In this document: piece after piece, positions 1 to 64,000 of the stretch
Layout of the letters: every line of letters begins with the position of its first letter
Position numbering within the stretch: position 1 is the stretch's first letter
Assembly (NCBI GenBank): GCA_020052415.1
Contig: JAGVPB010000042.1
Location: 1 to 64,000, forward strand
DNA length: 64,000 nt
Reading direction: 5' to 3'
Source: Bacteroidales bacterium
Lineage (GTDB): Bacteria > Bacteroidota > Bacteroidia > Bacteroidales > JAADJA01
Program-made: the position numbers and the translations under genes
Notes under the pieces: model-generated
Told to the model about the DNA's origin: nothing
Seen by the model: only the letters and a program-made list of their open reading frames with translations
Databases searched by the model: none

Positions 1-97
1 AAAAGCTGTAATATTGTCACCTCATCACGTTCTTTGAACCAATCACCCCAGGGGGGTCAACATGACCGAAACGGGGGGTCAATATGACTGAAATATC
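1..97. mobile_element. End of an IS21-like insertion sequence (rest lies left of the window)
   Basis: Two tandem 22-bp repeats lie at 51-72 and 73-94. Both begin GGGGGGTCAA, continue with an ATGAC core and differ at only a few C/T positions. Closely spaced repeats of a GGGGGTCAAxxTGACCGAA type are characteristic of the ends of IS21-family elements. No istA or istB is inside the window, so only the terminus is visible and the exact boundary (about 94-97) is inferred. It lies over the 3' end of the minus-strand gene ending at 17. Confidence 0.5.
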
Positions 98-364
98 CAG
101 AAATTCTTCTAAATGAGCATACATCATTAAAAAAGTATTGACCTTCAATAAATCATCATATGTATTGATATAATTGCTTTTTTGTAGCAGTAATTCTTTC
201 TTTTCACTTTTATCATTGCAGGAGACAATATTTTCATTAATTCTTAAAATTTGATTTTTCATCATCTGATGTTGCAAATTGTGAAAATCAATAATTAATT
301 GAAGGTTATGGATCATTGCCCAACTAAAAATTGTTTTCTTATTGTCACTTTGAGTTTTCTCCAT
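17..364 (-). pseudogene. Hypothetical protein, 3' end replaced by an IS21-like terminus
   Basis: The 115-codon frame starts with MEKTQSDNKK and reads as a helical, Asn/Lys-rich soluble protein for about 88 residues, up to the YAHLEEFLD region. The remaining residues (SVILTPRFGHVDPPGV and onward) are translated from the IS21-like terminal repeats, so the native C-terminus is lost. I do not recognise the family. The intact part resembles the N-terminal region of an uncharacterised accessory protein, but no catalytic motif is visible. It is either a truncated gene or a chance fusion frame; the abrupt change of composition at the repeat favours truncation. Confidence 0.45.
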
Positions 365-432
365 CTCATACAGTTTTAGTTTACTTTTATGAAGTTTTTC
401 TCTCTTGCCTTGCGCCTAACTGAAATGTACCG

Positions 433-1311
433 TCAATAATATTCTATATTTCTTTCAAAGGACAAAACTGGAATCTCATTTAAATACTTCAGTTTACTAA
501 TCCAGTTATTTTTTTTATCAAATTTATAGCAATAAACAATTATTTCATCTACTTTCTTATCAGGAATATCATAAAACCCTTTCTCTTTTATGATATTCCC
601 ATATTTATCATATTCTTTATGCCTTTCAAAATAGTTAAATATTTTACTTCTATAGGCATTACGACATTTTTCTTCTATTTTTAAACCCATAGTATTATAC
701 TTATAGTAATTTTCAGATATTAAAGAATCATCATATGATTTTTCGGAAATAATATTCCCAACTGAATCCAGTTGGTATTTAATAATCTCATTATATAAAA
801 CTGTATCTTTAAAATTTGTAATATATGTTTCTTTGCTCTTTTCGATTTTATTTGAGCTATAAATATATTTTTCAATTTGTAACCACTTATTATTGCCTAT
901 ATAAGGAGATTCCTTTTTTATTAAAAGGTTTTCAGCGTTATAATAATATCTTTCAATTTCGTTAAGCTGACCATCTTTATCATATTGTTCAGTTTTTATT
1001 AAATTAGCATTTTTATCGTAGTACATTTTTATTTTGTACCAAAACAAATTATCAATTCCGTAATGTTTTCTTTCTATTAAGTTCCCAAGTGAATCGAATA
1101 ATAAATCAAAGGTTTCAATAAAATTAATTTTTTCTTTAATCAAATTTCCTAAAGAATCCTTAATTGAATAGCATCTTTGTTCTACTAGTTTAGGCCTACC
1201 AAATAGTCCCTGTTCATTTGTATCAAAAAGACTACTTTCTTTTTTTTGCACATTAACGTTACAGGATAAAAATCCAAACATTAAACAAAGTATTATTATG
1301 GTTTTTTTCAT
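433..1311 (-). CDS. Lipoprotein with YD/RHS-like tyrosine-rich repeats
   Basis: 292 residues. The N-terminus MKKTIIILCLMFGFLSC is a lipoprotein signal peptide with the lipobox Cys at residue 17, so the protein should be membrane-anchored, probably facing the cell surface or periplasm. The rest is built of degenerate repeats of about 20 residues with patterns such as YDKNANLIKTEQYDKDG and YDKYGNIIKEKG, resembling YD/RHS or MORN-like strand repeats common in small Bacteroidetes lipoproteins. No enzymatic motif is seen. It stands alone, with AT-rich flanks, in an accessory region next to broken genes. Its function is unknown; a structural or binding role is only a guess. Confidence 0.7.
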   Translation of the reverse strand: MKKTIIILCLMFGFLSCNVNVQKKESSLFDTNEQGLFGRPKLVEQRCYSIKDSLGNLIKEKINFIETFDLLFDSLGNLIERKHYGIDNLFWYKIKMYYDKNANLIKTEQYDKDGQLNEIERYYYNAENLLIKKESPYIGNNKWLQIEKYIYSSNKIEKSKETYITNFKDTVLYNEIIKYQLDSVGNIISEKSYDDSLISENYYKYNTMGLKIEEKCRNAYRSKIFNYFERHKEYDKYGNIIKEKGFYDIPDKKVDEIIVYCYKFDKKNNWISKLKYLNEIPVLSFERNIEYY

Positions 1312-1503
1312 ATTAGTCTCTGTTTAATCCGTTTAACAATTTCTCATAAGTTATATTGGGGTATTCGAAGCAATATCATTTTATCATTCAGAGAATTTCA
1401 TTAGCAGTAGAATCATAAAACTTGTAGGTTCGCCCTAATAAAATTTACGCGATATTATGGGCATTTTTTAATCATTTGAACAAAATCTTCTTAAATATAC
1501 AAA

Positions 1504-1958
1504 TTATTGATTTGACTTTTTACATAGCTCAACGCCATGCCCTATTCTTTCCCATTTTTCTTTATATTCAACTGTTTCATATTCTGATCTTTGCAGCCAA
1601 AACATAGTACTACCTTTTTTTTCACTCTTTCGAGCCAAAGTTTTAACTTCGGAGGTTTTCAACACATAACACAAAGGATCATCTGGAAAATTTCGGACAC
1701 ATATCAAAAAATAATCAGAAATTAAACCATTTAAATCATGTCCTAAAATAACAGTATTACTTTTTGAAAGTGTTTTTATTTGAATAGACGTATTCTGCAA
1801 ACATCTTGACTAAATATGAATATATCAATTCCCTTAGTATTTCGTGACGTGGGTAAAACATTCCAACCAAATAATGATAAACGATAACAAGCATAATAAA
1901 GTCCTATATTACCTATTGTTTGTCTAGGAACAAGTTTTGAAGGAAATTTTGTTCTCAT
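1504..1958 (-). pseudogene. PD-(D/E)XK-like nuclease family protein, frameshifted
   Basis: Two overlapping frames (1776-1958 and 1504-1800) are parts of one gene. The first ends with GIDIFIFSQDV, the second continues NTSIQIKTLSK and ends HGVELCKKSNQ. Removing one base near 1796 from an intact gene explains the break: DVCR then NTSIQIKT. Together the Asp of GIDI and the Gln-x-Lys of IQIKT form the D...QxK signature of restriction-endonuclease-like folds, and an NIGLYYACYRLS helix precedes them as in DUF4365-like proteins. Full length would be about 150 residues. It is either a dead gene or a sequencing error; the neighbours are also damaged, which favours real decay. Confidence 0.55.
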
Positions 1959-1997
1959 AACTATATTACCATTTTTTTACTATTTAGGTATAATCTA

Positions 1998-2543
1998 TTA
2001 TTTGCCTATGATTATAAATTTTTGTTTATTAAACTCGTCTTCAGTAAGAATGCCTTGCTCTTTTAATTTAGCTAATCTTTCAAGTTTATTTATAATATCA
2101 TCAGATATTTCTGTTTGGGCTACTGTTGTGGCTTGTACTTTGGAACTTGACTGTTCTTGAGACGAAATTCTATTTCTAACAAAATCTCCAAAAATCCTTA
2201 CTCTTTTTTTGTCAACATTATCAATGACAGCTTTATTTCCAGAAACAAAAATTGTCAATTTTCCTAATAACAAACCCGTTGAGTATTGTATCGAACTAAT
2301 TTTGCTATAAGGGAAGTCCTCAACTTTGAGTCCGAAAATAAGCCCTTTGTCAATAAAAATTAGTCGATGTGTAGTAGCTACTAAAATTCCATTTCCATTG
2401 TTATAGGTACCTTGAATAAGATTTTCAACGTTTTCATTTTCCCATAAAATGTTAGGAAGTTCATTAATTTCTCTGCGACCTAAAAACATTGAAATCCCAT
2501 CAAGGTGACTGATTTGGTTTTTGATTTGTTCAATTGTCGGCAT
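1998..2543 (-). CDS. PH-domain (YokE-like) protein with C-terminal SHOCT domain
   Basis: 181 residues without a signal peptide or membrane segment. Residues about 35-130 fit a bacterial PH-like domain: they begin around NLIQGTYNNGNGILVATTH, contain a strand-rich core with RLIFID, and end near the VRNRI helix. Residues about 145-181 (LERLAKLKEQGILTEDEF) are a typical SHOCT domain, a short oligomerisation module usually found at protein ends. This pairing is common in Bacteroidetes and Firmicutes and is also seen in phage and accessory islands. The molecular role is unknown; the PH part might bind membranes or proteins. It is a single gene with no clear partner. Confidence 0.75.
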   Translation of the reverse strand: MPTIEQIKNQISHLDGISMFLGRREINELPNILWENENVENLIQGTYNNGNGILVATTHRLIFIDKGLIFGLKVEDFPYSKISSIQYSTGLLLGKLTIFVSGNKAVIDNVDKKRVRIFGDFVRNRISSQEQSSSKVQATTVAQTEISDDIINKLERLAKLKEQGILTEDEFNKQKFIIIGK

Positions 2544-2903
2544 AAGATAAAGTTTATATGTGAAGTTTAGTTCATATTTAAATTGACCGTCACTGGTTTA
2601 TACCCTTACCAAAGGTAAGATTAGCCAGTAAAGTTTTAATTGTATTACTGTACCCATAAGTGAGTTTATTTTTTGTCTTCTGTTCGTAATACTATTTCGC
2701 CAAGTTTACCTTAGCCGCTTTAGTTTCTCATTTAGTCCTTCAAAATTACTCAAAACTATTATTACGAAGCGCAAACAGTTAATAAATTTTATAGAATACT
2801 GTATCTGCACGTTGTAAAGGTACAATACTCCTTTGCCGTATCTGATATACTGTTAAACTTTTCTAAATAAATAAAGTCTATAAAACCATAAACTGAAAAA
2901 TTT
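2544..2903. other. Intergenic stretch with one short stem-loop
   Basis: About 360 bases without a gene, upstream of both the PH-SHOCT gene (minus) and the CotH gene (plus). The only structure seen is an imperfect stem-loop at 2592-2629: outer arms ACTGG/CCAGT and inner arms CTTACC/GGTAAG around AAA. No T-run follows, so it is not a clear terminator. No TAnnTTTG box is found close to the CotH start. Confidence 0.4.
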
Positions 2904-5189
2904 ATGAAACGATCATTAACATTACTGACCTTAAGTTTTGCATTTGCTAAGATTGCTTCAGTTCAGGATTTCTACGACATCAATACCATCAATACCATCG
3001 AGATCGTCTTTACACAACCGAACTGGAATGAAATCCTCGACAGCCTTTATGCCACCGGTGAAGGTCGCCTCGCAGGCACTGTATTTATTAATGGCCAGCA
3101 GCTCGACAGCGCCGGCGTTCGTTATAAAGGGAACAGCTCCTACCAGTACCAGATGGTTAAAAAGCCTCTGAACATCAAGCTGGATTACATTATTCCGGAT
3201 CAGAATATAGATGGCTACGGAACCATTAAACTGTCAAACGGTTTTAAAGATCCCAGCCTCGTAAGGGAAACGCTTGGATACGAAATAGCCCGCAATTACA
3301 TGCCTGCCAGCAATGCCAATTATGCAAAGGTTTACATCAACGGAGGCTATATAGGGCTTTACACCAGCGTACAGGATGTTGACCGGAATTTTGCACAAAC
3401 GCATTTTCTGAGCAATGAAAATGCCTTCTTTAAAGGAGAAATTAATGGCAACCTTCAGGGATTTAACGGCGCATGGAATTATTTCGGACAGGATTCATCG
3501 TTGTACTATGACCGCTATACCATCGAATCGGATCACGGCTGGGCGGACCTGACCGGTTTCCTTGATACACTTAATAATCATTCCGGATTTATGGATGAGG
3601 TTCTGAACGTTGACAGGCATTTTTGGATGCTGGCTTACGATATCCTTTTAGTAAACCTGGATTCACCGGTTAACATGCCCCAGAACTTTTATATCTATAA
3701 AGACGATGAGGGCAGGTTTAACCCTGTAATATGGGATGTGAACGAAACCTTTGGGGTATTCAGGAATGTAACAGGAGGACCACCGCTGAGTAATTACGAT
3801 ATGCAGCATCTCGATCCATTTTTCAACTCCGGCAATCCCGACTACCCGATTGTGAGCAAGGTACTGAATATTCCTCTTTACCGGAGGATTTATACCGCCC
3901 ATGTAAAAACAATGATGGACGATTTGTCAGGCAACGGATGGTACGTTGCAAGGGCGCTGGAAATACAGGATATAATTGATGAAGAAGTTCAAAATGACCC
4001 GAATAAATTATATACTTACGATGATTTCATAAACAATATTTATAATTCGGTGGGAGGTGGCCCTCCTCCTCAGGGACAATCCATCATTGGTATTGCTGAA
4101 CTGATGGGAACCAGGATCACCTACCTTAATTCATTGCAGGAATTTCAGGCAGAAGCTCCGGCGATAAGTGATGTAACGAATACTCCTGCCATAATTTTTC
4201 AGGGTGATGAAGTATGGATCACCGCAAACATAAGCAATACCGTGGCGGTGCAATTGGGATACTGTTCAATGGATCAAATCCGGTTCACAAAAACCAACAT
4301 GTTTGACGATGGAAACCATAATGATGGAGCCGCGGGAGACGGGATTTACGGCATTTCCATTACTGCCGGAAATACCAATATCGCATATTACATTTTCGCT
4401 GACAATGATGAAGCGGTGTCGTTTTCGCCTCCCCGTGCCGAATATGAATATTACACCATTACTGTCATGAATGATGTTGCGATTAATGAATTCATGGCTG
4501 ATAATGAGACCACAATATCCGATCAGGATGGCGAATATGACGACTGGATCGAATTGTATAATAATACCTCCGGCACGGTATCCCTGGGCGGCTGGTATTT
4601 ATCCGATGATGCTACAAACCCTGGAAAATGGGTATTTCCCGACACCGTAATTGCATCCGGTGAATATCTGATTGTCTGGGCCGACGAAGACCAGGAACAG
4701 GAAGGTCTCCATGCAAATTTCAAATTATCTGCCTCCGGCGAAGTGATTATGTTGTCCGATGCAGGTTTGAACCTGATGGATCAGATAAATTTTGGTATCC
4801 AGAAGACCGATACTACAACAGGCCGTTTCCCCAATGGAATTGGGAATTTTATCGAAATGATACCCACCTTCGGATACGAAAATGTGGATTCCCTTTCGGG
4901 AGAGGATGAAATCCCGGTTGCTCAAACCGAAAAGCCGGTTTTAAAACAGAATTACCCGAATCCGTTCAGCCGGAATACAACCCTTACATTTGTTTTGCCT
5001 GAACCGGCAAATGTTTGTCTTGAGGTATTTGATATTTTTGGCCGGAAAGTAGTCATTTTCAAAGGATGGTTGGAAGATGGCGAGCATGATTATCAGTTTA
5101 ACGGAGACCAATATCCTTCCGGTTTGTACTTTACTCTCTTAAGAACTGATGATTCAGTTCAGCAAATAAAAATGGTGCTGGCCAAATAG
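2904..5189 (+). CDS. Secreted CotH-kinase-family protein with lamin-tail and T9SS sorting domains
   Basis: 761 residues. An N-terminal signal peptide (MKRSLTLLTLSFAFAKIAS) is followed by a CotH domain, about residues 30-330, with family-like stretches RYKGNSSYQ, KKPLNIKLD and NPVIWDVNETFG. A lamin-tail domain (LTD) follows at about 525-640 (AINEFMADN, DDWIELYN, LGGWYLSDD). The last ~80 residues (QNYPNPFSRNTTL ... SGLYFTLLR) are a type A T9SS sorting domain, so the protein should be exported to the cell surface or released. CotH proteins are atypical kinases that phosphorylate spore-coat proteins in Bacillus; the substrate here is unknown. The LTD suggests binding to a surface or polymer. It is a lone gene with no operon partner and ends with a TAG codon. 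Confidence 0.85.
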   Translation: MKRSLTLLTLSFAFAKIASVQDFYDINTINTIEIVFTQPNWNEILDSLYATGEGRLAGTVFINGQQLDSAGVRYKGNSSYQYQMVKKPLNIKLDYIIPDQNIDGYGTIKLSNGFKDPSLVRETLGYEIARNYMPASNANYAKVYINGGYIGLYTSVQDVDRNFAQTHFLSNENAFFKGEINGNLQGFNGAWNYFGQDSSLYYDRYTIESDHGWADLTGFLDTLNNHSGFMDEVLNVDRHFWMLAYDILLVNLDSPVNMPQNFYIYKDDEGRFNPVIWDVNETFGVFRNVTGGPPLSNYDMQHLDPFFNSGNPDYPIVSKVLNIPLYRRIYTAHVKTMMDDLSGNGWYVARALEIQDIIDEEVQNDPNKLYTYDDFINNIYNSVGGGPPPQGQSIIGIAELMGTRITYLNSLQEFQAEAPAISDVTNTPAIIFQGDEVWITANISNTVAVQLGYCSMDQIRFTKTNMFDDGNHNDGAAGDGIYGISITAGNTNIAYYIFADNDEAVSFSPPRAEYEYYTITVMNDVAINEFMADNETTISDQDGEYDDWIELYNNTSGTVSLGGWYLSDDATNPGKWVFPDTVIASGEYLIVWADEDQEQEGLHANFKLSASGEVIMLSDAGLNLMDQINFGIQKTDTTTGRFPNGIGNFIEMIPTFGYENVDSLSGEDEIPVAQTEKPVLKQNYPNPFSRNTTLTFVLPEPANVCLEVFDIFGRKVVIFKGWLEDGEHDYQFNGDQYPSGLYFTLLRTDDSVQQIKMVLAK

Positions 5190-5505
5190 ATAAGGTGCCA
5201 TCTCAAAAGTCGGGAACCTGGGTCACATTGAGACTTCGTCGTGAGATCAGTCGAACCCTTATTGAAATGTGTATTCGGTTAAAAATCAATCGCAATTCGG
5301 CAGGTTCAGCATGATTGTGGAATCCGAACTTCAAACAACTCAAATTCGTTGTTCCGTGTTCTGAGATCAGATATTAATCCTTGGAATTGTAAATCCATTT
5401 ATATTATTTTGTAAAACAACCGGATTTTAGAAAAAATACTATTTTTATAACGTTATCAGACTTACAAATATTAATGATTAAATCCTTCAAAACTTTTCTT
5501 TAGAA
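5190..5505. other. Intergenic stretch, nothing clear
   Basis: About 316 bases between the CotH and methyltransferase genes. I see no ORF with coding character, no terminator hairpin and no TAnnTTTG box. A phrase at about 5222-5262 (CACATTGAGACTTCGTCG, then a second CAGTCGAA) resembles dispersed imperfect repeats seen in Bacteroidetes intergenic DNA, but there is no second copy in this window to support that. Confidence 0.3.
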
Positions 5506-6276
5506 ATGACAAAATCCAATCCTGCATTTGAAAATTCCTGGGGAAACCGGAAACGGGCGGATTCTTATTCGAAACTCGAATTTCCCAACACCTATTACCT
5601 TGCATATCGCGATTTGCCCGCAATCATTTCCAAGCACACAATCGGAAACCGGGCCATTGATTTCGGGTGCGGTACCGGGCGGTCAACACGGTTTCTTAAT
5701 AAAACAGGATTCGATGTAACTGGTATTGACATTTCAGCCGACGTGCTCGGTATTGCAAAAGAGCTTGACAGAACAGGCGTTTATCAACTTGTAACCAACG
5801 GAAATTACAGCCACCTCGGAACCAGTCAATTCGACCTGATTCAATCTATATTCACTTTCGACAATATTCCCGGTTGGGAAAACAGAACAAACATATTGAT
5901 GGGACTCAGGAACCTGCTGAAACCGACGGGTAAAATTGTATGTCTGGATTCAACACCGGAACTTTATACTCATGAATGGGCTTCATTTTCGACAAAGGAT
6001 TTTCCTGAAAACCGGAATGCAAAAACCGGTGATATTGTTCGGGACATTATGCTCGATGTTGAAGACAGAAGACCCGTGGAGGACATATTCTGGACAGTTC
6101 CTGATTATTACAAATTGTTTGAAAATGCAGGTTTAACAGTTGAAGCTATCTACAAGCCCCTGGGTCACAAAAACGAACCGTATAATTGGGTTTCAGAACT
6201 GCATATTGCACCGTGGATGATTTTTGTTTTAAGCGCCCAAACAGCCAGCAATAATGTGTCGCCCATCAGGCATTAA
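5506..6276 (+). CDS. Class I SAM-dependent methyltransferase
   Basis: 256 residues. Motif I is clear at residues about 47-55 (IDFGCGTGRS), with the acidic end of strand 2 in VTGIDIS and a motif II-like stretch FDLIQSIFTFDNI. The fold is the Rossmann-like class I methyltransferase, C-terminally extended with DRRPVEDIFWTVPDYYKLF, which is common in small-molecule methyltransferases of the Methyltransf_11/25 type. The substrate cannot be read from the sequence. It stands alone; downstream are a short palindrome (6297-6312) and a GAAC-type repeat tract. No signal peptide is present, so it is cytoplasmic. Confidence 0.8.
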   Translation: MTKSNPAFENSWGNRKRADSYSKLEFPNTYYLAYRDLPAIISKHTIGNRAIDFGCGTGRSTRFLNKTGFDVTGIDISADVLGIAKELDRTGVYQLVTNGNYSHLGTSQFDLIQSIFTFDNIPGWENRTNILMGLRNLLKPTGKIVCLDSTPELYTHEWASFSTKDFPENRNAKTGDIVRDIMLDVEDRRPVEDIFWTVPDYYKLFENAGLTVEAIYKPLGHKNEPYNWVSELHIAPWMIFVLSAQTASNNVSPIRH

Positions 6277-6296
6277 TGCCTCGAATCCGGAACATT

Positions 6297-6312
6297 TCCG
6301 CCAGTAGGCGGA
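6297..6312. repeat. 16-bp palindrome TCCGCC-AGTA-GGCGGA
   Basis: A perfect inverted repeat with a 6-bp stem and AGTA loop, 20 bp after the methyltransferase stop. It resembles the TCYCGCC-NNN-GGCGRGA elements at 18911, 37542, 37576 and 37760 (same GC-rich core, TCC/GGA ends), and is probably a shorter or diverged member. There is no T-run, so it is unlikely to be a rho-independent terminator. Confidence 0.5.
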
Positions 6313-6324
6313 TGCCTTTATTAA

Positions 6325-6355
6325 AACATTGAACCTGAAACCTTGAACATTGAAC
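6325..6355. repeat. GAAC-type heptamer repeat tract
   Basis: A short tract of degenerate 7-mers (TTGAACC, TGAAACC, TTGAACA) immediately beyond the stop codon of the dnaE remnant. The same words follow the intact dnaE stop at 7601-7619, so the tract belongs to the duplicated block. Confidence 0.6.
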
Positions 6356-6359
6356 CACC

Positions 6360-6428
6360 TCACTCCCTCGGATTTGGCTTCAACGGCAGCTTCGCCAATT
6401 TTTCCACCGTCAGGTTGGGACAACTGAA
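6360..6428 (-). pseudogene. Remnant of a second dnaE 3' end
   Basis: Read on the minus strand this encodes FSCPNLTVEKLAKLPLKPN followed by PRE and a stop. The intact dnaE at 7623 ends FDFPSMTVEKLAKLPLKPN and PRE. The last 16 residues are identical, although about six codons differ at synonymous positions (for example GAG/GAA, CTG/TTG, GCT/GCG). The similarity continues past the stop into the GGTGGTTCAA tract. This is the pattern expected if a diverged but functional homologue once ended here. Homology stops upstream at about 6428, where the frame reads TAA. The two tails flank the gene at 6473-7453 as direct repeats. Confidence 0.75.
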
Positions 6429-6472
6429 TTTTTAGGTTTTAATAGAATGACAAATCAAATAACAGAAATCTA

Positions 6473-7453
6473 TTACTGATTTAATTGCTCAAGTTTCTTG
6501 ATAAAACCGATCTTTTTTCGATCATTCTCAGTAAGTTCTGATAAATCAAATTCAGGATCGCGCCGATACCAGGGTTGCTTTTCAAAGTATTCCTGCAATT
6601 CATGATCCTGAAAAACATAACCATGCCTTGCATATACATCATTTCTCAAAAGTCTTAACCTCTCTTTTGAATAAAGTATTTTTAATGAAAATAATTGGCT
6701 GGTATCATTTAAATAAAGAAACTGCCAAAGCGGGATAAAACTTACACTTAAGGTTTCATTCCAGGGAGGTAAATAATCATCAAATGTAAAGACAACACTA
6801 TCATTATAAATATGTCTTGCCATTCCAGTATTTAATTTATGCCATGAATAAGAGTATATTGTCGTATCAAGAAAAAAATGTCGAGATAACTCGCTATAAT
6901 CAAAAGTTACTTTACCATTACCAATATTACCATTCCAGGTTCTGGCTGTACCAACTAAATAATCAAAAAACCGCGAGGGCTCAGTAGCTAATCCCCAAAA
7001 ACCATAATAACTATTCTCAATTATAACTGTATCCAATGGCGGGAATGTGGTAAACCAACAAAACCATTTTTCGTACCATTCGATGGTTGAATCCGCATCA
7101 GGAGTCACTATTTGCGTAAACTGTTCTACCTTTTCGCTTTTATTGTTTACAACGCAGGTAAAGCCCTTTAGTCCTTGTGAACTTTCTGAGAGGTCTGAAA
7201 AATAATCTGGAAAGCCAACCCATAATTCCTTAGTTTCATTGCCTGTATTTACAAACCAGAATTTGCAATTTACAGTACAGGAATCGTCAAACATTTTTAT
7301 ATAAATAGCCTCCTTGAGCATTTTAATATTAGTTCTGCCGAATATAGGGAAAACATTACCTCCAATTGATCCCAAAGCTGAATCATTTGCTATATCAATA
7401 CATGGGAAAAAGAAAATGATGAAGAAGGTAATGATAATTTTATTCAGTGTCAT
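6473..7453 (-). CDS. Secreted DUF4424-like protein with C-terminal YARHG domain
   Basis: 326 residues from the ATG at 7453; a longer frame from a GTG at 7510 is less likely because a promoter box lies at 7482-7489 and a good signal peptide starts at 7453 (MTLNKIIITFFIIFFFPC). The mature N-terminus begins NDSALGSIGGNVFP, as in DUF4424-type proteins, and a strand-rich domain follows. Residues about 255-320 (LRNDVYARHGYVF, then PWYRRDPEF and LTENDRKKI) are a YARHG domain, an extracellular module thought to act on or bind the cell wall. The gene lies between two copies of the dnaE 3' end, suggesting it arrived in a recombination event. Confidence 0.7.
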   Translation of the reverse strand: MTLNKIIITFFIIFFFPCIDIANDSALGSIGGNVFPIFGRTNIKMLKEAIYIKMFDDSCTVNCKFWFVNTGNETKELWVGFPDYFSDLSESSQGLKGFTCVVNNKSEKVEQFTQIVTPDADSTIEWYEKWFCWFTTFPPLDTVIIENSYYGFWGLATEPSRFFDYLVGTARTWNGNIGNGKVTFDYSELSRHFFLDTTIYSYSWHKLNTGMARHIYNDSVVFTFDDYLPPWNETLSVSFIPLWQFLYLNDTSQLFSLKILYSKERLRLLRNDVYARHGYVFQDHELQEYFEKQPWYRRDPEFDLSELTENDRKKIGFIKKLEQLNQ

Positions 7454-7481
7454 TTTTACAATTATAAAATCAAATGGACAA

Positions 7482-7489
7482 CAAAGATA
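7482..7489 (-). promoter_or_regulatory. Bacteroidetes -7 box TATCTTTG
   Basis: An exact TAnnTTTG match on the minus strand, 29 bases upstream of the ATG at 7453. It places transcription start inside the longer GTG-initiated frame and so supports the shorter start. No clear -33 TTTG is seen. Confidence 0.5.
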
Positions 7490-7600
7490 ATTAATGAAAT
7501 TAGAAAACACGAATTAGAAATTTGTCACTTGGTAGCTTTAAGAAAAAATTGACAGTTGTCCCGAAAAAATGCCGACGGCAAATATTAAAATTAAACAATC

Positions 7601-7619
7601 AAACCTTGAACCTTGAACC
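7601..7619. repeat. GAAC-type repeat after dnaE
   Basis: Degenerate 7-mers (CCTTGAA repeated) begin directly after the dnaE stop codon. On the coding strand the order is TGA then GGTGGTTCAAGGTTCAAGG, the same words that follow the LexA-like gene stop at 13209. Confidence 0.6.
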
Positions 7620-7622
7620 ACC

Positions 7623-10559
7623 TCACTCCCTCGGATTTGGCTTCAGCGGCAGCTTAGCCAGCTTCTCCACTGTCATGCTGGGAAAATCGAACTCCTGTGT
7701 GATTTCGCCAAGGATAAGATAAACACCCTGGCCTTTGAAAGGGTAGTTCTTTAAAGAGTTCGGGAAATGAACCGTATCGAAAAATTCTCCAGTGGAATCG
7801 AGAAAAGTCCCGAAGTGCATCCAGTCCTTTTTTACTGTTCGTACATATTTAATAGTAACCAGGTGCCCCAGCATTCTCACCTTCTTCCCAACGTGAGCGA
7901 TCATATCCTTTGCTAAAATTTCACTTCTAAAACTGGTTTGAAGCATATCGAAATAAGTCATTGTCACCGGGAAGCCCACCAGTTCGATCTCGTCGTAAGC
8001 GCTTTCGAGAGCACAATGTTCAAGTTGAGGCAGAGTGTAGGTTTTGGGAGGATTATAAAACAATGCTTCATTGGTCTGTGGCTTGCCCTTGTTCATCATC
8101 ATGTGAACCTCCCACAGCAAAACAGATTTCGGTTTGCCGGTAAAACTGAATGCATCAATACGAATCAGCAAAATCATTTGCTCCAAACCTACCTTAACCC
8201 GCCGGGTAAAATCTTCCAGTCCGGAGAAATCGCCGTTTCTTTTTCGCTCAGATTCAATCTCCTGCCCGACGATATATTCAAGGTTGGCAATGTGGATGAA
8301 TCCGATATAAATGTCTTTCCCAATGATCCTTGTGAGGTAATGGCTATGGTTCACACATGGAAGTTTGATATTTGCGCCCTGTCGGCGGGCTTCATTGAAA
8401 TAAACCCATGTATGATAGAATCCGCCGAAGTTATTGATCACGGCCGTCATAAACTCCAGCGGGAAATAGGCTTTCAGGAACAGGCTCTGGAAGCTTTCAA
8501 CCGCATACGATGCCGAATGGGCTTTTGAAAATGAATAACCCGCAAAAGAATCAATTTGCCGCCAGACTTCCTGCGTCAGTTCATCAGGATAACCTCGTTC
8601 CTTACAATTGGAGAAAAATTTATCTATGATCCGCTGCATTTCTTTATGACCGCGAAATTTTCCGCTCATAGCTCTCCTCAGAACATCTGCATCTGCAAGA
8701 TCGAGACCCGCAAAGTGGTGACAAACCTTCAGAACGTCCTCCTGGTAAACCATTACCCCAAAGGTTTCCTCAAGTTGTTCCTTCATGATGGGATGAAGGT
8801 ATTCGAACTGACCGGGATGATGAAACCTATGGATGTACTGCCGCATCATCCCAGACTTGGCTACTCCGGGACGAATGATAGAACTTGCAGCTACAAGACT
8901 GATGTAGTTGTCGCATTTGAGTTTCTTCAGCAGTCCGCGCATGGCGGGGCTTTCGATATAAAAACAACCAATGGTTTCACCTCTTTTCAACTGCGCTTTT
9001 ACACGCTGATCTTTTTTGAATCTTTCCACATCGTGCACATCCACATTAATGCTCCTGTTTTCGCGTACAATTTCAGCGGCATCACGGATATGCCCGATAC
9101 CCCGTTGACTGAGAATATCCAGCTTTTCAAACCCGATTTCCTCAGCCACATACATATCCCATTGAGTGGTCGGGAAACCTTTGGGAGGGAGGTCTAATGC
9201 CGTAAAATAAGTCAGTGGTTGTTCCGAGATAAGAATACCGCCGGCATGGATGCTGCGGATGTTGGGAAAGTCCATCATCTCCTGTGAGATTTCATATATC
9301 CTTTTGGTGATGGAATTTTTATGGATACCGGTTTCAGGATTATCCACAAGTTCATCAATTTCCTGTTTTGGCAGTCCGTAAACCTTGCCCAATTCCCTGA
9401 AAATGGATTTTCCTTTGAAGGTAGAAGTAGCTCCGAGCAGAGCAGTATGCTGATGTCCGTATCGCTTAAAAATATAATCCTGTACTTCCTCACGTTCCCT
9501 CCATGAATAGTCAATATCAAAGTCCGGCGGACTGGTTCGTCGTGGGTTGAGAAATCGTTCAAAGTAAAGGTCAAGATCAATGGGATCTACATCGGTGATC
9601 TTTAAACAATAAGCTACAACACTGTTGGCGCCGCTCCCGCGGCCTACGTGATAAAAGCCACGCGACATAGAATAGCGGATGATGTCCCAGGTGATCAGAA
9701 AATAAGCGGCAAAGCCAAGCTTGAAAATGATTCCGAGTTCTTTTTCCACCCTCTCATGAGCAATTTTATTTTTCTTTCCATACCGGTATATGAGTCCATC
9801 ATGTGCAAGTTTGGTAAGTAAATCCTTGTCATCTGCAGCATTACCGGTAAAAGTCTTACGGTTCTTAAAGGATTTAAAATCAAAATCTATTTCGCAATCA
9901 TTCAGAATCCTTTCGCTATTGCTGATGATTTTCGGGTAATCACGATAAAAATCAAGCAGGTGTTCGGCCGGCATCATCACTTCCGATTCATCGGCCAGCA
10001 TCTTACCATTTAGCTGGCTCAATAAAATATTATTGTCAATTGCCCTCAGGTTTCTGTGAAGATGAAATCCTTTCTGGTCTGCAAAAGTAACGGGCTGGTT
10101 AATAACAAGTTTTGACTGGTCATCAGGATAATCGGTTGAAAAAAGCTTAAGTACTTCTCCGGGCTTTATTCCTACAAGCTCATTAACTTTCAGGTCCTTC
10201 AATCTCTTTCTGCCAAAAGGATAGATCACATAGGCATTTTCGAAGCCATTGGTATGGTAAGGAATGGTTTTATTGTTGAGGTTATGGTATGTAAGGAACT
10301 CGTTAAGCTCATGAAAACCTTCATTGTTCCTTGCGATTCCTGTAAAAATAAGTTCATTCCCATTCCTGAATTCGATGCCGGCCACCGGCTCTATGTCGTT
10401 TTCCCGGCATATCTTCACAAAGTCAATCATCCCGGTTGAGTTGTTGATATCCGTCAGGACAAGTTTCCGGATATTATTCTTCTTAGCCGTTTCCACGACC
10501 TGCTCAATTGAAAGCGTACCGTAACGCAGGCTGTAATATGAATGGATGTTTAAATACAT
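7623..10559 (-). CDS. dnaE: DNA polymerase III alpha-subunit-like polymerase (short DnaE, damage-locus type)
   Basis: 978 residues, shorter than the ~1160 of replicative DnaE. The polymerase core looks intact: PPDFDID gives catalytic Asp348 and Asp350, and the third Asp is D481 in EKLDILSQRG; the GRGSGANS palm motif is at 307-314. The N-terminal PHP domain (about 1-210) is degraded at metal ligands: the usual HxHS reads NIHS at residues 4-7 and the usual TDHGN reads TDINN at 36-40, so proofreading by PHP is unlikely. A C-terminal OB-type segment (about 880-960) is present, but a tau-binding extension is not evident. It starts 2 bases after the dinB stop, so dinB-dnaE form one operon, resembling imuB-dnaE2 mutagenesis cassettes. 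A role in translesion synthesis is inferred. Confidence 0.88.
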   Translation of the reverse strand: MYLNIHSYYSLRYGTLSIEQVVETAKKNNIRKLVLTDINNSTGMIDFVKICRENDIEPVAGIEFRNGNELIFTGIARNNEGFHELNEFLTYHNLNNKTIPYHTNGFENAYVIYPFGRKRLKDLKVNELVGIKPGEVLKLFSTDYPDDQSKLVINQPVTFADQKGFHLHRNLRAIDNNILLSQLNGKMLADESEVMMPAEHLLDFYRDYPKIISNSERILNDCEIDFDFKSFKNRKTFTGNAADDKDLLTKLAHDGLIYRYGKKNKIAHERVEKELGIIFKLGFAAYFLITWDIIRYSMSRGFYHVGRGSGANSVVAYCLKITDVDPIDLDLYFERFLNPRRTSPPDFDIDYSWREREEVQDYIFKRYGHQHTALLGATSTFKGKSIFRELGKVYGLPKQEIDELVDNPETGIHKNSITKRIYEISQEMMDFPNIRSIHAGGILISEQPLTYFTALDLPPKGFPTTQWDMYVAEEIGFEKLDILSQRGIGHIRDAAEIVRENRSINVDVHDVERFKKDQRVKAQLKRGETIGCFYIESPAMRGLLKKLKCDNYISLVAASSIIRPGVAKSGMMRQYIHRFHHPGQFEYLHPIMKEQLEETFGVMVYQEDVLKVCHHFAGLDLADADVLRRAMSGKFRGHKEMQRIIDKFFSNCKERGYPDELTQEVWRQIDSFAGYSFSKAHSASYAVESFQSLFLKAYFPLEFMTAVINNFGGFYHTWVYFNEARRQGANIKLPCVNHSHYLTRIIGKDIYIGFIHIANLEYIVGQEIESERKRNGDFSGLEDFTRRVKVGLEQMILLIRIDAFSFTGKPKSVLLWEVHMMMNKGKPQTNEALFYNPPKTYTLPQLEHCALESAYDEIELVGFPVTMTYFDMLQTSFRSEILAKDMIAHVGKKVRMLGHLVTIKYVRTVKKDWMHFGTFLDSTGEFFDTVHFPNSLKNYPFKGQGVYLILGEITQEFDFPSMTVEKLAKLPLKPNPRE

Positions 10560-10561
10560 GC

Positions 10562-11764
10562 TTATTTAAGATTAAATGCTGTTCCAGGTTCACCTACAAG
10601 GATTTTACGGGTATCCTTCATTCCGGCAGCCCTCCTGATCGCTTTTGTCCCAAACCTCAGCCTGATCCTGTCCATTGCCTGGTAAAGGCTGGTCATTTCG
10701 GGTGTATCCTCAAACATATTTAATTGCTGAGAACCCTGTACCAATGAGCTGAACTTAACTCCTATCAGCCTGATGAGCATCCTGCGGGTATAAAGTCTTT
10801 CAAATAATTCAAGTGTAGTTTTAAATAAAACATGATCAAAGGCTGTGTAAGGTATATGCTTCTGTAAAGTATAAGTATCGAAATTCGAGTAACGTATCTT
10901 TACTGTTATACATGAAGTCAGTCTTTGTTCTTTACGAAGTTGAAAAGCAATTTTCTCTACCATACCTATAAGCATGTTTTTTAGCATAACGACATCTATT
11001 GTGTCGGTTTCAAAGGTAGTCTCAGTTCCTATGGATTTTCGATCAGAATATTGCTGAACCGGTGCAGGATCAATACCATTGGCTTTTTTCCAGATCACAA
11101 TACCGTTTTTACCCATCACCCGTTCCATCATATCTACCGGTATAAATCTCAGGGTATTAATGGTTGAAATCCCCATTGAACGTAAGAGCATATAGGTTCT
11201 GTCGCCGATCATCGGTATCTTTTTAATGGAAAGCGGATCCATGAACGGATGTATCTTTTGATAAGGAACCTGCAACAAGCCGTTGGGTTTGGCTTCGTTG
11301 GTGGCAATTTTTGATACTGTTTTGTTTATGGAAATTCCGAACGAAACCGGTAAACCTGTTTCATGAGTGATCTTCTGCCTGAGTTCCTGCGACCATTTCA
11401 GGTTGCCAAAAAATTTATCCATCCCGGTAATATCGAGATAATGCTCATCAATGGATGCTTTTTCATACACCGGTGCCTGCCCAGCAATAATCTCAGTGAC
11501 CATTTTCGAATACCTGCTATATTGATCCATATCTCCCCTGACAACAATTGCATGGTCGCAAAGTATTCTTGCCATTTTCATAGGCATTGCTGAATGCACT
11601 CCGAATTGCCTTGCTTCATAGCTGCACGATGCTACCACACCCCTGTCGGATGTACCGCCAATGATCACGGGTTTGCCAATTAAACTGCTGTTTAAAAGGC
11701 GCTCGACCGATACGAAAAATGTATCGAGATCGAGATGAACGATGCAGCGATTTGAAGTTTGCAT
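10562..11764 (-). CDS. dinB: Y-family DNA polymerase IV (DinB)
   Basis: 400 residues. The catalytic acidic residues of Y-family polymerases are present: Asp12 in HLDLDTFF and Asp106-Glu107 in ASIDEHYLD, so unlike ImuB this should be an active polymerase. The little-finger domain follows at about 245-350, and QLNMF at 347-351 fits a beta-clamp-binding motif. It is the first gene of the dinB-dnaE operon and is divergent from the S23/LexA-like pair, with a 222-bp shared control region. It would copy past damaged bases, with the downstream DnaE extending. Regulation by the LexA-like protein is likely from the layout but not proven. Confidence 0.9.
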   Translation of the reverse strand: MQTSNRCIVHLDLDTFFVSVERLLNSSLIGKPVIIGGTSDRGVVASCSYEARQFGVHSAMPMKMARILCDHAIVVRGDMDQYSRYSKMVTEIIAGQAPVYEKASIDEHYLDITGMDKFFGNLKWSQELRQKITHETGLPVSFGISINKTVSKIATNEAKPNGLLQVPYQKIHPFMDPLSIKKIPMIGDRTYMLLRSMGISTINTLRFIPVDMMERVMGKNGIVIWKKANGIDPAPVQQYSDRKSIGTETTFETDTIDVVMLKNMLIGMVEKIAFQLRKEQRLTSCITVKIRYSNFDTYTLQKHIPYTAFDHVLFKTTLELFERLYTRRMLIRLIGVKFSSLVQGSQQLNMFEDTPEMTSLYQAMDRIRLRFGTKAIRRAAGMKDTRKILVGEPGTAFNLK

Positions 11765-11877
11765 AGATTAGTGATTAAAGTGCCTTGAGTGCTTAGAGTG
11801 GCTGATGTTATAAGGGGATGAATTGTATTAATTTTAATCCCTGCCCAAATAAATTTTTAAAATTTTTCATTTTTTTC

Positions 11878-11907
11878 TTGACATTTAAAAAAATTGTTTT
11901 ACTTTTG
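11878..11907 (+). promoter_or_regulatory. Promoter: TTGACA (11878-11883) and TACTTTTG (11900-11907)
   Basis: TACTTTTG is an exact match to the Bacteroidetes TAnnTTTG -7 box, and TTGACA lies 16 bases upstream. It points toward the S23-LexA-like operon that starts at 11987, giving a leader of about 70 bases that contains the direct repeat at 11931-11971. Confidence 0.55.
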
Positions 11908-11930
11908 ATCATATTTTAATCATAAAAACG

Positions 11931-11971
11931 GTTACAATATAATCATTATTTTAAAGTTATAACAATATAAT
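11931..11971. promoter_or_regulatory. Direct repeat of ACAATATAAT, candidate operator
   Basis: The 10-mer ACAATATAAT occurs at 11934-11943 and again at 11962-11971, 28 bp apart, each preceded by a GTTA word. It lies in the leader of the S23-LexA-like operon and upstream of dinB. Repeats in this place could bind the HTH-S24 regulator encoded next door; that is inference, and AT-rich DNA makes chance repeats possible. Confidence 0.35.
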
Positions 11972-11986
11972 AAAAATATTCCGGTT

Positions 11987-12397
11987 ATGAACAGCTATAA
12001 AGAAATGGAAATATATAAGCTTGCTTTCGATCTGGCCATCAAGGTTTACATAATTAATATGGCTCTTCCCAGGCATGAACTTATAAAAGAGGGTAATGTA
12101 TTAAGGCGTTGTTCCGTCGGCATTAAAGATACTATCGCTGAAGGATTTGCCGAAGGAAAAAATTCCATGGGATTTGTCCGCTCGCTTTATCGGGCAAGTT
12201 TATCATGTGATGAAACCATCGCTTTACTAAAGAAAATTAAAAAGATTCATTTCAGGGAAAATACGATCAATGAAATCATCAGAAACTATATTATTTTGAA
12301 AAATAAAATTTACAAGGAGATAGAATCCATTGAAAAGAGCTCTAATATTATTGGAATACCCAATCCTGAAAATCAACTTCTTGAACAGGAAATTTAA
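11987..12397 (+). CDS. Four-helix-bundle protein (S23/23S rRNA intervening-sequence family)
   Basis: 136 residues, predicted all-helical. The order YKLAFDLAIKVY, LRRCSVGIKDTIAEGFAEG, FVRSLYRASLSCDETIALL and INEIIRNYIILKNKI matches the S23 family, whose members are often encoded inside 23S rRNA intervening sequences, and which includes the Avd accessory protein of diversity-generating retroelements. Here it is free-standing, with no rRNA or reverse transcriptase nearby. It is followed after 11 bases by the LexA-like gene, so the two are co-transcribed. Its role is unknown; nucleic-acid binding is known for some members. Placement in a damage-response locus is the main clue. Confidence 0.8.
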   Translation: MNSYKEMEIYKLAFDLAIKVYIINMALPRHELIKEGNVLRRCSVGIKDTIAEGFAEGKNSMGFVRSLYRASLSCDETIALLKKIKKIHFRENTINEIIRNYIILKNKIYKEIESIEKSSNIIGIPNPENQLLEQEI

Positions 12398-12408
12398 TAA
12401 TTAAAAAT

Positions 12409-13209
12409 ATGTATTTCAGCAGCAATATCAAATTTCTCAGAAAAAGAAGAGGCCGCACGCAGGATGATGTGGCTTTTTCACTTAAGATGTTCCGGTCAAC
12501 ATTAAGCGGATATGAAAACAATGTAGCCAAGCCCAGTGTGGAAGTTCTGCTTGCCTTCTCCGAATATTTCAGGATCGCAGTAGATACGCTGATAAAAATT
12601 GATTTGGCCGGTTTACCGGAAAGTCAGGTAATCCAATTGGAACGGGGTTATGATGTATATATAAAAGGAAGTTCGATGCGTATCCTGGCAACTACTGTTG
12701 ACACAAAAAATGAAGAAAACATCGAACTGGTTTCGGAAAAAGCCAAGGCAGGCTACACGAGCGGTTTTGCCGATCCTGAATACATTAAGATTCTTCCGGC
12801 CTTCAAACTGCCATTTCTGTCAAAAGAACGGAAATACAGGACTTTTCAGATCAGCGGGGATTCGATGTTACCGATTCCGGATAAATCGTGGGTTACCGGA
12901 GAGTATGTCGAAAACTGGCAGTATATCAAGGATGGACAGCCATACATCGTTCTTACACTGGATGAAGGTATTGTTTTTAAAGTTGTTGAAAATAAAATTG
13001 AGAAGGATGGAAAACTTGGATTACATTCGCTGAACACGATTTACGATCCCTATGAAATTGCAATCAAAGATGTAAAAGAAGTCTGGAAATTTGTCAATTA
13101 TATCAGCTCTGAAATACCGGAAGCCAATATGGAAAAAGATGAACTGGTTACAGAAATTAAAGCATTGCGGAAAGAAGTAAAGGCGATACAGATGAAGTTG
13201 GAAATATGA
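12409..13209 (+). CDS. LexA-like transcription regulator: XRE HTH plus S24 peptidase
   Basis: 266 residues. Residues 1-62 form an XRE/Cro helix-turn-helix (IKFLRKRRGRTQDDVAFSL ... STLSGYENN). Residues about 110-235 are an S24 peptidase domain: the nucleophile is Ser152 in ISGDSMLP and the general base is Lys191 in EGIVFKVV. An Ala-Gly pair at 114-115 (KAKAGY) is where LexA-type self-cleavage could occur. The end (about 245-266) is a charged coiled coil. Unlike classical LexA it uses an XRE rather than a winged HTH, as in phage CI repressors. It probably represses the divergent dinB-dnaE operon and its own operon. Confidence 0.85.
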   Translation: MYFSSNIKFLRKRRGRTQDDVAFSLKMFRSTLSGYENNVAKPSVEVLLAFSEYFRIAVDTLIKIDLAGLPESQVIQLERGYDVYIKGSSMRILATTVDTKNEENIELVSEKAKAGYTSGFADPEYIKILPAFKLPFLSKERKYRTFQISGDSMLPIPDKSWVTGEYVENWQYIKDGQPYIVLTLDEGIVFKVVENKIEKDGKLGLHSLNTIYDPYEIAIKDVKEVWKFVNYISSEIPEANMEKDELVTEIKALRKEVKAIQMKLEI

Positions 13210-13212
13210 GGT

Positions 13213-13262
13213 GGTTCAAGGTTCAAGGTTCAAGATTCAAGGTTCAAGGTTTCAGGGTTCTT
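13213..13262. repeat. GGTTCAA heptamer array
   Basis: Five to six tandem 7-mers (GGTTCAA, with GATTCAA and GGTTTCA variants) start three bases after the stop codon of the LexA-like gene. The tract has the same words and the same position after a TGA as the one following dnaE. Confidence 0.8.
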
Positions 13263-13320
13263 GATCAGGATTATTGGTTTGTAAAAATGATTTCGTTATA
13301 GAATCATTAAGAACTAACGG

Positions 13321-14562
13321 TTATACCTCCTCCCCGGTACGGTTTTGAAAAATCCTCAAATCAAACTCCGGGATAATTGCTAAAATATGATCAAAGATAT
13401 CCGACTGAAGATTTTCAAATTGTGTCCAGTCCATCAGTTTACTGAAACAAACGATTTCAATCGGAATTCCCTTTTCCGATGGCTGCAATTGTCGAACAAG
13501 GAACGGCATTTCATCATGGACGTCCGAAAGCTGTCGTAAATAGCCCATCAGGTATGCCCTGAAAACGCCGATGTTGGTTTGTCTGCGACCGTTTACAAGA
13601 ACCGAATCATCAATATTTCTATCAAGGTTATATTGTTCAAGTTCCTTTTGCCTGTTTTCGACATATTCACCCACATGTTCAATTTTACTGAATTTTTCCA
13701 GCATCGAAGGAGTACAGAACTTAATGCTCTTCATGTCGAGGTTTATTGACCTTTTGATTCTCCTTCCACCCGATTCTTCCATTCCTTTCCAGTTTTTGAA
13801 TGATTCAGTGATCAACGAATAGGTTGGAATTGTGGAGATAGTTTTATCGAAATTCTGAACTTTAACTGTTGTAAGAGCTATATCAATAACAGTACCGTCA
13901 ATGTCATGTTTTGGCAAAGAAATCCAGTCACCGGGCACAAGCATTTTATTTACTGAAAGCTGGATACCGCCTGCAAAACCTAATATCGGATCCTTAAAAA
14001 CCAACATCAATACCGCGCTGAAGGCACCAAGCCCACCGATCAGTCCAAGCGGATTTTTTCCAAAAAGGTTGGCAAGGATTATTATTGATCCGATAAAAAC
14101 TACGAGTATCTTCACAATCTGCACATATCCTTTGATGGGCTTTGATTTAGCAACCGAAAAATCCTGGTAAATTACCGCTATGGAATTTAAAAAAGCATTG
14201 ATTGCCAGAATGACAAATACAACCATTGAAATCGAAAGAATAATATGCAGGGAACTTATTGTTTTCGGATAATTTTCAAAAACGAGTGGAGTTATAATAT
14301 AGATAAAATAGGCCGGGATAAGATTGGCAAGATATCCGAAAAATTTCTTTTCCAAAAGCACATCGTCCCATTGGGTCTCCGATTTTCTGGTAGCCCTTAT
14401 AATTATTGAGAGAAGTATTTTCCGTGCTATAAAATATGTAAGACCACTAAGGATAATAAAAATAGCAAATAATAAAATTGATGCAATGGTATCAGTCAGC
14501 TGTTCGGCAATTCCTTGTTGCCTCAGCCACAATGCAATTTCATCAACTAAGCTTTTAATCAT
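13321..14562 (-). CDS. MscS-family mechanosensitive channel (YbdG/MscM-like)
   Basis: 413 residues, close to E. coli YbdG (415). Four or five hydrophobic helices fill residues about 20-190, and the pore-lining helix region reads GLIGGLGAFSAVLMLVFKD. The MscS beta domain follows (VPGDWISLPKHDIDGTVIDI, then TVKVQNFDKTISTIPTYSL), with a soluble C-terminal vestibule domain to the end. It acts in the inner membrane as a tension-gated ion channel protecting against hypo-osmotic shock. It is a single gene; a -7 box lies 29 bases upstream of its start. Confidence 0.88.
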   Translation of the reverse strand: MIKSLVDEIALWLRQQGIAEQLTDTIASILLFAIFIILSGLTYFIARKILLSIIIRATRKSETQWDDVLLEKKFFGYLANLIPAYFIYIITPLVFENYPKTISSLHIILSISMVVFVILAINAFLNSIAVIYQDFSVAKSKPIKGYVQIVKILVVFIGSIIILANLFGKNPLGLIGGLGAFSAVLMLVFKDPILGFAGGIQLSVNKMLVPGDWISLPKHDIDGTVIDIALTTVKVQNFDKTISTIPTYSLITESFKNWKGMEESGGRRIKRSINLDMKSIKFCTPSMLEKFSKIEHVGEYVENRQKELEQYNLDRNIDDSVLVNGRRQTNIGVFRAYLMGYLRQLSDVHDEMPFLVRQLQPSEKGIPIEIVCFSKLMDWTQFENLQSDIFDHILAIIPEFDLRIFQNRTGEEV

Positions 14563-14590
14563 TATTGAAAATTTATAAGACCGGAGGAGG

Positions 14591-14598
14591 CAAAATTA
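14591..14598 (-). promoter_or_regulatory. -7 box TAATTTTG for the MscS gene
   Basis: An exact TAnnTTTG on the minus strand, 29 bases upstream of the ATG at 14562. No clear -33 element is seen. Confidence 0.45.
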
Positions 14599-14672
14599 AA
14601 TAATATCAAAACTCAGCAATAGCATTTTATTGCAACTGCAGTTGAATTTCGATTTAATTTTTATCTAAAAGG

Positions 14673-15398
14673 CTATATAAGTTCAAGTTTCATAAGGGCG
14701 TCGAAATATTTCGCTTTAATATTGTTCAATTTTTCTAATGTTACCTTTTGGTCGTATATCCTGACAATATCGAGGATGCTGTTTTTCCTTACAATTGTAC
14801 CAATTGCTGCATCAAACTTATTGTCTTCCATGTTTCTTTTTATTTCAAGAGTTATTTTTTCAAAGGCGTCCCATTCGAGTTTCACAGGAATCCCGATATA
14901 GTTTATTTCAGGTTCCTCAATGTTTTTATAAATACCCGGACTTACATCTTCAATAATAAAATATCTGTTTATTTTTATTAATCCCTGATATGGTTTGATA
15001 GAGTGATATTTGAGAAACCGGATACCGGCTTGTTGAAACATTTTAACCAGTCCCGGTATATCATGATAATTATCAAGAAATTTCACCCTGATGCAAGACC
15101 TCCGCTCGTTAAAGACAGTAATATATCCAGATGCAGCATCAAATCTTTTATGGAATACTTTTTTTACCTCATGACTGGTTCTCATTAATTTTTCTTCATT
15201 TAACCTGCTGGCTGCAACAATAAATATTGAAATGGGTTTAAGCTCCTCCTTTTCAGGAATTACTGTATGATAATAGCCCGGAAAAGGAAATTTGCTCTCA
15301 ATTACAAGGGCATTGCCACACAAAGGCTCTTCAATAGTAGCAAAAAGTTCCTTTTTGGAAATTGTGCCGTAGGTTTCTATTTTATTCAGTTCTTTCAT
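14673..15398 (-). CDS. Uncharacterised protein
   Basis: 241 residues, no signal peptide or membrane helix. I do not recognise the family. The sequence has a mixed alpha/beta character with an N-terminal half containing FPFPGYYHTVIP and SIFIVAASRLNEEK and a C-terminal helical tail (IRIYDQKVTLEKLNNIKAK). No nucleotide-binding or metal-binding motif is apparent. Coding character is convincing: long open frame, conventional start, and typical amino-acid composition. It is a single gene between the MscS gene and DUF2027-Smr. Confidence 0.6.
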   Translation of the reverse strand: MKELNKIETYGTISKKELFATIEEPLCGNALVIESKFPFPGYYHTVIPEKEELKPISIFIVAASRLNEEKLMRTSHEVKKVFHKRFDAASGYITVFNERRSCIRVKFLDNYHDIPGLVKMFQQAGIRFLKYHSIKPYQGLIKINRYFIIEDVSPGIYKNIEEPEINYIGIPVKLEWDAFEKITLEIKRNMEDNKFDAAIGTIVRKNSILDIVRIYDQKVTLEKLNNIKAKYFDALMKLELI

Positions 15399-15538
15399 TT
15401 TTTGAAATGGATTTATATTCCAGGATAAATATTTAATAGGAGTGCAAGTATATGTAAAAAAAACAATATATTGTTTCTTTTGGTCATCATCATAAACAGC
15501 ATAATTGAAATAAGAACATAGTCGGGTTGAGGAATGTT

Positions 15539-15546
15539 TAACTTTG
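15539..15546 (+). promoter_or_regulatory. -7 box TAACTTTG for the DUF2027-Smr gene
   Basis: An exact TAnnTTTG match ending 13 bases before the ATG at 15560, giving a very short leader. Confidence 0.45.
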
Positions 15547-15559
15547 CCAAAAATTAATT

Positions 15560-16645
15560 ATGAAATTCAAGGTAGGTGACAAGGTTAAATTTTTGAACGA
15601 AAGCGGCGGTGGAGTCATAAGTAAAATAGTAAGTCCGGGAATGGTAAATGTTGCAATTGAAGATGGATTTGAAATACCGGTTATGATTAGTGAACTCATC
15701 AAAATCGAACTTGAAGCGCCTGTAGATTCTCCAAAGCACATGTTCAGGGAGGATTTTGATATTCATGTTGGAGCAGGCGAACAGAACACTGCGGAGAATG
15801 ACGGAGGAGAGAGTCTGCCTTTATTAAAAAATTCTTCAAGAGGTGATGTTGCAGAAGGTGTCTATTTTGCCTTTATACCACACGACCAAAAATGGCTGAT
15901 CACCGGCCTGATGGATATTTATCTCGTCAATCACACCCGTTATGATGTGCTTTACAGTATTTACCTTGAACCCGAAAAGGGAGGATATTCCGGATTGGAT
16001 TATGGTTCGGCCAATCCTGAAAGCATGCATTTGATTGAAACAGCTGAAAGGGAACATTTGGGAATTTGGGAACGCGGAGTTGTCCAGGTTTTATTTCACC
16101 GCGACAGGGATCAAAAGATTCTTTCTCCAGGAAATTCAAGATTCCGGATAAAGTCGTCAAAATTTTATATGGAAGGGAATTACAGAGATTCCGGAATTCT
16201 TAATGGAAAGGCAATACTCATCTCGCTTTTGCCATTATCAGCGCAGGTTTCAATTTTTCAAAGTGAGATTTCAGAAAAGGATACAGAAAGCGTTCCCAAC
16301 ATTGTTGAATCCACTGAAACCGTACCGGAGCAATTCATTGACAGGCACAGAACGAGTCCTCACGAGGCTGTGGTTGATCTGCATATCGGTGAACTTGTGG
16401 AAAATTCTCAAAACCTTGACAGTTCGGAAATCTTACGGATCCAGGTAAATTATTTTACAAGGTGCCTTGAAAATGCGATATTTAATGAATTTACCAAAGT
16501 CACCTTCATACATGGAGTTGGAACCGGCGTATTGAAAACTGCCATCAAACAAATTATTAAAGATTATCCGAATGTTGAATATCGCGACGCATCTTTGCAG
16601 CAATTCGGGTATGGGGCGATGGATGTGATCATAAGGAAAATCTAA
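15560..16645 (+). CDS. DUF2027 protein with C-terminal Smr domain
   Basis: 361 residues. The N-terminal ~50 residues (FKVGDKVKFLNESGGGVIS) form a Tudor/SH3-like barrel as found in MutS2-associated proteins. A central DUF2027 domain (about 95-250) follows. The last ~85 residues are an Smr domain, with VVDLHIGELVEN and the FIHGVGTGVLKTAI loop carrying the HGxGxG motif linked to nicking endonuclease activity in MutS2-type proteins. The combination is Bacteroidetes-specific; the true substrate is unknown. A role in DNA or ribosome quality control is only suggested by the Smr family. It is cytoplasmic and not in an operon. Confidence 0.85.
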   Translation: MKFKVGDKVKFLNESGGGVISKIVSPGMVNVAIEDGFEIPVMISELIKIELEAPVDSPKHMFREDFDIHVGAGEQNTAENDGGESLPLLKNSSRGDVAEGVYFAFIPHDQKWLITGLMDIYLVNHTRYDVLYSIYLEPEKGGYSGLDYGSANPESMHLIETAEREHLGIWERGVVQVLFHRDRDQKILSPGNSRFRIKSSKFYMEGNYRDSGILNGKAILISLLPLSAQVSIFQSEISEKDTESVPNIVESTETVPEQFIDRHRTSPHEAVVDLHIGELVENSQNLDSSEILRIQVNYFTRCLENAIFNEFTKVTFIHGVGTGVLKTAIKQIIKDYPNVEYRDASLQQFGYGAMDVIIRKI

Positions 16646-16698
16646 TTTGGAAATCAGTTGAAGACAAAACTCGTATTTGAGAAAAGGATAAGTGCCAA

Positions 16699-16762
16699 GA
16701 GCAGTGGCAGGAGCAGCGGCAGGAGCAGCGGCAGCAGTAGAGGTGGTAGCAGGCAGCAGCAG
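16699..16762. repeat. GAGCAGCGGCAG 12-mer minisatellite
   Basis: Three tandem 12-mers at 16699-16734 (GAGCAGTGGCAG, then GAGCAGCGGCAG twice), then decaying variants and a CAG-rich end. It lies in the 347-bp gap between the DUF2027-Smr gene and parE and runs into the GAAC-type tract. Confidence 0.7.
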
Positions 16763-16763
16763 T

Positions 16764-16891
16764 AAAACTCAGAACCCGGAACTCTGAACACGGAACCAGA
16801 AACCAGTGACTAGTACCCAGTGACCAGTAACCAGTTAGCAATTGCCAACTCAGAACTCTGAACAGAGAACCCTGAACAAAGAACAGAATCC
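16764..16891. repeat. Composite GAAC / CCAGTAAC repeat tract
   Basis: Degenerate words such as AACTCAGAAC, GGAACTCTGAAC, ACCAGTGAC and GACCAGTAACCAG follow each other with a 7-8 bp period. The same phrases, including TCTGAAC and AACCAGTAAC, recur at 22780-23107 and, inverted, at 41760-41838. Confidence 0.7.
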
Positions 16892-16980
16892 CAAATACTT
16901 CTGATGTAAGGAAGAGATATTAACAACCCTCTGTTTGATAACTTTTACCTGAACCAGCCGTTTATCGGGTATGGTTTATA

Positions 16981-16988
16981 TAATTTTG
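16981..16988 (+). promoter_or_regulatory. -7 box TAATTTTG just before parE
   Basis: An exact TAnnTTTG, ending only 4 bases before the parE ATG at 16993. If used, the start of transcription would fall at or near the start codon, giving a leaderless or nearly leaderless message. Confidence 0.45.
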
Positions 16989-16992
16989 CCGC

Positions 16993-18864
16993 ATGAGTGA
17001 AATTGCGTCTCAGAATTACACAGAAGATAATATCCGGTCGCTGGAGTGGAGTGAGCATATCCGTATGAGGCCTGGGATGTACATCGGCAAGCTTGGCGAC
17101 GGCGCTTCGCAGGACGACGGCATTTATGTGATGATCAAGGAAATCGTGGATAATTCCATTGACGAATTTGTAATGGGAAATGGCCGCAGCATAGATATTA
17201 CCATTGAAGAGAAACAGGTAACCATCAGGGATTACGGCAGAGGTATTCCCCTTGGTAAAGTGCTTGATTGCGTTTCAAAGATCAATACTGGTGCAAAATA
17301 CGATTCAAAGGTATTTAAGAAAGCTGTCGGTTTGAATGGTGTCGGTTCGAAAGCAGTAAACGCCCTTTCCTCCTGGTTCGTAACGCAATCTGTTAGAGAC
17401 GGCCTCACAAAAATCGTCGAATTTTCGAAAGGTGATCTGATCAAAGACCATCCGGAGCAGCCGACAGAAGAAAAGGATGGCACCATAGTTAAATTTATTC
17501 CTGATAAAGAGGTTTTCGGAAATTATCATTTTATTGCCGAATACGTTGAAAAGCTGCTATGGAATTATGCTTTTCTTAATGTCGGACTTACATTAAGATT
17601 CAATGGTGAAAGACTTACTGCCAAAAACGGATTAAGCGATTTGCTGGAACGCAACATCAATGGGAATGGTCCAACCCTGTATCCAATCATACACATCACT
17701 GAGGGCGACCTCGAATTTGCATTTACACACAGTTCCAAACAATATGGAGAAGAATATTATTCATTTGTAAACGGACAGCATACAACTCAGGGCGGAACCC
17801 ATCAAACGGCTTTCAGGGAAGCCATTGTAAAAACCATACGGGAATTTTACAACAAAGATTTTGAAACCAACGATATCCGTCAATCCATCCTTGCTGCCAT
17901 CAGCCTTAAAGTACAGGAACCGATTTTCGAATCACAGACCAAAACAAAGCTGGGTTCGCAGTATATGGAACCGGATGGGATGACGATCAGGAATTATATT
18001 CATGATGTTGTGAAGCGGAACCTGGATAATTATCTTCATAAAAATCCGGAAACCGCCGAAGAGTTGTACAGGAAAATCCTTCAGTCGCAGCGTGAGCGTA
18101 AAGAGCTCGACGGGATTAAAAAGCTGGCGAAAGAAAGTGTTAAAAAAGCCAGTCTTCACAATAAAAAGCTGCGCGATTGCAGGGTTCATTATAATTCAAA
18201 CCATGAGATGAGGCTCGACTCTACCATTTTTATTACCGAAGGAGATTCGGCCAGCGGTTCAATAACCAAATCGCGAAATGTAAATACCCAGGCTGTTTTT
18301 AGCCTAAAGGGAAAGCCCCTTAATTGTTTTGAACTTAGCAAGAAGGTCGTTTACCAGAATGAAGAGTTTAACCTTCTGCAAACCGCCTTAAATATTGACG
18401 ATGGCCTCGATAACCTCCGATATAACAATGTCGTTGTTGCTACCGATGCCGATGTTGACGGTATGCATATCCGCTTATTGCTTCTCACTTTTTTCCTGCA
18501 GTTCTATCCCGACCTTGTGAAAGCAGGCCATTTATATATTCTTCAAACACCATTGTTCCGGGTGAGGGATAAAAAAGAAACCATTTACTGTTATTCGGAA
18601 GAAGAAAAGCAGGAGGCGCTGGATAAGCTCAAAGGGAAGCCGGAGATCACCAGATTTAAAGGATTGGGCGAAATTTCACCCGATGAATTTAAATATTTTA
18701 TCGGCGCTTCAATCAGGCTCGATCCTGTTTTACTGCATCGCGATTCTTCAATTAAAGAAATGCTGTCATTTTTCATGGGCAAAAACACACCGGAGCGACA
18801 AACCTTCATCATTGATAACCTGAGGATTGAGGAAGATATTATTTTGGATGCACTTGTGGCGTAA
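16993..18864 (+). CDS. parE: DNA topoisomerase IV subunit B (ParE)
   Basis: 623 residues, a usual ParE length. The GHKL ATPase domain shows [10 protein letters not shown] (Mg-binding Asn), DYGRGIPLG and the [14 protein letters not shown] lid. The transducer domain follows, then the TOPRIM domain with [10 protein letters not shown], the [10 protein letters not shown] loop and [11 protein letters not shown] metal-binding Asps. The protein pairs with ParC to decatenate chromosomes. In Bacteroidetes parC usually sits directly downstream of parE; here parE is followed by a repeat tract and convergent nnr, so parC must lie elsewhere. GyrB is an alternative, but the compact 623-residue form and the sequence style favour ParE. 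Confidence 0.9.
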
Positions 18865-18868
18865 TGCT

Positions 18869-18943
18869 GGTTCCAGGTTCCAGGTTCCAGGTTCCAGGTT
18901 TCAGGTTTCATCTCGCCCTCGGCGAGACAGGTTTCAGGTTTCA
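18869..18943. repeat. GGTTCCA/GGTTTCA heptamer array, interrupted by a palindrome
   Basis: Four perfect GGTTCCA units (18869-18896) and two GGTTTCA units (18897-18910) are followed by a 17-bp palindrome, the bases CA, and two more GGTTTCA units (18930-18943). The array lies between convergent parE and nnr; the nnr stop codon and its last two codons fall inside it. Confidence 0.85.
18911..18927. repeat. 17-bp palindromic element TCTCGCC-CTC-GGCGAGA
   Basis: A perfect 7-bp-stem palindrome inside the GGTTTCA array. The array reads ...GGTTTCA, element, CA, GGTTTCA..., so removing the 17-mer plus one CA restores an unbroken heptamer phase. That looks like insertion with a 2-bp duplication. The same element type occurs in the tRNA-Gly copies at 37.5-37.8 kb. 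Confidence 0.75.
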
Positions 18944-20445
18944 AACTTTTTAAACGCCTTTCCCAGGCTTTCGTTAATGTTTCCTGCATTAAGAGCGTTG
19001 TAACCATGTTTTTTTGCCGCGATATCGCCAGCCAAACCATGAATGTAAACACCAATCAGGCAGGTTTCGAGCGAAGTATATCCCTGGGCTTTCAATCCTA
19101 GCAGGATTCCAGTAAGGACATCTCCGCTGCCACCGGTTGCCATACCCGGATTTCCAGTCGAATTAAAATAACAACTACCGTCAGGACAAGTAATTGCCGT
19201 ATGTGCCCCTTTTAAAATAACATAAGCGTGATGCTTTATCGAAAATTCCCGCTGTTTTTCGTTCCGTTCAAAGTCGTCGGAGGTTTTGCCTGCAAGCCTT
19301 TCAAATTCTTTTGGATGAGGAGTGAAAATACTGTTCTTTGGTACAAAAGATATCCATGTTTTGTTTTCTGCCAGAATGTTAATTGCATCAGCATCAATTA
19401 TAAGTTCCATCCGGGCGTCCTGTATCAGGAGTTTCAGGGCATTTTGAGTCTTTTCGTTGGTGCCAATGCCCGGTCCAACAGCGATGGCATTATAACCTGA
19501 GAGGTACGGAAGCTCTGAAAAAACTTTTTTATGTGAATCAATATTAACCATTGCCTCAGGAACAGCAGTTTGAATAATCGTGTTACCTTTTTTCGGTATA
19601 TGCACAGTTATAAGTCCGGCTCCTGCCTTTAATCCGGCTTCAGAAGCAAGCACGGCTGCGCCCATCTTTCCGTAGCTTCCGGCTATCAGAAGCCCGTGTC
19701 CATAGGTTCCTTTATGCGAAAACTTAGTTCTCTTTCTTACCAGAGGACGAATATTTTCGTTGGTAAGAAAATGATTTTTAACCTTGACATTGCTGATAAA
19801 ATCCGGATGTATCCCGATTGGAAGAACTTTCCATTCCCCAAGGTATTTATCATTTTCGGGGAAAAAAAAGCCATATTTTGGAAATTGGAAGGTAAGTGTA
19901 TAATCGGCTTTGACGACAGCACCTTCATTTGTTGTATTTGAACTGTCGCAATAGAAGCCCGTCGGCACATCCACTGCAATTACAACAGCCCTGCATTCAT
20001 TAATATGATCAACAACCTTTGCCACAAAGCCTGTAACCGGCCTTGTAAGCCCCGAACCGAATACTGCATCTATAACAAGTTCATTTCCATTAATTTGCGG
20101 CAAAGGGTCTTTTTCGTCAATCTCCGTGAGCCTGACAGATTTTAAACTCCGGATTTTCTGATAATTGGCCTCACAACTTGGCGACAAGCGGGTCGTATGC
20201 CTGACAAGGATAATTTCAGTTGCGAATCCAGCAAGAGCCAGCATTCTTCCGACGGCAAATCCGTCGCCGCCGTTGTTTCCACAACCGCAGAAAATCATTA
20301 TTTTTTTCCCGGCTTCGGTATTGCCCGAAATCCAAACGAACAATTCCATTGCGGCCCTTTCCATCAGGTCAATGTCGGCAATGGGCTCATTTTCGACGGT
20401 ATAGGCATCAGCTTCCCTGATTTTATCAATTGACAGGATTTTCAT
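18934..20445 (-). CDS. nnr: Bifunctional NAD(P)H-hydrate epimerase / ADP-dependent dehydratase
   Basis: 503 residues, matching the fused Nnr (YjeF) enzyme. The N-terminal epimerase domain (about 1-215) has GCGNNGGDGFAVGR and a DAVFGSG motif. The C-terminal ribokinase-like dehydratase (about 225-500) has the FTPHPKEF stretch and the GGSGDVLTGI anion-hole motif. Together they repair hydrated NADH and NADPH in the cytosol. The last residues and stop (ET, TGA) are encoded by a GGTTTCA heptamer of the adjacent repeat, so the C-terminus has probably been changed slightly by the repeat. It is a single gene, convergent with parE. Confidence 0.93.
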   Translation of the reverse strand: MKILSIDKIREADAYTVENEPIADIDLMERAAMELFVWISGNTEAGKKIMIFCGCGNNGGDGFAVGRMLALAGFATEIILVRHTTRLSPSCEANYQKIRSLKSVRLTEIDEKDPLPQINGNELVIDAVFGSGLTRPVTGFVAKVVDHINECRAVVIAVDVPTGFYCDSSNTTNEGAVVKADYTLTFQFPKYGFFFPENDKYLGEWKVLPIGIHPDFISNVKVKNHFLTNENIRPLVRKRTKFSHKGTYGHGLLIAGSYGKMGAAVLASEAGLKAGAGLITVHIPKKGNTIIQTAVPEAMVNIDSHKKVFSELPYLSGYNAIAVGPGIGTNEKTQNALKLLIQDARMELIIDADAINILAENKTWISFVPKNSIFTPHPKEFERLAGKTSDDFERNEKQREFSIKHHAYVILKGAHTAITCPDGSCYFNSTGNPGMATGGSGDVLTGILLGLKAQGYTSLETCLIGVYIHGLAGDIAAKKHGYNALNAGNINESLGKAFKKFET

Positions 20446-20505
20446 TTGATGAAAAAATTATTTCATAATAATATTTATTGTAAAGAAAAATTGCCGGATA
20501 AATTC

Positions 20506-21306
20506 TTAAATTATTTTGAGATTTTCCTTTAGTTTGTCCCAGGTGTCCTTTGTTAATACAGGTTCAATAATCCGGGATTTATTTTTAGCGTATTCTATTA
20601 TGTACTCAGCCCGTTCTTTTGAATCCGGATGAGTGCTGATCCATGATAAATTCTGCTCAATTTTAGATTCATTGTCAGCCATTTTGTACAAAAAATTGGC
20701 AAAAGGTTCAGGGTCAATCCTGGTTTTCAGTAAAAGATCAACAGCTTTAATATCTGCTTCCTCCTCTAATTTTCGGTCGTAAACTGATGATGATAAAAGT
20801 TTGACGGCTTCTTTGATCATCTCCGATCCGCTATTGCCGGTTGTAATTGATATTATCACAGATAAGCCGATTTCTTTAATTAATTTTTTCATCACATGGT
20901 TCAGCTCTATATGAGCCAGTTCATGACAAATAACTCCGCTTAACTCTGCTTCGTTTTCCGAAGCTGATATTAAACCGCTGAAAATCACCAGGTGCTTGTT
21001 TGGAAGAGCAAAAGCATTGATTTCATCCCGCTCTGTAATATGAAGCTTAATTTGATTTTGATCAATCTCATTAGCGATACATATTTTAGTTAATATACTG
21101 TCCAAAGGTGCCGTGATTTCTTTCTTATGAATTTCTTTTTCCGTTCTGTTTATCAAATCCCAAAACAGATCGCCTAATTTCTGTTCGGTAGTTTTGGTCG
21201 CTTCTTCAACCTTAAAAATAGTCATCCAGTCAACTTTGTTTAGTACAACCCAGATAGCGAAAAACGAAAGAACTATAATAGAACCCTGAATTATTAATTT
21301 ATTCAT
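20506..21306 (-). CDS. M48-family zinc metallopeptidase, membrane-anchored
   Basis: 266 residues. One N-terminal membrane segment (LIIQGSIIVLSFFAIWVVLN) is followed by the peptidase domain with ICHELAHIELNH (HExxH zinc site, catalytic Glu) and the third ligand in EEEADIKAVDLL. This fits periplasmic Oma1/YcaL-type M48 peptidases that act in envelope quality control. It is the last gene of a four-gene operon after TM2, DUF2752 and DUF4870 proteins; the gap to the preceding gene is 6 bases. Substrate unknown. Confidence 0.85.
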   Translation of the reverse strand: MNKLIIQGSIIVLSFFAIWVVLNKVDWMTIFKVEEATKTTEQKLGDLFWDLINRTEKEIHKKEITAPLDSILTKICIANEIDQNQIKLHITERDEINAFALPNKHLVIFSGLISASENEAELSGVICHELAHIELNHVMKKLIKEIGLSVIISITTGNSGSEMIKEAVKLLSSSVYDRKLEEEADIKAVDLLLKTRIDPEPFANFLYKMADNESKIEQNLSWISTHPDSKERAEYIIEYAKNKSRIIEPVLTKDTWDKLKENLKII

Positions 21307-21312
21307 CGCAAG

Positions 21313-21744
21313 TTAAGGCTTACAGGTTAAATTTGTTAATGGCCCATAAAACCACCATTCGACGTGAATTCCCTTCCGAACATTAATTGCAGTATATATT
21401 GTTGCAATCAAATCTACCAGATTGAAAACAAAAACAGCCATGATATAGGAAATATAATTATTACTTATGGTTTCCGATCCGAAAATAATTGAAATTGTCC
21501 ACCAAAAGCCGAAGCTGTTAATAAAAAGTAATGAAAACTGAGACAATAAAGACTGTGTACAATGCCAGCGAACAAAATAGGTCCCTTTTTTATTGCCAAC
21601 ATAGAAAACCAGGGTTGCTATCAGGTTGATTATTGGCAGGGGTAAGCCGGCTATTATCGCAATAAGCGACATCAAATAACTGTTGGAAGCCTTTTCGGCT
21701 TCATGCTCATGTGGTTCGTAATTAAATCCTGATTCAGTAATCAT
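21313..21744 (-). CDS. DUF4870 (Tic20-like) membrane protein
   Basis: 143 residues with a short acidic N-terminus (NYEPHEHEAEK) and about three hydrophobic segments: SLIAIIAGLPLPIINLIATL, FSLLFINSFGFWWTISIIFG and YIMAVFVFNLVDLIATIYTA. The layout and the LPLPIINLI and YFVRWHCTQSL phrases fit DUF4870. It overlaps the upstream DUF2752 gene by 4 bases (ATGA type), so translation is probably coupled. Function unknown. Confidence 0.75.
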   Translation of the reverse strand: MITESGFNYEPHEHEAEKASNSYLMSLIAIIAGLPLPIINLIATLVFYVGNKKGTYFVRWHCTQSLLSQFSLLFINSFGFWWTISIIFGSETISNNYISYIMAVFVFNLVDLIATIYTAINVRKGIHVEWWFYGPLTNLTCKP

Positions 21745-22160
21745 AATCCTTTATAAATATTCCAAATCCAGTTTACGAGCATCAGTAGAATGGCCGGAAT
21801 GGCTACTTTTTTTTGTTGAAGAGATATCTCTGCTTTTTTGTAAAAATTATACAAGGTATCCTTTCGAATGAAGCAATCATAAAAAATCCAGATTGGAACT
21901 ATAATCAAAATCAACAATAATACTATACCAACAGGATTCCAATAAAGTGCATCTGCCAAATTTCCATCCAAAAGTGAAAGTATTGACCTAGTAGAGCCAC
22001 AAGAAGGACAGGGTATGCCTGTTACATGCTTCACTAAGCAAACACCTGCATTGCTAAAGTTGCTTTCAACAAATGCATTGTTTGCCGAAAAAAGCCAGGC
22101 ATACCCTGTAACACAGGAAACAGCCAATAAAATATATAACTTATTCCTGCTTAGTTTCAT
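21741..22160 (-). CDS. DUF2752 membrane protein
   Basis: 139 residues, with membrane segments near the N-terminus and at about 75-95. The diagnostic DUF2752 stretch is HVTGIPCPSCGSTRSILSLL, with the CPxCGxTR motif. Its Cys pair could bind metal, but the function is unknown. Its start shares a base with the TM2 gene stop (TAATG) and its end overlaps the DUF4870 gene start, so all four genes form one transcript. Confidence 0.85.
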   Translation of the reverse strand: MKLSRNKLYILLAVSCVTGYAWLFSANNAFVESNFSNAGVCLVKHVTGIPCPSCGSTRSILSLLDGNLADALYWNPVGIVLLLILIIVPIWIFYDCFIRKDTLYNFYKKAEISLQQKKVAIPAILLMLVNWIWNIYKGL

Positions 22161-22498
22161 TAGTATAATAGCTGTTTGATTTTTTCCATATTCTTTTCTC
22201 TTGCAGCTCCCATGATCATAAACCAGTCAACGATTGCCCATATTCCCAATCCGCCACAGGTTAATAGCTTACCGACACCGAGGCCGGTGTCGCCTATGAA
22301 AAATCTGTCAATTCCTAAACTGCCTCCCAGTAAGGATATAATCAGGCAGGTGGTTGGGTCTTTAAATTGCACGGTTTGGATTGCGATCCATTTTGAGTCG
22401 TCAAGAGCAATTAAACGATCCCTGATTTGAGCTACCTGGTAACTTTCAAAGAATTTACCATTTGCCATGATAAACATGTCAACTTTTTGTGCCTCCAT
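22160..22498 (-). CDS. TM2-domain protein
   Basis: 112 residues. The C-terminal half is a TM2 domain: two helices joined by a short turn (ISLLGGSLGIDRFFIGD, then LLTCGGLGIWAIVDWFMIM), with the D-R-F motif between them. The N-terminal half is soluble. It is the first gene of the TM2-DUF2752-DUF4870-M48 operon. Function unknown; TM2 proteins often travel with other small membrane proteins. Confidence 0.85.
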   Translation of the reverse strand: MEAQKVDMFIMANGKFFESYQVAQIRDRLIALDDSKWIAIQTVQFKDPTTCLIISLLGGSLGIDRFFIGDTGLGVGKLLTCGGLGIWAIVDWFMIMGAAREKNMEKIKQLLY

Positions 22499-22779
22499 TT
22501 TTCGATTATTTTAATTTATATTAACCTACTCTTATGGATTTTCGGATACTCCCCCGCTGTAATACCTGAGCGGGACAGGCCTGTTTTTTTGTGGTTTCTT
22601 GCCTCCACGGATAAGCTTCAATTATTATATGTTTTTTAATTAAAGGGACTTTTATTGCTTAAATAAGGACTTTTGTTTTTCGATGTTTTCCATATCTGCA
22701 CGGGTTTAATGGGCTAAAATTAAATTATTTTTTTGAGAAAGGGATCAGACGGGTTTATATAAAATAAAATTTTTGTTCC

Positions 22780-23107
22780 AAATTCCAAACTGAGAACTCA
22801 GACTTAAGAGCAACAGGCAGTCGGCAGTATGCAACAGGCAAAGGAACTCGGGAACACGAACTCAGGACCCGGAACTTTATGGGGGTATAAAGAAATAGGG
22901 GTATAAGGTGAAGTGGATGCAGGAGTGGCAGAAACAGTTGCAGTGGCACTAGCAAACTCACACCCACAACTCAAACCCAGCGCCCTGCTCCATGCTAAAG
23001 AAACAGTCGGCAATGACCAACTCTGAACTCAAAACTCAGAACACAAAACCCGAAACCAGTAACAAGTAACCAGCATCCAGCAACCAGCAACCAGTCGGCA
23101 ATGGCAT
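22780..23107. repeat. Long composite GAAC / CCAGCAACC repeat tract
   Basis: About 330 bases of degenerate 7-8-mers: CTGAGAACTCAGAC, CAGGAACTCGGGAAC, AACTCTGAACTCAAAAC, AACCAGTAACAAGTAACC and CAGCAACCAGCAACC. Two G-rich words (GGGGGTATAA, AGGGGTATAA) are embedded. Short open frames across it have repeat-derived composition and are not genes. It fills most of the 860-bp gap upstream of tmRNA. Confidence 0.75.
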
Positions 23108-23139
23108 TAAATACATTTTTCATTTATTGATTTTAGTTG

Positions 23140-23147
23140 TAATTTTG
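23140..23147 (+). promoter_or_regulatory. Possible tmRNA promoter box TAATTTTG
   Basis: An exact TAnnTTTG on the plus strand, the only such box noticed between the composite repeats and the tmRNA gene. If used, the precursor would carry a 5' leader of about 200 bases containing the 9-mer and GAAC tracts, removed when the mature 5' end is made. Confidence 0.3.
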
Positions 23148-23209
23148 CATCGGTTTCAGAAATTGTTCTTTGGTATAAAATTCTTCAGGTTATTGTTAGG
23201 ACAAAATTG

Positions 23210-23254
23210 GTTGATTAAGTTAATTAGGTTAATTGGGTTGATTGAGTTGATGAG
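23210..23254. repeat. Five tandem 9-mers (GTTRATTRR)
   Basis: GTTGATTAA, GTTAATTAG, GTTAATTGG, GTTGATTGA and GTTGATGAG follow one another in exact 9-bp phase. It is a minisatellite upstream of tmRNA; the period matches the 9-mer tract at 39.2 kb, though the unit differs. Confidence 0.8.
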
Positions 23255-23278
23255 GATTAACAGGCAGGTGGGGGTATA

Positions 23279-23347
23279 ACCTCAGAACACGGAACTCAGA
23301 ACAAGGAACACGGAACTCTGAACTTCGAACTTCGAACTTCGAACTTC
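23279..23347. repeat. GAAC heptamer tract abutting tmRNA
   Basis: Words of the CAGAACACGGAACT type lead into four perfect GAACTTC heptamers (23320-23347), ending 11 bases before the mature tmRNA 5' end. Confidence 0.8.
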
Positions 23348-23358
23348 AAATTCCATTC

Positions 23359-23757
23359 GGGGCTGACCGGATTTGACAGCAAGGACAGTGGGACTGTAAG
23401 CATGCCGGGCATTGACGATGTGGCTCGTTAAAAACTATCTTCAAACAACAATTGGCGATACTAATTACGCTCTCGCTGCCTAATCGAATCAAGTAGATTA
23501 TGGCTTCATCCCGACACAAGGTGACGGGACGGGACATCCCGCAGGCGGATTTGCCTGATTCCAACCTGACCAACGGGGTGCACGCAATTTCGGGCTGGTT
23601 CTGTAAGAGCCTTGATTACAGGATAAGATTAAAAGGATAAGACGTTGATTTGGGTGTCTGCTCCCGGGCAACGTTCGAAAATCAATAACAGAATAAGCAT
23701 GTAGAAAGCACTTTTGCTGCTTGTTTGGACGAGGGTTCGACTCCCTCCAGCTCCACT
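23359..23757 (+). ncRNA. ssrA: tmRNA (ssrA), tag GDTNYALAA
   Basis: The 5' end GGGGCTGACCGGATTTGACA and 3' end GGTTCGACTCCCTCCAGCTCC are the conserved tRNA-like ends of tmRNA; GGGGCUG pairs with CAGCUCC in the acceptor stem and a T-arm GGGTTCGACTCCC is present. The tag frame runs 23454-23483: GGC GAT ACT AAT TAC GCT CTC GCT GCC then TAA, giving GDTNYALAA after the charged Ala, close to Bacteroides tags. CCA is not encoded (the sequence is CCACTT). tmRNA with SmpB rescues stalled ribosomes and marks the peptide for proteolysis. A strong terminator follows. Confidence 0.95.
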
Positions 23758-23762
23758 TAAAG

Positions 23763-23786
23763 CCAACCGAAAGGTTGGTTTTTTTT
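23763..23786 (+). terminator. Rho-independent terminator of tmRNA
   Basis: CCAACC, loop GAAA, GGTTGG and then eight T. It starts a few bases after the tmRNA acceptor stem. Confidence 0.9.
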
Positions 23787-23863
23787 ATTAAATACTGATG
23801 TGACTTATGTAATATTTCATCTAAATTGGTATCATCTGTGTAATGTTAGCGGTTAGTTGTTTT

Positions 23864-24130
23864 TTATCTTTTGTCAACATACTTGAAGTTTTTATGTCCG
23901 TCTTGTACTTCAATCAATTTGACATTATTAATCGAGATGCCCTTTCTAAGTCCCAAAAATCTGGATCGATCACCAATAATCAAAGTATCCTGCACTTGAA
24001 CTCGATCAAAATAATAAATTGTCCGTTTATTGTCATTTTCAGTAAATCGAATCTCAATTGAGGGACTATTCTTTAATTCAAATATAATCAGGATGGTAAG
24101 TCGTGCTTTAATCAATTGTGTTTTTTTCAT
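23864..24130 (-). CDS. Small hypothetical protein
   Basis: 88 residues, basic N-terminus (MKKTQLIKARLTILIIFELK) and a strand-rich body with YYFDRVQVQDTLIIGDRSR and IEVQDGHKNFKYV. The alternating polar/hydrophobic pattern looks like real coding sequence rather than a shadow frame, and nothing overlaps it. No family is recognised. The N-terminal hydrophobic stretch could be a damaged signal peptide, so the gene may be a truncated secreted protein. Confidence 0.4.
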   Translation of the reverse strand: MKKTQLIKARLTILIIFELKNSPSIEIRFTENDNKRTIYYFDRVQVQDTLIIGDRSRFLGLRKGISINNVKLIEVQDGHKNFKYVDKR

Positions 24131-24178
24131 GAATCTATGGTTGTTTCTCTCTTTTTACAATCACCGCAAACGACGAGC

Positions 24179-26485
24179 TTATAGTAATACCACCTTTGTT
24201 GTGATGATTTGTAAATCCATGTTGAATTTCAAAAGATAAACTCCTTTCTGCAAACCGGAAATATTGAACGATTTTGTGAATAGTCCGGCATCTTCATTTT
24301 TATTGTATAACGATTTGATCATCCGGCCTTCCATGTTGTAAAGTTCAATTACAATGTCTTGCGGCGAATCCATTTCAACAGAAACCGAAATTTTGTCTTT
24401 GGCGGGATTTGGCTGTACCAGCAAATCAAACTTACCGACAGAAAAATTTTCTTTCATCCCTGATAAAAGATCAAACTTATAAATGTCAAAACCGGCCGGG
24501 CCATCAGAAACAAATACATGTCCGGCGTCATAGGTCACATTTACAGCAAAGCAGCCGCTGCGTTTGTAATACCCTTCAACAAAGGGTATCGGAGGATTGG
24601 CTATGTTGATGACCTGCACCCCTTCATTGATATAATTTGCAACAAAAGCGTAATTCCCGAAAACATCTACTGCCCACGCAGCATCGGCCAGCGGGAGATA
24701 AGCAACTTCATTCACATTTAGCGGATCGCTGACGGAAATAACGCCAAAGCCGCCTTCACTGTTTGCCGTATATGCGTATCCATTTGAAACGTGAATGTCA
24801 TAGCCGGTACCTGTATAATTTTCATAACGGCTTAAGTAAACTGGTTCTTCCGGGTTGGTGATATCGAATACATAAACTCCTTTCGTATCATCTTCCGGGA
24901 AAGGGCCGTAATCAATCAGGTAGAGATAATTTCCTTCCACATCAAGCGCTTGTACATAGCACCATTCCTCACCGGGAATACCTCCATTCACCCAGCCCAT
25001 CTCATGAGCCGCCAAAACAGGGCTTTCGGGATTTGAGAAATCAACCACCCTGAAACCATCCCACCAGCAAGCCACAAAAGCATAATTATCTTTCAGGTCA
25101 AGATCATAAGTCATAACCGGTGCAAGGTAATGAGCAATATATTCCGGATTTGCAGGATCGGAAATATCTATGATGTTGACCTTGTTGTTGCTTCCCATGC
25201 TTTTCAAACAAAAAACTGCAATGTTGCCGCTGACTTCCACAATGTCGCCCTGTGTTTCATCATAACCAACCTGAATGGGATGATTTTTATCGCTTAAATC
25301 AAATACGCGAAATCCATTGCTGCCGGAATATGCATAATTCCCCGAAACGGCGACATCCCAGGTGGATGAAGGTAAAAGATAAGTGCCGGCTTCAACCGGT
25401 GTTGCAGGTATGGTAACATCAAGGAAAAGGCAACCCTCCGGTCCTGTTGCGTAAACAGCTTCATCCTTACCCGCGATATAAGTCTGAAAACCCGGGTAAT
25501 CAGCTATATGTTGCGGTGACACGGTGTTACTTACATCGAAAACATTTACACCTCCGCCCGGATTGGTTGTTGAGTTTGCAATAAAAGCATGATCGTTAAA
25601 AACACTGACCGTATTGGGATACCCGCCCTGAGAAATCTGTCCCGTAAGGGTTGCCGGAAGTGTTGAAAAGTCATAAATTTTCAAACCATAACTATAATTC
25701 ACAATAAAGGCGACATCATTTATAACATGCACACTTGTGGAAGCTGAAGCTATCGTGAAAGGATTTGTTAAAACAGGAGAAGATGACAAATCCACTGCCT
25801 TGGTTCCACCTGCGCTTGCTGCAACAAAAATCGTATCCCCGGCATGGAAGGAGTTAAATACAAGCTGTGAACCGCTGAAGTTATAAGTTGCGATCTTGGA
25901 AGGAAATTGCGGATCAACGGTCGAAAAAACATCAATGCCATCAACTACATTTACCAGGTAAGCATATTCCGGCTGACCTGAAACGTTATTCCTGAAATGA
26001 ACGCCGCCCCTCGGCAAGCCTGTAGCCGGAACACGTCCCAGGCGATAGGGATTATAAATATCCGAAACATCCCAAACCTCCAGTCCTGAAAAATAAGCCG
26101 CAAGATAAATGATGTGGTTTACAGGATCATAACAGCTTGCATCAACCAGCGCCCTGGCATGAATCTCAGAAAGTTTAACAGGGCTATAGGGATCGGTTGC
26201 ATCAAAAATGATCACGCCTGCACCGGAACCGGCAAAAACCATGTCGCCGGTTGGGCTGCACGAAACGGAAAAACTTTGTCCGAATCCCCAGTTTCCTGTA
26301 AAGGACATATTCAGGGAATCGTAATCGCTGATCTTTGGTGTAATATTTTCTTTAGCTGTGGGTACTGCGATCTGCTCCAAACTGCCTGCAGGAGTTATAT
26401 ATCGCTTCACTTGTTCATATTGATCCTGTGATTGCAACAGAAGCGCAATACTTAAAAATGCTGATAGAATAAATGACTTTTTCAT
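24179..26485 (-). CDS. Secreted LVIVD-repeat beta-propeller protein with T9SS sorting domain
   Basis: 768 residues. A signal peptide (MKKSFILSAFLSIALLL) precedes about a dozen LVIVD-type repeats of 40-50 residues, recognisable by GYAYTAN/GNYAFVAN strands followed by F-D-[IV]-S-[DN]-P-x-x-P turns (for example INIIDISDPANPEYI-like units). These fold as a beta-propeller on the cell surface. The last ~80 residues (LLVQPNPAKDKISVS ... LQKGVYLLKF) are a T9SS sorting domain. It is probably a surface adhesin or scaffold; no catalytic site is seen. It is a single gene. Confidence 0.85.
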   Translation of the reverse strand: MKKSFILSAFLSIALLLQSQDQYEQVKRYITPAGSLEQIAVPTAKENITPKISDYDSLNMSFTGNWGFGQSFSVSCSPTGDMVFAGSGAGVIIFDATDPYSPVKLSEIHARALVDASCYDPVNHIIYLAAYFSGLEVWDVSDIYNPYRLGRVPATGLPRGGVHFRNNVSGQPEYAYLVNVVDGIDVFSTVDPQFPSKIATYNFSGSQLVFNSFHAGDTIFVAASAGGTKAVDLSSSPVLTNPFTIASASTSVHVINDVAFIVNYSYGLKIYDFSTLPATLTGQISQGGYPNTVSVFNDHAFIANSTTNPGGGVNVFDVSNTVSPQHIADYPGFQTYIAGKDEAVYATGPEGCLFLDVTIPATPVEAGTYLLPSSTWDVAVSGNYAYSGSNGFRVFDLSDKNHPIQVGYDETQGDIVEVSGNIAVFCLKSMGSNNKVNIIDISDPANPEYIAHYLAPVMTYDLDLKDNYAFVACWWDGFRVVDFSNPESPVLAAHEMGWVNGGIPGEEWCYVQALDVEGNYLYLIDYGPFPEDDTKGVYVFDITNPEEPVYLSRYENYTGTGYDIHVSNGYAYTANSEGGFGVISVSDPLNVNEVAYLPLADAAWAVDVFGNYAFVANYINEGVQVINIANPPIPFVEGYYKRSGCFAVNVTYDAGHVFVSDGPAGFDIYKFDLLSGMKENFSVGKFDLLVQPNPAKDKISVSVEMDSPQDIVIELYNMEGRMIKSLYNKNEDAGLFTKSFNISGLQKGVYLLKFNMDLQIITTKVVLL

Positions 26486-26739
26486 GGTATTAAAATTTGA
26501 GCATAAAATTAAGAAGGATTATGGCTGGATGGAACGGAATGAATGATTTTCTTTTTGGAGGGATTGGAATCTTTGAGGATGCACTTAAGAATTATTGAAG
26601 GAGGTGGTAGTGGTTAGTTGGACAATGACTACAGAAGGCTTTTTTGTATTGATGGATTCAGTACAATTTGAATTAAGAGGTTTTAATGTAAGATATTCCT
26701 TCGTCGTACCACACAAAGCGTTTTGAATTATAGACAGAT

Positions 26740-27228
26740 TTATTTTTCAATAAAGGTGTATTCATAAAGGTAGTTTGTTCTGCTTGATTTTAGTTTTATT
26801 ATGGAATTATTCTGTTCTGTCACTTTCCAGCTGCCGTATTGCTGGAGTGTAAGGATGTCATTTTTAACTGTCCATGTTGAACCATTCGGATAACCTTGTA
26901 TTTCACCATAAGGAACACCCCATCCACCGGAGCCAGAACCTGGAGAGTAAATTATATATGAAAAGGCAGGATCAACCGGGTTACAAATTGCCAATTCAGC
27001 CGAATCAGCATTCCGTGAATAAGTCCCATCGCTGTAAAAATAAAAATTGCCATAATCAAGTCCGCCGGCTATTGTAGTATTTGCTGAACTTTGATTTAAT
27101 TCAATACATTTAAATTCCCACCACTTATTTGTCAGGGCAGATATATTAATGCTGCTTTCATCTTCATTCTTATTGCATGAGATCAATACAACTATAATGG
27201 CTAATAATAAAAATAAATGATTTTTCAT
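26740..27228 (-). CDS. Small lipoprotein, lipocalin-like size
   Basis: 162 residues from the ATG at 27228, chosen because MKNHLFLLLAIIVVLISC is then a proper lipoprotein signal with lipobox Cys; an ATG eight codons earlier would put charged residues in front of it. The mature part contains TNKWWEFKCIELN near the start and LTLQQYGSWKVTEQ near the end, resembling lipocalin-like lipoproteins of Bacteroidetes that begin with a K-W-W strand. Function unknown; anchored in the envelope. Confidence 0.65.
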   Translation of the reverse strand: MKNHLFLLLAIIVVLISCNKNEDESSINISALTNKWWEFKCIELNQSSANTTIAGGLDYGNFYFYSDGTYSRNADSAELAICNPVDPAFSYIIYSPGSGSGGWGVPYGEIQGYPNGSTWTVKNDILTLQQYGSWKVTEQNNSIIKLKSSRTNYLYEYTFIEK

Positions 27229-27555
27229 TTTCGTTATTTTAAATTTTGTCATAATCCCATTTAAATAGCTGTTTTTCCACTACCTACTTTTACTTGATCA
27301 ATTCGTTGATATATTACGCTTTACCCTTCCATAATTACTTAGAACCAAATAGAGGCAAACAATCAGGTCATTGTTCACTCTTTCATTCTTTTCAGTAATT
27401 TCCATATCAGGGAAGGGTAACACAGGATCATACATTAACGATTACTTTTATTTAATGTGTCATTAAATTTTGCGGTTCAACTTACAAATATATAAACTTT
27501 AATCCGATGCTTTAAAAAAGTGTTAAATTTTTTATTCGATTCTATTTTGAGATGT

Positions 27556-27735
27556 GAAGATTTTTTGCCCATAGGGCATATATATCCATAGGAAAATAGC
27601 CTTCCATAAAATTGATTTCCCGGAGGGAATAAACATAAATGCAATATTTTTCAAGCTTTTATTAATGTCCTACGGACAACAATAATCATATTCTTATTGA
27701 TTCTACTGATATTGAAGTCCTACGGACAATGAGAT
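27556..27735. repeat. Four-palindrome array, left copy
   Basis: Palindromes GCCCATAGGGC (27567-27577), TTCCCGGAGGGAA (27617-27629), GTCCTACGGAC (27667-27677) and GTCCTACGGAC (27717-27727) are centred about 50 bp apart. Their AT-rich spacers match, in reverse complement and same order, those of the array at 29180-29352: shared words include CCATAG, TAAACAT, TTAATGTCC and GATATTGAAG. So this is one copy of a ~180-bp dispersed element. It ends 57 bp from the stop of the response regulator gene. Confidence 0.85.
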
Positions 27736-27791
27736 TCATACCACAAAAAAAAAGGATTATTTAACACAAATAAAAAGGATTTTCCTGATCC

Positions 27792-28955
27792 TTACCCCGC
27801 CAACGGCTGCGCAAACCGTATTACATCCTTAGCCGTAATCTTGTTATCGCAGAGTATCGCAAGCCGTTCCACAACATTCCTCAATTCCCTGATATTGCCT
27901 GTCCAGGGCATTTTCTTAAGGCCGTCTATCGCTTCTTCTTCAAATGATAAAACCGGCTTGCCATTCCTGGAACAGGTTTGTTCCATAAAATAATTTGCCA
28001 GCACAGGAATATCCTCCAGCCTTTCGCGTAAGGCCGGAACATGAATCAGGATAACACTCAGCCGGTGATATAAATCTTCCCGGAATTTCTCTTTGTTTAT
28101 CTCTTCCCCGAGATTTTTATTGGTAGCTGTAATGATGCGAACATCAACAGCTATGTCTTTTTCACCACCGACACGGGTAATTTTATTTTCCTGCAGCGCC
28201 CGCAAAACTTTTGCCTGGGCTGAGAGACTCATATCACCGATTTCATCCAGGAAAAGAGTACCTCCATGAGCCTGCTCAAAATCACCTTTTCGCTGTTTGA
28301 TCGCCGAAGTGAACGACCCCTTTTCATGGCCGAATAACTGGCTTTCGATGAGTTCTGACGGAATGGCTGCACAATTCACTTCCACAAACGGAGCATGAGC
28401 CCTGTTGCTTTTTTCATGAAGCCATCTCGCCACCAATTCCTTACCTGTTCCATTTTCACCGGTAATTAATATTCTGGCATCCGTAGGTGCAACCCTTTCA
28501 ATCAATTCTTTAATTAGTGTAAGTGCCTGCGATTCACCTATCATTTCAAGGCTTGCGCCAACCTGCTTTTTTAGTTTTAAAGTTTCATTCATCAGCCTGG
28601 CTTTATCCATCGCATTCCTGATGGTGATCAGCAGGCGGTTCAGATCGGGAGGCTTGGCAATATAATCATAGGCTCCCTTTTTTATAGCATCCACAGCCGT
28701 TTCAATTGTACCATGTCCTGAGATCATTATGACCGGTGAATCGGTTAGCCTCATGGCCTGTGTAAGAACCTCCAAACCGTCCATTCCGGGCATTTTAATG
28801 TCGCAAAGGATGACATCATAGCTGTTCAGCTTAATCATTTCTATAGCCTGCTCACCATTTTCGGCAAGGTCAACCTGGTACTTTTCACCTTCCAGAATTT
28901 CCTTGAGCGTATTTCGAATGCTCCGCTCGTCATCAATTACTAAAATATGCGCCAT
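27792..28955 (-). CDS. Sigma-54-type response regulator (REC-AAA+), no Fis HTH
   Basis: 387 residues from the ATG at 28955; a longer frame to 29075 adds 40 residues without family resemblance and crosses a promoter box. REC domain at 1-120 (HILVIDDERS, CDIKMPGMDGL, then the K of YIAKPP). AAA+ domain at about 140-365 with Walker A GENGTGKE, Walker B TLFLDEIGD and the arginine region. The sigma-54 contact loop, normally GAFTGA, reads GSFTSA, and the protein ends shortly after the AAA+ lid (VIRFAQPLAG) without the Fis-type DNA-binding domain. Similar short forms occur across Bacteroidetes, so it may act without specific DNA binding. The kinase partner is not adjacent. Confidence 0.88.
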   Translation of the reverse strand: MAHILVIDDERSIRNTLKEILEGEKYQVDLAENGEQAIEMIKLNSYDVILCDIKMPGMDGLEVLTQAMRLTDSPVIMISGHGTIETAVDAIKKGAYDYIAKPPDLNRLLITIRNAMDKARLMNETLKLKKQVGASLEMIGESQALTLIKELIERVAPTDARILITGENGTGKELVARWLHEKSNRAHAPFVEVNCAAIPSELIESQLFGHEKGSFTSAIKQRKGDFEQAHGGTLFLDEIGDMSLSAQAKVLRALQENKITRVGGEKDIAVDVRIITATNKNLGEEINKEKFREDLYHRLSVILIHVPALRERLEDIPVLANYFMEQTCSRNGKPVLSFEEEAIDGLKKMPWTGNIRELRNVVERLAILCDNKITAKDVIRFAQPLAG

Positions 28956-28987
28956 AATCCTTTTGAATGTTGCAATTAACAATTTTT

Positions 28988-28995
28988 CAAAGATA
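28988..28995 (-). promoter_or_regulatory. -7 box TATCTTTG for the response regulator
   Basis: An exact TAnnTTTG on the minus strand, 33 bases upstream of the ATG at 28955 and inside the longer alternative frame, supporting the shorter start. Confidence 0.5.
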
Positions 28996-29179
28996 ATGTT
29001 TTTACTGCTGCTGAACCGGTGCAGGAAAAAGAAATCGAGTTCTATTTTAGTATAAAACATTATCTGAGCAGGCAAAATATTATTTGATGTGCTGGTAGTA
29101 ATATAATTCTGATTTTTCAGGCAATAATCAACTTACTATTATCAATTTTGGAATAGCCCTTTTTATAGTAAGAGTAGAA

Positions 29180-29352
29180 TCTATTAGCCCGTAGGGCTTC
29201 AATATCAATAGATTCAATGATCAAAAGAATTTTATTGTCCGTAGGACATTAACAAAAACAAAAGAAAATGGCATGAATGTTTATTCCCTACGGGAAATTA
29301 ATCTCTCGGGGAGCTAATTTGCTATGGAAATAAATGCCCTACGGGCAAAGGA
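29180..29352. repeat. Four-palindrome array, right (inverted) copy
   Basis: Palindromes GCCCGTAGGGC (29187-29197), GTCCGTAGGAC (29237-29247), TTCCCTACGGGAA (29284-29296) and GCCCTACGGGC (29336-29346), about 50 bp apart. In reverse complement, palindrome order and spacer words match the array at 27556-27735. The two copies therefore bracket the regulator gene as imperfect inverted repeats. Confidence 0.85.
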
Positions 29353-29473
29353 ATAATATCTCATAACAAACATATCCAGGCAGTCTGAAATCCATGTATA
29401 ATTATCACAGCATATCAAATAAAATTCAATCTCTGATCATAAGGCCTTTCGGCGGAACTGAAAAGAAAAATTA

Positions 29474-29481
29474 TATCTTTG
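29474..29481 (+). promoter_or_regulatory. -7 box TATCTTTG for the ABC ATPase gene
   Basis: An exact TAnnTTTG, 19 bases before the ATG at 29500. Confidence 0.5.
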
Positions 29482-29499
29482 CTTCACAATTACAGATGA

Positions 29500-30165
29500 A
29501 TGATCAGAGCCGAAAATATTCATAAATCGTTCGGGAGTCTTGAAGTCCTGAAAGGAATTGATCTGACTATAAATAAAGGCGAAATCGTATCGGTAGTCGG
29601 CGCTTCGGGAGCGGGTAAATCCACTCTGCTTCATATTATCGGAACTCTTGATAATGCCGACAAAGGACATGTTTACTTTGATGAGGTTGCTGTCAATAAA
29701 ATGAATGATAAGAAGCTCGCAGATTTCAGGAACAGAAATATCGGTTTTGTTTTTCAGTTTCATCATTTATTACCCGAATTCACTGCTCTTGAAAATGTTT
29801 GCATCCCGGCATTTATCGGCAGGATTCCAAGGAACAAAGCGGTAATGAAGGCAAAAGAATTGCTTGGGTTCCTGAACCTCAGCGAAAGGCTTCATCATAA
29901 ACCATCCGAACTTTCCGGTGGTGAACAGCAGCGGGTTGCAGTGGCAAGGGCGCTGATTAATAATCCGGCAGTGATCCTCGCAGATGAGCCTTCGGGTAAC
30001 CTTGATTCGGCTGCCTCCGTTGAATTGCATAAATTGTTTTTCAGGTTACGGGAAGAATTCACACAAACATTCATCATCGTTACTCACAACCAGGTATTAG
30101 CTGATATGGCCGACAGAAAGCTAACAATAAAAGATGGTGTGATCATGAGGAACGGTCATGTATAA
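29500..30165 (+). CDS. lolD: ABC transporter ATPase, LolD/MacB type
   Basis: 221 residues, a lone ATPase domain. Walker A is GASGAGKST at 34-42, the Q-loop is in [18 protein letters not shown], the signature is [15 protein letters not shown] and Walker B is [13 protein letters not shown]. The HHLLPEF phrase and the NLD after Walker B are typical of LolD, which powers lipoprotein release from the inner membrane with LolC/E. No permease gene is adjacent, as is common for Bacteroidetes LolD; MacB- or FtsE-type roles remain possible. The next gene, 70 bp downstream, may share the transcript. Confidence 0.88.
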
Positions 30166-30234
30166 ATGGAAATAATAACAGGGTGTGTGCGTTAGTAATT
30201 TATTTAAAAATGTACAGAAAATTCAAAAACCAAT

Positions 30235-32868
30235 ATGGTACTTAAAAATTTCGCAATCATATTTTTAATATTTATCGTTTTTCAGTTTTGTGGTAATTCG
30301 TTCGGACAATCAGACGGAACTGCTTATCAATCGGTGATCAGCCAGGCAGACACCTATTTTGCAGGCGGCGACCTGATCAATGCCAAGGCATCGTACCAGT
30401 ATGCCTGCCGGTTGAATCCCGAAGACAAATATGCGAAAGATAAGCTGCAGGAAACCCTTGACAAACTGAGGGCCAAGATAGCCGTCGTGGACCAGTACAC
30501 TACTGTAATTTCTGAAGCTGATAAACTGTTCAGGGAAAAGGATTTCGAACAGGCTAAATTGAAATACATCGAGGCCGGATATATTATGGCTGATGAATCG
30601 TACCCGGGTGATCAAATTGCCGAAATAGAAAGGCTGGTCTATGAGCAGGAAATGAATCAAAAGATTTATGATGATGCCATTGCCAATGGTGAGAAATTTT
30701 ACAAGTACAGAAAATACGAAAAAGCCAGGGATGAGTTTGTGAAGGCCAACCAGGTTCATCCTCAGGAAGCCTATCCGAAAGAAAAAATGGCAGAACTCGA
30801 TTCACTGATTGCTGCAACAACTAAAATCCGCTCAGCCTATTATGAAACCATTGCTTCCGCCGACAGGTTGTTTGGCCTTAAATATTATGAAAATGCACGA
30901 CAGGAATATCAGAAGGCCGCCGATGCCAAGCCTGACGAGGATTATCCGGCGATGAGGATAACGGAAATTGATGAAATACTCCTGAAAAAGAATGAATTCG
31001 ATCAAACCATTGCTCTGGCTGACGAATTTTACATGAATAAAAATCTTGCTGAAGCTAAAACAAAATATCAGGCAGCATTAAAAATTTATCCATCTGAAAG
31101 CTATCCCAGGGATATGATTGATAAAACCAATGAATCCATTCGGTCTTCAGGAAATCCCGATGAGCTTTATCCGGTTTCAATCTCAGGAGCCGATCTATTT
31201 TTAACAGAAAAGGATTATGCAAATGCATTAGTTGAATATGAAAATGCTGTTCTGATCAAACCGGCTGAGAGCTATCCCAAACAAAAAATCGGAGAGATAA
31301 ATGAATTGCTCAATAAATCAGTTGCCGAAGAACTTGAATATAATCAGTCAATCCAGAGGGGCGGACAATACCTGGCAAATGAAGATTTCAAAGATGCCAA
31401 AAGCGAATTTGAAAAGGCAAGCCAGTTGAGGCCGGATGCTGTCTATCCTAAAGAAAAACTCAGGGAGATCAATGTTAAGTTGGCTGAACTGGAAGCCCGG
31501 CAGGAGAGTTATGATCAGATCATTGCTTTGGCTGATAAATTATACAGTGAAGCCAAATACGAACAGGCTAAAATCGAGTATCAGAATGCACTCAAATTAA
31601 GACCGGATGAAAAATATCCTGCCGATAAAATTGTTGAAATTGATATTCTTTTAAATAAAGGCCTGAACGCTGAGAAAGAATACGCTGAGACCATCGCAAA
31701 CGCAGATGGATTGTACAATCTTGAGCAGTACGAGGAAGCCAAGCTGCAATATATGAAGGCGTCGTACATCAAAACAAAGGAAGAGTATCCAAAAGAGAGA
31801 ATGTTAACCATAGATTCTATCGTCATGACCCGGAATAACACTCTTGCCGAATATAACAAGAACATTGCAGCAGGTGACAGATGGATGGAATTGAAGGACT
31901 ATGCCACGGCAAAGGAAAAATACAACGAGGCTATAAAAATAATGCCGGAAGAAAAATATCCAAAAGATAAGCTTGTTGAAATAGAAAATCTCATTGTAGG
32001 AAATGAACTCGCCGTTCAGGATGCCTACAATAAGCTGATTGAGGAAGCCGATATGCATTTCGGAAAGAAGGAATACGACCAGGCAAAAATTAAGTATCAA
32101 AATGCCCTCAAATATAAACCGGAGGAACCTTATCCCCCACTGCGCATCACAGTACTTGATTCACTTTCAAGGGAACTTGAAATGTTGCAGGACAAGTACT
32201 CCGTCATAATCGCCGATGCCGATGTTATGTTTAAATCGAAAAAATACCAGGAGGCTAAGACCAAATACATTGCTGCATCTGCAATCTTCCCTGAAGAGGA
32301 ATACCCAAAGGGTAAGATTGAAGAGATAAACGTTCATTTTAAAACCAGCAACCAGCAGAACCAGCAGGCTTATGATAAAGCCATCGCAGATGCCGATAAG
32401 TTTTTTGCCTCCGGCATACTCGACCAGGCGCTTGATACTTACCGCAATGCCCGAAACCTGAATTCGGAAGAAACTTACCCTGATGAAATGATAGACCGGA
32501 TTTTGAAAAAACTAGATGAAAATGCAATCAGGGATCTTGCTCCAGCCATGGTTACTATTGAAATCAATGGTGAAAAAAAGTTTCCATTCGAACCTGTTCT
32601 AGTCTCTGACCGCAAAAGCAATTTCCTTTTTATCAAAGCGACAAACAAATCAGAAAAGGAATTTAAAATTGTGCTTAGTTTTGGCAAGGGTGGTACAAAA
32701 AACGGCGGATTTATGATCCCGGTACCAAACCAGACCGAAGAAAAAGAATATATCATTCCCATCGGAAAACAATATAACTGGTTCAGTCAGGACAATGACT
32801 GGATAAGCCTAGTAACCCAGGGAGGCTCAGTGGAAATTTCAACAGTGAAAATCTCAAAAGGTGATTAA
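30235..32868 (+). CDS. Secreted protein with 13 TPR-like repeats and a C-terminal beta domain
   Basis: 877 residues. A signal peptide (LKNFAIIFLIFIVFQFCGNSFG) precedes about 13 repeats of 56-62 residues. Each repeat reads roughly Y-x-x-x-I-A-x-A-D-x-x-F, then K-Y-x-x-A-K-x-x-Y-x-x-A, then K-P-x-E-x-Y-P and a helix K-I-x-E-I-[ND]. The paired helices with A-K-x-x-Y-x-x-A are TPR-like, and the constant E-x-Y-P joins units. The last ~130 residues (from APAMVTIEINGEKKF) form a beta-rich domain ending ISLVTQGGSVEIS. It should be a long periplasmic or outer-membrane scaffold for protein contacts. I do not know a named family; gliding or secretion-related scaffolds are possible. Confidence 0.75.
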   Translation: MVLKNFAIIFLIFIVFQFCGNSFGQSDGTAYQSVISQADTYFAGGDLINAKASYQYACRLNPEDKYAKDKLQETLDKLRAKIAVVDQYTTVISEADKLFREKDFEQAKLKYIEAGYIMADESYPGDQIAEIERLVYEQEMNQKIYDDAIANGEKFYKYRKYEKARDEFVKANQVHPQEAYPKEKMAELDSLIAATTKIRSAYYETIASADRLFGLKYYENARQEYQKAADAKPDEDYPAMRITEIDEILLKKNEFDQTIALADEFYMNKNLAEAKTKYQAALKIYPSESYPRDMIDKTNESIRSSGNPDELYPVSISGADLFLTEKDYANALVEYENAVLIKPAESYPKQKIGEINELLNKSVAEELEYNQSIQRGGQYLANEDFKDAKSEFEKASQLRPDAVYPKEKLREINVKLAELEARQESYDQIIALADKLYSEAKYEQAKIEYQNALKLRPDEKYPADKIVEIDILLNKGLNAEKEYAETIANADGLYNLEQYEEAKLQYMKASYIKTKEEYPKERMLTIDSIVMTRNNTLAEYNKNIAAGDRWMELKDYATAKEKYNEAIKIMPEEKYPKDKLVEIENLIVGNELAVQDAYNKLIEEADMHFGKKEYDQAKIKYQNALKYKPEEPYPPLRITVLDSLSRELEMLQDKYSVIIADADVMFKSKKYQEAKTKYIAASAIFPEEEYPKGKIEEINVHFKTSNQQNQQAYDKAIADADKFFASGILDQALDTYRNARNLNSEETYPDEMIDRILKKLDENAIRDLAPAMVTIEINGEKKFPFEPVLVSDRKSNFLFIKATNKSEKEFKIVLSFGKGGTKNGGFMIPVPNQTEEKEYIIPIGKQYNWFSQDNDWISLVTQGGSVEISTVKISKGD

Positions 32869-32950
32869 GCACTTTTTGCATTTTATTTACTAAACCATTT
32901 TTTAAGCCTTGGTCAACAATATGAAAATGACTTTGTTTACTGATTATCAC

Positions 32951-32958
32951 TAATTTTG
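32951..32958 (+). promoter_or_regulatory. -7 box TAATTTTG for the subtilase gene
   Basis: An exact TAnnTTTG 22 bases before the ATG at 32981; a TTTG lies at 32932-32935, 15 bases further upstream, slightly closer than the usual spacing. Confidence 0.45.
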
Positions 32959-32980
32959 CATTTTACATTAAAACATTATC

Positions 32981-35065
32981 ATGAAAAAAACTGCAACTTT
33001 ACTAATTACAATATTTGCTTATTGTTTCTCTATGGCCCAGGTGGCTCCCGATAAATACTGGGTCAAATTCACTGACAAAAACAATTCTCCATATTCCATT
33101 AGTAATCCGGAAGCATTTCTTTCACAACAGGCCATTGACAGGCGTACTGCACAGGGAATTGCAATATTGGAAAATGACTTGCCTGTAAATTCAACATATA
33201 TTCAGGGTGTGGCCAGTACCGGAGCAACTGTTCTTAATGTTTCAAAATGGTATAATTCCGTCACCGTTTATACAACCAGTCAATCAGTGATTGATGCCAT
33301 TAACCTTTTACCCTATGTTTTATCAGTCGGAAAAGGCAATATCCTGGAAAAACCTGAAAAATCCGAAAAGCCATTTTTTGAAAATGAATCCTATGGTGAG
33401 AACCCTGAGGAAAATTTAATCATGGGCCCGGCTTCCGGTCAGAGTTATGACTATGGAATGGCATTTAACCAAATCAATATGCTTAATGGAATTGCAATGC
33501 ACGATTTGGGATTTGATGGATCAGGAATGACCATTGCCATTTTGGACGCCGGTTTTTTAAATACAAATATTATTGATGCATTTGACAGCCTCTGGAATAA
33601 CGGACAGATACTCGGAACCAGGGATTTTGTCAGTCCCCTGGCCCCTGATATTTTTGGGTCGCACTCCCATGGAACGAGCGTTCTCTCCACAATTGGAGCC
33701 AATTTACCAGGGCAAATGGTGGGTACTGCACCCAAGGCGGATTTCTGGCTTTTGCGATCCGAAGATGGTGCAACTGAATACCTTATAGAAGAACTCAACT
33801 GGGTGTCGGCTGCAGAATTTGCAGACAGCGTGGGAGCCGACGTGATTAATTCTTCTCTCGGATATACTACCTTTGATGACCCGGCGCAAAACCACACTTA
33901 CCAGGATATGGACGGTAATACCACACCGATAACCAACGGAGCCGATCTTGCTTCAAGTAAAGGAATGATCGTAGTGAACAGTGCAGGAAATTCCGGTGGA
34001 AGTTCCTGGCAATACATTGGTGCTCCGGCTGACGGTGACAGTGTATTTTCAATTGGAGCAGTGACAGCAAGCGGAAATTATGCATCCTTTAGTTCCACAG
34101 GTCCCACTTTTGATGGCCGGATCAAGCCCAATGTCGTTGCACAGGGTTCGGGAAGCACGGTCATCAGTGCATATTCAGGCAGTGTAACCACAGGCAGCGG
34201 AACTTCTTTTTCATCTCCCATCACAGCCGGTATGGTGGCTTGTTTGTGGCAGGCACATCAAAATAAGCGCAATACTCAAATTATGGAAGCCATTGAGCAG
34301 AGTGCATCCCTGGCGGGCAGTCCGAATTATCTGCTCGGCTACGGCATACCCGATTACTTTGATGCACACACCGCTTTATCTGCACCGGTGACTTATAACT
34401 TTACCCTTGAGGTTAAAGTTTTCCTCGAAGGACCCTTTAATGGTGTTAATATGAATCCGGATTTGAACAGCATTTTACCTTTAAACCAGCCATATAACGT
34501 TGCACCTTTCAACTATTCAGGAATAGAAAGTGTGGTTTCAATACCCACAACAGAAATCGTTGATTGGGTGCTGGTTGAACTGCGTGATGCTTCTTCTGCC
34601 GGCCTTGCCACAAATGCAACAGTTCTGGCAACGAAAGCGGCATTTGTAAAAGCTGATGGATCAGTAGTTGATTTGGATGGAATCAGCAACATTCAATTCA
34701 ACGTTACGGTCTCAAATAACCTTTACCTTGTCATCCGCCACAGGAATCATCTTGGCATTATTTCATCCAATGGATTAGTTGTTATAACCGATCACAGCGC
34801 TTATGATTTCACAACCGGAAGCTTGAAAGTTTTTGGAGGCGCAAATGGTTTTAAGGAATTAGTCACAGGCATCTGGGGAATGGTCGCCAGCGACGGCAAT
34901 GCAGATGGGACTATTAATGATCTTGACAAGCTTTCTGAGTGGCAAATTGATGCAGGACTTCAGGGTTATCTCTTCAGCGATTATAATATGGATGGACAGG
35001 TTTCGAACCAGGATAAAGATGAGAATTGGTTACCGAATGTGGGGTATAGTTCGCAGGTACCTTAA
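32981..35065 (+). CDS. Secreted S8 (subtilisin-like) serine protease with EF-hand/dockerin-like tail
   Basis: 694 residues. Signal peptide at 1-19 (MKKTATLLITIFAYCFSMA), propeptide to about 150, then the S8 domain with the triad Asp189 (AILDAGF), His230 (GSHSHGTS) and Ser409 (GTSFSSP), and oxyanion Asn337 in NSAGNSG. After the catalytic domain, a beta region (about 475-640) leads to two Asp-rich loops, DGNADGTINDLD and DYNMDGQVSNQD, that look like calcium-binding dockerin/EF-hand repeats. It should be an exported protease. No standard T9SS sorting domain is visible at the very end, so its release route is uncertain. Confidence 0.88.
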   Translation: MKKTATLLITIFAYCFSMAQVAPDKYWVKFTDKNNSPYSISNPEAFLSQQAIDRRTAQGIAILENDLPVNSTYIQGVASTGATVLNVSKWYNSVTVYTTSQSVIDAINLLPYVLSVGKGNILEKPEKSEKPFFENESYGENPEENLIMGPASGQSYDYGMAFNQINMLNGIAMHDLGFDGSGMTIAILDAGFLNTNIIDAFDSLWNNGQILGTRDFVSPLAPDIFGSHSHGTSVLSTIGANLPGQMVGTAPKADFWLLRSEDGATEYLIEELNWVSAAEFADSVGADVINSSLGYTTFDDPAQNHTYQDMDGNTTPITNGADLASSKGMIVVNSAGNSGGSSWQYIGAPADGDSVFSIGAVTASGNYASFSSTGPTFDGRIKPNVVAQGSGSTVISAYSGSVTTGSGTSFSSPITAGMVACLWQAHQNKRNTQIMEAIEQSASLAGSPNYLLGYGIPDYFDAHTALSAPVTYNFTLEVKVFLEGPFNGVNMNPDLNSILPLNQPYNVAPFNYSGIESVVSIPTTEIVDWVLVELRDASSAGLATNATVLATKAAFVKADGSVVDLDGISNIQFNVTVSNNLYLVIRHRNHLGIISSNGLVVITDHSAYDFTTGSLKVFGGANGFKELVTGIWGMVASDGNADGTINDLDKLSEWQIDAGLQGYLFSDYNMDGQVSNQDKDENWLPNVGYSSQVP

Positions 35066-35094
35066 AATACTTTCAGGTCAACAAATGCTTTATT

Positions 35095-35142
35095 TAGCAC
35101 TAGTCCTGCTAACCCACTGACTGGGCTGAAAGACTGGTGCTA
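35095..35142. repeat. Imperfect stem-loop after the subtilase gene
   Basis: Arms TAGCACTAGTC (35095-35105) and GACTGGTGCTA (35132-35142) pair over 11 positions with one wobble around a 26-base loop. No T-run follows. It could aid 3'-end formation or be a relic of a dispersed palindrome. Confidence 0.35.
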
Positions 35143-35198
35143 TTTGGGTTGGTTAATTTCCCAATCTATTAGCTAAAGGTAATGATGCCAGTAAGGCA

Positions 35199-35360
35199 TT
35201 ATTGTCCAATTGGTTTAAGGCCACTTGCTTTTATGCGTGAATCAATATACTTTTTGAACTCCTCAAATGTCATATTTTGAGTTTCAGAGCTTATTTTATC
35301 ACGAATCTCCCGCATCATACTTACTGCGTCAAATGTTTTTTCTTTTTTTTTAGTCTTCAT
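35199..35360 (-). CDS. Small antitoxin-like protein paired with the PIN toxin
   Basis: 53 residues, beginning MKTKKKEKTFDAVSMMREIR and continuing with an acidic helical part (TFEEFKKYID) and a basic tail SRIKASGLKPIGQ. The basic start plus the FDAVxMMRxIRDKIS pattern fits short antitoxins that accompany PIN-domain toxins in Bacteroidetes and cyanobacteria. The start codon lies inside the 3' end of the PIN gene, overlapping by 11 bases, so translation should be coupled with toxin first, antitoxin second. Assigned by position and pattern rather than by a known family name. Confidence 0.65.
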   Translation of the reverse strand: MKTKKKEKTFDAVSMMREIRDKISSETQNMTFEEFKKYIDSRIKASGLKPIGQ

Positions 35361-35811
35361 AATTTATTAAATCTTTAGGACTTCTAATTTCAATCATTGG
35401 GTACCCATATCTATAATTAACAGAATTATACCCCTTAATTCTATCAAGGTTCACAATATGTTTAAAATTCCAACTTGCTAATACATCAACCCTGTAAATT
35501 GTGGCTAAGGCAATGTGCCTGCAATCTTCAAGGCTTGTTTTTCCGACAACTTTTTCAGCTATATACCTGTTGGCTAGTTGAATAGCTTCCTCAGTTAATT
35601 GCACGCGCTCAAATTTGTCCGGAGAAAAATTATACAATAATTCCCTGACATTCCGGGGTGCTCCGGTCAATTCCAAATCAAGTAAGTCTGAAATGACTAA
35701 AACAATTTCATTATTCTCCAGTCTTTCAAATAGTCTTTTTGTTGTTTCACTGAATTCCTCGTCAAAGTACCCACCGACTACTGATGTATCAATGTAAATC
35801 CTCTGTCTCAT
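35350..35811 (-). CDS. PIN-domain toxin (VapC-like)
   Basis: 153 residues from the ATG at 35811, preferred over 35826 because a -7 box at 35824-35831 would place transcription start after the upstream codon. PIN-domain acidic residues are visible: Asp in RIYIDTSVVGGYF, the Glu/Asp of LLDLELTG, and Asp in SLEDCRHIALAT, followed by SWNFKHIV. VapC-type PIN proteins are Mg-dependent ribonucleases. It overlaps the small downstream gene at 35199-35360, the likely antitoxin. Many solitary PIN genes of this subtype are annotated as nucleic-acid-binding proteins. Confidence 0.8.
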   Translation of the reverse strand: MRQRIYIDTSVVGGYFDEEFSETTKRLFERLENNEIVLVISDLLDLELTGAPRNVRELLYNFSPDKFERVQLTEEAIQLANRYIAEKVVGKTSLEDCRHIALATIYRVDVLASWNFKHIVNLDRIKGYNSVNYRYGYPMIEIRSPKDLINYED

Positions 35812-35823
35812 AAAATGTTTTGA

Positions 35824-35831
35824 CAAATTTA
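35824..35831 (-). promoter_or_regulatory. -7 box TAAATTTG for the PIN toxin operon
   Basis: An exact TAnnTTTG on the minus strand, 13 bases upstream of the ATG at 35811; the leader would be only a few bases long. Confidence 0.5.
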
Positions 35832-36219
35832 CGATTTTATTTATCAGAATATAATCTTTGACTGTGTGGTTTTTTTGATGTAATTACATGTTTTGCCAGC
35901 TTTTATTTAACTGGCACATGTCCTGCTATCGCACATGTCTGGGCTTGAAGATTGTCACCAGATGAGAGATCGACTCTTTATCGGTACAGCTTAGGGTCGT
36001 GAAATTTGTTGTTTTAATTCAGATATTCTAAACGATAGCTATGGTTACGATGAAGAATATGGTTTATCGGTACGTTGTTTGAAATATTGATTTATTATTC
36101 TAAATTATCCTATAAAATGCTTATTGTGACCTGGTTTCTGAAAAGTGAACCGGTTTTCTTATTTAACGTGCTGTATTGAATATTCTGTGTTGGCCAATTA
36201 ACTTTAGGAATGAATAAAA
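35832..36219. other. Intergenic stretch, nothing clear
   Basis: Nearly 390 bases without a convincing gene, promoter or terminator. A fragment at about 36035-36065 could read NDSYGYDEEYGL in one frame, perhaps a remnant of a coding sequence, but it is too short to assign. Confidence 0.3.
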
Positions 36220-36669
36220 TTATTTTAACTCCCTGGATAATAGAATATGAGAAACATCTTTACCTAAAGATTTTTCATAAATTATTTTATTATTTTCAGG
36301 TAAAACAACGTTATTAAAATCCCTTAAATCATTGATGTTGGTATGATGGTATCTAATATATACTTCTGTGCAAATGTCCTTTGCCAAAATCATAATGCTT
36401 CCATCCACATCTACTTTTGTTAAATCTTCAAAACTAAGAGTCCAGCTTCTAATAGATTCATTTCCTCTTGCCAAATAAAAAACTATAGCATTTTCACTAT
36501 TATAAGTTTTATAATACTCTAAATTTAACGACTTCAAAATTGTGTCTATTTCTTTTTTATATTTACCTATCAAATTTTGAGCAATCGTAAGATCGTCTAT
36601 TTGGCTAAAAAGTATTTTTGAACAACAAAAAACAAGTGTCAAAATAATAAATATCCTTTTTATAGTCAT
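36220..36669 (-). CDS. Secreted hypothetical protein
   Basis: 149 residues. MTIKRIFIILTLVFCCSKILFS is a signal peptide. The mature part begins QIDDLTIAQNLIGKYKKEID and contains VDGSIMILAKDICTEVYIRY; no known domain is recognised. A -7 box lies 43 bases upstream. It is a single gene with AT-rich flanks in a region of accessory character. Confidence 0.55.
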   Translation of the reverse strand: MTIKRIFIILTLVFCCSKILFSQIDDLTIAQNLIGKYKKEIDTILKSLNLEYYKTYNSENAIVFYLARGNESIRSWTLSFEDLTKVDVDGSIMILAKDICTEVYIRYHHTNINDLRDFNNVVLPENNKIIYEKSLGKDVSHILLSRELK

Positions 36670-36711
36670 TTCGTTAATTATTAATTCATGAATCTTTTCT
36701 TCAAAGATAAA

Positions 36712-36719
36712 AAAAGATA
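36712..36719 (-). promoter_or_regulatory. -7 box TATCTTTG for the secreted hypothetical gene
   Basis: An exact TAnnTTTG on the minus strand, 43 bases upstream of the ATG at 36669. Confidence 0.45.
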
Positions 36720-37078
36720 TTTACAGCCGATATCTGAGCCTTTAAATTATCTTAAAATGTAAACCACAAAAAAGCACTGATTTGATTTCACTGTTAGCTT
36801 ATTAACTTTCATTTGAGTCGGAAATTCAAGCAGAGGGTGGCGACCTTACCGATGTTTATCAGGTAGTATAAATTTCTCAATTAGCATTATTGTATGGTTC
36901 ATTATAGTTGTTTTTCTATAAAACTAAATTGCAGAAAGGTTAATAAAGAATACATAAATTGGTAGTTTCCTGTCAGGATTCATTCAACAATTTTCAATTT
37001 CAATGGTTTACAATTAATGGGAAGCGTCAGAATTTTAAAGGATAAAACAGATGCTGCCCAAAGCCTTGCAATGAATAG
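36720..37078. other. Intergenic stretch, nothing clear
   Basis: About 360 AT-rich bases with no convincing ORF or promoter box; it ends at the hairpin at 37079. Confidence 0.3.
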
Positions 37079-37098
37079 CCACGACCTTCAGGTCGTGG
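37079..37098. repeat. 20-bp palindrome CCACGACC-TTCA-GGTCGTGG
   Basis: A perfect 8-bp stem with a TTCA loop, 36 bp upstream of the PCD gene. No T-run follows. It could be a structured 5' leader for that gene, or a member of a dispersed palindrome family; there is only one copy in this window. Confidence 0.55.
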
Positions 37099-37134
37099 TA
37101 TATGAGTTAGTAAATTATTAAACTTAGAACTACT

Positions 37135-37470
37135 ATGGAACTAAAACAAATGAAATGTGTTCCCTGCGAGGGGGGCGTTAAACCTTTGAAAGGCCAGACT
37201 ATTACGGATTATTTGAATAAACTGGATTCGGGATGGAATGTTGTTGGGGAAAAGATGATCAGGAAGGAATTTACTTTTATAAATTTCAGGCATGGAATGG
37301 CTTTCCTCAACAAGATTGCGGCGATTGCAGAACAGGAAGGCCATCACCCGGATGTCTGTATCAGCTATTCCAAAGTTCAGGTCGAACTATTTACACATGC
37401 TATTAATGGGCTATCGGAGAACGATTTTATCCTTGCCGCAAAAATTGATGATATAATTCTGCAGGGGTAA
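37135..37470 (+). CDS. Pterin-4a-carbinolamine dehydratase (PCD/DCoH)
   Basis: 111 residues. The family motif EGHHPDVCISYSKVQVEL is clear, with the two His that act in dehydration of 4a-hydroxytetrahydropterin, and the N-terminal CVPCEGG is typical of bacterial PCD. The enzyme recycles tetrahydrobiopterin or supports folate and molybdopterin-related metabolism. No aromatic amino acid hydroxylase is nearby. It is a single gene; the hairpin at 37079 lies in its upstream region. Confidence 0.9.
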   Translation: MELKQMKCVPCEGGVKPLKGQTITDYLNKLDSGWNVVGEKMIRKEFTFINFRHGMAFLNKIAAIAEQEGHHPDVCISYSKVQVELFTHAINGLSENDFILAAKIDDIILQG

Positions 37471-37531
37471 CCATTTCAAAATCGCAGAATTAAAAAAAGA
37501 CCTACAGATTTGTAAACCTTTTATTTTCAAA

Positions 37532-37610
37532 GAGCGGGAAATCCCGCCAGAGGCAGGACGACCCTCAGCTTGGGATCCCGCCAACGGCGGGACTACCAAC
37601 TGAGCTACTC
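37532..37610 (-). pseudogene. Decayed tRNA-Gly copy A, two arms replaced by 17-bp palindromes
   Basis: On the minus strand it reads GAGTAGCTCAGTTGGTAG, a 17-mer palindrome (37576-37592, TCCCGCCAACGGCGGGA on plus), TCCCAAGCTGAGGGTCG, a second 17-mer (37542-37558, TCCCGCCAGAGGCAGGA on plus), then TTTCCCGCTC. All the tRNA segments match the intact tRNA-Gly at 37655-37727. The first palindrome stands exactly where AGCATCAGCT is in the real tRNA; the second stands exactly where the T-arm is. The 5' acceptor half is also lost, so it cannot be a working tRNA. A terminator-like stretch (TGTAGGTC then a T-run) follows on the minus strand. Confidence 0.8.
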
Positions 37611-37613
37611 TAA

Positions 37614-37643
37614 ATAAAAAAGACCTGCATTTTAACAGGTCTT
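37614..37643 (-). terminator. Rho-independent terminator of tRNA-Gly
   Basis: On the minus strand AAGACCTG, loop TTAAAATG, CAGGTCTT and a T-run. It lies 12 bases past the tRNA 3' end. A similar, more decayed stretch follows copy A at about 37489-37520, so the unit that was duplicated included the terminator. Confidence 0.8.
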
Positions 37644-37654
37644 CCATTCTTTTG

Positions 37655-37727
37655 AGCGGGAAACGGGATTCGAACCCGCGACCCTCAGCTTGGGAAGCTG
37701 ATGCTCTACCAACTGAGCTACTCCCGC
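37655..37727 (-). tRNA. tRNA-Gly (anticodon CCC)
   Basis: 73 nt. Acceptor GCGGGAG pairs with TTCCCGC (one G-U); D-arm AGCTCAGTTGGTAGAGC; anticodon stem TCAGC/GCTGA with loop TTCCCAA, anticodon CCC at plus-strand 37692-37694; T-arm CGGGTTCGAATCCCG. CCA is not encoded. It reads GGG codons. It is flanked on both sides by decayed copies that carry 17-bp palindromes. Confidence 0.93.
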
Positions 37728-37745
37728 TTAAATTGTTTATATTAT

Positions 37746-37798
37746 CCCTCAGCCTGGGATCTCGCCGACGGCGAGACTACCAACTGAGCTACTCCCGC
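37746..37798 (-). pseudogene. Decayed tRNA-Gly copy B with a 17-bp palindrome
   Basis: On the minus strand GCGGGAGTAGCTCAGTTGG plus TAG, then the palindrome TCTCGCCGTCGGCGAGA (37760-37776 on plus), then TCCCAGGCTGAGGG, after which tRNA similarity ends. The acceptor 5' half and D-arm are intact. The palindrome occupies the same junction as in copy A, between GGTAG and TCCCA, but its third stem pair is T-A instead of C-G, so the two copies differ by a compensated change. Confidence 0.8.
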
Positions 37799-37846
37799 AA
37801 CAGACTCTGCAAAAATATTAAAAATCCGTTCGGGCAGCAACCCGGT

Positions 37847-38524
37847 TCAAAATTTTCCAAATTTTAAAGCTATTCCAAAGGAAAAACCGGTCAGGTCCGG
37901 ACTTATATCAACATAATCGTTACCATTCCACGTTTGCAGCACTACATCGGTTGTATATCTGTAATAACATCCCAGGCCAATCCGGAAGAATTTGACTAAA
38001 TTCAATTCAATCTCGACTCCGGGTTCGACAACAAAATAAGCTGCGGCATCTTCCGAATAATAATTCGCTGACGGGTCGTTATAAATGCTCCATTGTTCCC
38101 TGATATTTGCAACGCCCCCGGCACCAATAAGTACCGGAAATGAAACATGAACCGGAAGTTTAGCGCCAATGACGGGTTCAATGATCAATCCGCCATAGCC
38201 ACCGGCAAGAGAATAAGGATTATCCTTATCATCGTTTTGTTTTTCGAACCTAAGCTCATTGGCGAATCCATAGCCTCCGATTCCTATCCCTATCCCGTGA
38301 TTGATCAGCCATACGCCGCGTATTCCGGCCAGGAAGGCGTCTTTGTTGTCCACCTGTGAATAATTCAGTAGTATTCCGCCATACCCTCCATGAATGATCT
38401 TGTTGTTGTTTTTGTTTCCATTGAAAATGGTTCTCATTTCCTGGGTTGTTCTCGTCTTTTCTTCTTGTGATATCCCCAGTGCGACTATCATTAATGACAA
38501 TAATACCAAAATAGTTTTTTTCAT
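37847..38524 (-). CDS. Outer-membrane beta-barrel protein
   Basis: 225 residues. Signal peptide MKKTILVLLSLMIVALGIS; the mature part has alternating hydrophobic strands rich in Gly and aromatic residues (GIGIGIGGYGFANELRFE, SLAGGYGGLIIEPVIG, RIGLGCYYRYTT) and ends with the aromatic LKFGKF typical for insertion by BAM. Predicted eight or more strands. It lies 13 bp after another predicted barrel gene on the same strand, so the two are probably co-transcribed. Role unknown. Confidence 0.7.
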   Translation of the reverse strand: MKKTILVLLSLMIVALGISQEEKTRTTQEMRTIFNGNKNNNKIIHGGYGGILLNYSQVDNKDAFLAGIRGVWLINHGIGIGIGGYGFANELRFEKQNDDKDNPYSLAGGYGGLIIEPVIGAKLPVHVSFPVLIGAGGVANIREQWSIYNDPSANYYSEDAAAYFVVEPGVEIELNLVKFFRIGLGCYYRYTTDVVLQTWNGNDYVDISPDLTGFSFGIALKFGKF

Positions 38525-38537
38525 TTTATATAATTTT

Positions 38538-39047
38538 TTAGTTGTTTAAAACATATCGGACTGTAAACCCAATATCCCAAAAGTCAATCCTGAAAATCTT
38601 CTCGCCGAAAAGCTCGAAATAAGGTTTATAATCGAGGCTGACCTGGAAAGGAACCGATTCGAAATGATATTCGATTCCTACGTTCAGATCGGCACCGACT
38701 ACAGGTGACACAACCTTGCGGTTTGAATAGTATGAAATCCCGTCAACAACTTTTGTTTCCTCAGTTGTATATCTTTCAAAGCCGGCGTGTGCACCCAGCC
38801 CTGAAAACATAAATAAATTTGATATCCTGCTGGTTTGTATCGGCTTATATCTTTGTATGAGTCCTGTCAGCTTAAATCCGTTGCGCTGAAAACCCGGTAT
38901 GATCTCAACTGCACTATAATCATCGTCTATCAGCTTGATTGATATTCCTGAAATTCCGCCGCTCCTGAGACCTGCTGATGATATTTCATGCTGAGCCGAC
39001 AGGCCAAAAGCAATAAGTATGATAACAAGGGTACCTAAATATTTCAT
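38538..39047 (-). CDS. Outer-membrane beta-barrel protein
   Basis: 169 residues, signal peptide MKYLGTLVIILIAFGLSA. Strand-like segments such as MFSGLGAHAGFERYTT, VVGADLNVGIEYHF and PFQVSLDYKPYFELFG alternate hydrophobic and polar residues, and the C-terminus ends FTVRYVLNN. It resembles small OmpA/OmpW-like barrels. It is the first gene of a pair with the barrel gene at 37847-38524. Function unknown. Confidence 0.65.
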   Translation of the reverse strand: MKYLGTLVIILIAFGLSAQHEISSAGLRSGGISGISIKLIDDDYSAVEIIPGFQRNGFKLTGLIQRYKPIQTSRISNLFMFSGLGAHAGFERYTTEETKVVDGISYYSNRKVVSPVVGADLNVGIEYHFESVPFQVSLDYKPYFELFGEKIFRIDFWDIGFTVRYVLNN

Positions 39048-39138
39048 CTTAAATCCTGATTTTACAATTTGATTGACAAATTAAAATATTAATGGTCGCA
39101 TTCTGATACAAAATGAATAAGATAAAACCTATAAGTTT

Positions 39139-39182
39139 AGGAAGTATAAGGATGTATGGGTATAAGGGTATATGGGTAAAAG
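39139..39182. repeat. G-rich TATAAGGG/TATATGGG tract
   Basis: Words GTATAAGGAT, GTATGGG, TATAAGGG, TATATGGG follow with a period of 8-9 bp. The GGGTATAA word also occurs in the repeats at 22.9 and 23.27 kb. Confidence 0.5.
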
Positions 39183-39240
39183 GCATGAGGACATACCTGA
39201 AATTCCGGACTATGCTTGCCACTCTTTACCCCTAAAATTC

Positions 39241-39370
39241 TTATTTCTTTTATTTCTCTCATTCCTCCTATTTCCCTTATTTCCCCTATTTCCCTTATTT
39301 TCCTTATTTCCCCTATTTCCTCTATTTCCCCTATCTCCCCTATACCCCTATTTCCCCTATTCCCCTTTTT
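39241..39370. repeat. 9-bp pyrimidine minisatellite (YTATTTCCC)
   Basis: About 12 nine-base units in exact phase (for example CTATTTCCC, TTATTTCCC, CTATTTCCC, TTATTTTCC, TTATTTCCC, CTATTTCCT) followed by slipped copies. The other strand is GGGAAATAG, almost all purine. Frames through it give FPL/LFP repeats and are not considered genes. It lies downstream of the DUF4097-type gene. Confidence 0.85.
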
Positions 39371-39432
39371 CCATTATTTCCATTTTGTTAAAATCTATCC
39401 CGTATTCAGTATAACCTGTTTGAATTAATAAT

Positions 39433-40533
39433 TCAAGGCATATCCCTGAAAGAAATTTTTCCGGAAACTATTTTAATATTTATCTTTCCCTTTTTCAAGG
39501 TGCTGTTCCCGGTTACTCCTTTAGTTTGAAACTGATCGGTCTTCTTATCAATAGTCTCCGTATTAAGTCCCGGATAATTCTCCGGACTTGTTATCACCGT
39601 TGAACCTGTGTGCGTTATATTGACCCCAAAAGAAGCATACACGGGAAGTTTCAGAAGAATATCAGAATAGTTTGAGCCTATTTCAATTAAACTGAATCCG
39701 GGATTGACGGCTTCCAGTTTAATTTCTCCATAATCCGAATTAAGGTTCAAATCGGACATAAAGTTTTTAAAAGTTAGATAGGAAAAAGATGATTCGCCTG
39801 TAATACTTGTAACATCGCCGATATAATATTTATCCCTCCGTGAATTTAAATCGAGCGCACCTATTTTAGAAATATTGAGTGTGGATGATTTGCTTTCAAC
39901 ATTAAGGGAAACTGCGCTTCCAAGCTCAAGCTCACTGTAGTTGAGGTTCAGTTTTCCGGAATCTATGTAATTTATCGAGGCATTGCCAAAGCTGATATTC
40001 AGATCGGCCGTACCTTTCAGGTTATTTGCCTTGAAATCTCCGTTTGAAAGTATAACAGTTGTTTTACCAGTATGATCTGTTGAATATATGTTACCGAATT
40101 TGTTTTCGAGTTTGATGTTCATATATTGAGGCAGGTAAATGGCATAGTCAATCTGGACTTTTGTCCCGCTGCTGAAAAACGTATTGGCCAGGTCAGTAAC
40201 TTCAGCCCAGAATGCTCCCTGCTGGTTAAGTCTCGTACGTGCAATTACATAATATTTTGAATCGGAAAACTCAAAATCTATATATTCGAAAATCTTATCA
40301 ACCTTGGCTTCCTTGCTTGCTTTAATCTGGATGTTGAGATTGATTTTAACGGAATCTTCATCCCAGATAAAGAGCTGGATATTGCCGTATTTGTTGTACA
40401 CTTCGAGAGTGGTTTCCTTAGTGACCCCATACGTTTTTATTTCGTGCCTGCTTCGCTCAAATACCTGTGAAAACGCAACTACCGGCAACATGGCGCTGCA
40501 AACGGACATAAATAAAATTACCTTATATTTCAT
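39433..40533 (-). CDS. DUF4097/GIN-type beta-helix protein, secreted
   Basis: 366 residues from the ATG at 40533, which gives the signal peptide MKYKVILFMSVCSAMLPVVA; an ATG eight codons earlier is possible. The mature protein consists of short strands that form a right-handed beta-helix-like adhesin head (NKYGNIQLFIWDED, ENKFGNIYSTDHTG, NYSELELGSAVSLNVES, SDYGEIKLEAVN), matching DUF4097/auto-transporter-adhesin-like domains. It overlaps the anti-sigma gene by 11 bases and closes the operon sigma-anti-sigma-DUF4097. It may be a periplasmic sensor or envelope stress target. No catalytic site. Confidence 0.75.
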   Translation of the reverse strand: MKYKVILFMSVCSAMLPVVAFSQVFERSRHEIKTYGVTKETTLEVYNKYGNIQLFIWDEDSVKINLNIQIKASKEAKVDKIFEYIDFEFSDSKYYVIARTRLNQQGAFWAEVTDLANTFFSSGTKVQIDYAIYLPQYMNIKLENKFGNIYSTDHTGKTTVILSNGDFKANNLKGTADLNISFGNASINYIDSGKLNLNYSELELGSAVSLNVESKSSTLNISKIGALDLNSRRDKYYIGDVTSITGESSFSYLTFKNFMSDLNLNSDYGEIKLEAVNPGFSLIEIGSNYSDILLKLPVYASFGVNITHTGSTVITSPENYPGLNTETIDKKTDQFQTKGVTGNSTLKKGKINIKIVSGKISFRDMP

Positions 40534-41089
40534 CACTGTCGTTTTTAAGGTTCTCAAAATTTTTCGATTTTTTCAATTGCATCAGGATTTCTTCCAAAAC
40601 TTCAAGCTTGATCCTGTAATTTTGTATCATTGCTCCTATCACTTCTTCATTATCACTGTTGTCTTTCAGATCATTCTTCAAATCCTCAAAAACCTCGTCC
40701 AACTCAACCATATCAGTATTTAAATCATCCAGCAACAACTTATCATTACCTGAAAGCATGATGATCTCATCTCTGGCAGTATTGATTTGAGAGGTGTAAA
40801 ACATTTCGGCTTCCATCAGTATATTTACCTGGCCCATGTTTCCATTTTCAACCGGGATTTTATTTTCTGTAATATTTTTATCATCTTTCTGAACCATATC
40901 GTGTATCACCCAGGATGCAACAAAGATTACAATTACTGCAGCCACACGCAACACTATTGCTTTCCAGTTCAAACGGATTGTTTTTGGAACAGGCTTATTA
41001 ATGCGATCCCACAGTTCAGATCCGGGTTCGTAAATATCAAATTGTTCCCGGTTCTCTATAATAAATTTCTCAAGTTTATCTTGTTTCAT
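40523..41089 (-). CDS. Anti-sigma-factor-like single-pass membrane protein
   Basis: 188 residues: a soluble N-terminal part (EQFDIYEPGSELWDRINKP), one membrane helix at about 45-62 (AIVLRVAAVIVIFVASWVI) and an extracytoplasmic helical domain (MVELDEVFEDLKNDLKD, IGAMIQNYRIKLEVLEEIL). Position directly after an ECF sigma gene, with a 14-base overlap, makes it the likely anti-sigma factor. No zinc-binding ZAS motif (HxxxCxxC) is present, so it is of an atypical type common in Bacteroidetes. Confidence 0.7.
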   Translation of the reverse strand: MKQDKLEKFIIENREQFDIYEPGSELWDRINKPVPKTIRLNWKAIVLRVAAVIVIFVASWVIHDMVQKDDKNITENKIPVENGNMGQVNILMEAEMFYTSQINTARDEIIMLSGNDKLLLDDLNTDMVELDEVFEDLKNDLKDNSDNEEVIGAMIQNYRIKLEVLEEILMQLKKSKNFENLKNDSDEI

Positions 41090-41636
41090 GGCTCATTTGT
41101 TTTAATACTTCTTTAACCTTTTGTTTCGCCCTCATATATTGAGATTTCGAATTGGATTCGCTGATCTTAAGAATCTGTGATATCTCAACATGATCATAAC
41201 CTTCCAATAAGTACAATGAAAAGATCATTTTGCTCCCGTTAGGTAAATATTCCATCGCTTTTCTCACGTTCTCCACGTTCAATCCTGTCTCATATCCGCT
41301 GTCATCATCATGATGATGGTCGAACTGGCTCATATCTTCAAAGAACTGCAGATCTGCCTTCCGTTTTTTAATTTCGTTCAGACAGTGGTTTATCACTATT
41401 CTTTTCATCCACGACCCGAAACCTGATTCATACCTGAAAGAACCCAATCGTGCAAAGGCATCGGCAAATGATTCCTGGAGCATGTCTTCAGCTTCTTCCC
41501 TGTTGTTCATCATCCTGAATGCAATATTGAACATAGCTTTTGCATATAGCGAATACAGCCTGTATTGAGCTGCAGAGTCGCCCGACTTGCTTTTCTCAAT
41601 GATATCTTTGTGTATGTCAGGAACTGCTACAGCCAA
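41076..41636 (-). CDS. ECF-type RNA polymerase sigma factor
   Basis: 186 residues. Sigma region 2 at about 20-90 includes YAKAMFNIAFRMMNN, the acidic REEAEDMLQESF and GSFRYESGFGSWMKRIVIN. Region 4 at about 125-180 includes LPNGSKMIFSLYLLEGYDHVEI and an HTH with SQILKISESNSKSQYMRAK. It should direct RNA polymerase to envelope-related promoters, held by the membrane protein encoded next. Operon: sigma, anti-sigma, DUF4097 protein. Confidence 0.9.
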   Translation of the reverse strand: MAVAVPDIHKDIIEKSKSGDSAAQYRLYSLYAKAMFNIAFRMMNNREEAEDMLQESFADAFARLGSFRYESGFGSWMKRIVINHCLNEIKKRKADLQFFEDMSQFDHHHDDDSGYETGLNVENVRKAMEYLPNGSKMIFSLYLLEGYDHVEISQILKISESNSKSQYMRAKQKVKEVLKQMSHETR

Positions 41637-41759
41637 GTCTTTGTATTTTCAGAATTAATGACAAATGAATATTATGAGGGTTGCAACTATAGTAAAATAT
41701 GAGGAATAAAATTAACAAAATTCTGAACCCGGATAAGCCAAAACCAAAAACAGGGAAAT

Positions 41760-41838
41760 TTCCGTTAACAGGTTGCTAATTACTTGTTACTGGTTGTTTG
41801 TTTGAAACCTGAAACATGAAACCTTGAACATTGAACTT
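41760..41838. repeat. Composite repeat tract (GTTACTGGTT and TGAAACC/TTGAACA words)
   Basis: The left half contains GTTACTTGTTACTGGTTG-type words, the inverse of AACCAGTAACAAGTAAC at 23.05 kb; the right half is CCTGAAACATGAAACC then TTGAACATTGAAC. It ends 1 base before the HtpX stop codon. Confidence 0.65.
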
Positions 41839-41839
41839 G

Positions 41840-42772
41840 CTAATACTGTTCCAGCAACCTTATCCTTTCTTCAATTGGCGGGTGTGTAGCAAAAATCGTC
41901 GAAAAAGAAAAACCTTTCTTCTTTTCCTGTGGGTTTTCAATGAACATCTGGGCAACATCCTGGCGTTCGACCGCTTCAATCCGCGGATCTGACGAGATTT
42001 TACGAAGGGCCGAGGCAAGAGCAAGAGGGTTTTTTGTCATCTCAGCTCCTCCGGCATCAGCCATATATTCACGTTTGCGGGAGATGGCAAAACGGAAAAG
42101 AATGGAAATTAAATAACCGACCAGCGCTAAAACAAGTCCAATAATCACGGCTCCGCCTCCTTTTCCTTTCCGGTTGCCTCCACCGCCATACAACATGCTC
42201 CTGAAAAACATCTCGGCGAGAAAAGAAAATATTCCGACAAAAATTATGGAGACTATCAATAAACGAACATCCTTATTTCTGATGTGGGTCAGCTCATGTG
42301 CAATCACGCCTTCCAGTTCCTTGTCATCGAGCCGGTTCAACATTCCCCGCGATACCGAAACGGTATAGGTTTTTTCGTTGAGGCCACTCGCAAACGCATT
42401 ATACGAATCGTCTTCAATAACATTGATCTTAGGAGTCTTCATTCCTGCCGTAATGCAAAGATTCTCGACCAAATTATAAACCCTTTTATTCTCCTTCCTT
42501 TCAAGCGGTCTTGAACCGGTTGCTTTGTTTATCATCGAGGTATGGGAAAAATAAGCGATCAAAAACCAGATAGCAACACCCGCTGTGATCCAGGGGAACA
42601 TGTAGATAAAAGAAGTATTTGCATTGGCAACAGGGTCATATTCCCCATCACCGGAAATAAGAAACACAAACAACCACGACAGTGCATAAAAAACGAGCGG
42701 AAACATCAGGAGCAGTATCAGCGAATTGATATTGTTCCTCCATATCTGTGTTTGCAGGCCGACATATTTCAT
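41840..42772 (-). CDS. htpX: HtpX-like M48 membrane metalloprotease
   Basis: 310 residues. Membrane helices lie near the N-terminus (SLILLLMFPLVFYALSWLFVF; about 50-70) and in the middle (about 175-235, flanking a Gly-rich GGGGNRKGKGGG loop). Zinc site HELTH in EGVIAHELTHIRNKD; third ligand in RKREYMADAGG. HtpX degrades misfolded membrane proteins in the inner membrane. It is the second gene after lemA, 21 bases apart, a common arrangement. Confidence 0.88.
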   Translation of the reverse strand: MKYVGLQTQIWRNNINSLILLLMFPLVFYALSWLFVFLISGDGEYDPVANANTSFIYMFPWITAGVAIWFLIAYFSHTSMINKATGSRPLERKENKRVYNLVENLCITAGMKTPKINVIEDDSYNAFASGLNEKTYTVSVSRGMLNRLDDKELEGVIAHELTHIRNKDVRLLIVSIIFVGIFSFLAEMFFRSMLYGGGGNRKGKGGGAVIIGLVLALVGYLISILFRFAISRKREYMADAGGAEMTKNPLALASALRKISSDPRIEAVERQDVAQMFIENPQEKKKGFSFSTIFATHPPIEERIRLLEQY

Positions 42773-42793
42773 TTGACTTATGGTAATACGGTA

Positions 42794-43354
42794 TTAAAAT
42801 TTTACATCAGGTGGTTTTTCCATATTCTCGCGGTTTTCCGCTCCAAGATCGAACATTACCTCTTTTGTAAAGCCATACGTTCCGGCAATGATATTCGACG
42901 GGAAAACTTCAACGGCATTGTTGTATTCCTTTGTAGCCGAATTGAAATAACGGCGGGCAGCAGCAAGCTTGTTTTCCACATCAGAAATCTCCTCCTGAAG
43001 GTTTATGAAATTCTGACTCGCTTTAAGGTCGGGATAAGCCTCAACAGCCACCTGTAATCCGTGTAAGGCAGCAGTGAGCTGGTTTTCGGCTGCAATTTTA
43101 TCACCTATGGTAGTTGCTTTCATTGCATTTGCGCGGGCATTGGTAACATCTGAAAGTACAGTACTTTCGTGTTTCATATAACCCTTAACCGCTTCCACAA
43201 GCTGAGGTATCAAATCGTGTCGTTGCCTGAGCTGTACATCAATGTCGGCAAAAGAATTTTCCCGGTTGTTCCTGAGCTTTACCAGCCGGTTGTATAAACT
43301 TATCAGCCAGATAGCTATAATAGCTGCGAAAATAATAATGATGATTGTTGCCAT
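42794..43354 (-). CDS. LemA family protein
   Basis: 186 residues. One N-terminal membrane helix (ATIIIIIFAAIIAIWLISLY) is followed by a long helical domain with RRENSFADIDVQLRQRHDL-like and LIPQLVEAVKGYMKHE motifs, and the characteristic FNSATKEYNNAVEVFPSN and AGTYGF near the end. The N-terminus faces outward and the role is unknown. Pairing with HtpX is recurrent and suggests a shared envelope function. Confidence 0.9.
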   Translation of the reverse strand: MATIIIIIFAAIIAIWLISLYNRLVKLRNNRENSFADIDVQLRQRHDLIPQLVEAVKGYMKHESTVLSDVTNARANAMKATTIGDKIAAENQLTAALHGLQVAVEAYPDLKASQNFINLQEEISDVENKLAAARRYFNSATKEYNNAVEVFPSNIIAGTYGFTKEVMFDLGAENRENMEKPPDVKF

Positions 43355-43388
43355 TTGTTACGTTTTAATTTTTGTCAATTATGACTTA

Positions 43389-43396
43389 CAAAAATA
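43389..43396 (-). promoter_or_regulatory. -7 box TATTTTTG for lemA-htpX
   Basis: An exact TAnnTTTG on the minus strand, 35 bases upstream of the LemA ATG at 43354. Confidence 0.45.
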
Positions 43397-43526
43397 GGAC
43401 AATGTTACATGGAAGTTACAGGTTTGATAAAATTTAACAGCCGGCCGTAATTATATAGAAGTAATCATTTGAGTTCGTACTCTGGATCAGATCCAAAAAA
43501 AATAAATACTGCGGTTTATTCCTTTT

Positions 43527-43571
43527 GAACTCAGAACTCAGAACTCAGAACTCAGAACTCAGAACCTGAAA
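43527..43571. repeat. GAACTCA heptamer array
   Basis: Five perfect tandem GAACTCA units (43527-43561), then GAACCTG and AAAC. It ends 5 bases before the stop codon of the large sensor kinase. Confidence 0.9.
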
Positions 43572-43575
43572 CAAT

Positions 43576-46500
43576 TCAAATTACAATGTATTTATTAATT
43601 TTTTCAAATAACTGGTCTTTTGTCAATGGCTTTGCCAGATAATCATCGCAACCTGACTTGCGGGCAAGACTTTCATCGCTCGACAGTGCATAGGCGGTTA
43701 CTGCAATGATCGGCAGGTCGCTCCGCGTGGCTTTGATCCGTTTGGTAGCCTCAAGGCCATTCATTACAGGCATTTTAATATCCATCAACACAAGTGAAAT
43801 TTCCGGGTAACGGGTACACATATCAATTGCTTCAACTCCGTTTACTGCGTGTAATATTCTCACTGATGTTGTCCGTAATACCGTTTCGAGGAACAGGTAA
43901 TTATAATGATCATCTTCAGCTATCAGTATTGTTGGATTTTTCTTTTCGGACCGCGTGATCTTTGAGGATGATTTATCAGGAATATTTTGGCTTCCATCCT
44001 CTACAGGAATCGTGAAGTAAAAAGTTGAGCCTTTGTCCAATACCGACTCTACATGAATATTACCACCAAGAAGTTCAACCATTCCTTTGGCAAGAAATAA
44101 TCCAAGCCCGCTGCCTTCATAACCTCTCGTATTGGATACCTCCCCCTGAATGAAACGTTCGAATACACGTTCTCTTGCTTCTTTCGGGATACCTATGCCC
44201 GTATCCTTTATAAAGAATTTAATTTCACCAGGTTTATTTTCATAACCAAAAGCAATACTACCATTACTGGTGAATTTCACAGCGTTGTCTAACAATAATA
44301 TAAGGATTTTGCGAATCAATTCCTGATCGGTAGTTATTGAGAAGTTACCAGTATTTGCAGGCAACTGAATTTGCAGTTCGAGGTTCTTTTTTGTGCAATG
44401 CGGCTGATATTTTTCATCCAGCGAAAGGACAAGCTGATTTACATTAAACCTGGCATGTTTAACTTCCATGTTTCCCGAAGCAATTAATGATGTATCCATG
44501 TAATTGGTGACGGTACTCAAAAGACGTTCGCTGTTGTCATTTAATATTCCGAAATATTCCTTTTTATCCTCATCAGTTAGTTCTTCCTGTATGATGAATT
44601 CGGCAAATCCAAGAATTCCATTCAATGGAGTGCGGAGTTCATGTGAAATATTATTCAAAAAAGCCGTTTTTAATTTGTCGCTTGCTTCGGCTCTTTCCTT
44701 TGCCTTGAGCAGTGCTTCTTCTGTATATTTTCGTTGAATCACCCCGCAAAGAATATCTGCTACAGCCTGATAAAAATCAACTTCATACTGCTCTTTCGGA
44801 TGAGCCACAGGCAGGTAGATTAATATGACTCCAAGTACAATATCATCTGTAATAATGGGAATACAGTAATGTCCGTGGGGAGTGTTATCCGGATAATTGT
44901 TTTCATGGCTTTCGCTGGTACCATCGGAAAACTGAATCTTACGTTCTGATGCGGCTCGGCCACAAAGGCAATACCCGAATGGAACATTTTTGCACATTGT
45001 CTGTAAAGTAGCCGGGAGGTTATAATTTGATTTTAAAATCAAAACTTCCTTATGTACATCCGATAAAAATATGCAGCCCTTTTGCTGAACTTTAAGGAAG
45101 GGTGCAGAAAGCATCAGCCGTAAAACCTGGTCAAGGTATTCATCCAGACTGTTTCCTCCGGTTGAAAGGCGTAATATTTCATTCAGGGTTTTTTGAATCT
45201 GACGGTCCCTCTCCTTGTCAAGTTCTATCTTTTTTCTTTCCGTTATATCTCTTCCCTCTCCTAAAATGGATACCGGATTTCCTGCTTCATCCCTGATAAC
45301 CGAGAATGAACTCTCAAGCCAAACTGTGGTACCATCTCTTTTTAAAAATTCAAGTTCGATATTCCGGATAAACGAATAAGATGGATCAACTTTAATTTTT
45401 TCAATTTCTTCTGAGAATATCGCCAGCGCCTTCCATAAGGATTCCTTTGTCAGATGTTTGTCCAATGACATCTCCTGTATTTCCTTCAGCGAATATCCCC
45501 TCAGTTTTTCAACAGACGGACTGATATAGATCGTTTTCAGATCCATATCCATCAGCCATACAGTATCGGTCATGTGGTCGGCAAGCAAACGATAACGGGC
45601 TTCGCTTTCGCTAAGTGCTTCTTCAGCTTGTTTACTTATTGTTATATCCCTGACAATCGCCTGAAGAAAGCTGTCTTTTTCCAGTTGAAGTAGATTCAGC
45701 GAAACTTCAGCATCAAATTCTTGACCGTTTAAGCGGGTATGTTTCCAGTAAAACCGCTGAGGTTTTCCTTTTAAAGCTGATGAAATATATTTCGTCGCCC
45801 TTTCAGTTGATTTCTGCCCGTCTGGTTGATCGGGAGGGCTGAATTCCCAGGGATGATGGTTAATGATATCGCTCTTCTTATTACAGCCAAACATTGTTAG
45901 GGTCATCTCATTACATTCGATGAATTTGTCCTCGCTCATAAGAAAGATAGCATCATTGGCAGCCTCGAATAATGTGCGGTACTGCAGTTCACTGTGTTTT
46001 AATGCATCTTCAGCCTTTTTGCGTTGGGTGATCACATCAAAAACAGCAACAAAATATTCTTTTTTAGGGCTATACACGGATATTGAGAACCAGCTGTCCA
46101 GAGCTTTAACATAGGTCTCAAAGGATTGAGGTGTTCCTGTAAGAGAAACTTTGCTATAGATATTAAATATTTCCGGATCCGATTCGCGGATACCCGGTAT
46201 CACCTCTGTAACACACCTGCCAATTACATTTTTCAATCCGGTGAGGTGTTCAAATGCTTTGTTGACGCTTACATAAACAAAATCAACAGGATGGCCGTTT
46301 TCATGAATCATTTTACAATAAGCAAATCCATTCAGCATATTCTCAAACAAGCCGCGATATCTTTCTTCGCTGTTGCGCAGAGTCATTTCAGCCAGCCGCC
46401 TGTCGGCAACATCACGGATAATGCCAAGAATACGTCCATCCTCCATCATCTTCGCACTGATCTCAACAGGGAAATTCGATGCGTCTTTCCGTATCAGGAT

Positions 46501-49500
46501 TCGTTCTTTAAATACATTTTTTCCGGATTTGAATTCATCATAATTTATAGGATTGTCAACAAGGTCATCGGGATGAATGATGTCATGGATTGAGAGTTTT
46601 AATAATTCTTTGCGTGAATAACCCAACATTTTACAAACTGCCTGATTGGCGTCCACATTTTTCCCTTTTTGATCAACTATTAATATTCCGTCGGACGCCT
46701 GATCCATAATGGAACGGTAATTATATTCACTGTTTCGCAGATCAGTTTCAGCTTGTTTGCTTTCTGTTATATCCCTGAAATTGATCACTATGGCATTTAC
46801 AGCAGGTTCGTCATTCAGGTTGCTGAATGTGCTTTCGATCCACCGCCAATTCCCGTTCTTATGAAGAAACCGGTATTGAATAGTAGGTACCAATGAAGGA
46901 TCTTCGATTATTTTAGCCAATGTTTCAAGAACCATTGGCCGGTCATCCGGATGGGTTAATTCATTCGGATCAAGATTTACTAAATCCTCCTTCTTATAGC
47001 CAAACATTATATAGGCTGAAGGACTTGAATACTTAAATTTCCCATCCGAAATCATAACTATTCCATCCGGTGCTTTTTCAATCAGAGCTTTATACCTTTT
47101 TTCTGCTTGCCTTACGGCCTCCTCTGCCTTTTTATGATCGGTAATATCATTGGAAACTGAGAGAATTCCACGTTTACCGTTTGGCAGTGTAACAGCAGTT
47201 TCCCGAAGCATAAAAATGCAATGTGTTCCATCTTTCCTCATCGTACCGACTTCCTGATCGAGGACTTGTCCTGAAAGTATTTTTCTGATATTTTCTTTAA
47301 CCAATTGATGTTCTTCAGGTAGTGTTAGCATGGTTACATTACTACCTATCAGCTCTTCATGAGAAAAAAGTGTGGATTTGGTAATTGCGTCGTTTGCCTC
47401 AATGATCATTCCGGTTTCATCCAGAAGCAGAATTCCCGAAGGTGAAGTTTCGAAAAGGTTACGGTAACGTTTTTCGCTTTCTTTCAAAACATCGTTCGCT
47501 TGCTTGCGTTCAGTAATATCATGAACATAACCGTGATAATGCGTGATAATTCCTTCATCGTTTCGTTTTGCAACGGTAAAGTCGTATAGCCAGCGATAAT
47601 TACCGTCAGGACGGACAATTCTGTATTCCTGTTCAAAGGACAAAATTCCGGATTGGGTGTACTGATTGACTTCATTACGAACCCGCTCAAGGTCATCGGG
47701 ATGGACAATACTTTCAAACAATATTTTACCGCTGATGAAGTCCTTATCTGAATACCCAAATTGTGAAAAAACATTAGGAGAAACGTACTCTACCGGCCAT
47801 CCTTCCTTTTCCTGCCATTTGAAAACTACTGTTGCACCACCTATAAATAAACCACGCTCCTCAAGAAGTGCTGTTTCTCCCTCCTTTCGTTTATAATCGT
47901 TTTCAATAAATTCAATGGCAAATGAAATGTCTGTGCCAAGTTCATCCAGCAGTTTTATTTCATCCTCATCAAAGAAATCAATTTCATTTGAAAATAATGA
48001 AAATGCACCGAATATGTTCCCAAATACTGTCAGCGGAAGGGACATCAGTGATTTATAACCGCTTTTAAGAGCAATATCGCGCCAGGGATACTTCCCGTCC
48101 TGCTTTTCAATATCATTACAGACTAAATGGGCACCCGAAAGAATTGCAGTGGCGGTATGACACACACTATCTGATTCTTTGCCAATTTCAATTTCCATTT
48201 TTTCAAGTGGATTATCTACCTGAGAAGCAGAAGCTACAATTTCAACTTTTTTTGTCTCCGCATTCACTATACCTATCCATGCCATCTGGAACTTTCCATA
48301 TTCAACAGATAACCTGCATATTTCATCCCACAGGGATTGCATGTCATGGATTCGAACAATAGCCTGGTTAATGTTACTTAAAACAGAATATGTGCGGTTC
48401 AGCCTGTCAATTTTCTCTTCTGCCCTTTTACGGTCACTGATATCGCGTGTAATATTAAGGATATGAGAGACACCGTTAAGTTCGATAATGGAAGCAGACA
48501 TCAGCCCCGTTATCTGACCATTCTTTGTAAGAAATTTGGCTTCGTAATTTCTGACCTCACCATTTGTTTTCAATCCATCAATTACTTTTTGCCTGTCAGC
48601 CGGATCTTTCCAGATATTTATTTCCAAAGAAGATTTCCCTATCACCTCCTCCCGTGTGTATCCTGTAATCTGTAAAAATCCTTCATTTACCGAAACAAAT
48701 ACTCCATCAGTTGCGCGTGTAATTGCAATTGAATCGGGGCTTGTTGCAAATGCTTTCCTGTACCTGTCTTCACTTAGCTTTAAAGCATCTTCAGCTTTTT
48801 TGTGTTCGGCAATATCCCACGCTACATCCGCCATTTTAGAAACGATTTCAACATCATTCGAATCGTAGTCCCTCAATTTATTACCCACACCAAGAATTGC
48901 AACGATTTTAGACCCACGGAATACGGGAACGACCAACTCACGGGTGACGGCAGCATGTCCTTCGGGCATACCCTTCCGGTGCGGGAGGCCTGCATAATCA
49001 TTATGAATAACAGGTTTACCCTGCCGGACACAATCAACCCACACACCCGCTTTATCAATATCGTAATGCTGCCCCTTAGCCTCTGCGGTGCACAGATGCG
49101 TCAGGGTATTTGTTGACCATGCCTGAAGTGAAATAGTCTGCTGGTCGGCTTCGAGAAAATGGTAAAATCCGATCTGGCTTCCGGTAAGCAATTCGGCTTC
49201 ATCCAGTGTCTTCGTTAATAATTCGTCATGTGAGTGAGAAGTAGCATATTCACTCAGGTGAAGACGTGCAAGCAGAATATTGTTGGCAAGTTTTTGTTCG
49301 GATATATCCCGCAGGGAGGTAACGCGGACATTTCTATCCTGATAGTGCATCATTCTTGCCTGGATCAGACATGGGAATGTTGAACCGTCTTTTCTCAAAG
49401 CTGAAACTTCGTAAGGTTTTTCATGGCCAGAAACCATGTGTTTCATCACGAGATCTCGATCTTCAGGAACAATCCATTCCGTACCATTCCTGCCAATAGC

Positions 49501-50481
49501 CTCCTCATCCGTATAGCCGAACATTTGCCGGGCCATCTCATTTTGCTCAAGGCAAATGCCTTTTTCGGAAATAAAAATAGCTTCAAATGAAGCATCGCTT
49601 AAAGCTCTGTATTTCTCTTCGTTTTCCTCAAGAAGGTCTTCTGCAAGCTTGTGTTCTGTAATATCTGCAAGGGTTAGCATTCCGGCGGGCTTTCCACGGT
49701 ATTCAATTCTGCAACCATTAATAAGTACCCATTTTAATTCACCTTTCTTAGTCCTGATCTGAAAACGATATTCAGACGGGACTTCTTCTCCTGCAAGTCT
49801 CTTTCGGCCCCGATCAATGATAAGAGAACGATGTTCCTTATCTACAAGATCCCAATAATGCATTTTGAATAATTCCTTCGCCTTAAAACCTGTGATCTTT
49901 TGACTGGCTGGATTTGCATATACATAAAATTCTCCCTGATAAATGAGTACTCCGATTGGTGTTGACTCGGCAAGATTCCTGAACCTGATTTCACTTTCTT
50001 CCAGGTTAATCTCCCTGACTTTTCTTATTGAAATATCATCGGTAATCTCAAGAATATTAATTATTTCTCCACTATTATCCTTTATTGGAATTCCCTTTAC
50101 GAGCCAGTGACGGCCATCGGGGGTCGTCCTATCCTGTTCTTCGGGTTTACCTGTTTTCATGGATTTTTCGAGGGGGCAATCATGGCAGGGGTGGTCTTGT
50201 TGTTCCCATACATCATAACAAAATTTTCCGATTAGCTGATCAAAGGGTAATTTGGTATTTGCAACGGCTGCCTTGTTCACCCAAACATAGCGGTGATTAA
50301 TATCCTGAATATATATGCCGGAAGTACTAAGATCAAGTATTGTTTTAGCAAAATCATGATGTTGACTGAACATCAAAGGTATATTCACCGGATCACCTGA
50401 ATTTTCCTTTAATTCAGGTTCTCCTTTTTGTTTCTTTACTTCGTCATTCAATTCATTATAAGTTGGCTTATTTTTACCCAT
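43576..50481 (-). CDS. Giant soluble hybrid sensor histidine kinase: 11 PAS, 3 GAF, HisKA, HATPase, REC
   Basis: 2301 residues, no membrane segment. In order I see: PAS at about 35-155 (with CHDCPLEK Cys pair), PAS, PAS, GAF (about 410-560), PAS, GAF (about 700-870), then seven PAS modules (about 880-1740; typical starts RYRNLFETSP, RYKALIEKAP, NYRSIMDQAS, QYRTLFEAAN), a third GAF (about 1755-1915, with FGYCLCGRAA), HisKA with the phospho-acceptor His near 1946 (ISHELRTPLNG), HATPase (DNAVKF, DTGIGIP, GSGLGL) and REC with phospho-acceptor Asp near 2234 (LVLMDIKMPVMNG). It should integrate several cytoplasmic signals such as redox or ligands. No output regulator is adjacent. Repeated PAS modules suggest growth by internal duplication. 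Confidence 0.92.
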   Translation of the reverse strand: MGKNKPTYNELNDEVKKQKGEPELKENSGDPVNIPLMFSQHHDFAKTILDLSTSGIYIQDINHRYVWVNKAAVANTKLPFDQLIGKFCYDVWEQQDHPCHDCPLEKSMKTGKPEEQDRTTPDGRHWLVKGIPIKDNSGEIINILEITDDISIRKVREINLEESEIRFRNLAESTPIGVLIYQGEFYVYANPASQKITGFKAKELFKMHYWDLVDKEHRSLIIDRGRKRLAGEEVPSEYRFQIRTKKGELKWVLINGCRIEYRGKPAGMLTLADITEHKLAEDLLEENEEKYRALSDASFEAIFISEKGICLEQNEMARQMFGYTDEEAIGRNGTEWIVPEDRDLVMKHMVSGHEKPYEVSALRKDGSTFPCLIQARMMHYQDRNVRVTSLRDISEQKLANNILLARLHLSEYATSHSHDELLTKTLDEAELLTGSQIGFYHFLEADQQTISLQAWSTNTLTHLCTAEAKGQHYDIDKAGVWVDCVRQGKPVIHNDYAGLPHRKGMPEGHAAVTRELVVPVFRGSKIVAILGVGNKLRDYDSNDVEIVSKMADVAWDIAEHKKAEDALKLSEDRYRKAFATSPDSIAITRATDGVFVSVNEGFLQITGYTREEVIGKSSLEINIWKDPADRQKVIDGLKTNGEVRNYEAKFLTKNGQITGLMSASIIELNGVSHILNITRDISDRKRAEEKIDRLNRTYSVLSNINQAIVRIHDMQSLWDEICRLSVEYGKFQMAWIGIVNAETKKVEIVASASQVDNPLEKMEIEIGKESDSVCHTATAILSGAHLVCNDIEKQDGKYPWRDIALKSGYKSLMSLPLTVFGNIFGAFSLFSNEIDFFDEDEIKLLDELGTDISFAIEFIENDYKRKEGETALLEERGLFIGGATVVFKWQEKEGWPVEYVSPNVFSQFGYSDKDFISGKILFESIVHPDDLERVRNEVNQYTQSGILSFEQEYRIVRPDGNYRWLYDFTVAKRNDEGIITHYHGYVHDITERKQANDVLKESEKRYRNLFETSPSGILLLDETGMIIEANDAITKSTLFSHEELIGSNVTMLTLPEEHQLVKENIRKILSGQVLDQEVGTMRKDGTHCIFMLRETAVTLPNGKRGILSVSNDITDHKKAEEAVRQAEKRYKALIEKAPDGIVMISDGKFKYSSPSAYIMFGYKKEDLVNLDPNELTHPDDRPMVLETLAKIIEDPSLVPTIQYRFLHKNGNWRWIESTFSNLNDEPAVNAIVINFRDITESKQAETDLRNSEYNYRSIMDQASDGILIVDQKGKNVDANQAVCKMLGYSRKELLKLSIHDIIHPDDLVDNPINYDEFKSGKNVFKERILIRKDASNFPVEISAKMMEDGRILGIIRDVADRRLAEMTLRNSEERYRGLFENMLNGFAYCKMIHENGHPVDFVYVSVNKAFEHLTGLKNVIGRCVTEVIPGIRESDPEIFNIYSKVSLTGTPQSFETYVKALDSWFSISVYSPKKEYFVAVFDVITQRKKAEDALKHSELQYRTLFEAANDAIFLMSEDKFIECNEMTLTMFGCNKKSDIINHHPWEFSPPDQPDGQKSTERATKYISSALKGKPQRFYWKHTRLNGQEFDAEVSLNLLQLEKDSFLQAIVRDITISKQAEEALSESEARYRLLADHMTDTVWLMDMDLKTIYISPSVEKLRGYSLKEIQEMSLDKHLTKESLWKALAIFSEEIEKIKVDPSYSFIRNIELEFLKRDGTTVWLESSFSVIRDEAGNPVSILGEGRDITERKKIELDKERDRQIQKTLNEILRLSTGGNSLDEYLDQVLRLMLSAPFLKVQQKGCIFLSDVHKEVLILKSNYNLPATLQTMCKNVPFGYCLCGRAASERKIQFSDGTSESHENNYPDNTPHGHYCIPIITDDIVLGVILIYLPVAHPKEQYEVDFYQAVADILCGVIQRKYTEEALLKAKERAEASDKLKTAFLNNISHELRTPLNGILGFAEFIIQEELTDEDKKEYFGILNDNSERLLSTVTNYMDTSLIASGNMEVKHARFNVNQLVLSLDEKYQPHCTKKNLELQIQLPANTGNFSITTDQELIRKILILLLDNAVKFTSNGSIAFGYENKPGEIKFFIKDTGIGIPKEARERVFERFIQGEVSNTRGYEGSGLGLFLAKGMVELLGGNIHVESVLDKGSTFYFTIPVEDGSQNIPDKSSSKITRSEKKNPTILIAEDDHYNYLFLETVLRTTSVRILHAVNGVEAIDMCTRYPEISLVLMDIKMPVMNGLEATKRIKATRSDLPIIAVTAYALSSDESLARKSGCDDYLAKPLTKDQLFEKINKYIVI

Positions 50482-50794
50482 AACAAAACTGTTAAATGAA
50501 TAAATTCCTTTCAGGCTTATAACCCGTAAAAATAGGAATAAACAACGATACTAAAAGGAGATTCAATGAATTTTCCAATAAATATCTTTATTGTGAATTC
50601 AGTGAAACGTGATTTTACGGAATATGCAGATTTCTTGTTCTGTTTTTTCAGGTCTTTTTAGTAACATGATAAAATATCACACAATAAATGCACTGATTTA
50701 CCATCGAAATAATGATGGTAGTTAATTTCGAATGGGAAATTTTAATTAGTTTTGGCAACAAATTAAGCCATGAAATATATTGATTGTTACAGTG
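50482..50794. other. Divergent intergenic region, nothing beyond weak signals
   Basis: About 310 bases between the start of the sensor kinase (minus) and the promoter box of the methyltransferase (plus). AT-rich; I see no hairpin with a T-run, no small ORF with a plausible start and no clear box for the kinase gene. Confidence 0.3.
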
Positions 50795-50802
50795 TACTTT
50801 TG
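50795..50802 (+). promoter_or_regulatory. -7 box TACTTTTG for the methyltransferase gene
   Basis: An exact TAnnTTTG 37 bases upstream of the ATG at 50840; same sequence as the box at 11900. Confidence 0.5.
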
Positions 50803-50839
50803 ATGCAATTGGTAATAATAAAAATTTAATAATATCCCT

Positions 50840-51841
50840 ATGAGTACAAACAAATCAGGTGGATCAACATTGAAAAGTCTGGTAAAGCCAATTGCCGATT
50901 TAGTTATGACACCTATTACCTTTATCGCAGCTACCGCCTTTAAAAAGATGAGAGAGAACAACTTCAGGGATTTCCCAAGAAACAAGAAATTGTTGTTTAA
51001 AAAGGGTGTCTTCCCGATACTCGATCATTATTACGAACCCATGTTCAATACAAAGCACCTGCAATACAGCCTGCGTGATGACAGGGAACTGAATTCCCTG
51101 GATATGAATGCTGAACAACAACTTGAATTGTTAAACCAGTTCCGATACAATGATGAATTGCTTGCAATACCGATGGAAAAGACAGCCAAACACGAGTATC
51201 ATTACAACAATGGTTCTTTCCTGTCGGGCGATTCCGAATACCTCTATAATATGATAAGACACCTGAAGCCGGCAAATATAATTGAAATCGGCAGCGGATT
51301 TTCAACACTGATGGCTCTGAAAGCAATTGAAAAGAATAAATCGGAAAATGCTACTTATAACAGTAATATGATGTGCGTTGAACCTTACGAAATGGCCTGG
51401 CTCGAAAAAACCGATGCAGTTGTAATCCGCAAGAAAGTAGAAGACATTGAAATGTCATTTTTTGAAAAACTGGAGGCTAACGATATTTTATTCATTGATT
51501 CCTCTCACATCATAAGGCCGCAGGGTGATGTGCTTTTTATTTATTTAAGGATTTTACCAGTAATAAAACCTGGAGTGTACATTCATATTCATGATATTTT
51601 TACTCCTAAAGATTATCTTGATGAATGGATTTACAAGAACATCAGGTTATGGAACGAACAATATCTTGTTGAGGCATTTCTGAGCTATAACGAACATTTT
51701 AAGATCACCGGGGCATTGAATTTTCTCCGCCATAATTATTATAATGAGTTTTCTTCAAAATGCCCCATACTTAAAAAGCATATCGAAAGCGGGACCGAGC
51801 GCGAACCCGGATCCCTTTGGCTTAAAAAGGTTATGATGTAG
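50840..51841 (+). CDS. Class I methyltransferase (Methyltransf_24-like)
   Basis: 333 residues. An N-terminal helical part (to about 130) leads to the Rossmann domain: motif I IIEIGSGFSTLMALKAI, an acidic strand-2 end in MMCVEPYEMAWLE, and DILFIDSSHIIRPQGDV followed by PGVYIHIHDIF, typical of Methyltransf_24 proteins that act on sugars or small molecules. Substrate unknown. Cytoplasmic. A GAAC tract separates it from uvrB, which follows in the same direction. Confidence 0.8.
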   Translation: MSTNKSGGSTLKSLVKPIADLVMTPITFIAATAFKKMRENNFRDFPRNKKLLFKKGVFPILDHYYEPMFNTKHLQYSLRDDRELNSLDMNAEQQLELLNQFRYNDELLAIPMEKTAKHEYHYNNGSFLSGDSEYLYNMIRHLKPANIIEIGSGFSTLMALKAIEKNKSENATYNSNMMCVEPYEMAWLEKTDAVVIRKKVEDIEMSFFEKLEANDILFIDSSHIIRPQGDVLFIYLRILPVIKPGVYIHIHDIFTPKDYLDEWIYKNIRLWNEQYLVEAFLSYNEHFKITGALNFLRHNYYNEFSSKCPILKKHIESGTEREPGSLWLKKVMM

Positions 51842-51849
51842 TGGTGAAC

Positions 51850-51919
51850 CTTTATCACTGAACATTGAACTCAGAACTCAAAACTCAGAACTCGGAACCC
51901 TGAACTTCAAACATTGAAC
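51850..51919. repeat. GAAC heptamer tract running into the uvrB start
   Basis: ACTGAACATTGAAC, TCAGAACTCAAAACTCAG, AACTCGGAACC and CTGAACTTCAAACATTGAAC follow in 7-bp-like phase. The last TTGAAC unit contains the TTG (51914) that opens the uvrB frame. Confidence 0.8.
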
Positions 51920-53929
51920 TTTCAAATCACATCGGACTACCTGCCGACCGGCGACCAGCCGGAGGCCATCAGACAGCTGGTGGAAGGACTGCGCCGCGGC
52001 GACGAACACCAGGTTCTTCTTGGAGTTACCGGTTCAGGTAAGACTTTTACCATTGCCAATGTTGTTCAGGAAGTAAATCGCCCGACACTCGTACTGAGTC
52101 ATAACAAAACTCTTGCGGCCCAGCTTTACGGTGAATTCAAGCAATTTTTTCCAAACAACAAGGTTGAATATTTTGTTTCTTATTATGATTATTACCAGCC
52201 CGAAGCGTATCTGCCGGTGACGAATACCTACATTGAAAAAGATCTTTCCATCAACGATGAAATAGAAAAACTAAGACTAAGTGCGACGTCTTCCTTACTC
52301 TCGGGCCGCAGGGATGTCATCGTTGTATCGTCGGTGTCATGTATTTACGGAATAGGCAATCCGGAAGATTTCACAAACAATGTCATCCACATCAGATCAG
52401 GAGATATTATCCCCCGGAATAAATTCCTTCAATCGCTGGTGGCAAGTTTATATTCCCGGAATGAAATAGAATTTACACATGGTAAGTTCAGGGTGAAAGG
52501 CGATACGGTGGATATTTTTCCTGCTTACGCAGACATTGCTTACAGGATTATATTTTTTGGAGATGAGATCGAATCTATTGAAACATTTAATCCTGTGACC
52601 GGGCATAAATTCGAAAAGCTGGAAGACCTGAAAATATATCCGGCTAATATATTCGTCACCTCTCATGAGAAAATGAAAATGGCGATAACCGAGATTCAGC
52701 ACGATATGATTGGACAAACTCAATATTTCAAAGAAACTGAAAAACACCTTGAGGCCAAACGGCTTGAGGACAGGGTGATGTATGATATTGAAATGATGCG
52801 GGAGCTGGGATATTGTTCGGGGATTGAAAATTATTCCAGATATTTTGACGGGAGAAAACCGGGCACCCGCCCTTTTTGCCTGATAGATTACTTTCCGGAT
52901 GATTTCCTTCTTGTAATTGATGAAAGCCATGTGACTGTGCCTCAAATTAGAGCGATGTACGGAGGTGACCGTTCCCGCAAACAAACGCTTGTGGAATATG
53001 GATTCAGGCTTCCTGCTGCAATGGACAACCGGCCACTGAAATTCGATGAATTTGAGGCCATAGCCACCCAGGTGATCTATGTAAGCGCAACTCCTTCTGA
53101 TTATGAACTCCAGAAGTCGGAAGGAGTGGTTGTGGAGCAACTCATTCGTCCGACAGGATTGCTTGATCCGGTTATTGAAGTTAGGCCCAGTCTGAACCAA
53201 ATTGACGACCTTTTAGATGAAATAGAAAAGCGCAGGCTGGCGGGTGAAAGAGTTTTAGTTACTACTCTCACCAAACGTATGGCTGAAGAGTTGACAAAAT
53301 ACATGGCCAAACTGGATATCAAATGCAGATATATCCATTCGGAAGTTGAAACTCTCGACCGTGTCGAAATTCTGCGTGGCCTGCGGCTTGGCGACTTCGA
53401 TGTACTTGTCGGTGTGAACCTGTTGCGGGAAGGACTTGATCTGCCCGAAGTTTCTTTGGTTGCCATATTGGATGCTGACAAGGAAGGATTCCTGCGCTCT
53501 GAAAAATCTCTTACACAAACTGCCGGACGGGCTGCACGCAACCTGAATGCAAGAGTTATCTTTTATGCCGATAAAATGACCGATTCTATGAGAAAGACCA
53601 TAGAAGAAACAAACCGGCGAAGGATAAAACAGTTGAAATACAATGAAGAACACAACATCACACCCACGCAAATAATCAAATCAACTCAGTCCATACTTGG
53701 CCAGACAGCTGTCGCTGATTCAAAAGCCACTGAATCCAAAGCCTATATTGAAAGAGAAGGTATAGACATTGCGGCTGATCCACTGGTCAAATACATGAGT
53801 AAAGAACAAATTGAAAAAGCGATAGCTAAACTTGAACAACAGATGAAAGCTGCTGTTAAGGAACTCGACTTCATTGAAGCTGCAAGGTTCAGGGATGAAA
53901 TTTATGCTTTGAGGGAAAGATTGAAATGA
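51914..53929 (+). CDS. uvrB: Excinuclease ABC subunit B (UvrB)
   Basis: 671 residues, usual length. Walker A GVTGSGKT at 37-44; the beta-hairpin YYQPEAYLP that clamps DNA; DESH in [13 protein letters not shown]; helicase motifs [17 protein letters not shown] and QTAGRAARN; a C-terminal UVR domain ([27 protein letters not shown]). UvrB verifies damage in nucleotide excision repair. The start codon is TTG and lies within the GAAC repeat tract; homologues usually start MxFxLTSDYxPTGDQP, so the frame begins at the right place and a repeat-derived TTG has probably replaced an original ATG. No in-frame ATG is close. Confidence 0.95.
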
Positions 53930-53952
53930 GAAATTAAAATTGGGAAATTGGA

Positions 53953-54552
53953 ATGAGTGTATGGATAATAAGCAGAGAAAATCAAATAACCGATTCATGG
54001 TCGGGTGGTACTACTACGCAATTGGCAATTTATCCTGAAAATTCAAGTTATCAGCAACGTAATTTCCTGTACCGGATAAGTACTGCAACAGTAGATATTG
54101 AGTAGTCCGTCTTTACAAAACTTCCCGGTGTATCACGGGTAATTTTGATCATTGAAGGAAACCTGAAGATTGAACACAAAGACAAATACACGAAGGACCT
54201 CAATAAATTTGACACGGATTATTTTCAGGGTGACTGGGAAACAAAAGTATTTGGTAAGGTCAGGGATTTCAATTTAATGACAACCGGCAGTGTCATTGGA
54301 TCTCTCAATGGCATGAGGCTCAAAAAGACAGAATCTTTTATGATAGAAATAACCGGACAGAATAAGATACGCGGTGTCTATTGCTTTAAGGGAAAACTTG
54401 AAATTAATACAGAAAATCAGATTTTCAATCTATTTGAAGGGGATTTTGCCCTGATTGAATACGACGAGGTTACAAGTCTTATTGAGACCACAGCAGTCTT
54501 ATTTAGTGAAATCGTTGTAGTAGAAATTCAATTTCAGCCATACTTATTATAA
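53953..54552 (+). pseudogene. HutD/Ves-family protein, interrupted by an in-frame TAG
   Basis: From the ATG at 53953 the frame reads MSVWIISRENQITDSWSGGT and on to ATVDIE (residue 50), then TAG at 54103-54105, then SVFTKLPGVSRVILIIEGN and onward to LLL-like end at 54552. The same frame is used before and after the stop, so the only lesion is one codon (probably AAG to TAG). WSGGTTTQLAIYPENSSY and GDWETKVFGKVRDFNLMT are HutD/Ves motifs. An open part from a TTG at 54145 exists, but it would lack the first beta-sheet. TAG ends other genes here (for example at 5187), so recoding is unlikely. HutD is a cupin-like protein linked to histidine use. Confidence 0.8.
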
Positions 54553-54563
54553 AAAATAATATT

Positions 54564-55496
54564 ATGAAACGAAAAAGCCTCACTCCTTTACTATTGGTTT
54601 TCACCGCAACATTATATTCATGCACTAGTCAACAAAAGCCCGACCGGGATTATGATGTGACGGTAATTTCCCCGGTTTTCATTAATAGTCATCCAAAAGT
54701 TTTATTTGATGAGGCTCACAATAATTTTCATAAATCAAACAAAACCTATCGTCCATTTGTCAGCCTGATCCGGAATGATGGTTTTGAAGTAAAGCCCAAT
54801 AAAAAACAATTTACTGCTGATTTATTGGGATCTTTTGATATCCTGATTATTTCAAATGCCAGGGGGAAAAAACAAAAAGAAGACTCGGCATTTACAGATG
54901 CAGAATGTTCTGCCGTGGCTAATTGGGTTAACAGTGGAGGAGCATTGTTGCTTATTGCAGATCATTATCCGTTTGGCGGAGTTGTTGAAAGTCTGTCACA
55001 AAAATTTGGCGTTCACATGTATAATGGGGAAACGGCAGATTCAATTTTTTTTGAAGGAAACGAACAATTCAGGGACAAACTTGTATTCAGCCGCGAAAAC
55101 GGTTTGCTCGGCGACAATCCAGTCTGCAATGGTTCGAACCAGTCCGAAAGTCTAAACAGAGTAGTCTCTGACAGGGGTCAAAGTCTAAGTATTCCTGACA
55201 ACGCAATGGTACTACTACGGTTGTCCGATAAATCATATCATGCCTTGCCGGATAGTGTCTGGCATGAAGGAAATAAAACATTCACCCGGTTTGCCGATCC
55301 GGTTTCAGCTGCCGGAAATTGCCAGGGATTAGCATTGAAACATGGAAATGGCCGGGTAGTAATACTGGGAGAAGCAGCAATGATAACAGCCCAGGTATAT
55401 GAGGGTGAAAAATTCGGAATGAATACTCCCGGAAACGATAACCGGCAGTTTGCATTGAACATTATGCACTGGCTGGCTAAAAAACTGGATCCATAA
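54564..55496 (+). CDS. Lipoprotein with DUF4350/GATase-like domain
   Basis: 310 residues. MKRKSLTPLLLVFTATLYSC is a lipoprotein signal with lipobox Cys. The body starts with a segment like KVLFDEAHNNFHKSNKTY, followed by FDILIISNARG, VANWVNSGGALLLIADHYP and later GRVVILGEAAMITAQ: alternating strands and helices as in the class I glutamine-amidotransferase-like fold of DUF4350 proteins. No catalytic Cys-His-Glu triad is evident, so it is probably a binding protein of the envelope. It follows the HutD remnant by 11 bases and may share a transcript. Confidence 0.7.
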   Translation: MKRKSLTPLLLVFTATLYSCTSQQKPDRDYDVTVISPVFINSHPKVLFDEAHNNFHKSNKTYRPFVSLIRNDGFEVKPNKKQFTADLLGSFDILIISNARGKKQKEDSAFTDAECSAVANWVNSGGALLLIADHYPFGGVVESLSQKFGVHMYNGETADSIFFEGNEQFRDKLVFSRENGLLGDNPVCNGSNQSESLNRVVSDRGQSLSIPDNAMVLLRLSDKSYHALPDSVWHEGNKTFTRFADPVSAAGNCQGLALKHGNGRVVILGEAAMITAQVYEGEKFGMNTPGNDNRQFALNIMHWLAKKLDP

Positions 55497-55554
55497 AACA
55501 AGGCTTTAACAGAGATACGCGCCATTGATTTTTATATATGTTTAATTTAATAGT

Positions 55555-56424
55555 GTGGTCATTCAACACAGTAAAAAAATAAAAATACTTGAAACCCCGC
55601 GGGATGCAATGCAGGGACTTCACAAAATTATCCCGACCAGTAATAAAGTAAAACTGATAAATGCACTGTTAAGAGTTGGATTCGACATCATAGATATCGG
55701 AAGCTTTGTTTCTAAGAGTTCGGTACCACAGATGAGCGACACGGCAGATGTATTGAACCAAATTGATCTTGCGGATACTTCTTCAAAAATATTAGTCCTC
55801 GTTGTTAATCAAAAGGGAGCTGAGTTTGCGGCAGGTTTTGAACAGATTCACTTTATCGGATATCCCTTTTCTACTTCACCTGTTTTTCTAAAAAGGAATA
55901 TTAATTCGGATACTGACAATGCTTGGAAAACCATCAATGAGATTCAAAATACTAGTATTCGGGCAAATAAGCATTTTTTAGTTTATTTATCAATGGCCTT
56001 CGGAAATCCTTACGGTGACCCTGATGGCATTCAACTGATATACCATTGGACAGAAAAACTTCAGGGAATCGGAATCAAAACCATCAATCTGTCGGATATA
56101 ACAGGTGTCGCTACACCCGAATCCATTGAGAAAATTTATTCCATGCTAACCGGTAATTTTCCCGACATTGAATTTGGAATCCACCTGCATATTAATCAGG
56201 ATGATGGATACAGGAAAATTGAGGCTGCCCATAAAAACGGATGCATTATTTTCGATGGTGTGATAAACGGAATGGGAGGATGTCCGATGACAGGTTATGA
56301 ATTACTGGGAAACCTGCCGACAAGTACTATCATTGATTTTTCGATAAAAAACAATATCCAGATTAATATTGCTCGCCACCGGTTCAGTAATGCAATTGTT
56401 TTGGCTAACGAAATACTCAGCTGA
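55555..56424 (+). CDS. HMG-CoA lyase-like enzyme (HMGL/DRE-TIM family)
   Basis: 289 residues, start GTG at 55555. A DRE-TIM barrel: metal/catalytic R-D appears as ETPRDAMQG (family form EVGPRDGLQ), the His pair in FGIHLHINQD, and the catalytic Cys loop GMGGCPMTG near the C-terminus. These three sites match 3-hydroxy-3-methylglutaryl-CoA lyase, which makes acetoacetate and acetyl-CoA in leucine breakdown. The first motif differs from canonical (A-M in place of G-L), so a related acyl-CoA lyase is possible. No other leucine-degradation gene is in the window. Confidence 0.8.
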   Translation: MVIQHSKKIKILETPRDAMQGLHKIIPTSNKVKLINALLRVGFDIIDIGSFVSKSSVPQMSDTADVLNQIDLADTSSKILVLVVNQKGAEFAAGFEQIHFIGYPFSTSPVFLKRNINSDTDNAWKTINEIQNTSIRANKHFLVYLSMAFGNPYGDPDGIQLIYHWTEKLQGIGIKTINLSDITGVATPESIEKIYSMLTGNFPDIEFGIHLHINQDDGYRKIEAAHKNGCIIFDGVINGMGGCPMTGYELLGNLPTSTIIDFSIKNNIQINIARHRFSNAIVLANEILS

Positions 56425-56550
56425 AAATCTATTGATAGTCCCTGACAAATTACTTTATTCCAAAAACAATAATTTCTTTAAGGCACTCTATTCTTTATCA
56501 ATTGGATTTTGATCCGGACATAATAATCCTTGCGCAATATATTTTTTATA

Positions 56551-56558
56551 TAAATTTG
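56551..56558 (+). promoter_or_regulatory. -7 box TAAATTTG for the Fnr-like gene
   Basis: An exact TAnnTTTG, 23 bases upstream of the ATG at 56582, with TTGC about 17 bases further upstream as a weak -33 element. Confidence 0.5.
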
Positions 56559-56581
56559 TCTGCATGAATCCTGTATAAAGT

Positions 56582-57286
56582 ATGCGAAATCTTGATTGCA
56601 GCAATTGCCTGATACACTACAAGTCCTGCTTCTTATCCATGAGCCGGGAAGATTTGCTTTTAATGAATGAGACCAAGATCAGCACCTTTTATAAAAAAGG
56701 ACAGATCGTATTTCATGAGGGAAGACACCCTAATGGAATTTATTGTATCAAAAGCGGTATGATTAAAATATCAAAAACCGGAATTGACGGAAAAGAACAA
56801 ATTGTAAGACTGGTAATGCCGGGAGGTCTGCTGGGAATACGGGCATTTGTAGCAGAAAGAAACTACCAGGCCTCGGCGACCGCTTTAGATGACTCGGTGA
56901 TTTGTGTGATAGATAAAAAAACTTTCTATGATATTATTTCAAAATACCCTTACATTCTGCATTGTATAATAAAAAATCTCAGCAGTTTGCTTGAAGATGC
57001 AGAGAACAAGCTTACTTCCATAGCACAGAAACCCGTGAGGGAAAGAATTGCCGAAACCCTTATTACCCTTAATAACATTTTCATAGGGGGGGACTGTCAG
57101 TGCGAAAAATATACCATTAACCTTTCGCGGGAAGATTTGGCTAATCTGGTTGGAACTGCAACAGAAACAATCATCCGGATACTTTCAGAATTTAAAGATG
57201 CGAATCTTATTATTATCGTTGGCCGAAAAATTATATTGCATGATATTGAAGGGTTAAAAAAAATTGCCCGCAAGCTCGACATTTAA
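56582..57286 (+). CDS. Crp/Fnr-family regulator with Fnr-like cysteines
   Basis: 234 residues. N-terminal Cys at 6, 9 and 16 (CSNCLIHYKSC, C-x2-C-x6-C) plus Cys108 (SVICVID) resemble the four ligands of the oxygen-labile 4Fe-4S cluster in E. coli FNR (C-x2-C-x5-C plus one central Cys). A cNMP-binding beta-roll spans about 25-125. The C-terminal winged HTH has the recognition helix in GTATETIIRILSEF, keeping the Glu and Arg that contact TGAT-type half-sites. Two matching palindromes lie downstream at 57319 and 57360, in front of the formate dehydrogenase operon, so it is probably the oxygen-responsive activator of that operon. Confidence 0.85.
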   Translation: MRNLDCSNCLIHYKSCFLSMSREDLLLMNETKISTFYKKGQIVFHEGRHPNGIYCIKSGMIKISKTGIDGKEQIVRLVMPGGLLGIRAFVAERNYQASATALDDSVICVIDKKTFYDIISKYPYILHCIIKNLSSLLEDAENKLTSIAQKPVRERIAETLITLNNIFIGGDCQCEKYTINLSREDLANLVGTATETIIRILSEFKDANLIIIVGRKIILHDIEGLKKIARKLDI

Positions 57287-57318
57287 CCTTATATATTCCT
57301 TCCATGGCTATGACTTAA

Positions 57319-57334
57319 TATGATAATCGTCATA
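57319..57334. promoter_or_regulatory. Fnr/Crp-type palindrome TATGAT-AATC-GTCATA
   Basis: Half-sites TATGAT and GTCATA with a 4-base spacer; the core TGAT-N4-GTCA is one base from the FNR core TGAT-N4-ATCA. It lies 367 bases upstream of fdhA, 33 bases after the fnr-like stop. Confidence 0.5.
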
Positions 57335-57359
57335 TTATATCGTATTAAAAATCATTTCC

Positions 57360-57381
57360 GGTTTTGATAAAAATCATAACC
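57360..57381. promoter_or_regulatory. Fnr-type box TTGAT-AAAA-ATCAT with extended arms
   Basis: Half-sites GGTTTTGAT and ATCATAACC separated by AAAA; the core TTGAT-N4-ATCAT matches the FNR consensus TTGAT-N4-ATCAA at nine of ten positions. The extra GGTT/AACC symmetry makes chance less likely. It lies about 305 bases upstream of fdhA. Confidence 0.6.
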
Positions 57382-57671
57382 ACTTTTATCCTATGTTCAT
57401 AACATTGTCGCGGACTTTATGATTCTTTCGTTGTAACAACTTAGGTACTATCGTTGGATTAAATTTTATAATTTGTTTGATTGAATGGACCACAGGATGG
57501 TATTGGTTGATACAAATAATAATTAAAGATCGCAAATTGGCAAAGCATATTTTAACGTAGGAATTAAAAAAAATAATTTACACTTATATCCTTGATTATT
57601 AAAGTAATAGATTTTTATTGTGAAATTAGTATTGTGCTGTCATGTAATTAAATATTCAATACTTATCTTTT

Positions 57672-57678
57672 AGGGAGG
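57672..57678 (+). promoter_or_regulatory. Strong Shine-Dalgarno AGGGAGG before fdhA
   Basis: AGGGAGG ends 7 bases before the ATG at 57686. The next gene also has one (AGGAGA at 60831-60836). Most genes in this window lack such sites, as is normal for Bacteroidetes, so this marks the operon as different. Confidence 0.7.
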
Positions 57679-57685
57679 TATTTAT

Positions 57686-60600
57686 ATGGAAATGAACAGA
57701 AGGTCTTTTTTTAAACGGAGTGTTTTTACACTTGGTACTATTATTTCTGTATTTGGTTTCCCATACTTAGCATGGGCAGAAAAGAAAAAGTTCAAAACTA
57801 CCTTAACAAAGGAAACAACGACCATTTGCCCTTATTGTGGCGTGGGATGCGGAATGATTGTTTCTACCAGAGATGGGAAAATAATCAATATTGAAGGAGA
57901 TGCAAATCACCCTATTAATGAAGGTTCGTTGTGTTCTAAAGGTTCAGCTCTTTTTCAGGTTGTTTCCAATGAACGTCGCCTGGACTCAGTCCTTTACAGG
58001 GCACCCGGCTCTGCAAATTGGGAGAAAAAAGATTGGGCATGGACTTTAGAAAAAATAGCAAAGAATATAAAGGATACACGCAATCGTACTTTTGTTAAAG
58101 AAAAGGATGGACAAATCGTAAACCGTACCGATGGTATCGCGCAACTTGGCGGCGCAGCACACGATACAGAAGAATGTTACCTTTTTAGCAAATTAGCTCG
58201 AGCTTTAGGCATATATTGGATAGATCATCAGGCACGTCTATGTCATTCTTCAACAGTAGCCTCACTTGCTGCTACTTTTGGAAGAGGCGCTATGACAAAT
58301 CATTACAACGACCTTCAAAATTCAGATGTTATAATGGTTATGGGATCTAACATTGTAGAAATGCACCCTTTAGCATCCAAATGGATTATGAAAGCTAAAG
58401 AAAAGGGAGCAAAAATCATATCATCTGACCCACGCTTCACACGAACTTCTTCCATTGCCGATATTTATACTCAATTTCGCTCAGGTACTGATATTGCTTA
58501 TGTTGGCGGTATGATTAACTATGCATTGCAACATGACAGAATTCAAAAAAATTATGTAGTAAATTGTACTAACGCATCCTTTATCGTAAATGATAAATAT
58601 AGTTTTAACGATGGTCTTTTTGCAGGCTATGATCCTATAAAAAGAAAGTACAATAAAGATTTTTTAAAATATGAATTGGATATTGAAGGCAATCCCAAAA
58701 GGGATAATTCATTGCAAGATCCAAGATGTGTTTTTCAGTTGATGAAGAAACATTACCAAAGATATGATGTAAAAACAGTATGTAATACTACCGGTACACC
58801 AGAAGAAAAATATCTTGAAGTTTGTGATTTGTTTACAAGCACATATCCCGAAGATAAATCCGCCACATGGTGTTATGCTATGGGATCAACACAACATACG
58901 GTGGGAGTACAATACATCAGGACGTATGCTATACTTCAATTACTTCTCGGTAATATTGGAATAGCCGGAGGTGGAATCAATGCACTTCGCGGAGAATCAA
59001 ATGTTCAGGCCTCAACTGATATGGCATTGCTATTTCATATTTTACCAGGATACCTTGCCTCTCCATCGCCCGATGATGTTGACTTGAAGGCATATATTGA
59101 AAAATATACTCCAAAATCAAAAGATCCAAAATCAGCTAATTGGTGGGGAAATTATTCAAAATATATTACAAGCCTGCTTAAAGCGTGGTGGGGTGAACAT
59201 GCACAAGCAGATACTGAAGGCGGTTACTGTTATAACTATATACCTAAAAAATCAGGCCTGCATGACCATATACATCTTTTTGAAAATATATATAAAGGAA
59301 AAATAGAAGGATTGCTCGCATGGGGTCAGAATCCTGCTGTTGGCGGTCCAAATTCAGAAAAAGAAAGAGAGGCACTGGGCAAATTAAAGTGGCTCGTTGT
59401 TGCTGAATTGTGGGAAACTGAAACAGCCCAATTCTGGAAACGACCTAATGTAAATCCTGCTGATATCCAGACAGAAGTCTTTTTGCTCCCTGCCTGTGCA
59501 TCACTTGAAAAAGAAGGCTCTGTAAGCAATTCAGGACGCTGGGCACAATGGAGATATGCTGCTATACATCCGGGGGACCCCGATTGGCACGGTGATGCAC
59601 GTTCCGATTTGTGGATTGTTGATGCATTATTTAAATGTATTAAAAAAGAATATCTGAAAAATCCTGGTGTATTCCCCGATCCATTACTCAAATTAAATTG
59701 GGATTATGGAACAGGCGATGAAATAGATGTAAACAGAGAACCAAATGCTCATTATGTCGCTTCTGAAATAAACGGATATTTTATTGAAAACGGACAAAGA
59801 AAAGGACAAGTGCCTGGTTTTGCTAAATTAGCCGATAATGGTTCAACAGCATGCGGAAATTGGATATATTGCGCCGGTTATGTTAATTGGAGCGATGCCG
59901 AAGGAATTGATAAAACAGCATCAAATTATGTTAAGAATGAACTCGGTGAATTCTCAAACCGTTATGCGAAACGTATAGCTGAGAAAGACGAGCCGAAAGC
60001 ACAACAACTTATAGCAGAAGGAAGGGCTCCGGGTATGAACCTTAACTGGTCGTGGTGTTGGCCCGTTAACCGTCGGATTCTTTATAACAGAGCTTCGGTA
60101 AATCAAGAAGGAAATCCTTTGAATCCCACACGTTGGGTTATTCGTTGGAATCCTGATTTGGCTGAAGGTAAAGGTGCTTTTGAAGGTGATGTCCCTGATG
60201 GGCCTTGGGCACCGGGCGAAAAACATCCATTCATTATGAATGAAGAAGGTGTTGGAAGATTATTTTCAGCTAAACTAAATGATGGTCCTTTCCCTGAACA
60301 CTATGAACCATTGGAATCACCTATTTCAAAGAATCCATTCTCGGGACAAATGATTAATCCCGCAATTATTCTCCTCCATCAGGGGGATGATTTAAATAAA
60401 GAATTGAATAATGTCGGTTCAAATAACAAATTTCCTATAGTAGCAACAACTATGCGGTTAACCGAACATTGGCAGGCAGGAGCAATGACAAGAAATCTTC
60501 CATGGCAGGCAGAACTTATGCCAGACCTTTTTGTAGAAATTAGTCATGAACTGGCTTCTATCAAAGATATAGCAAATGGTGATCGAGTTACTGTTTCTTC

Positions 60601-60832
60601 AGCACGTGGAGAAATTTCAGCTTATGCTCTGGTTACACGACGACTTGAACCTCTTGTTATTATGGATGGAACCACTAAATGTACAGTTCATCAGGTAGCT
60701 ATTCCCTGGCACTATGGTTATGCGGGTATTGCAACCGGAGATTCAGCAAATATTCTTACTCCTCATGTTGGAGACGCTAATACAAATATACCGGAATATA
60801 AAACATTTCTTTGTAATATAAAAAAAGCATAG
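57686..60832 (+). CDS. Molybdenum/tungsten formate dehydrogenase, catalytic subunit (Cys form)
   Basis: 1048 residues, similar to E. coli FdnG (about 1015). A twin-arginine signal (NRRSFFKRS, Arg5-Arg6) sends it to the periplasm. A 4Fe-4S cluster is bound by Cys48, 51, 55 and 83 (CPYCGVGCG ... LCSKG). The active-site residue that is selenocysteine in FdnG is Cys186, followed by the conserved His187 (ARLCHSSTVASL). A long molybdopterin-guanine-dinucleotide domain follows, with C-terminal VTVSSARGEISAYALVTRR. It oxidises formate to CO2. It is the first gene of an operon with the iron-sulfur subunit, FdhE and a porin. Confidence 0.92.
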   Translation: MEMNRRSFFKRSVFTLGTIISVFGFPYLAWAEKKKFKTTLTKETTTICPYCGVGCGMIVSTRDGKIINIEGDANHPINEGSLCSKGSALFQVVSNERRLDSVLYRAPGSANWEKKDWAWTLEKIAKNIKDTRNRTFVKEKDGQIVNRTDGIAQLGGAAHDTEECYLFSKLARALGIYWIDHQARLCHSSTVASLAATFGRGAMTNHYNDLQNSDVIMVMGSNIVEMHPLASKWIMKAKEKGAKIISSDPRFTRTSSIADIYTQFRSGTDIAYVGGMINYALQHDRIQKNYVVNCTNASFIVNDKYSFNDGLFAGYDPIKRKYNKDFLKYELDIEGNPKRDNSLQDPRCVFQLMKKHYQRYDVKTVCNTTGTPEEKYLEVCDLFTSTYPEDKSATWCYAMGSTQHTVGVQYIRTYAILQLLLGNIGIAGGGINALRGESNVQASTDMALLFHILPGYLASPSPDDVDLKAYIEKYTPKSKDPKSANWWGNYSKYITSLLKAWWGEHAQADTEGGYCYNYIPKKSGLHDHIHLFENIYKGKIEGLLAWGQNPAVGGPNSEKEREALGKLKWLVVAELWETETAQFWKRPNVNPADIQTEVFLLPACASLEKEGSVSNSGRWAQWRYAAIHPGDPDWHGDARSDLWIVDALFKCIKKEYLKNPGVFPDPLLKLNWDYGTGDEIDVNREPNAHYVASEINGYFIENGQRKGQVPGFAKLADNGSTACGNWIYCAGYVNWSDAEGIDKTASNYVKNELGEFSNRYAKRIAEKDEPKAQQLIAEGRAPGMNLNWSWCWPVNRRILYNRASVNQEGNPLNPTRWVIRWNPDLAEGKGAFEGDVPDGPWAPGEKHPFIMNEEGVGRLFSAKLNDGPFPEHYEPLESPISKNPFSGQMINPAIILLHQGDDLNKELNNVGSNNKFPIVATTMRLTEHWQAGAMTRNLPWQAELMPDLFVEISHELASIKDIANGDRVTVSSARGEISAYALVTRRLEPLVIMDGTTKCTVHQVAIPWHYGYAGIATGDSANILTPHVGDANTNIPEYKTFLCNIKKA

Positions 60833-60842
60833 GAGATAGATT

Positions 60843-61502
60843 ATGCAAAATTTTTCAGAATCTATGGGATTTTTAATTGACAATACAAAGTGTATAGGCT
60901 GTAGAGCTTGTCAAACAGCATGTAAACAGTGGAATGAACTCCCGGCAGAAAAAACAAAATTTTTCGGAGGAGAGGGTTATCAAAATCCGAAAGACCTTTC
61001 AGGTTCTACCTATACTCTTATTAAATTTCATGAAGTGATTGAAAATGACAAATTAAAAGATTGGGGTTATTGGAAAAAACAATGCCAGCATTGTTTGGAC
61101 CCATCATGTAAATATGCCTGTCCTACCGGAGCTATCGAAAAAAAAGAATACGGGCCTGTAGTTTGGGATGACACGAAATGTCTTGGCTGCCCTGATTGTA
61201 GGGAGGCATGTCCATTTGATATACCAAGATTTGAGGGTAATCTTAATCCTAAAATCCGTAAATGTACCATGTGTTATGACCGTCTTGAAGAAGGATTGGA
61301 ACCGGCATGTGTAAAAGCATGCCCAACTGGTGCAACTATTTTTGGCAAACGTGAGCAACTTTTAAGTATTGCCGAGCAAAGACTTGCTTCCGAACCGCAA
61401 AAGTATCATCAATATATCTATGGAAAAGATGAAGGCGGTGGTACCACTGTATTATATATTTCCAGTTTCGAATTGGAAAAAATCGGGTACCCAAATAATT
61501 AA
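60843..61502 (+). CDS. Formate dehydrogenase iron-sulfur (beta) subunit, soluble
   Basis: 219 residues, with four ferredoxin-type clusters: CIGCRACQTACKQW, CQHCLDPSCKYACPTGA, CLGCPDCREACPF and CTMCYDRLEEGLEPACVKACP. E. coli FdnH (294) also has a C-terminal membrane helix that contacts cytochrome b; here it is missing, and no cytochrome b subunit gene follows. The partner that takes the electrons is therefore not visible. It starts 10 bases after fdhA, with a Shine-Dalgarno AGGAGA that overlaps the fdhA stop. Confidence 0.9.
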   Translation: MQNFSESMGFLIDNTKCIGCRACQTACKQWNELPAEKTKFFGGEGYQNPKDLSGSTYTLIKFHEVIENDKLKDWGYWKKQCQHCLDPSCKYACPTGAIEKKEYGPVVWDDTKCLGCPDCREACPFDIPRFEGNLNPKIRKCTMCYDRLEEGLEPACVKACPTGATIFGKREQLLSIAEQRLASEPQKYHQYIYGKDEGGGTTVLYISSFELEKIGYPNN

Positions 61503-61589
61503 CCGAGCCTTTATTAGAGTTGTCCCAATTGGTCGGTGGGGATTAGTGACAGAAAAAATTGCTAAATAGATGTAAGAATTAGAACAGTT

Positions 61590-62492
61590 ATGAAAAAAGA
61601 AAAATTCACATTTTTGAATTTTATCAATTTCTACCAGGAGTTGATAGGTTCTTACGCAAAAAATTTTAGTGATAATTCTTTTAATATGAAAATTGTACAA
61701 AAAAATGTTCAATTGATAAAAGAATATAAATATGCACTAACTGACGAAATATGGAATATAGATGAAGAACAAAATCATAAGTTCATTACCGGCTTTATAA
61801 AACTCCTTAAATCTTACGCAAAAGAATACATTAAAGATATTAAATACATTGAAAATATTTTGTTAAATAATATACCTTTTTCAAGACAATTCACTATAGA
61901 TATTTTACAAAATAAACATAAAATAGTTTTTGATTTTGCCAAAGATAATGGTCTTGGCAATGATTTCATATCATTCTTCTCAATCTTTTTAGCATACCCT
62001 TACAGGGAAGCAGCAGCAAGTTTCGTAAAGAGTAAAATTGAGCTTAAAAATCATGTTTCTGGATTTTGTCCGATATGCGGACACTGGCCGGGTATTTCTT
62101 ATTTAACTGAGAAGGAAGGTAAAAAAATAATGGCTTGCATACATTGTGATACATATTGGTTGTTTCCGCGGCTTAAATGTTCTTTTTGTTCGACTACAGA
62201 TAAGAATGCCCTTGGATATTTAAATATTGAGGGTAAGAAAAAAGTATCTGCTTATGTATGTGAAATATGCCGAAAGTATTTAAAAACAGTCAGAATAAAA
62301 GATGAAAGTTATTTATATACAGAGAAATTACACGCTATTGTTGATTACCTGAGTTCAGGAGACATTGATATTGCTGCTATACAAAACAATTATATTCAGG
62401 AACCAATTCTAAGTACAATAAATCATGATAGTAACAACTCTCATATTAAGTTGTACCTTAATAAATTACAAAATAAAATTGTCACTAATTAA
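61590..62492 (+). CDS. fdhE: FdhE-like formate dehydrogenase accessory protein
   Basis: 300 residues (E. coli FdhE 309). The middle and end carry four CxxC pairs typical of the rubredoxin-like zinc/iron domain: CPICGHWPGI, CIHCDTYWLF, CSFCSTTDKN and CEICRKYLK. The N-terminal half is helical and not strongly conserved. FdhE helps mature formate dehydrogenase, likely acting on the catalytic subunit before export. It is 87 bases downstream of the beta subunit in the same direction. Confidence 0.85.
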   Translation: MKKEKFTFLNFINFYQELIGSYAKNFSDNSFNMKIVQKNVQLIKEYKYALTDEIWNIDEEQNHKFITGFIKLLKSYAKEYIKDIKYIENILLNNIPFSRQFTIDILQNKHKIVFDFAKDNGLGNDFISFFSIFLAYPYREAAASFVKSKIELKNHVSGFCPICGHWPGISYLTEKEGKKIMACIHCDTYWLFPRLKCSFCSTTDKNALGYLNIEGKKKVSAYVCEICRKYLKTVRIKDESYLYTEKLHAIVDYLSSGDIDIAAIQNNYIQEPILSTINHDSNNSHIKLYLNKLQNKIVTN

Positions 62493-62517
62493 TATTAATT
62501 TAAAAAAACAGAAAATT

Positions 62518-63675
62518 ATGAAGAAGTTATTATTATTTATGGTTATGGCTTTACCTTTATTTGTGTTGGCTCAAGATAAACCAAAAGAAGAAAAACCAAA
62601 ATGGTTCGATGAAGGAAAAATTTATGGCTTCCTTCAGGGTAATATGATATATGTTACCAATAGCGTTTACTCCTGGGGAAACACCGCAAATAATTATTTA
62701 TCTTCTCCCCAGTTTGCCACTAATGATACCGCGGGGTATCCGGCTCTTGGTTTCACCGCACAGCATTCGCGTTTTGGCTTTGATATTAGCAAAGGTACCA
62801 AGGTTAAGGTCGGCGGCAAGTTAGAAATAGATTTTTATGGCGGTCCGCATGATGCTAATGTAAAACCTCGTATCCGCCTGGGATATGCTTCCCTGGTAGT
62901 GAAAGGGTTTGAGGTCCGTATTGGTCAGCAATGGGATTTATTTTCACCAAATAATCCTACTACAAATAATACTAATGGAAATATGTGGTATGCAGGAAAT
63001 TTGGGCTTTAGGCGTGCGCAAATTCAGTTGATTTACAAAATAACAAATGATAAATTTGCTCCTATGATACAACTCTCTGCCGGAGAAGCAACAAAGGAAG
63101 AAGCAAGTTTAGGATCTGATAATAAATCCGGTATTCCTATGTTTCAGGGAAGACTTTCAGCTAAAATTCAAAAAAAATATGAAATGGGAGTTTACTTTGT
63201 TAATGCTTCTTACAGACCTGATGTTGACACGACCAAATACGATTTTACCTCAAGTGGTTTCGGTATAGACATTACCCTTCCATTCCATAAATACCTTGAA
63301 ATAAAAGGTGAGTTTAACTCAGGAACAAATCTTAATAACGCAAATCTTTTCTCTGCTTCTGGTAGCGGTATTCACAGTTTTGGAAAAGATATTGACCAAA
63401 AAAACCTGGGAATATGGTTTAATTTAACTTCTAAAATATCTGACCATTTCCAAATTGTTCTGGGTTATGGAATAGATCAAAACAAGACAAGTAAAGAAAA
63501 ACTTTCGAAAATGGTTTCAGTTGAATCAAATACTGTAATTTATGGTGATTTGATTTTCCCAATTATCAATGGTTTCTCTTTAGCACTTGAAGGTCAAAGT
63601 ATTGCTACAAAGATCTATGGGGGAGAAACAAACTCAGCTTTTGTTATCAATTTCGCAGGAAAAATTACTTTCTAA
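62518..63675 (+). CDS. Outer-membrane porin in the formate dehydrogenase operon
   Basis: 385 residues from the ATG at 62518, where MKKLLLFMVMALPLFVLA is a signal peptide; a frame starting at 62425 would overlap fdhE and lack one. The mature part has about 16 amphipathic strands (FYGFLQGN-like start, GFTAQHSRFGFDIS, KVGGKLEIDFYGG, RIRLGYASLVVKGFEVRIGQQWD, FRRAQIQLIYKI) and ends FVINFAGKITF with terminal Phe, as in porins of the DcaP/OprP-like class. It starts 26 bases after the fdhE stop, so it belongs to the same operon; uptake of formate or an electron acceptor is a reasonable guess. The terminator follows. Confidence 0.8.
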   Translation: MKKLLLFMVMALPLFVLAQDKPKEEKPKWFDEGKIYGFLQGNMIYVTNSVYSWGNTANNYLSSPQFATNDTAGYPALGFTAQHSRFGFDISKGTKVKVGGKLEIDFYGGPHDANVKPRIRLGYASLVVKGFEVRIGQQWDLFSPNNPTTNNTNGNMWYAGNLGFRRAQIQLIYKITNDKFAPMIQLSAGEATKEEASLGSDNKSGIPMFQGRLSAKIQKKYEMGVYFVNASYRPDVDTTKYDFTSSGFGIDITLPFHKYLEIKGEFNSGTNLNNANLFSASGSGIHSFGKDIDQKNLGIWFNLTSKISDHFQIVLGYGIDQNKTSKEKLSKMVSVESNTVIYGDLIFPIINGFSLALEGQSIATKIYGGETNSAFVINFAGKITF

Positions 63676-63698
63676 ATTAACTTTTATCCATATACATT

Positions 63699-63732
63699 GA
63701 AATTCCTACTCTCCGTAGGAATTTCTTTTTTT
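63699..63732 (+). terminator. Rho-independent terminator of the fdh operon
   Basis: GAAATTCCTAC, loop TCTCC, GTAGGAATTTC (11 perfect pairs) and then seven T. It ends the fdhA-fdhB-fdhE-porin transcript. Confidence 0.92.
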
Positions 63733-63788
63733 GTAAATTGCTAACTTTTATCGATCAACAATAACAATGTCTTTTAAATTTCATACTG

Positions 63789-64000
63789 CATGAAAAGATT
63801 TGATATCAAAGGAATGATGGTTTTTCCAAATCCCGTCCAAAAATCAGAAATTCTCAAAAAGGAAAATATCCTTGTTGTGAAAGAATGTTTTTGTCATAAA
63901 GGACATAACCTTATAAGTCCAAGGGCTGTTTTTAACGGATTGAATGGAATAATGTTAAAGGTAAAGAAAGGAAGACAATCGGGACTCGTCGCCCTTAACC
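63789..64000 (+). CDS. Partial hypothetical protein with a C-x-C-H motif
   Basis: The frame is open from the ATG at 63789 to the right edge (70 codons). It begins MKRFDIKGMMVFPNPV and contains KECFCHKGHNLIS, in which Cys-x-Cys-His-x2-His could bind metal. I do not recognise the family. It lies just after the fdh operon terminator in the same direction; whether it belongs to formate metabolism cannot be told. The 3' part is outside the window. Confidence 0.55.

Follow-up and report, generated by a model that had tools for sequence, protein, structure and literature searches.

The DNA between two convergent genes of a Bacteroidales bacterium raises the question of how a 17-bp palindrome came to lie within an array of tandem 7-bp units. 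The window, by which the whole stretch of 64,000 nucleotides that was analysed is meant, represents positions 1-64000 of contig C55 in a 4.67-Mb draft genome of 94 contigs (completeness 97.41). The relevant features are listed in Table 1.

Table 1. Features of the window at the interrupted array and at the tRNA-Gly locus
Feature	Position	Strand	Remarks
parE-like gene (DNA topoisomerase IV subunit B)	16993..18864	+	stops 4 bp short of the array; named from the sequence-only reading and the gene sequence
Left heptamer array, (GGTTCCA)4(GGTTTCA)2	18869..18910	.	read from the sequence
17-bp palindrome TCTCGCC-CTC-GGCGAGA (TCTCGCCCTCGGCGAGA)	18911..18927	.	7-bp perfect stem, 3-nt loop
Right flank, CA(GGTTTCA)2	18928..18943	.	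CA is a 2-bp phase shift
nnr-like gene (NAD(P)HX epimerase/dehydratase)	18934..20445	-	convergent with parE; C-terminus within the right array; named from the sequence-only reading
Imperfect hairpin TCCCGCCAGAGGCAGGA	37542..37558	.	replaces the T arm of an extra tRNA-Gly copy (~37534-37609)
Hairpin TCCCGCCAACGGCGGGA	37576..37592	.	replaces 10 nt (AGCATCAGCT, tRNA strand) of the same extra copy (~37534-37609)
Intact tRNA-Gly(CCC)	37654..37727	-	
Hairpin TCTCGCCGACGGCGAGA	37760..37776	.	in a second extra tRNA-Gly copy (~37744-37798), 3' part lost

A sequence-only reading of this DNA had placed the palindrome inside a heptamer array of the GGTTTCA type, and had held that the array phase returns when the palindrome is taken out together with two bases. 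Both points are borne out: the array is read here in the same way, and removal of the 17-mer plus 2 bases leaves 48 of 49 lag-7 comparisons matching, vs 44/51, 45/50, and 43/48 when 0, 1, and 3 bases are removed with it. As single-stranded DNA, the palindrome is predicted to fold with -6.7 kcal/mol (z -3.0). With up to 3 mismatches, its pattern is found five times in the 64-kb window, against 0.68 expected and a maximum of 3 in 100 shuffles. A proposed link to the tRNA copies at 37.5-37.8 kb also holds, the hairpin at 37760-37776 having the identical 14 stem bases and that at 37576-37592 differing by one compensated stem pair. The supposed shorter relative at 6297-6312, on the other hand, has a different stem (TCCGCC) and a 4-nt loop, and hairpins of that type number one in the 64 kb, which is near expectation (shuffled mean 0.27, maximum 2, in 60 shuffles of dinucleotide blocks).

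The window contains many degenerate 7-bp arrays (GAACTCA, AACCAGC, GAACTTC, and relatives, at 16690-16890, 22840-23350, 43527-43565, and 51867-51906, among others), in which the unit type shifts along one array. Arrays without a hairpin are also present, e.g., at 43527-43565. Just before a tmRNA gene (23359-23758) lies a mixed heptamer array (23281-23347).

The palindrome is a member of a multi-copy family, as a genome-wide count makes clear. The exact pattern, TCTCGCCNNNGGCGAGA, occurs at 42 places in the genome and its reversed control at none; the wider pattern, TCNCGCCNNNGGCGNGA, occurs at 54 (control 0), and the pattern with at most 2 mismatches at 76 (control 2). In the sampled DNA, which consists of partly overlapping stretches enriched for hairpin sites, 39 of 458 inverted repeats start with TCTCG and 15 with TCCCG, the next commonest count being 6. 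Among the 53 distinct copies examined (53 of the 54 wide-pattern sites), 42 have the form TCTCG/CGAGA, nine have TCCCG/CGGGA, and two have the third position unpaired. Because the alignment of the copies was chosen by the pattern, stem pair 3/15, which was free in the search, offers the sole fair test of covariation; it shows standard pairing in 51 of the 53 (42 T-A and 9 C-G). Degenerate copies of the hairpin are also present in the genome.

The wider pattern is matched as well by RNase P RNA helices of the genus; an alignment across 11 genomes led to their being judged ordinary variable helices, and these matches were rejected as family members. Two RNase P RNAs carry a palindromic insert near the 3' end: that of G010 (L091) has an 18-nt palindrome, TCCCGATAACTATCGGGA, where most sister species have approximately 4-6 nt, and that of G007 (L092) has a similar one.

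The burst of TCTCG hairpins is restricted to this species in the samples searched. A search of 60 genomes gave 22 copies of the wider pattern in the 16 sister species of the genus (0-5 per genome), not one with the TCTCG/CGAGA form, and six in G056, a genome from a different family of the order, where five are TCTCG. Among 396 sampled genomes of the class, 17 contain the TCTCG form, the top count after this genome being 8; several class-level matches outside tRNA-Asp copies look unrelated, such as the one in L183, which resembles a terminator hairpin. When hairpin stems were counted de novo in six sister genomes (74-200 kb each), no comparable high-copy family emerged. A search of a contig database, outside which the window's own genome may lie, returned no record for the exact context pattern, and a tRNA-Pro D-arm pattern returned one, a Bacteroidales metagenome-assembled genome. 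The 7-bp arrays number 28 in 304 kb of the present genome, 3 in 200 kb of sister G012, and 0-4 per 74-80 kb in five other sisters.

The copies are strongly associated with such arrays. When an array flank is defined by at least 11 of 21 lag-7 matches, 32 of the 44 TCTCG-type copies (including the two with an unpaired position) adjoin an array on at least one side, vs 3.1% of random positions, and 14 of the 44 do so on both sides (background 0.36%). By the same criterion, none of the nine TCCCG-type copies has an array flank. The phase of the array shifts across the hairpin by 2 bp at 19 sites, by 1 bp at 11, and by 5 bp at two (L013 and L031, the latter a tRNA copy); these are the 32 readable sites of the 53, the phase being unreadable at 21, and the 19 include a TCCCG-type copy (L016) not in any heptamer array. 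An earlier pass with a different threshold gave a shift of 2 at 18 sites, of 1 at eight, and no other.

The shift goes with the unit type. Shifts of 2 bp pair with TGAAACC or GAGTTCT units, the hairpin lying at CTG^A, and shifts of 1 bp pair with GCCGACT units, the hairpin lying at CTGC^C, with L043 as the exception among the 11. L013, which is of the GCCGACT type, reads 5 and not 1. Uninterrupted vs filled segments number 3 vs 9 for the GCCRACT type, 13 vs 10 for TGAAACC, and 41 vs 5 for GTTCNGA, in partly overlapping stretches enriched for hairpin sites, with several segments counted per array and many of the uninterrupted TGAAACC segments adjoining a hairpin. The earlier view that the palindrome is inserted into heptamer arrays is thus upheld by three observations: the family is dispersed, its register hardly varies, and arrays built of the same kinds of unit exist without interruption. 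The 17-mer family is a dispersed repeat that occupies mostly a fixed array position and sometimes broken extra tRNA copies, and it looks mobile.

An orthologous empty site was sought in the parE-nnr gap of the sister species. None of the ten sister genomes in which both genes align on one locus shows the predicted gap short of just 19 bp; in all ten the hairpin and the whole array are absent. (The count leaves out G004, G008, G013, G014, and G016, with no nnr match on the same locus, and G005, with no close parE match.) The best 28-nt stretch of the sister gaps has 5-13 of 21 lag-7 matches, against 21 here; the highest value, 13/21, is in the 598-bp gap of G003, and the other sisters have 5-11. 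Within the genome, a repeat common to L030 and L054 has the hairpin in both copies and so supplies no empty site.

The sequences next to the hairpin, together with its loop, indicate what may have been transferred. The loop TTT is found at 12 of 16 GCCGACT-type sites and at none of 22 TGA-type sites (p 7e-7), in a comparison that omits the nine TCCCG/CGGGA copies and six others in neither class, and that includes the tRNA-Asp copy L004 in the TGA class. The 16 GCCGACT-type sites have TGCCGACTGC before the hairpin and CCGACT after it, even in arrays whose outer units are of another kind. Among these sites, conservation is 0.62-1.00 at positions -10 to -1, 0.88-1.00 at +1 to +6 (partly set by the class definition at +1 to +4), and 0.38-0.75 beyond, out to 14 nt. 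When 400-nt flanks were compared, more than 140 bp were common to two pairs of distinct sites (L030/L054, 173 bp; L005/L051, 149 bp), and the other listed matches between distinct loci, at 45-106 bp, may include plain array similarity. These observations favour joint transfer of the hairpin and its nearest heptamers over that of long segments. Free re-insertion of a bare 17-mer is disfavoured, because it would scramble the observed correspondence between loop type and array type.

The reading preferred here, tentatively and at slightly less than even chances, is that the 17-mer is one member of an SDR-like, extremely short dispersed hairpin element that has multiplied in this species, spreading from array to array by copying with its flanking heptamers. 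Most TCTCG-type copies are found in degenerate intergenic 7-bp arrays, with an almost constant place in the unit. The chief route would be the copying of the hairpin and its neighbouring heptamer or heptamers from one array to another, by template switching or gene conversion via common 7-bp units. In the GCCGACT type, approximately 33 nt (TGCCGACTGC-hairpin-CCGACT) would travel as one unit. On this view, the 2-bp and 1-bp phase shifts would go back to at least two founding events, instead of marking a fresh target-site duplication at each site. There is a good case for a recent spread of the family, movement itself being inferred; the copy number, the restriction in the samples, the array association, the register, the compensated stem change, and the absence of the array in ten sisters are direct observations.

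Several considerations stand against this reading. Copying with heptamers cannot be the route in the tRNA copies, nor in the majority of six TCTCG-type sites that belong to neither array class, one of which (L051) adjoins another array. A GC-rich 7-bp hairpin can arise independently, as in the RNase P RNA helices of the genus. The unrelated-looking class-level matches and the phase of 5 at L013 also count against it.

An enzyme may have inserted the hairpins instead. In this alternative, which is considered unlikely, the hairpin would be mobilised in single-stranded form by a HUH (Y1) transposase acting in trans, and would enter 3' of CTG or CTGC without target duplication, the extra TG or C being a tail of the element. 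Seven Y1_Tnp genes are present in the genome, and in five of the translations (L019, L020, L021, L022, and L025) the signature Y---Q--HH may be read, although L025 has an in-frame stop. An excerpt of PMC6006769 assigns this signature to subclass 1.2, whose members come chiefly from Cyanobacteria and Bacteroidetes and as a rule lack typical IS200 ends. The palindromes in tRNA-Arg copies of sister species, where nothing is duplicated, would suit such an enzyme, and where the shift is 2 bp (19 sites), TG starts the right flank in 17 and ends the left flank in 14, a weak difference. The near-constant CTG^A place in two unit types could just as well reflect an insertion enzyme with sequence specificity. 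The Y1 genes themselves, however, do not point to the 17-mer. No exact copy occurs near any of the seven within the 1.8-5.9 kb searched on each side, so that a RAYT source, which the sequence-only reading had suggested looking for, is not supported; the nearest exact copy is 6.4 kb downstream of a Y1 gene in L056, a one-mismatch copy is approximately 3.1 kb from the gene in L058, and two of the genes are flanked by other hairpins. The array copies are preceded by no constant tag such as GTAG, and the correspondence of loop with array type argues against this alternative also. Two loci, L023 and L024, contain Y1 transposase-like genes (YIHNNP) with upstream palindromes of their own, e.g., CTAAGGCTCTGCCTTAG at L024, which are unlike the 17-mer.

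A broader form of the same idea, which appears improbable, would make the 17-bp hairpin with its heptamer flanks (~33 nt) a mobile element of the Bacteroidota in its own right, seeded from tRNA/GIY-YIG modules, with orphan Y1 transposases of subclass 1.2 moving it in single-stranded form. The phyla with known hairpins in heptamer arrays would then coincide with Cyanobacteria and Bacteroidetes, to which subclass 1.2 is reportedly almost confined.

The tRNA copies present a different setting for the same hairpin. Two extra tRNA-Gly copies flank the intact gene in the window, and in both the same 10 nt are replaced (the hairpins at 37576 and 37760); in copies of tRNA-Pro, tRNA-Asp, and tRNA-Glu, other parts than in tRNA-Gly are replaced. 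An extra tRNA-Glu copy (L149:1746-1868) has three successive TCCCG...CGGGA inverted repeats of 17, 46, and 45 bp, the first replacing the 17-nt anticodon arm. Small GIY-YIG genes stand beside tRNA genes or copies with palindrome-altered arms at L146, L147, L149, and L150 in this genome, and at L181, L182, L191, L192, L194, L197, L205, and L208 in others.

In the present genome, four of the eight small GIY-YIG genes adjoin tRNA genes or hairpin-bearing tRNA copies, and a tRNA or tmRNA call is found within 12 of 28 sister GIY-YIG loci (10/21 + 2/7), these 28 being the readable ones among a larger number of GIY-YIG matches. At 11 of 14 loci seen in detail (three in this genome, one in another family, ten in sisters) a palindrome lies in, or forms part of, an extra tRNA copy, those of L192, L196, and L205 having been read by eye from sequence segments; L193 and L206 have copies without a palindrome, and L200 (tmRNA) has no copy. 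The tRNA-Arg copies of L192, L205, and L208 consist of intact halves separated by the palindrome at nucleotides 21/22 or 22/23. By reading, the TCTCGCC hairpin is located in tRNA-Asp copies at CCTGTCA^ in this genome (L004/L146) and in L180 and L182, and three nucleotides later in L181, where L180, L181, and L182 represent three other families of the class.

ARAGORN calls no intact tRNA in L180 or L181, and its tRNA-Ala(cgc) at L182:1467-1541 resembles a hairpin-carrying tRNA-Asp copy. Likewise, a tRNA-Cys call in L196 looks more like a copy with a hairpin than like a genuine gene. Hairpin-carrying tRNA copies can therefore produce false tRNA annotations. The tRNA/GIY-YIG modules are possibly a second system, of the homing type and perhaps undescribed; among the matches listed in a literature search, mostly on mitochondria, none describes bacterial tRNA copies that contain hairpins and adjoin GIY-YIG genes.

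With respect to the preferred reading, namely that of copying between arrays, the founder may have derived from the hairpins in the extra tRNA copies of these modules, because the same 14 stem bases occur in extra tRNA-Asp copies here and in three other families of the class, at one shared point or no more than 3 nt from it. It is a further step, and a very improbable one, to make the array copies side products of the GIY-YIG nucleases, which would cut tRNA genes and occasionally array DNA, break repair leaving the hairpin behind. The linkage of these genes to tRNA or tmRNA features, the palindromes at most of the detailed loci, and the occurrence of the same hairpin with GIY-YIG genes in other families (L181 and L182) are consistent with cutting. 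Nevertheless, contig C55 has hairpin-bearing tRNA-Gly copies and no GIY-YIG match, the hairpin sequences vary widely among modules, the copies of L193 and L206 are without a hairpin, and no link between GIY-YIG genes and arrays is seen.

That every copy arose by classical insertion and duplicated 2 bp of its target, as the sequence-only reading had it and as may be compared with the yeast mitochondrial GC clusters flanked by AG or ACT, deserves very little credence. The 17-mer in the parE-nnr gap does have CA on each side (18909-18929), and identical dinucleotides flank the hairpin at 14 of the 19 two-base sites, but the next array unit agrees at 15 of the same 19, so that the extra bases match across the hairpin no better than adjacent array units match each other. 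When heterogeneous arrays only are considered, the agreement is 7/12. The shift of 1 bp at 8 or 11 sites (in the two passes) and the tRNA-Arg palindromes without duplication also argue against it, and no constant target-site duplication, as would mark a DNA transposon or MITE, is seen across the readable sites. A 2-bp duplication was thus rejected as a general rule.

Nor does it seem at all probable that selection maintains the hairpins at gene ends as small structures for regulation or termination, with the arrays incidental. Their positions would in part agree with this: one of the 53 sites is inside a called gene and 12 are at a locus edge (tRNA genes not being called), 12 of 40 classifiable sites lie between convergent genes vs 20 of 123 control gaps, and 51 of the 53 copies retain the free stem pair. 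All gene orientations are represented, however, a mechanical list of open reading frames overlaps 14 of the 53 sites, degenerate copies exist, and the parE-nnr gap of the sister species has no hairpin. Intrinsic terminators in particular were rejected, since at none of the 53 sites do the 8 nt after the stem contain at least six T on either strand. A retro-element or other RNA intermediate was rejected because the genome, in an assembly 97.4% complete, has no match to PF00078 (RVT_1).

Repeats of approximately 20 bp are too short for transposon ends as usually understood. The present family is a case in which their spread may be studied, since it combines a species-specific burst and an almost constant register with several types of array, loops inherited along with them, and a candidate origin in tRNA modules.

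Several known systems resemble the family in part. The GC clusters of yeast mitochondria and other mitochondrial hairpin elements are likewise short GC-rich palindromes with conserved stems, variable loops, and short flanking direct repeats, according to excerpts of PMC4478555 and PMC2800124, the latter on the analogous elements of sponge mitochondria. The yeast clusters differ in residing in an organelle, in their length of 42 nt, and in their AG or ACT flanking repeats (PMC4478555, in part), duplication being unsupported for the 17-mer. Heptamer direct repeats (TAACTGA and others) are described from Beggiatoaceae, Cyanobacteria, and Bacteroidetes in PMC4679880; as here, they form intergenic 7-bp arrays with several units per region and are absent from close relatives, whereas the abstract and the Bacteroidetes section of that paper mention no hairpin inserts.

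The REP, BIME, and REPIN sequences, with their RAYT (TnpA-REP) genes, share with the family the extragenic palindromes in tens of copies, in a genome with Y1 transposase-like genes. The difference is that the present element is a single short hairpin and that no Y1 gene is flanked by the 17-mer. REP elements have a 5' tag tetranucleotide (GTAG, GGAG, or CGTC) at the foot of the stem. At the stem foot of the 53 copies no such tag recurs, GTAG being present in the tRNA copies, where it is the tRNA's own, and as gtagg at L051.

The nearest known kind is the cyanobacterial SDR elements in tandem heptamers. Those of Nostoc punctiforme are reportedly very short hairpin repeats, lineage-restricted, with compensatory stem changes and often in tandem heptamers, and an RNA-mediated route is said to have been suggested for their spread. 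An SDR-like hairpin family appears to be new in the Bacteroidota. On each point of this definition the likeness may be expressed in numbers: 42 short hairpin copies here vs at most 8 in 395 other genomes of the class; embedding in heptamers for 32 of 44 TCTCG-type copies (background 3.1%), though for 0 of 9 of the TCCCG type; and a stem pair 3/15 that is T-A in 42, C-G in nine, and unpaired in two of the 53. The two differ in phylum, in length (17 nt, or ~33 with flanks, vs 21-27), in the occurrence of the 17-mer in tRNA copies as well, and in the suggested RNA-mediated spread vs zero RVT_1 matches here; the likeness is one of description. The study of the Nostoc SDR elements (Elhai et al. 2008, doi 10.1101/gr.074336.107) is cited in PMC3116915 and PMC4390886, and an excerpt of the latter places SDR5 between nucleotides 3 and 4 of HIP1; SDR5 and the 17-mer have in common an exact placement within a host repeat.
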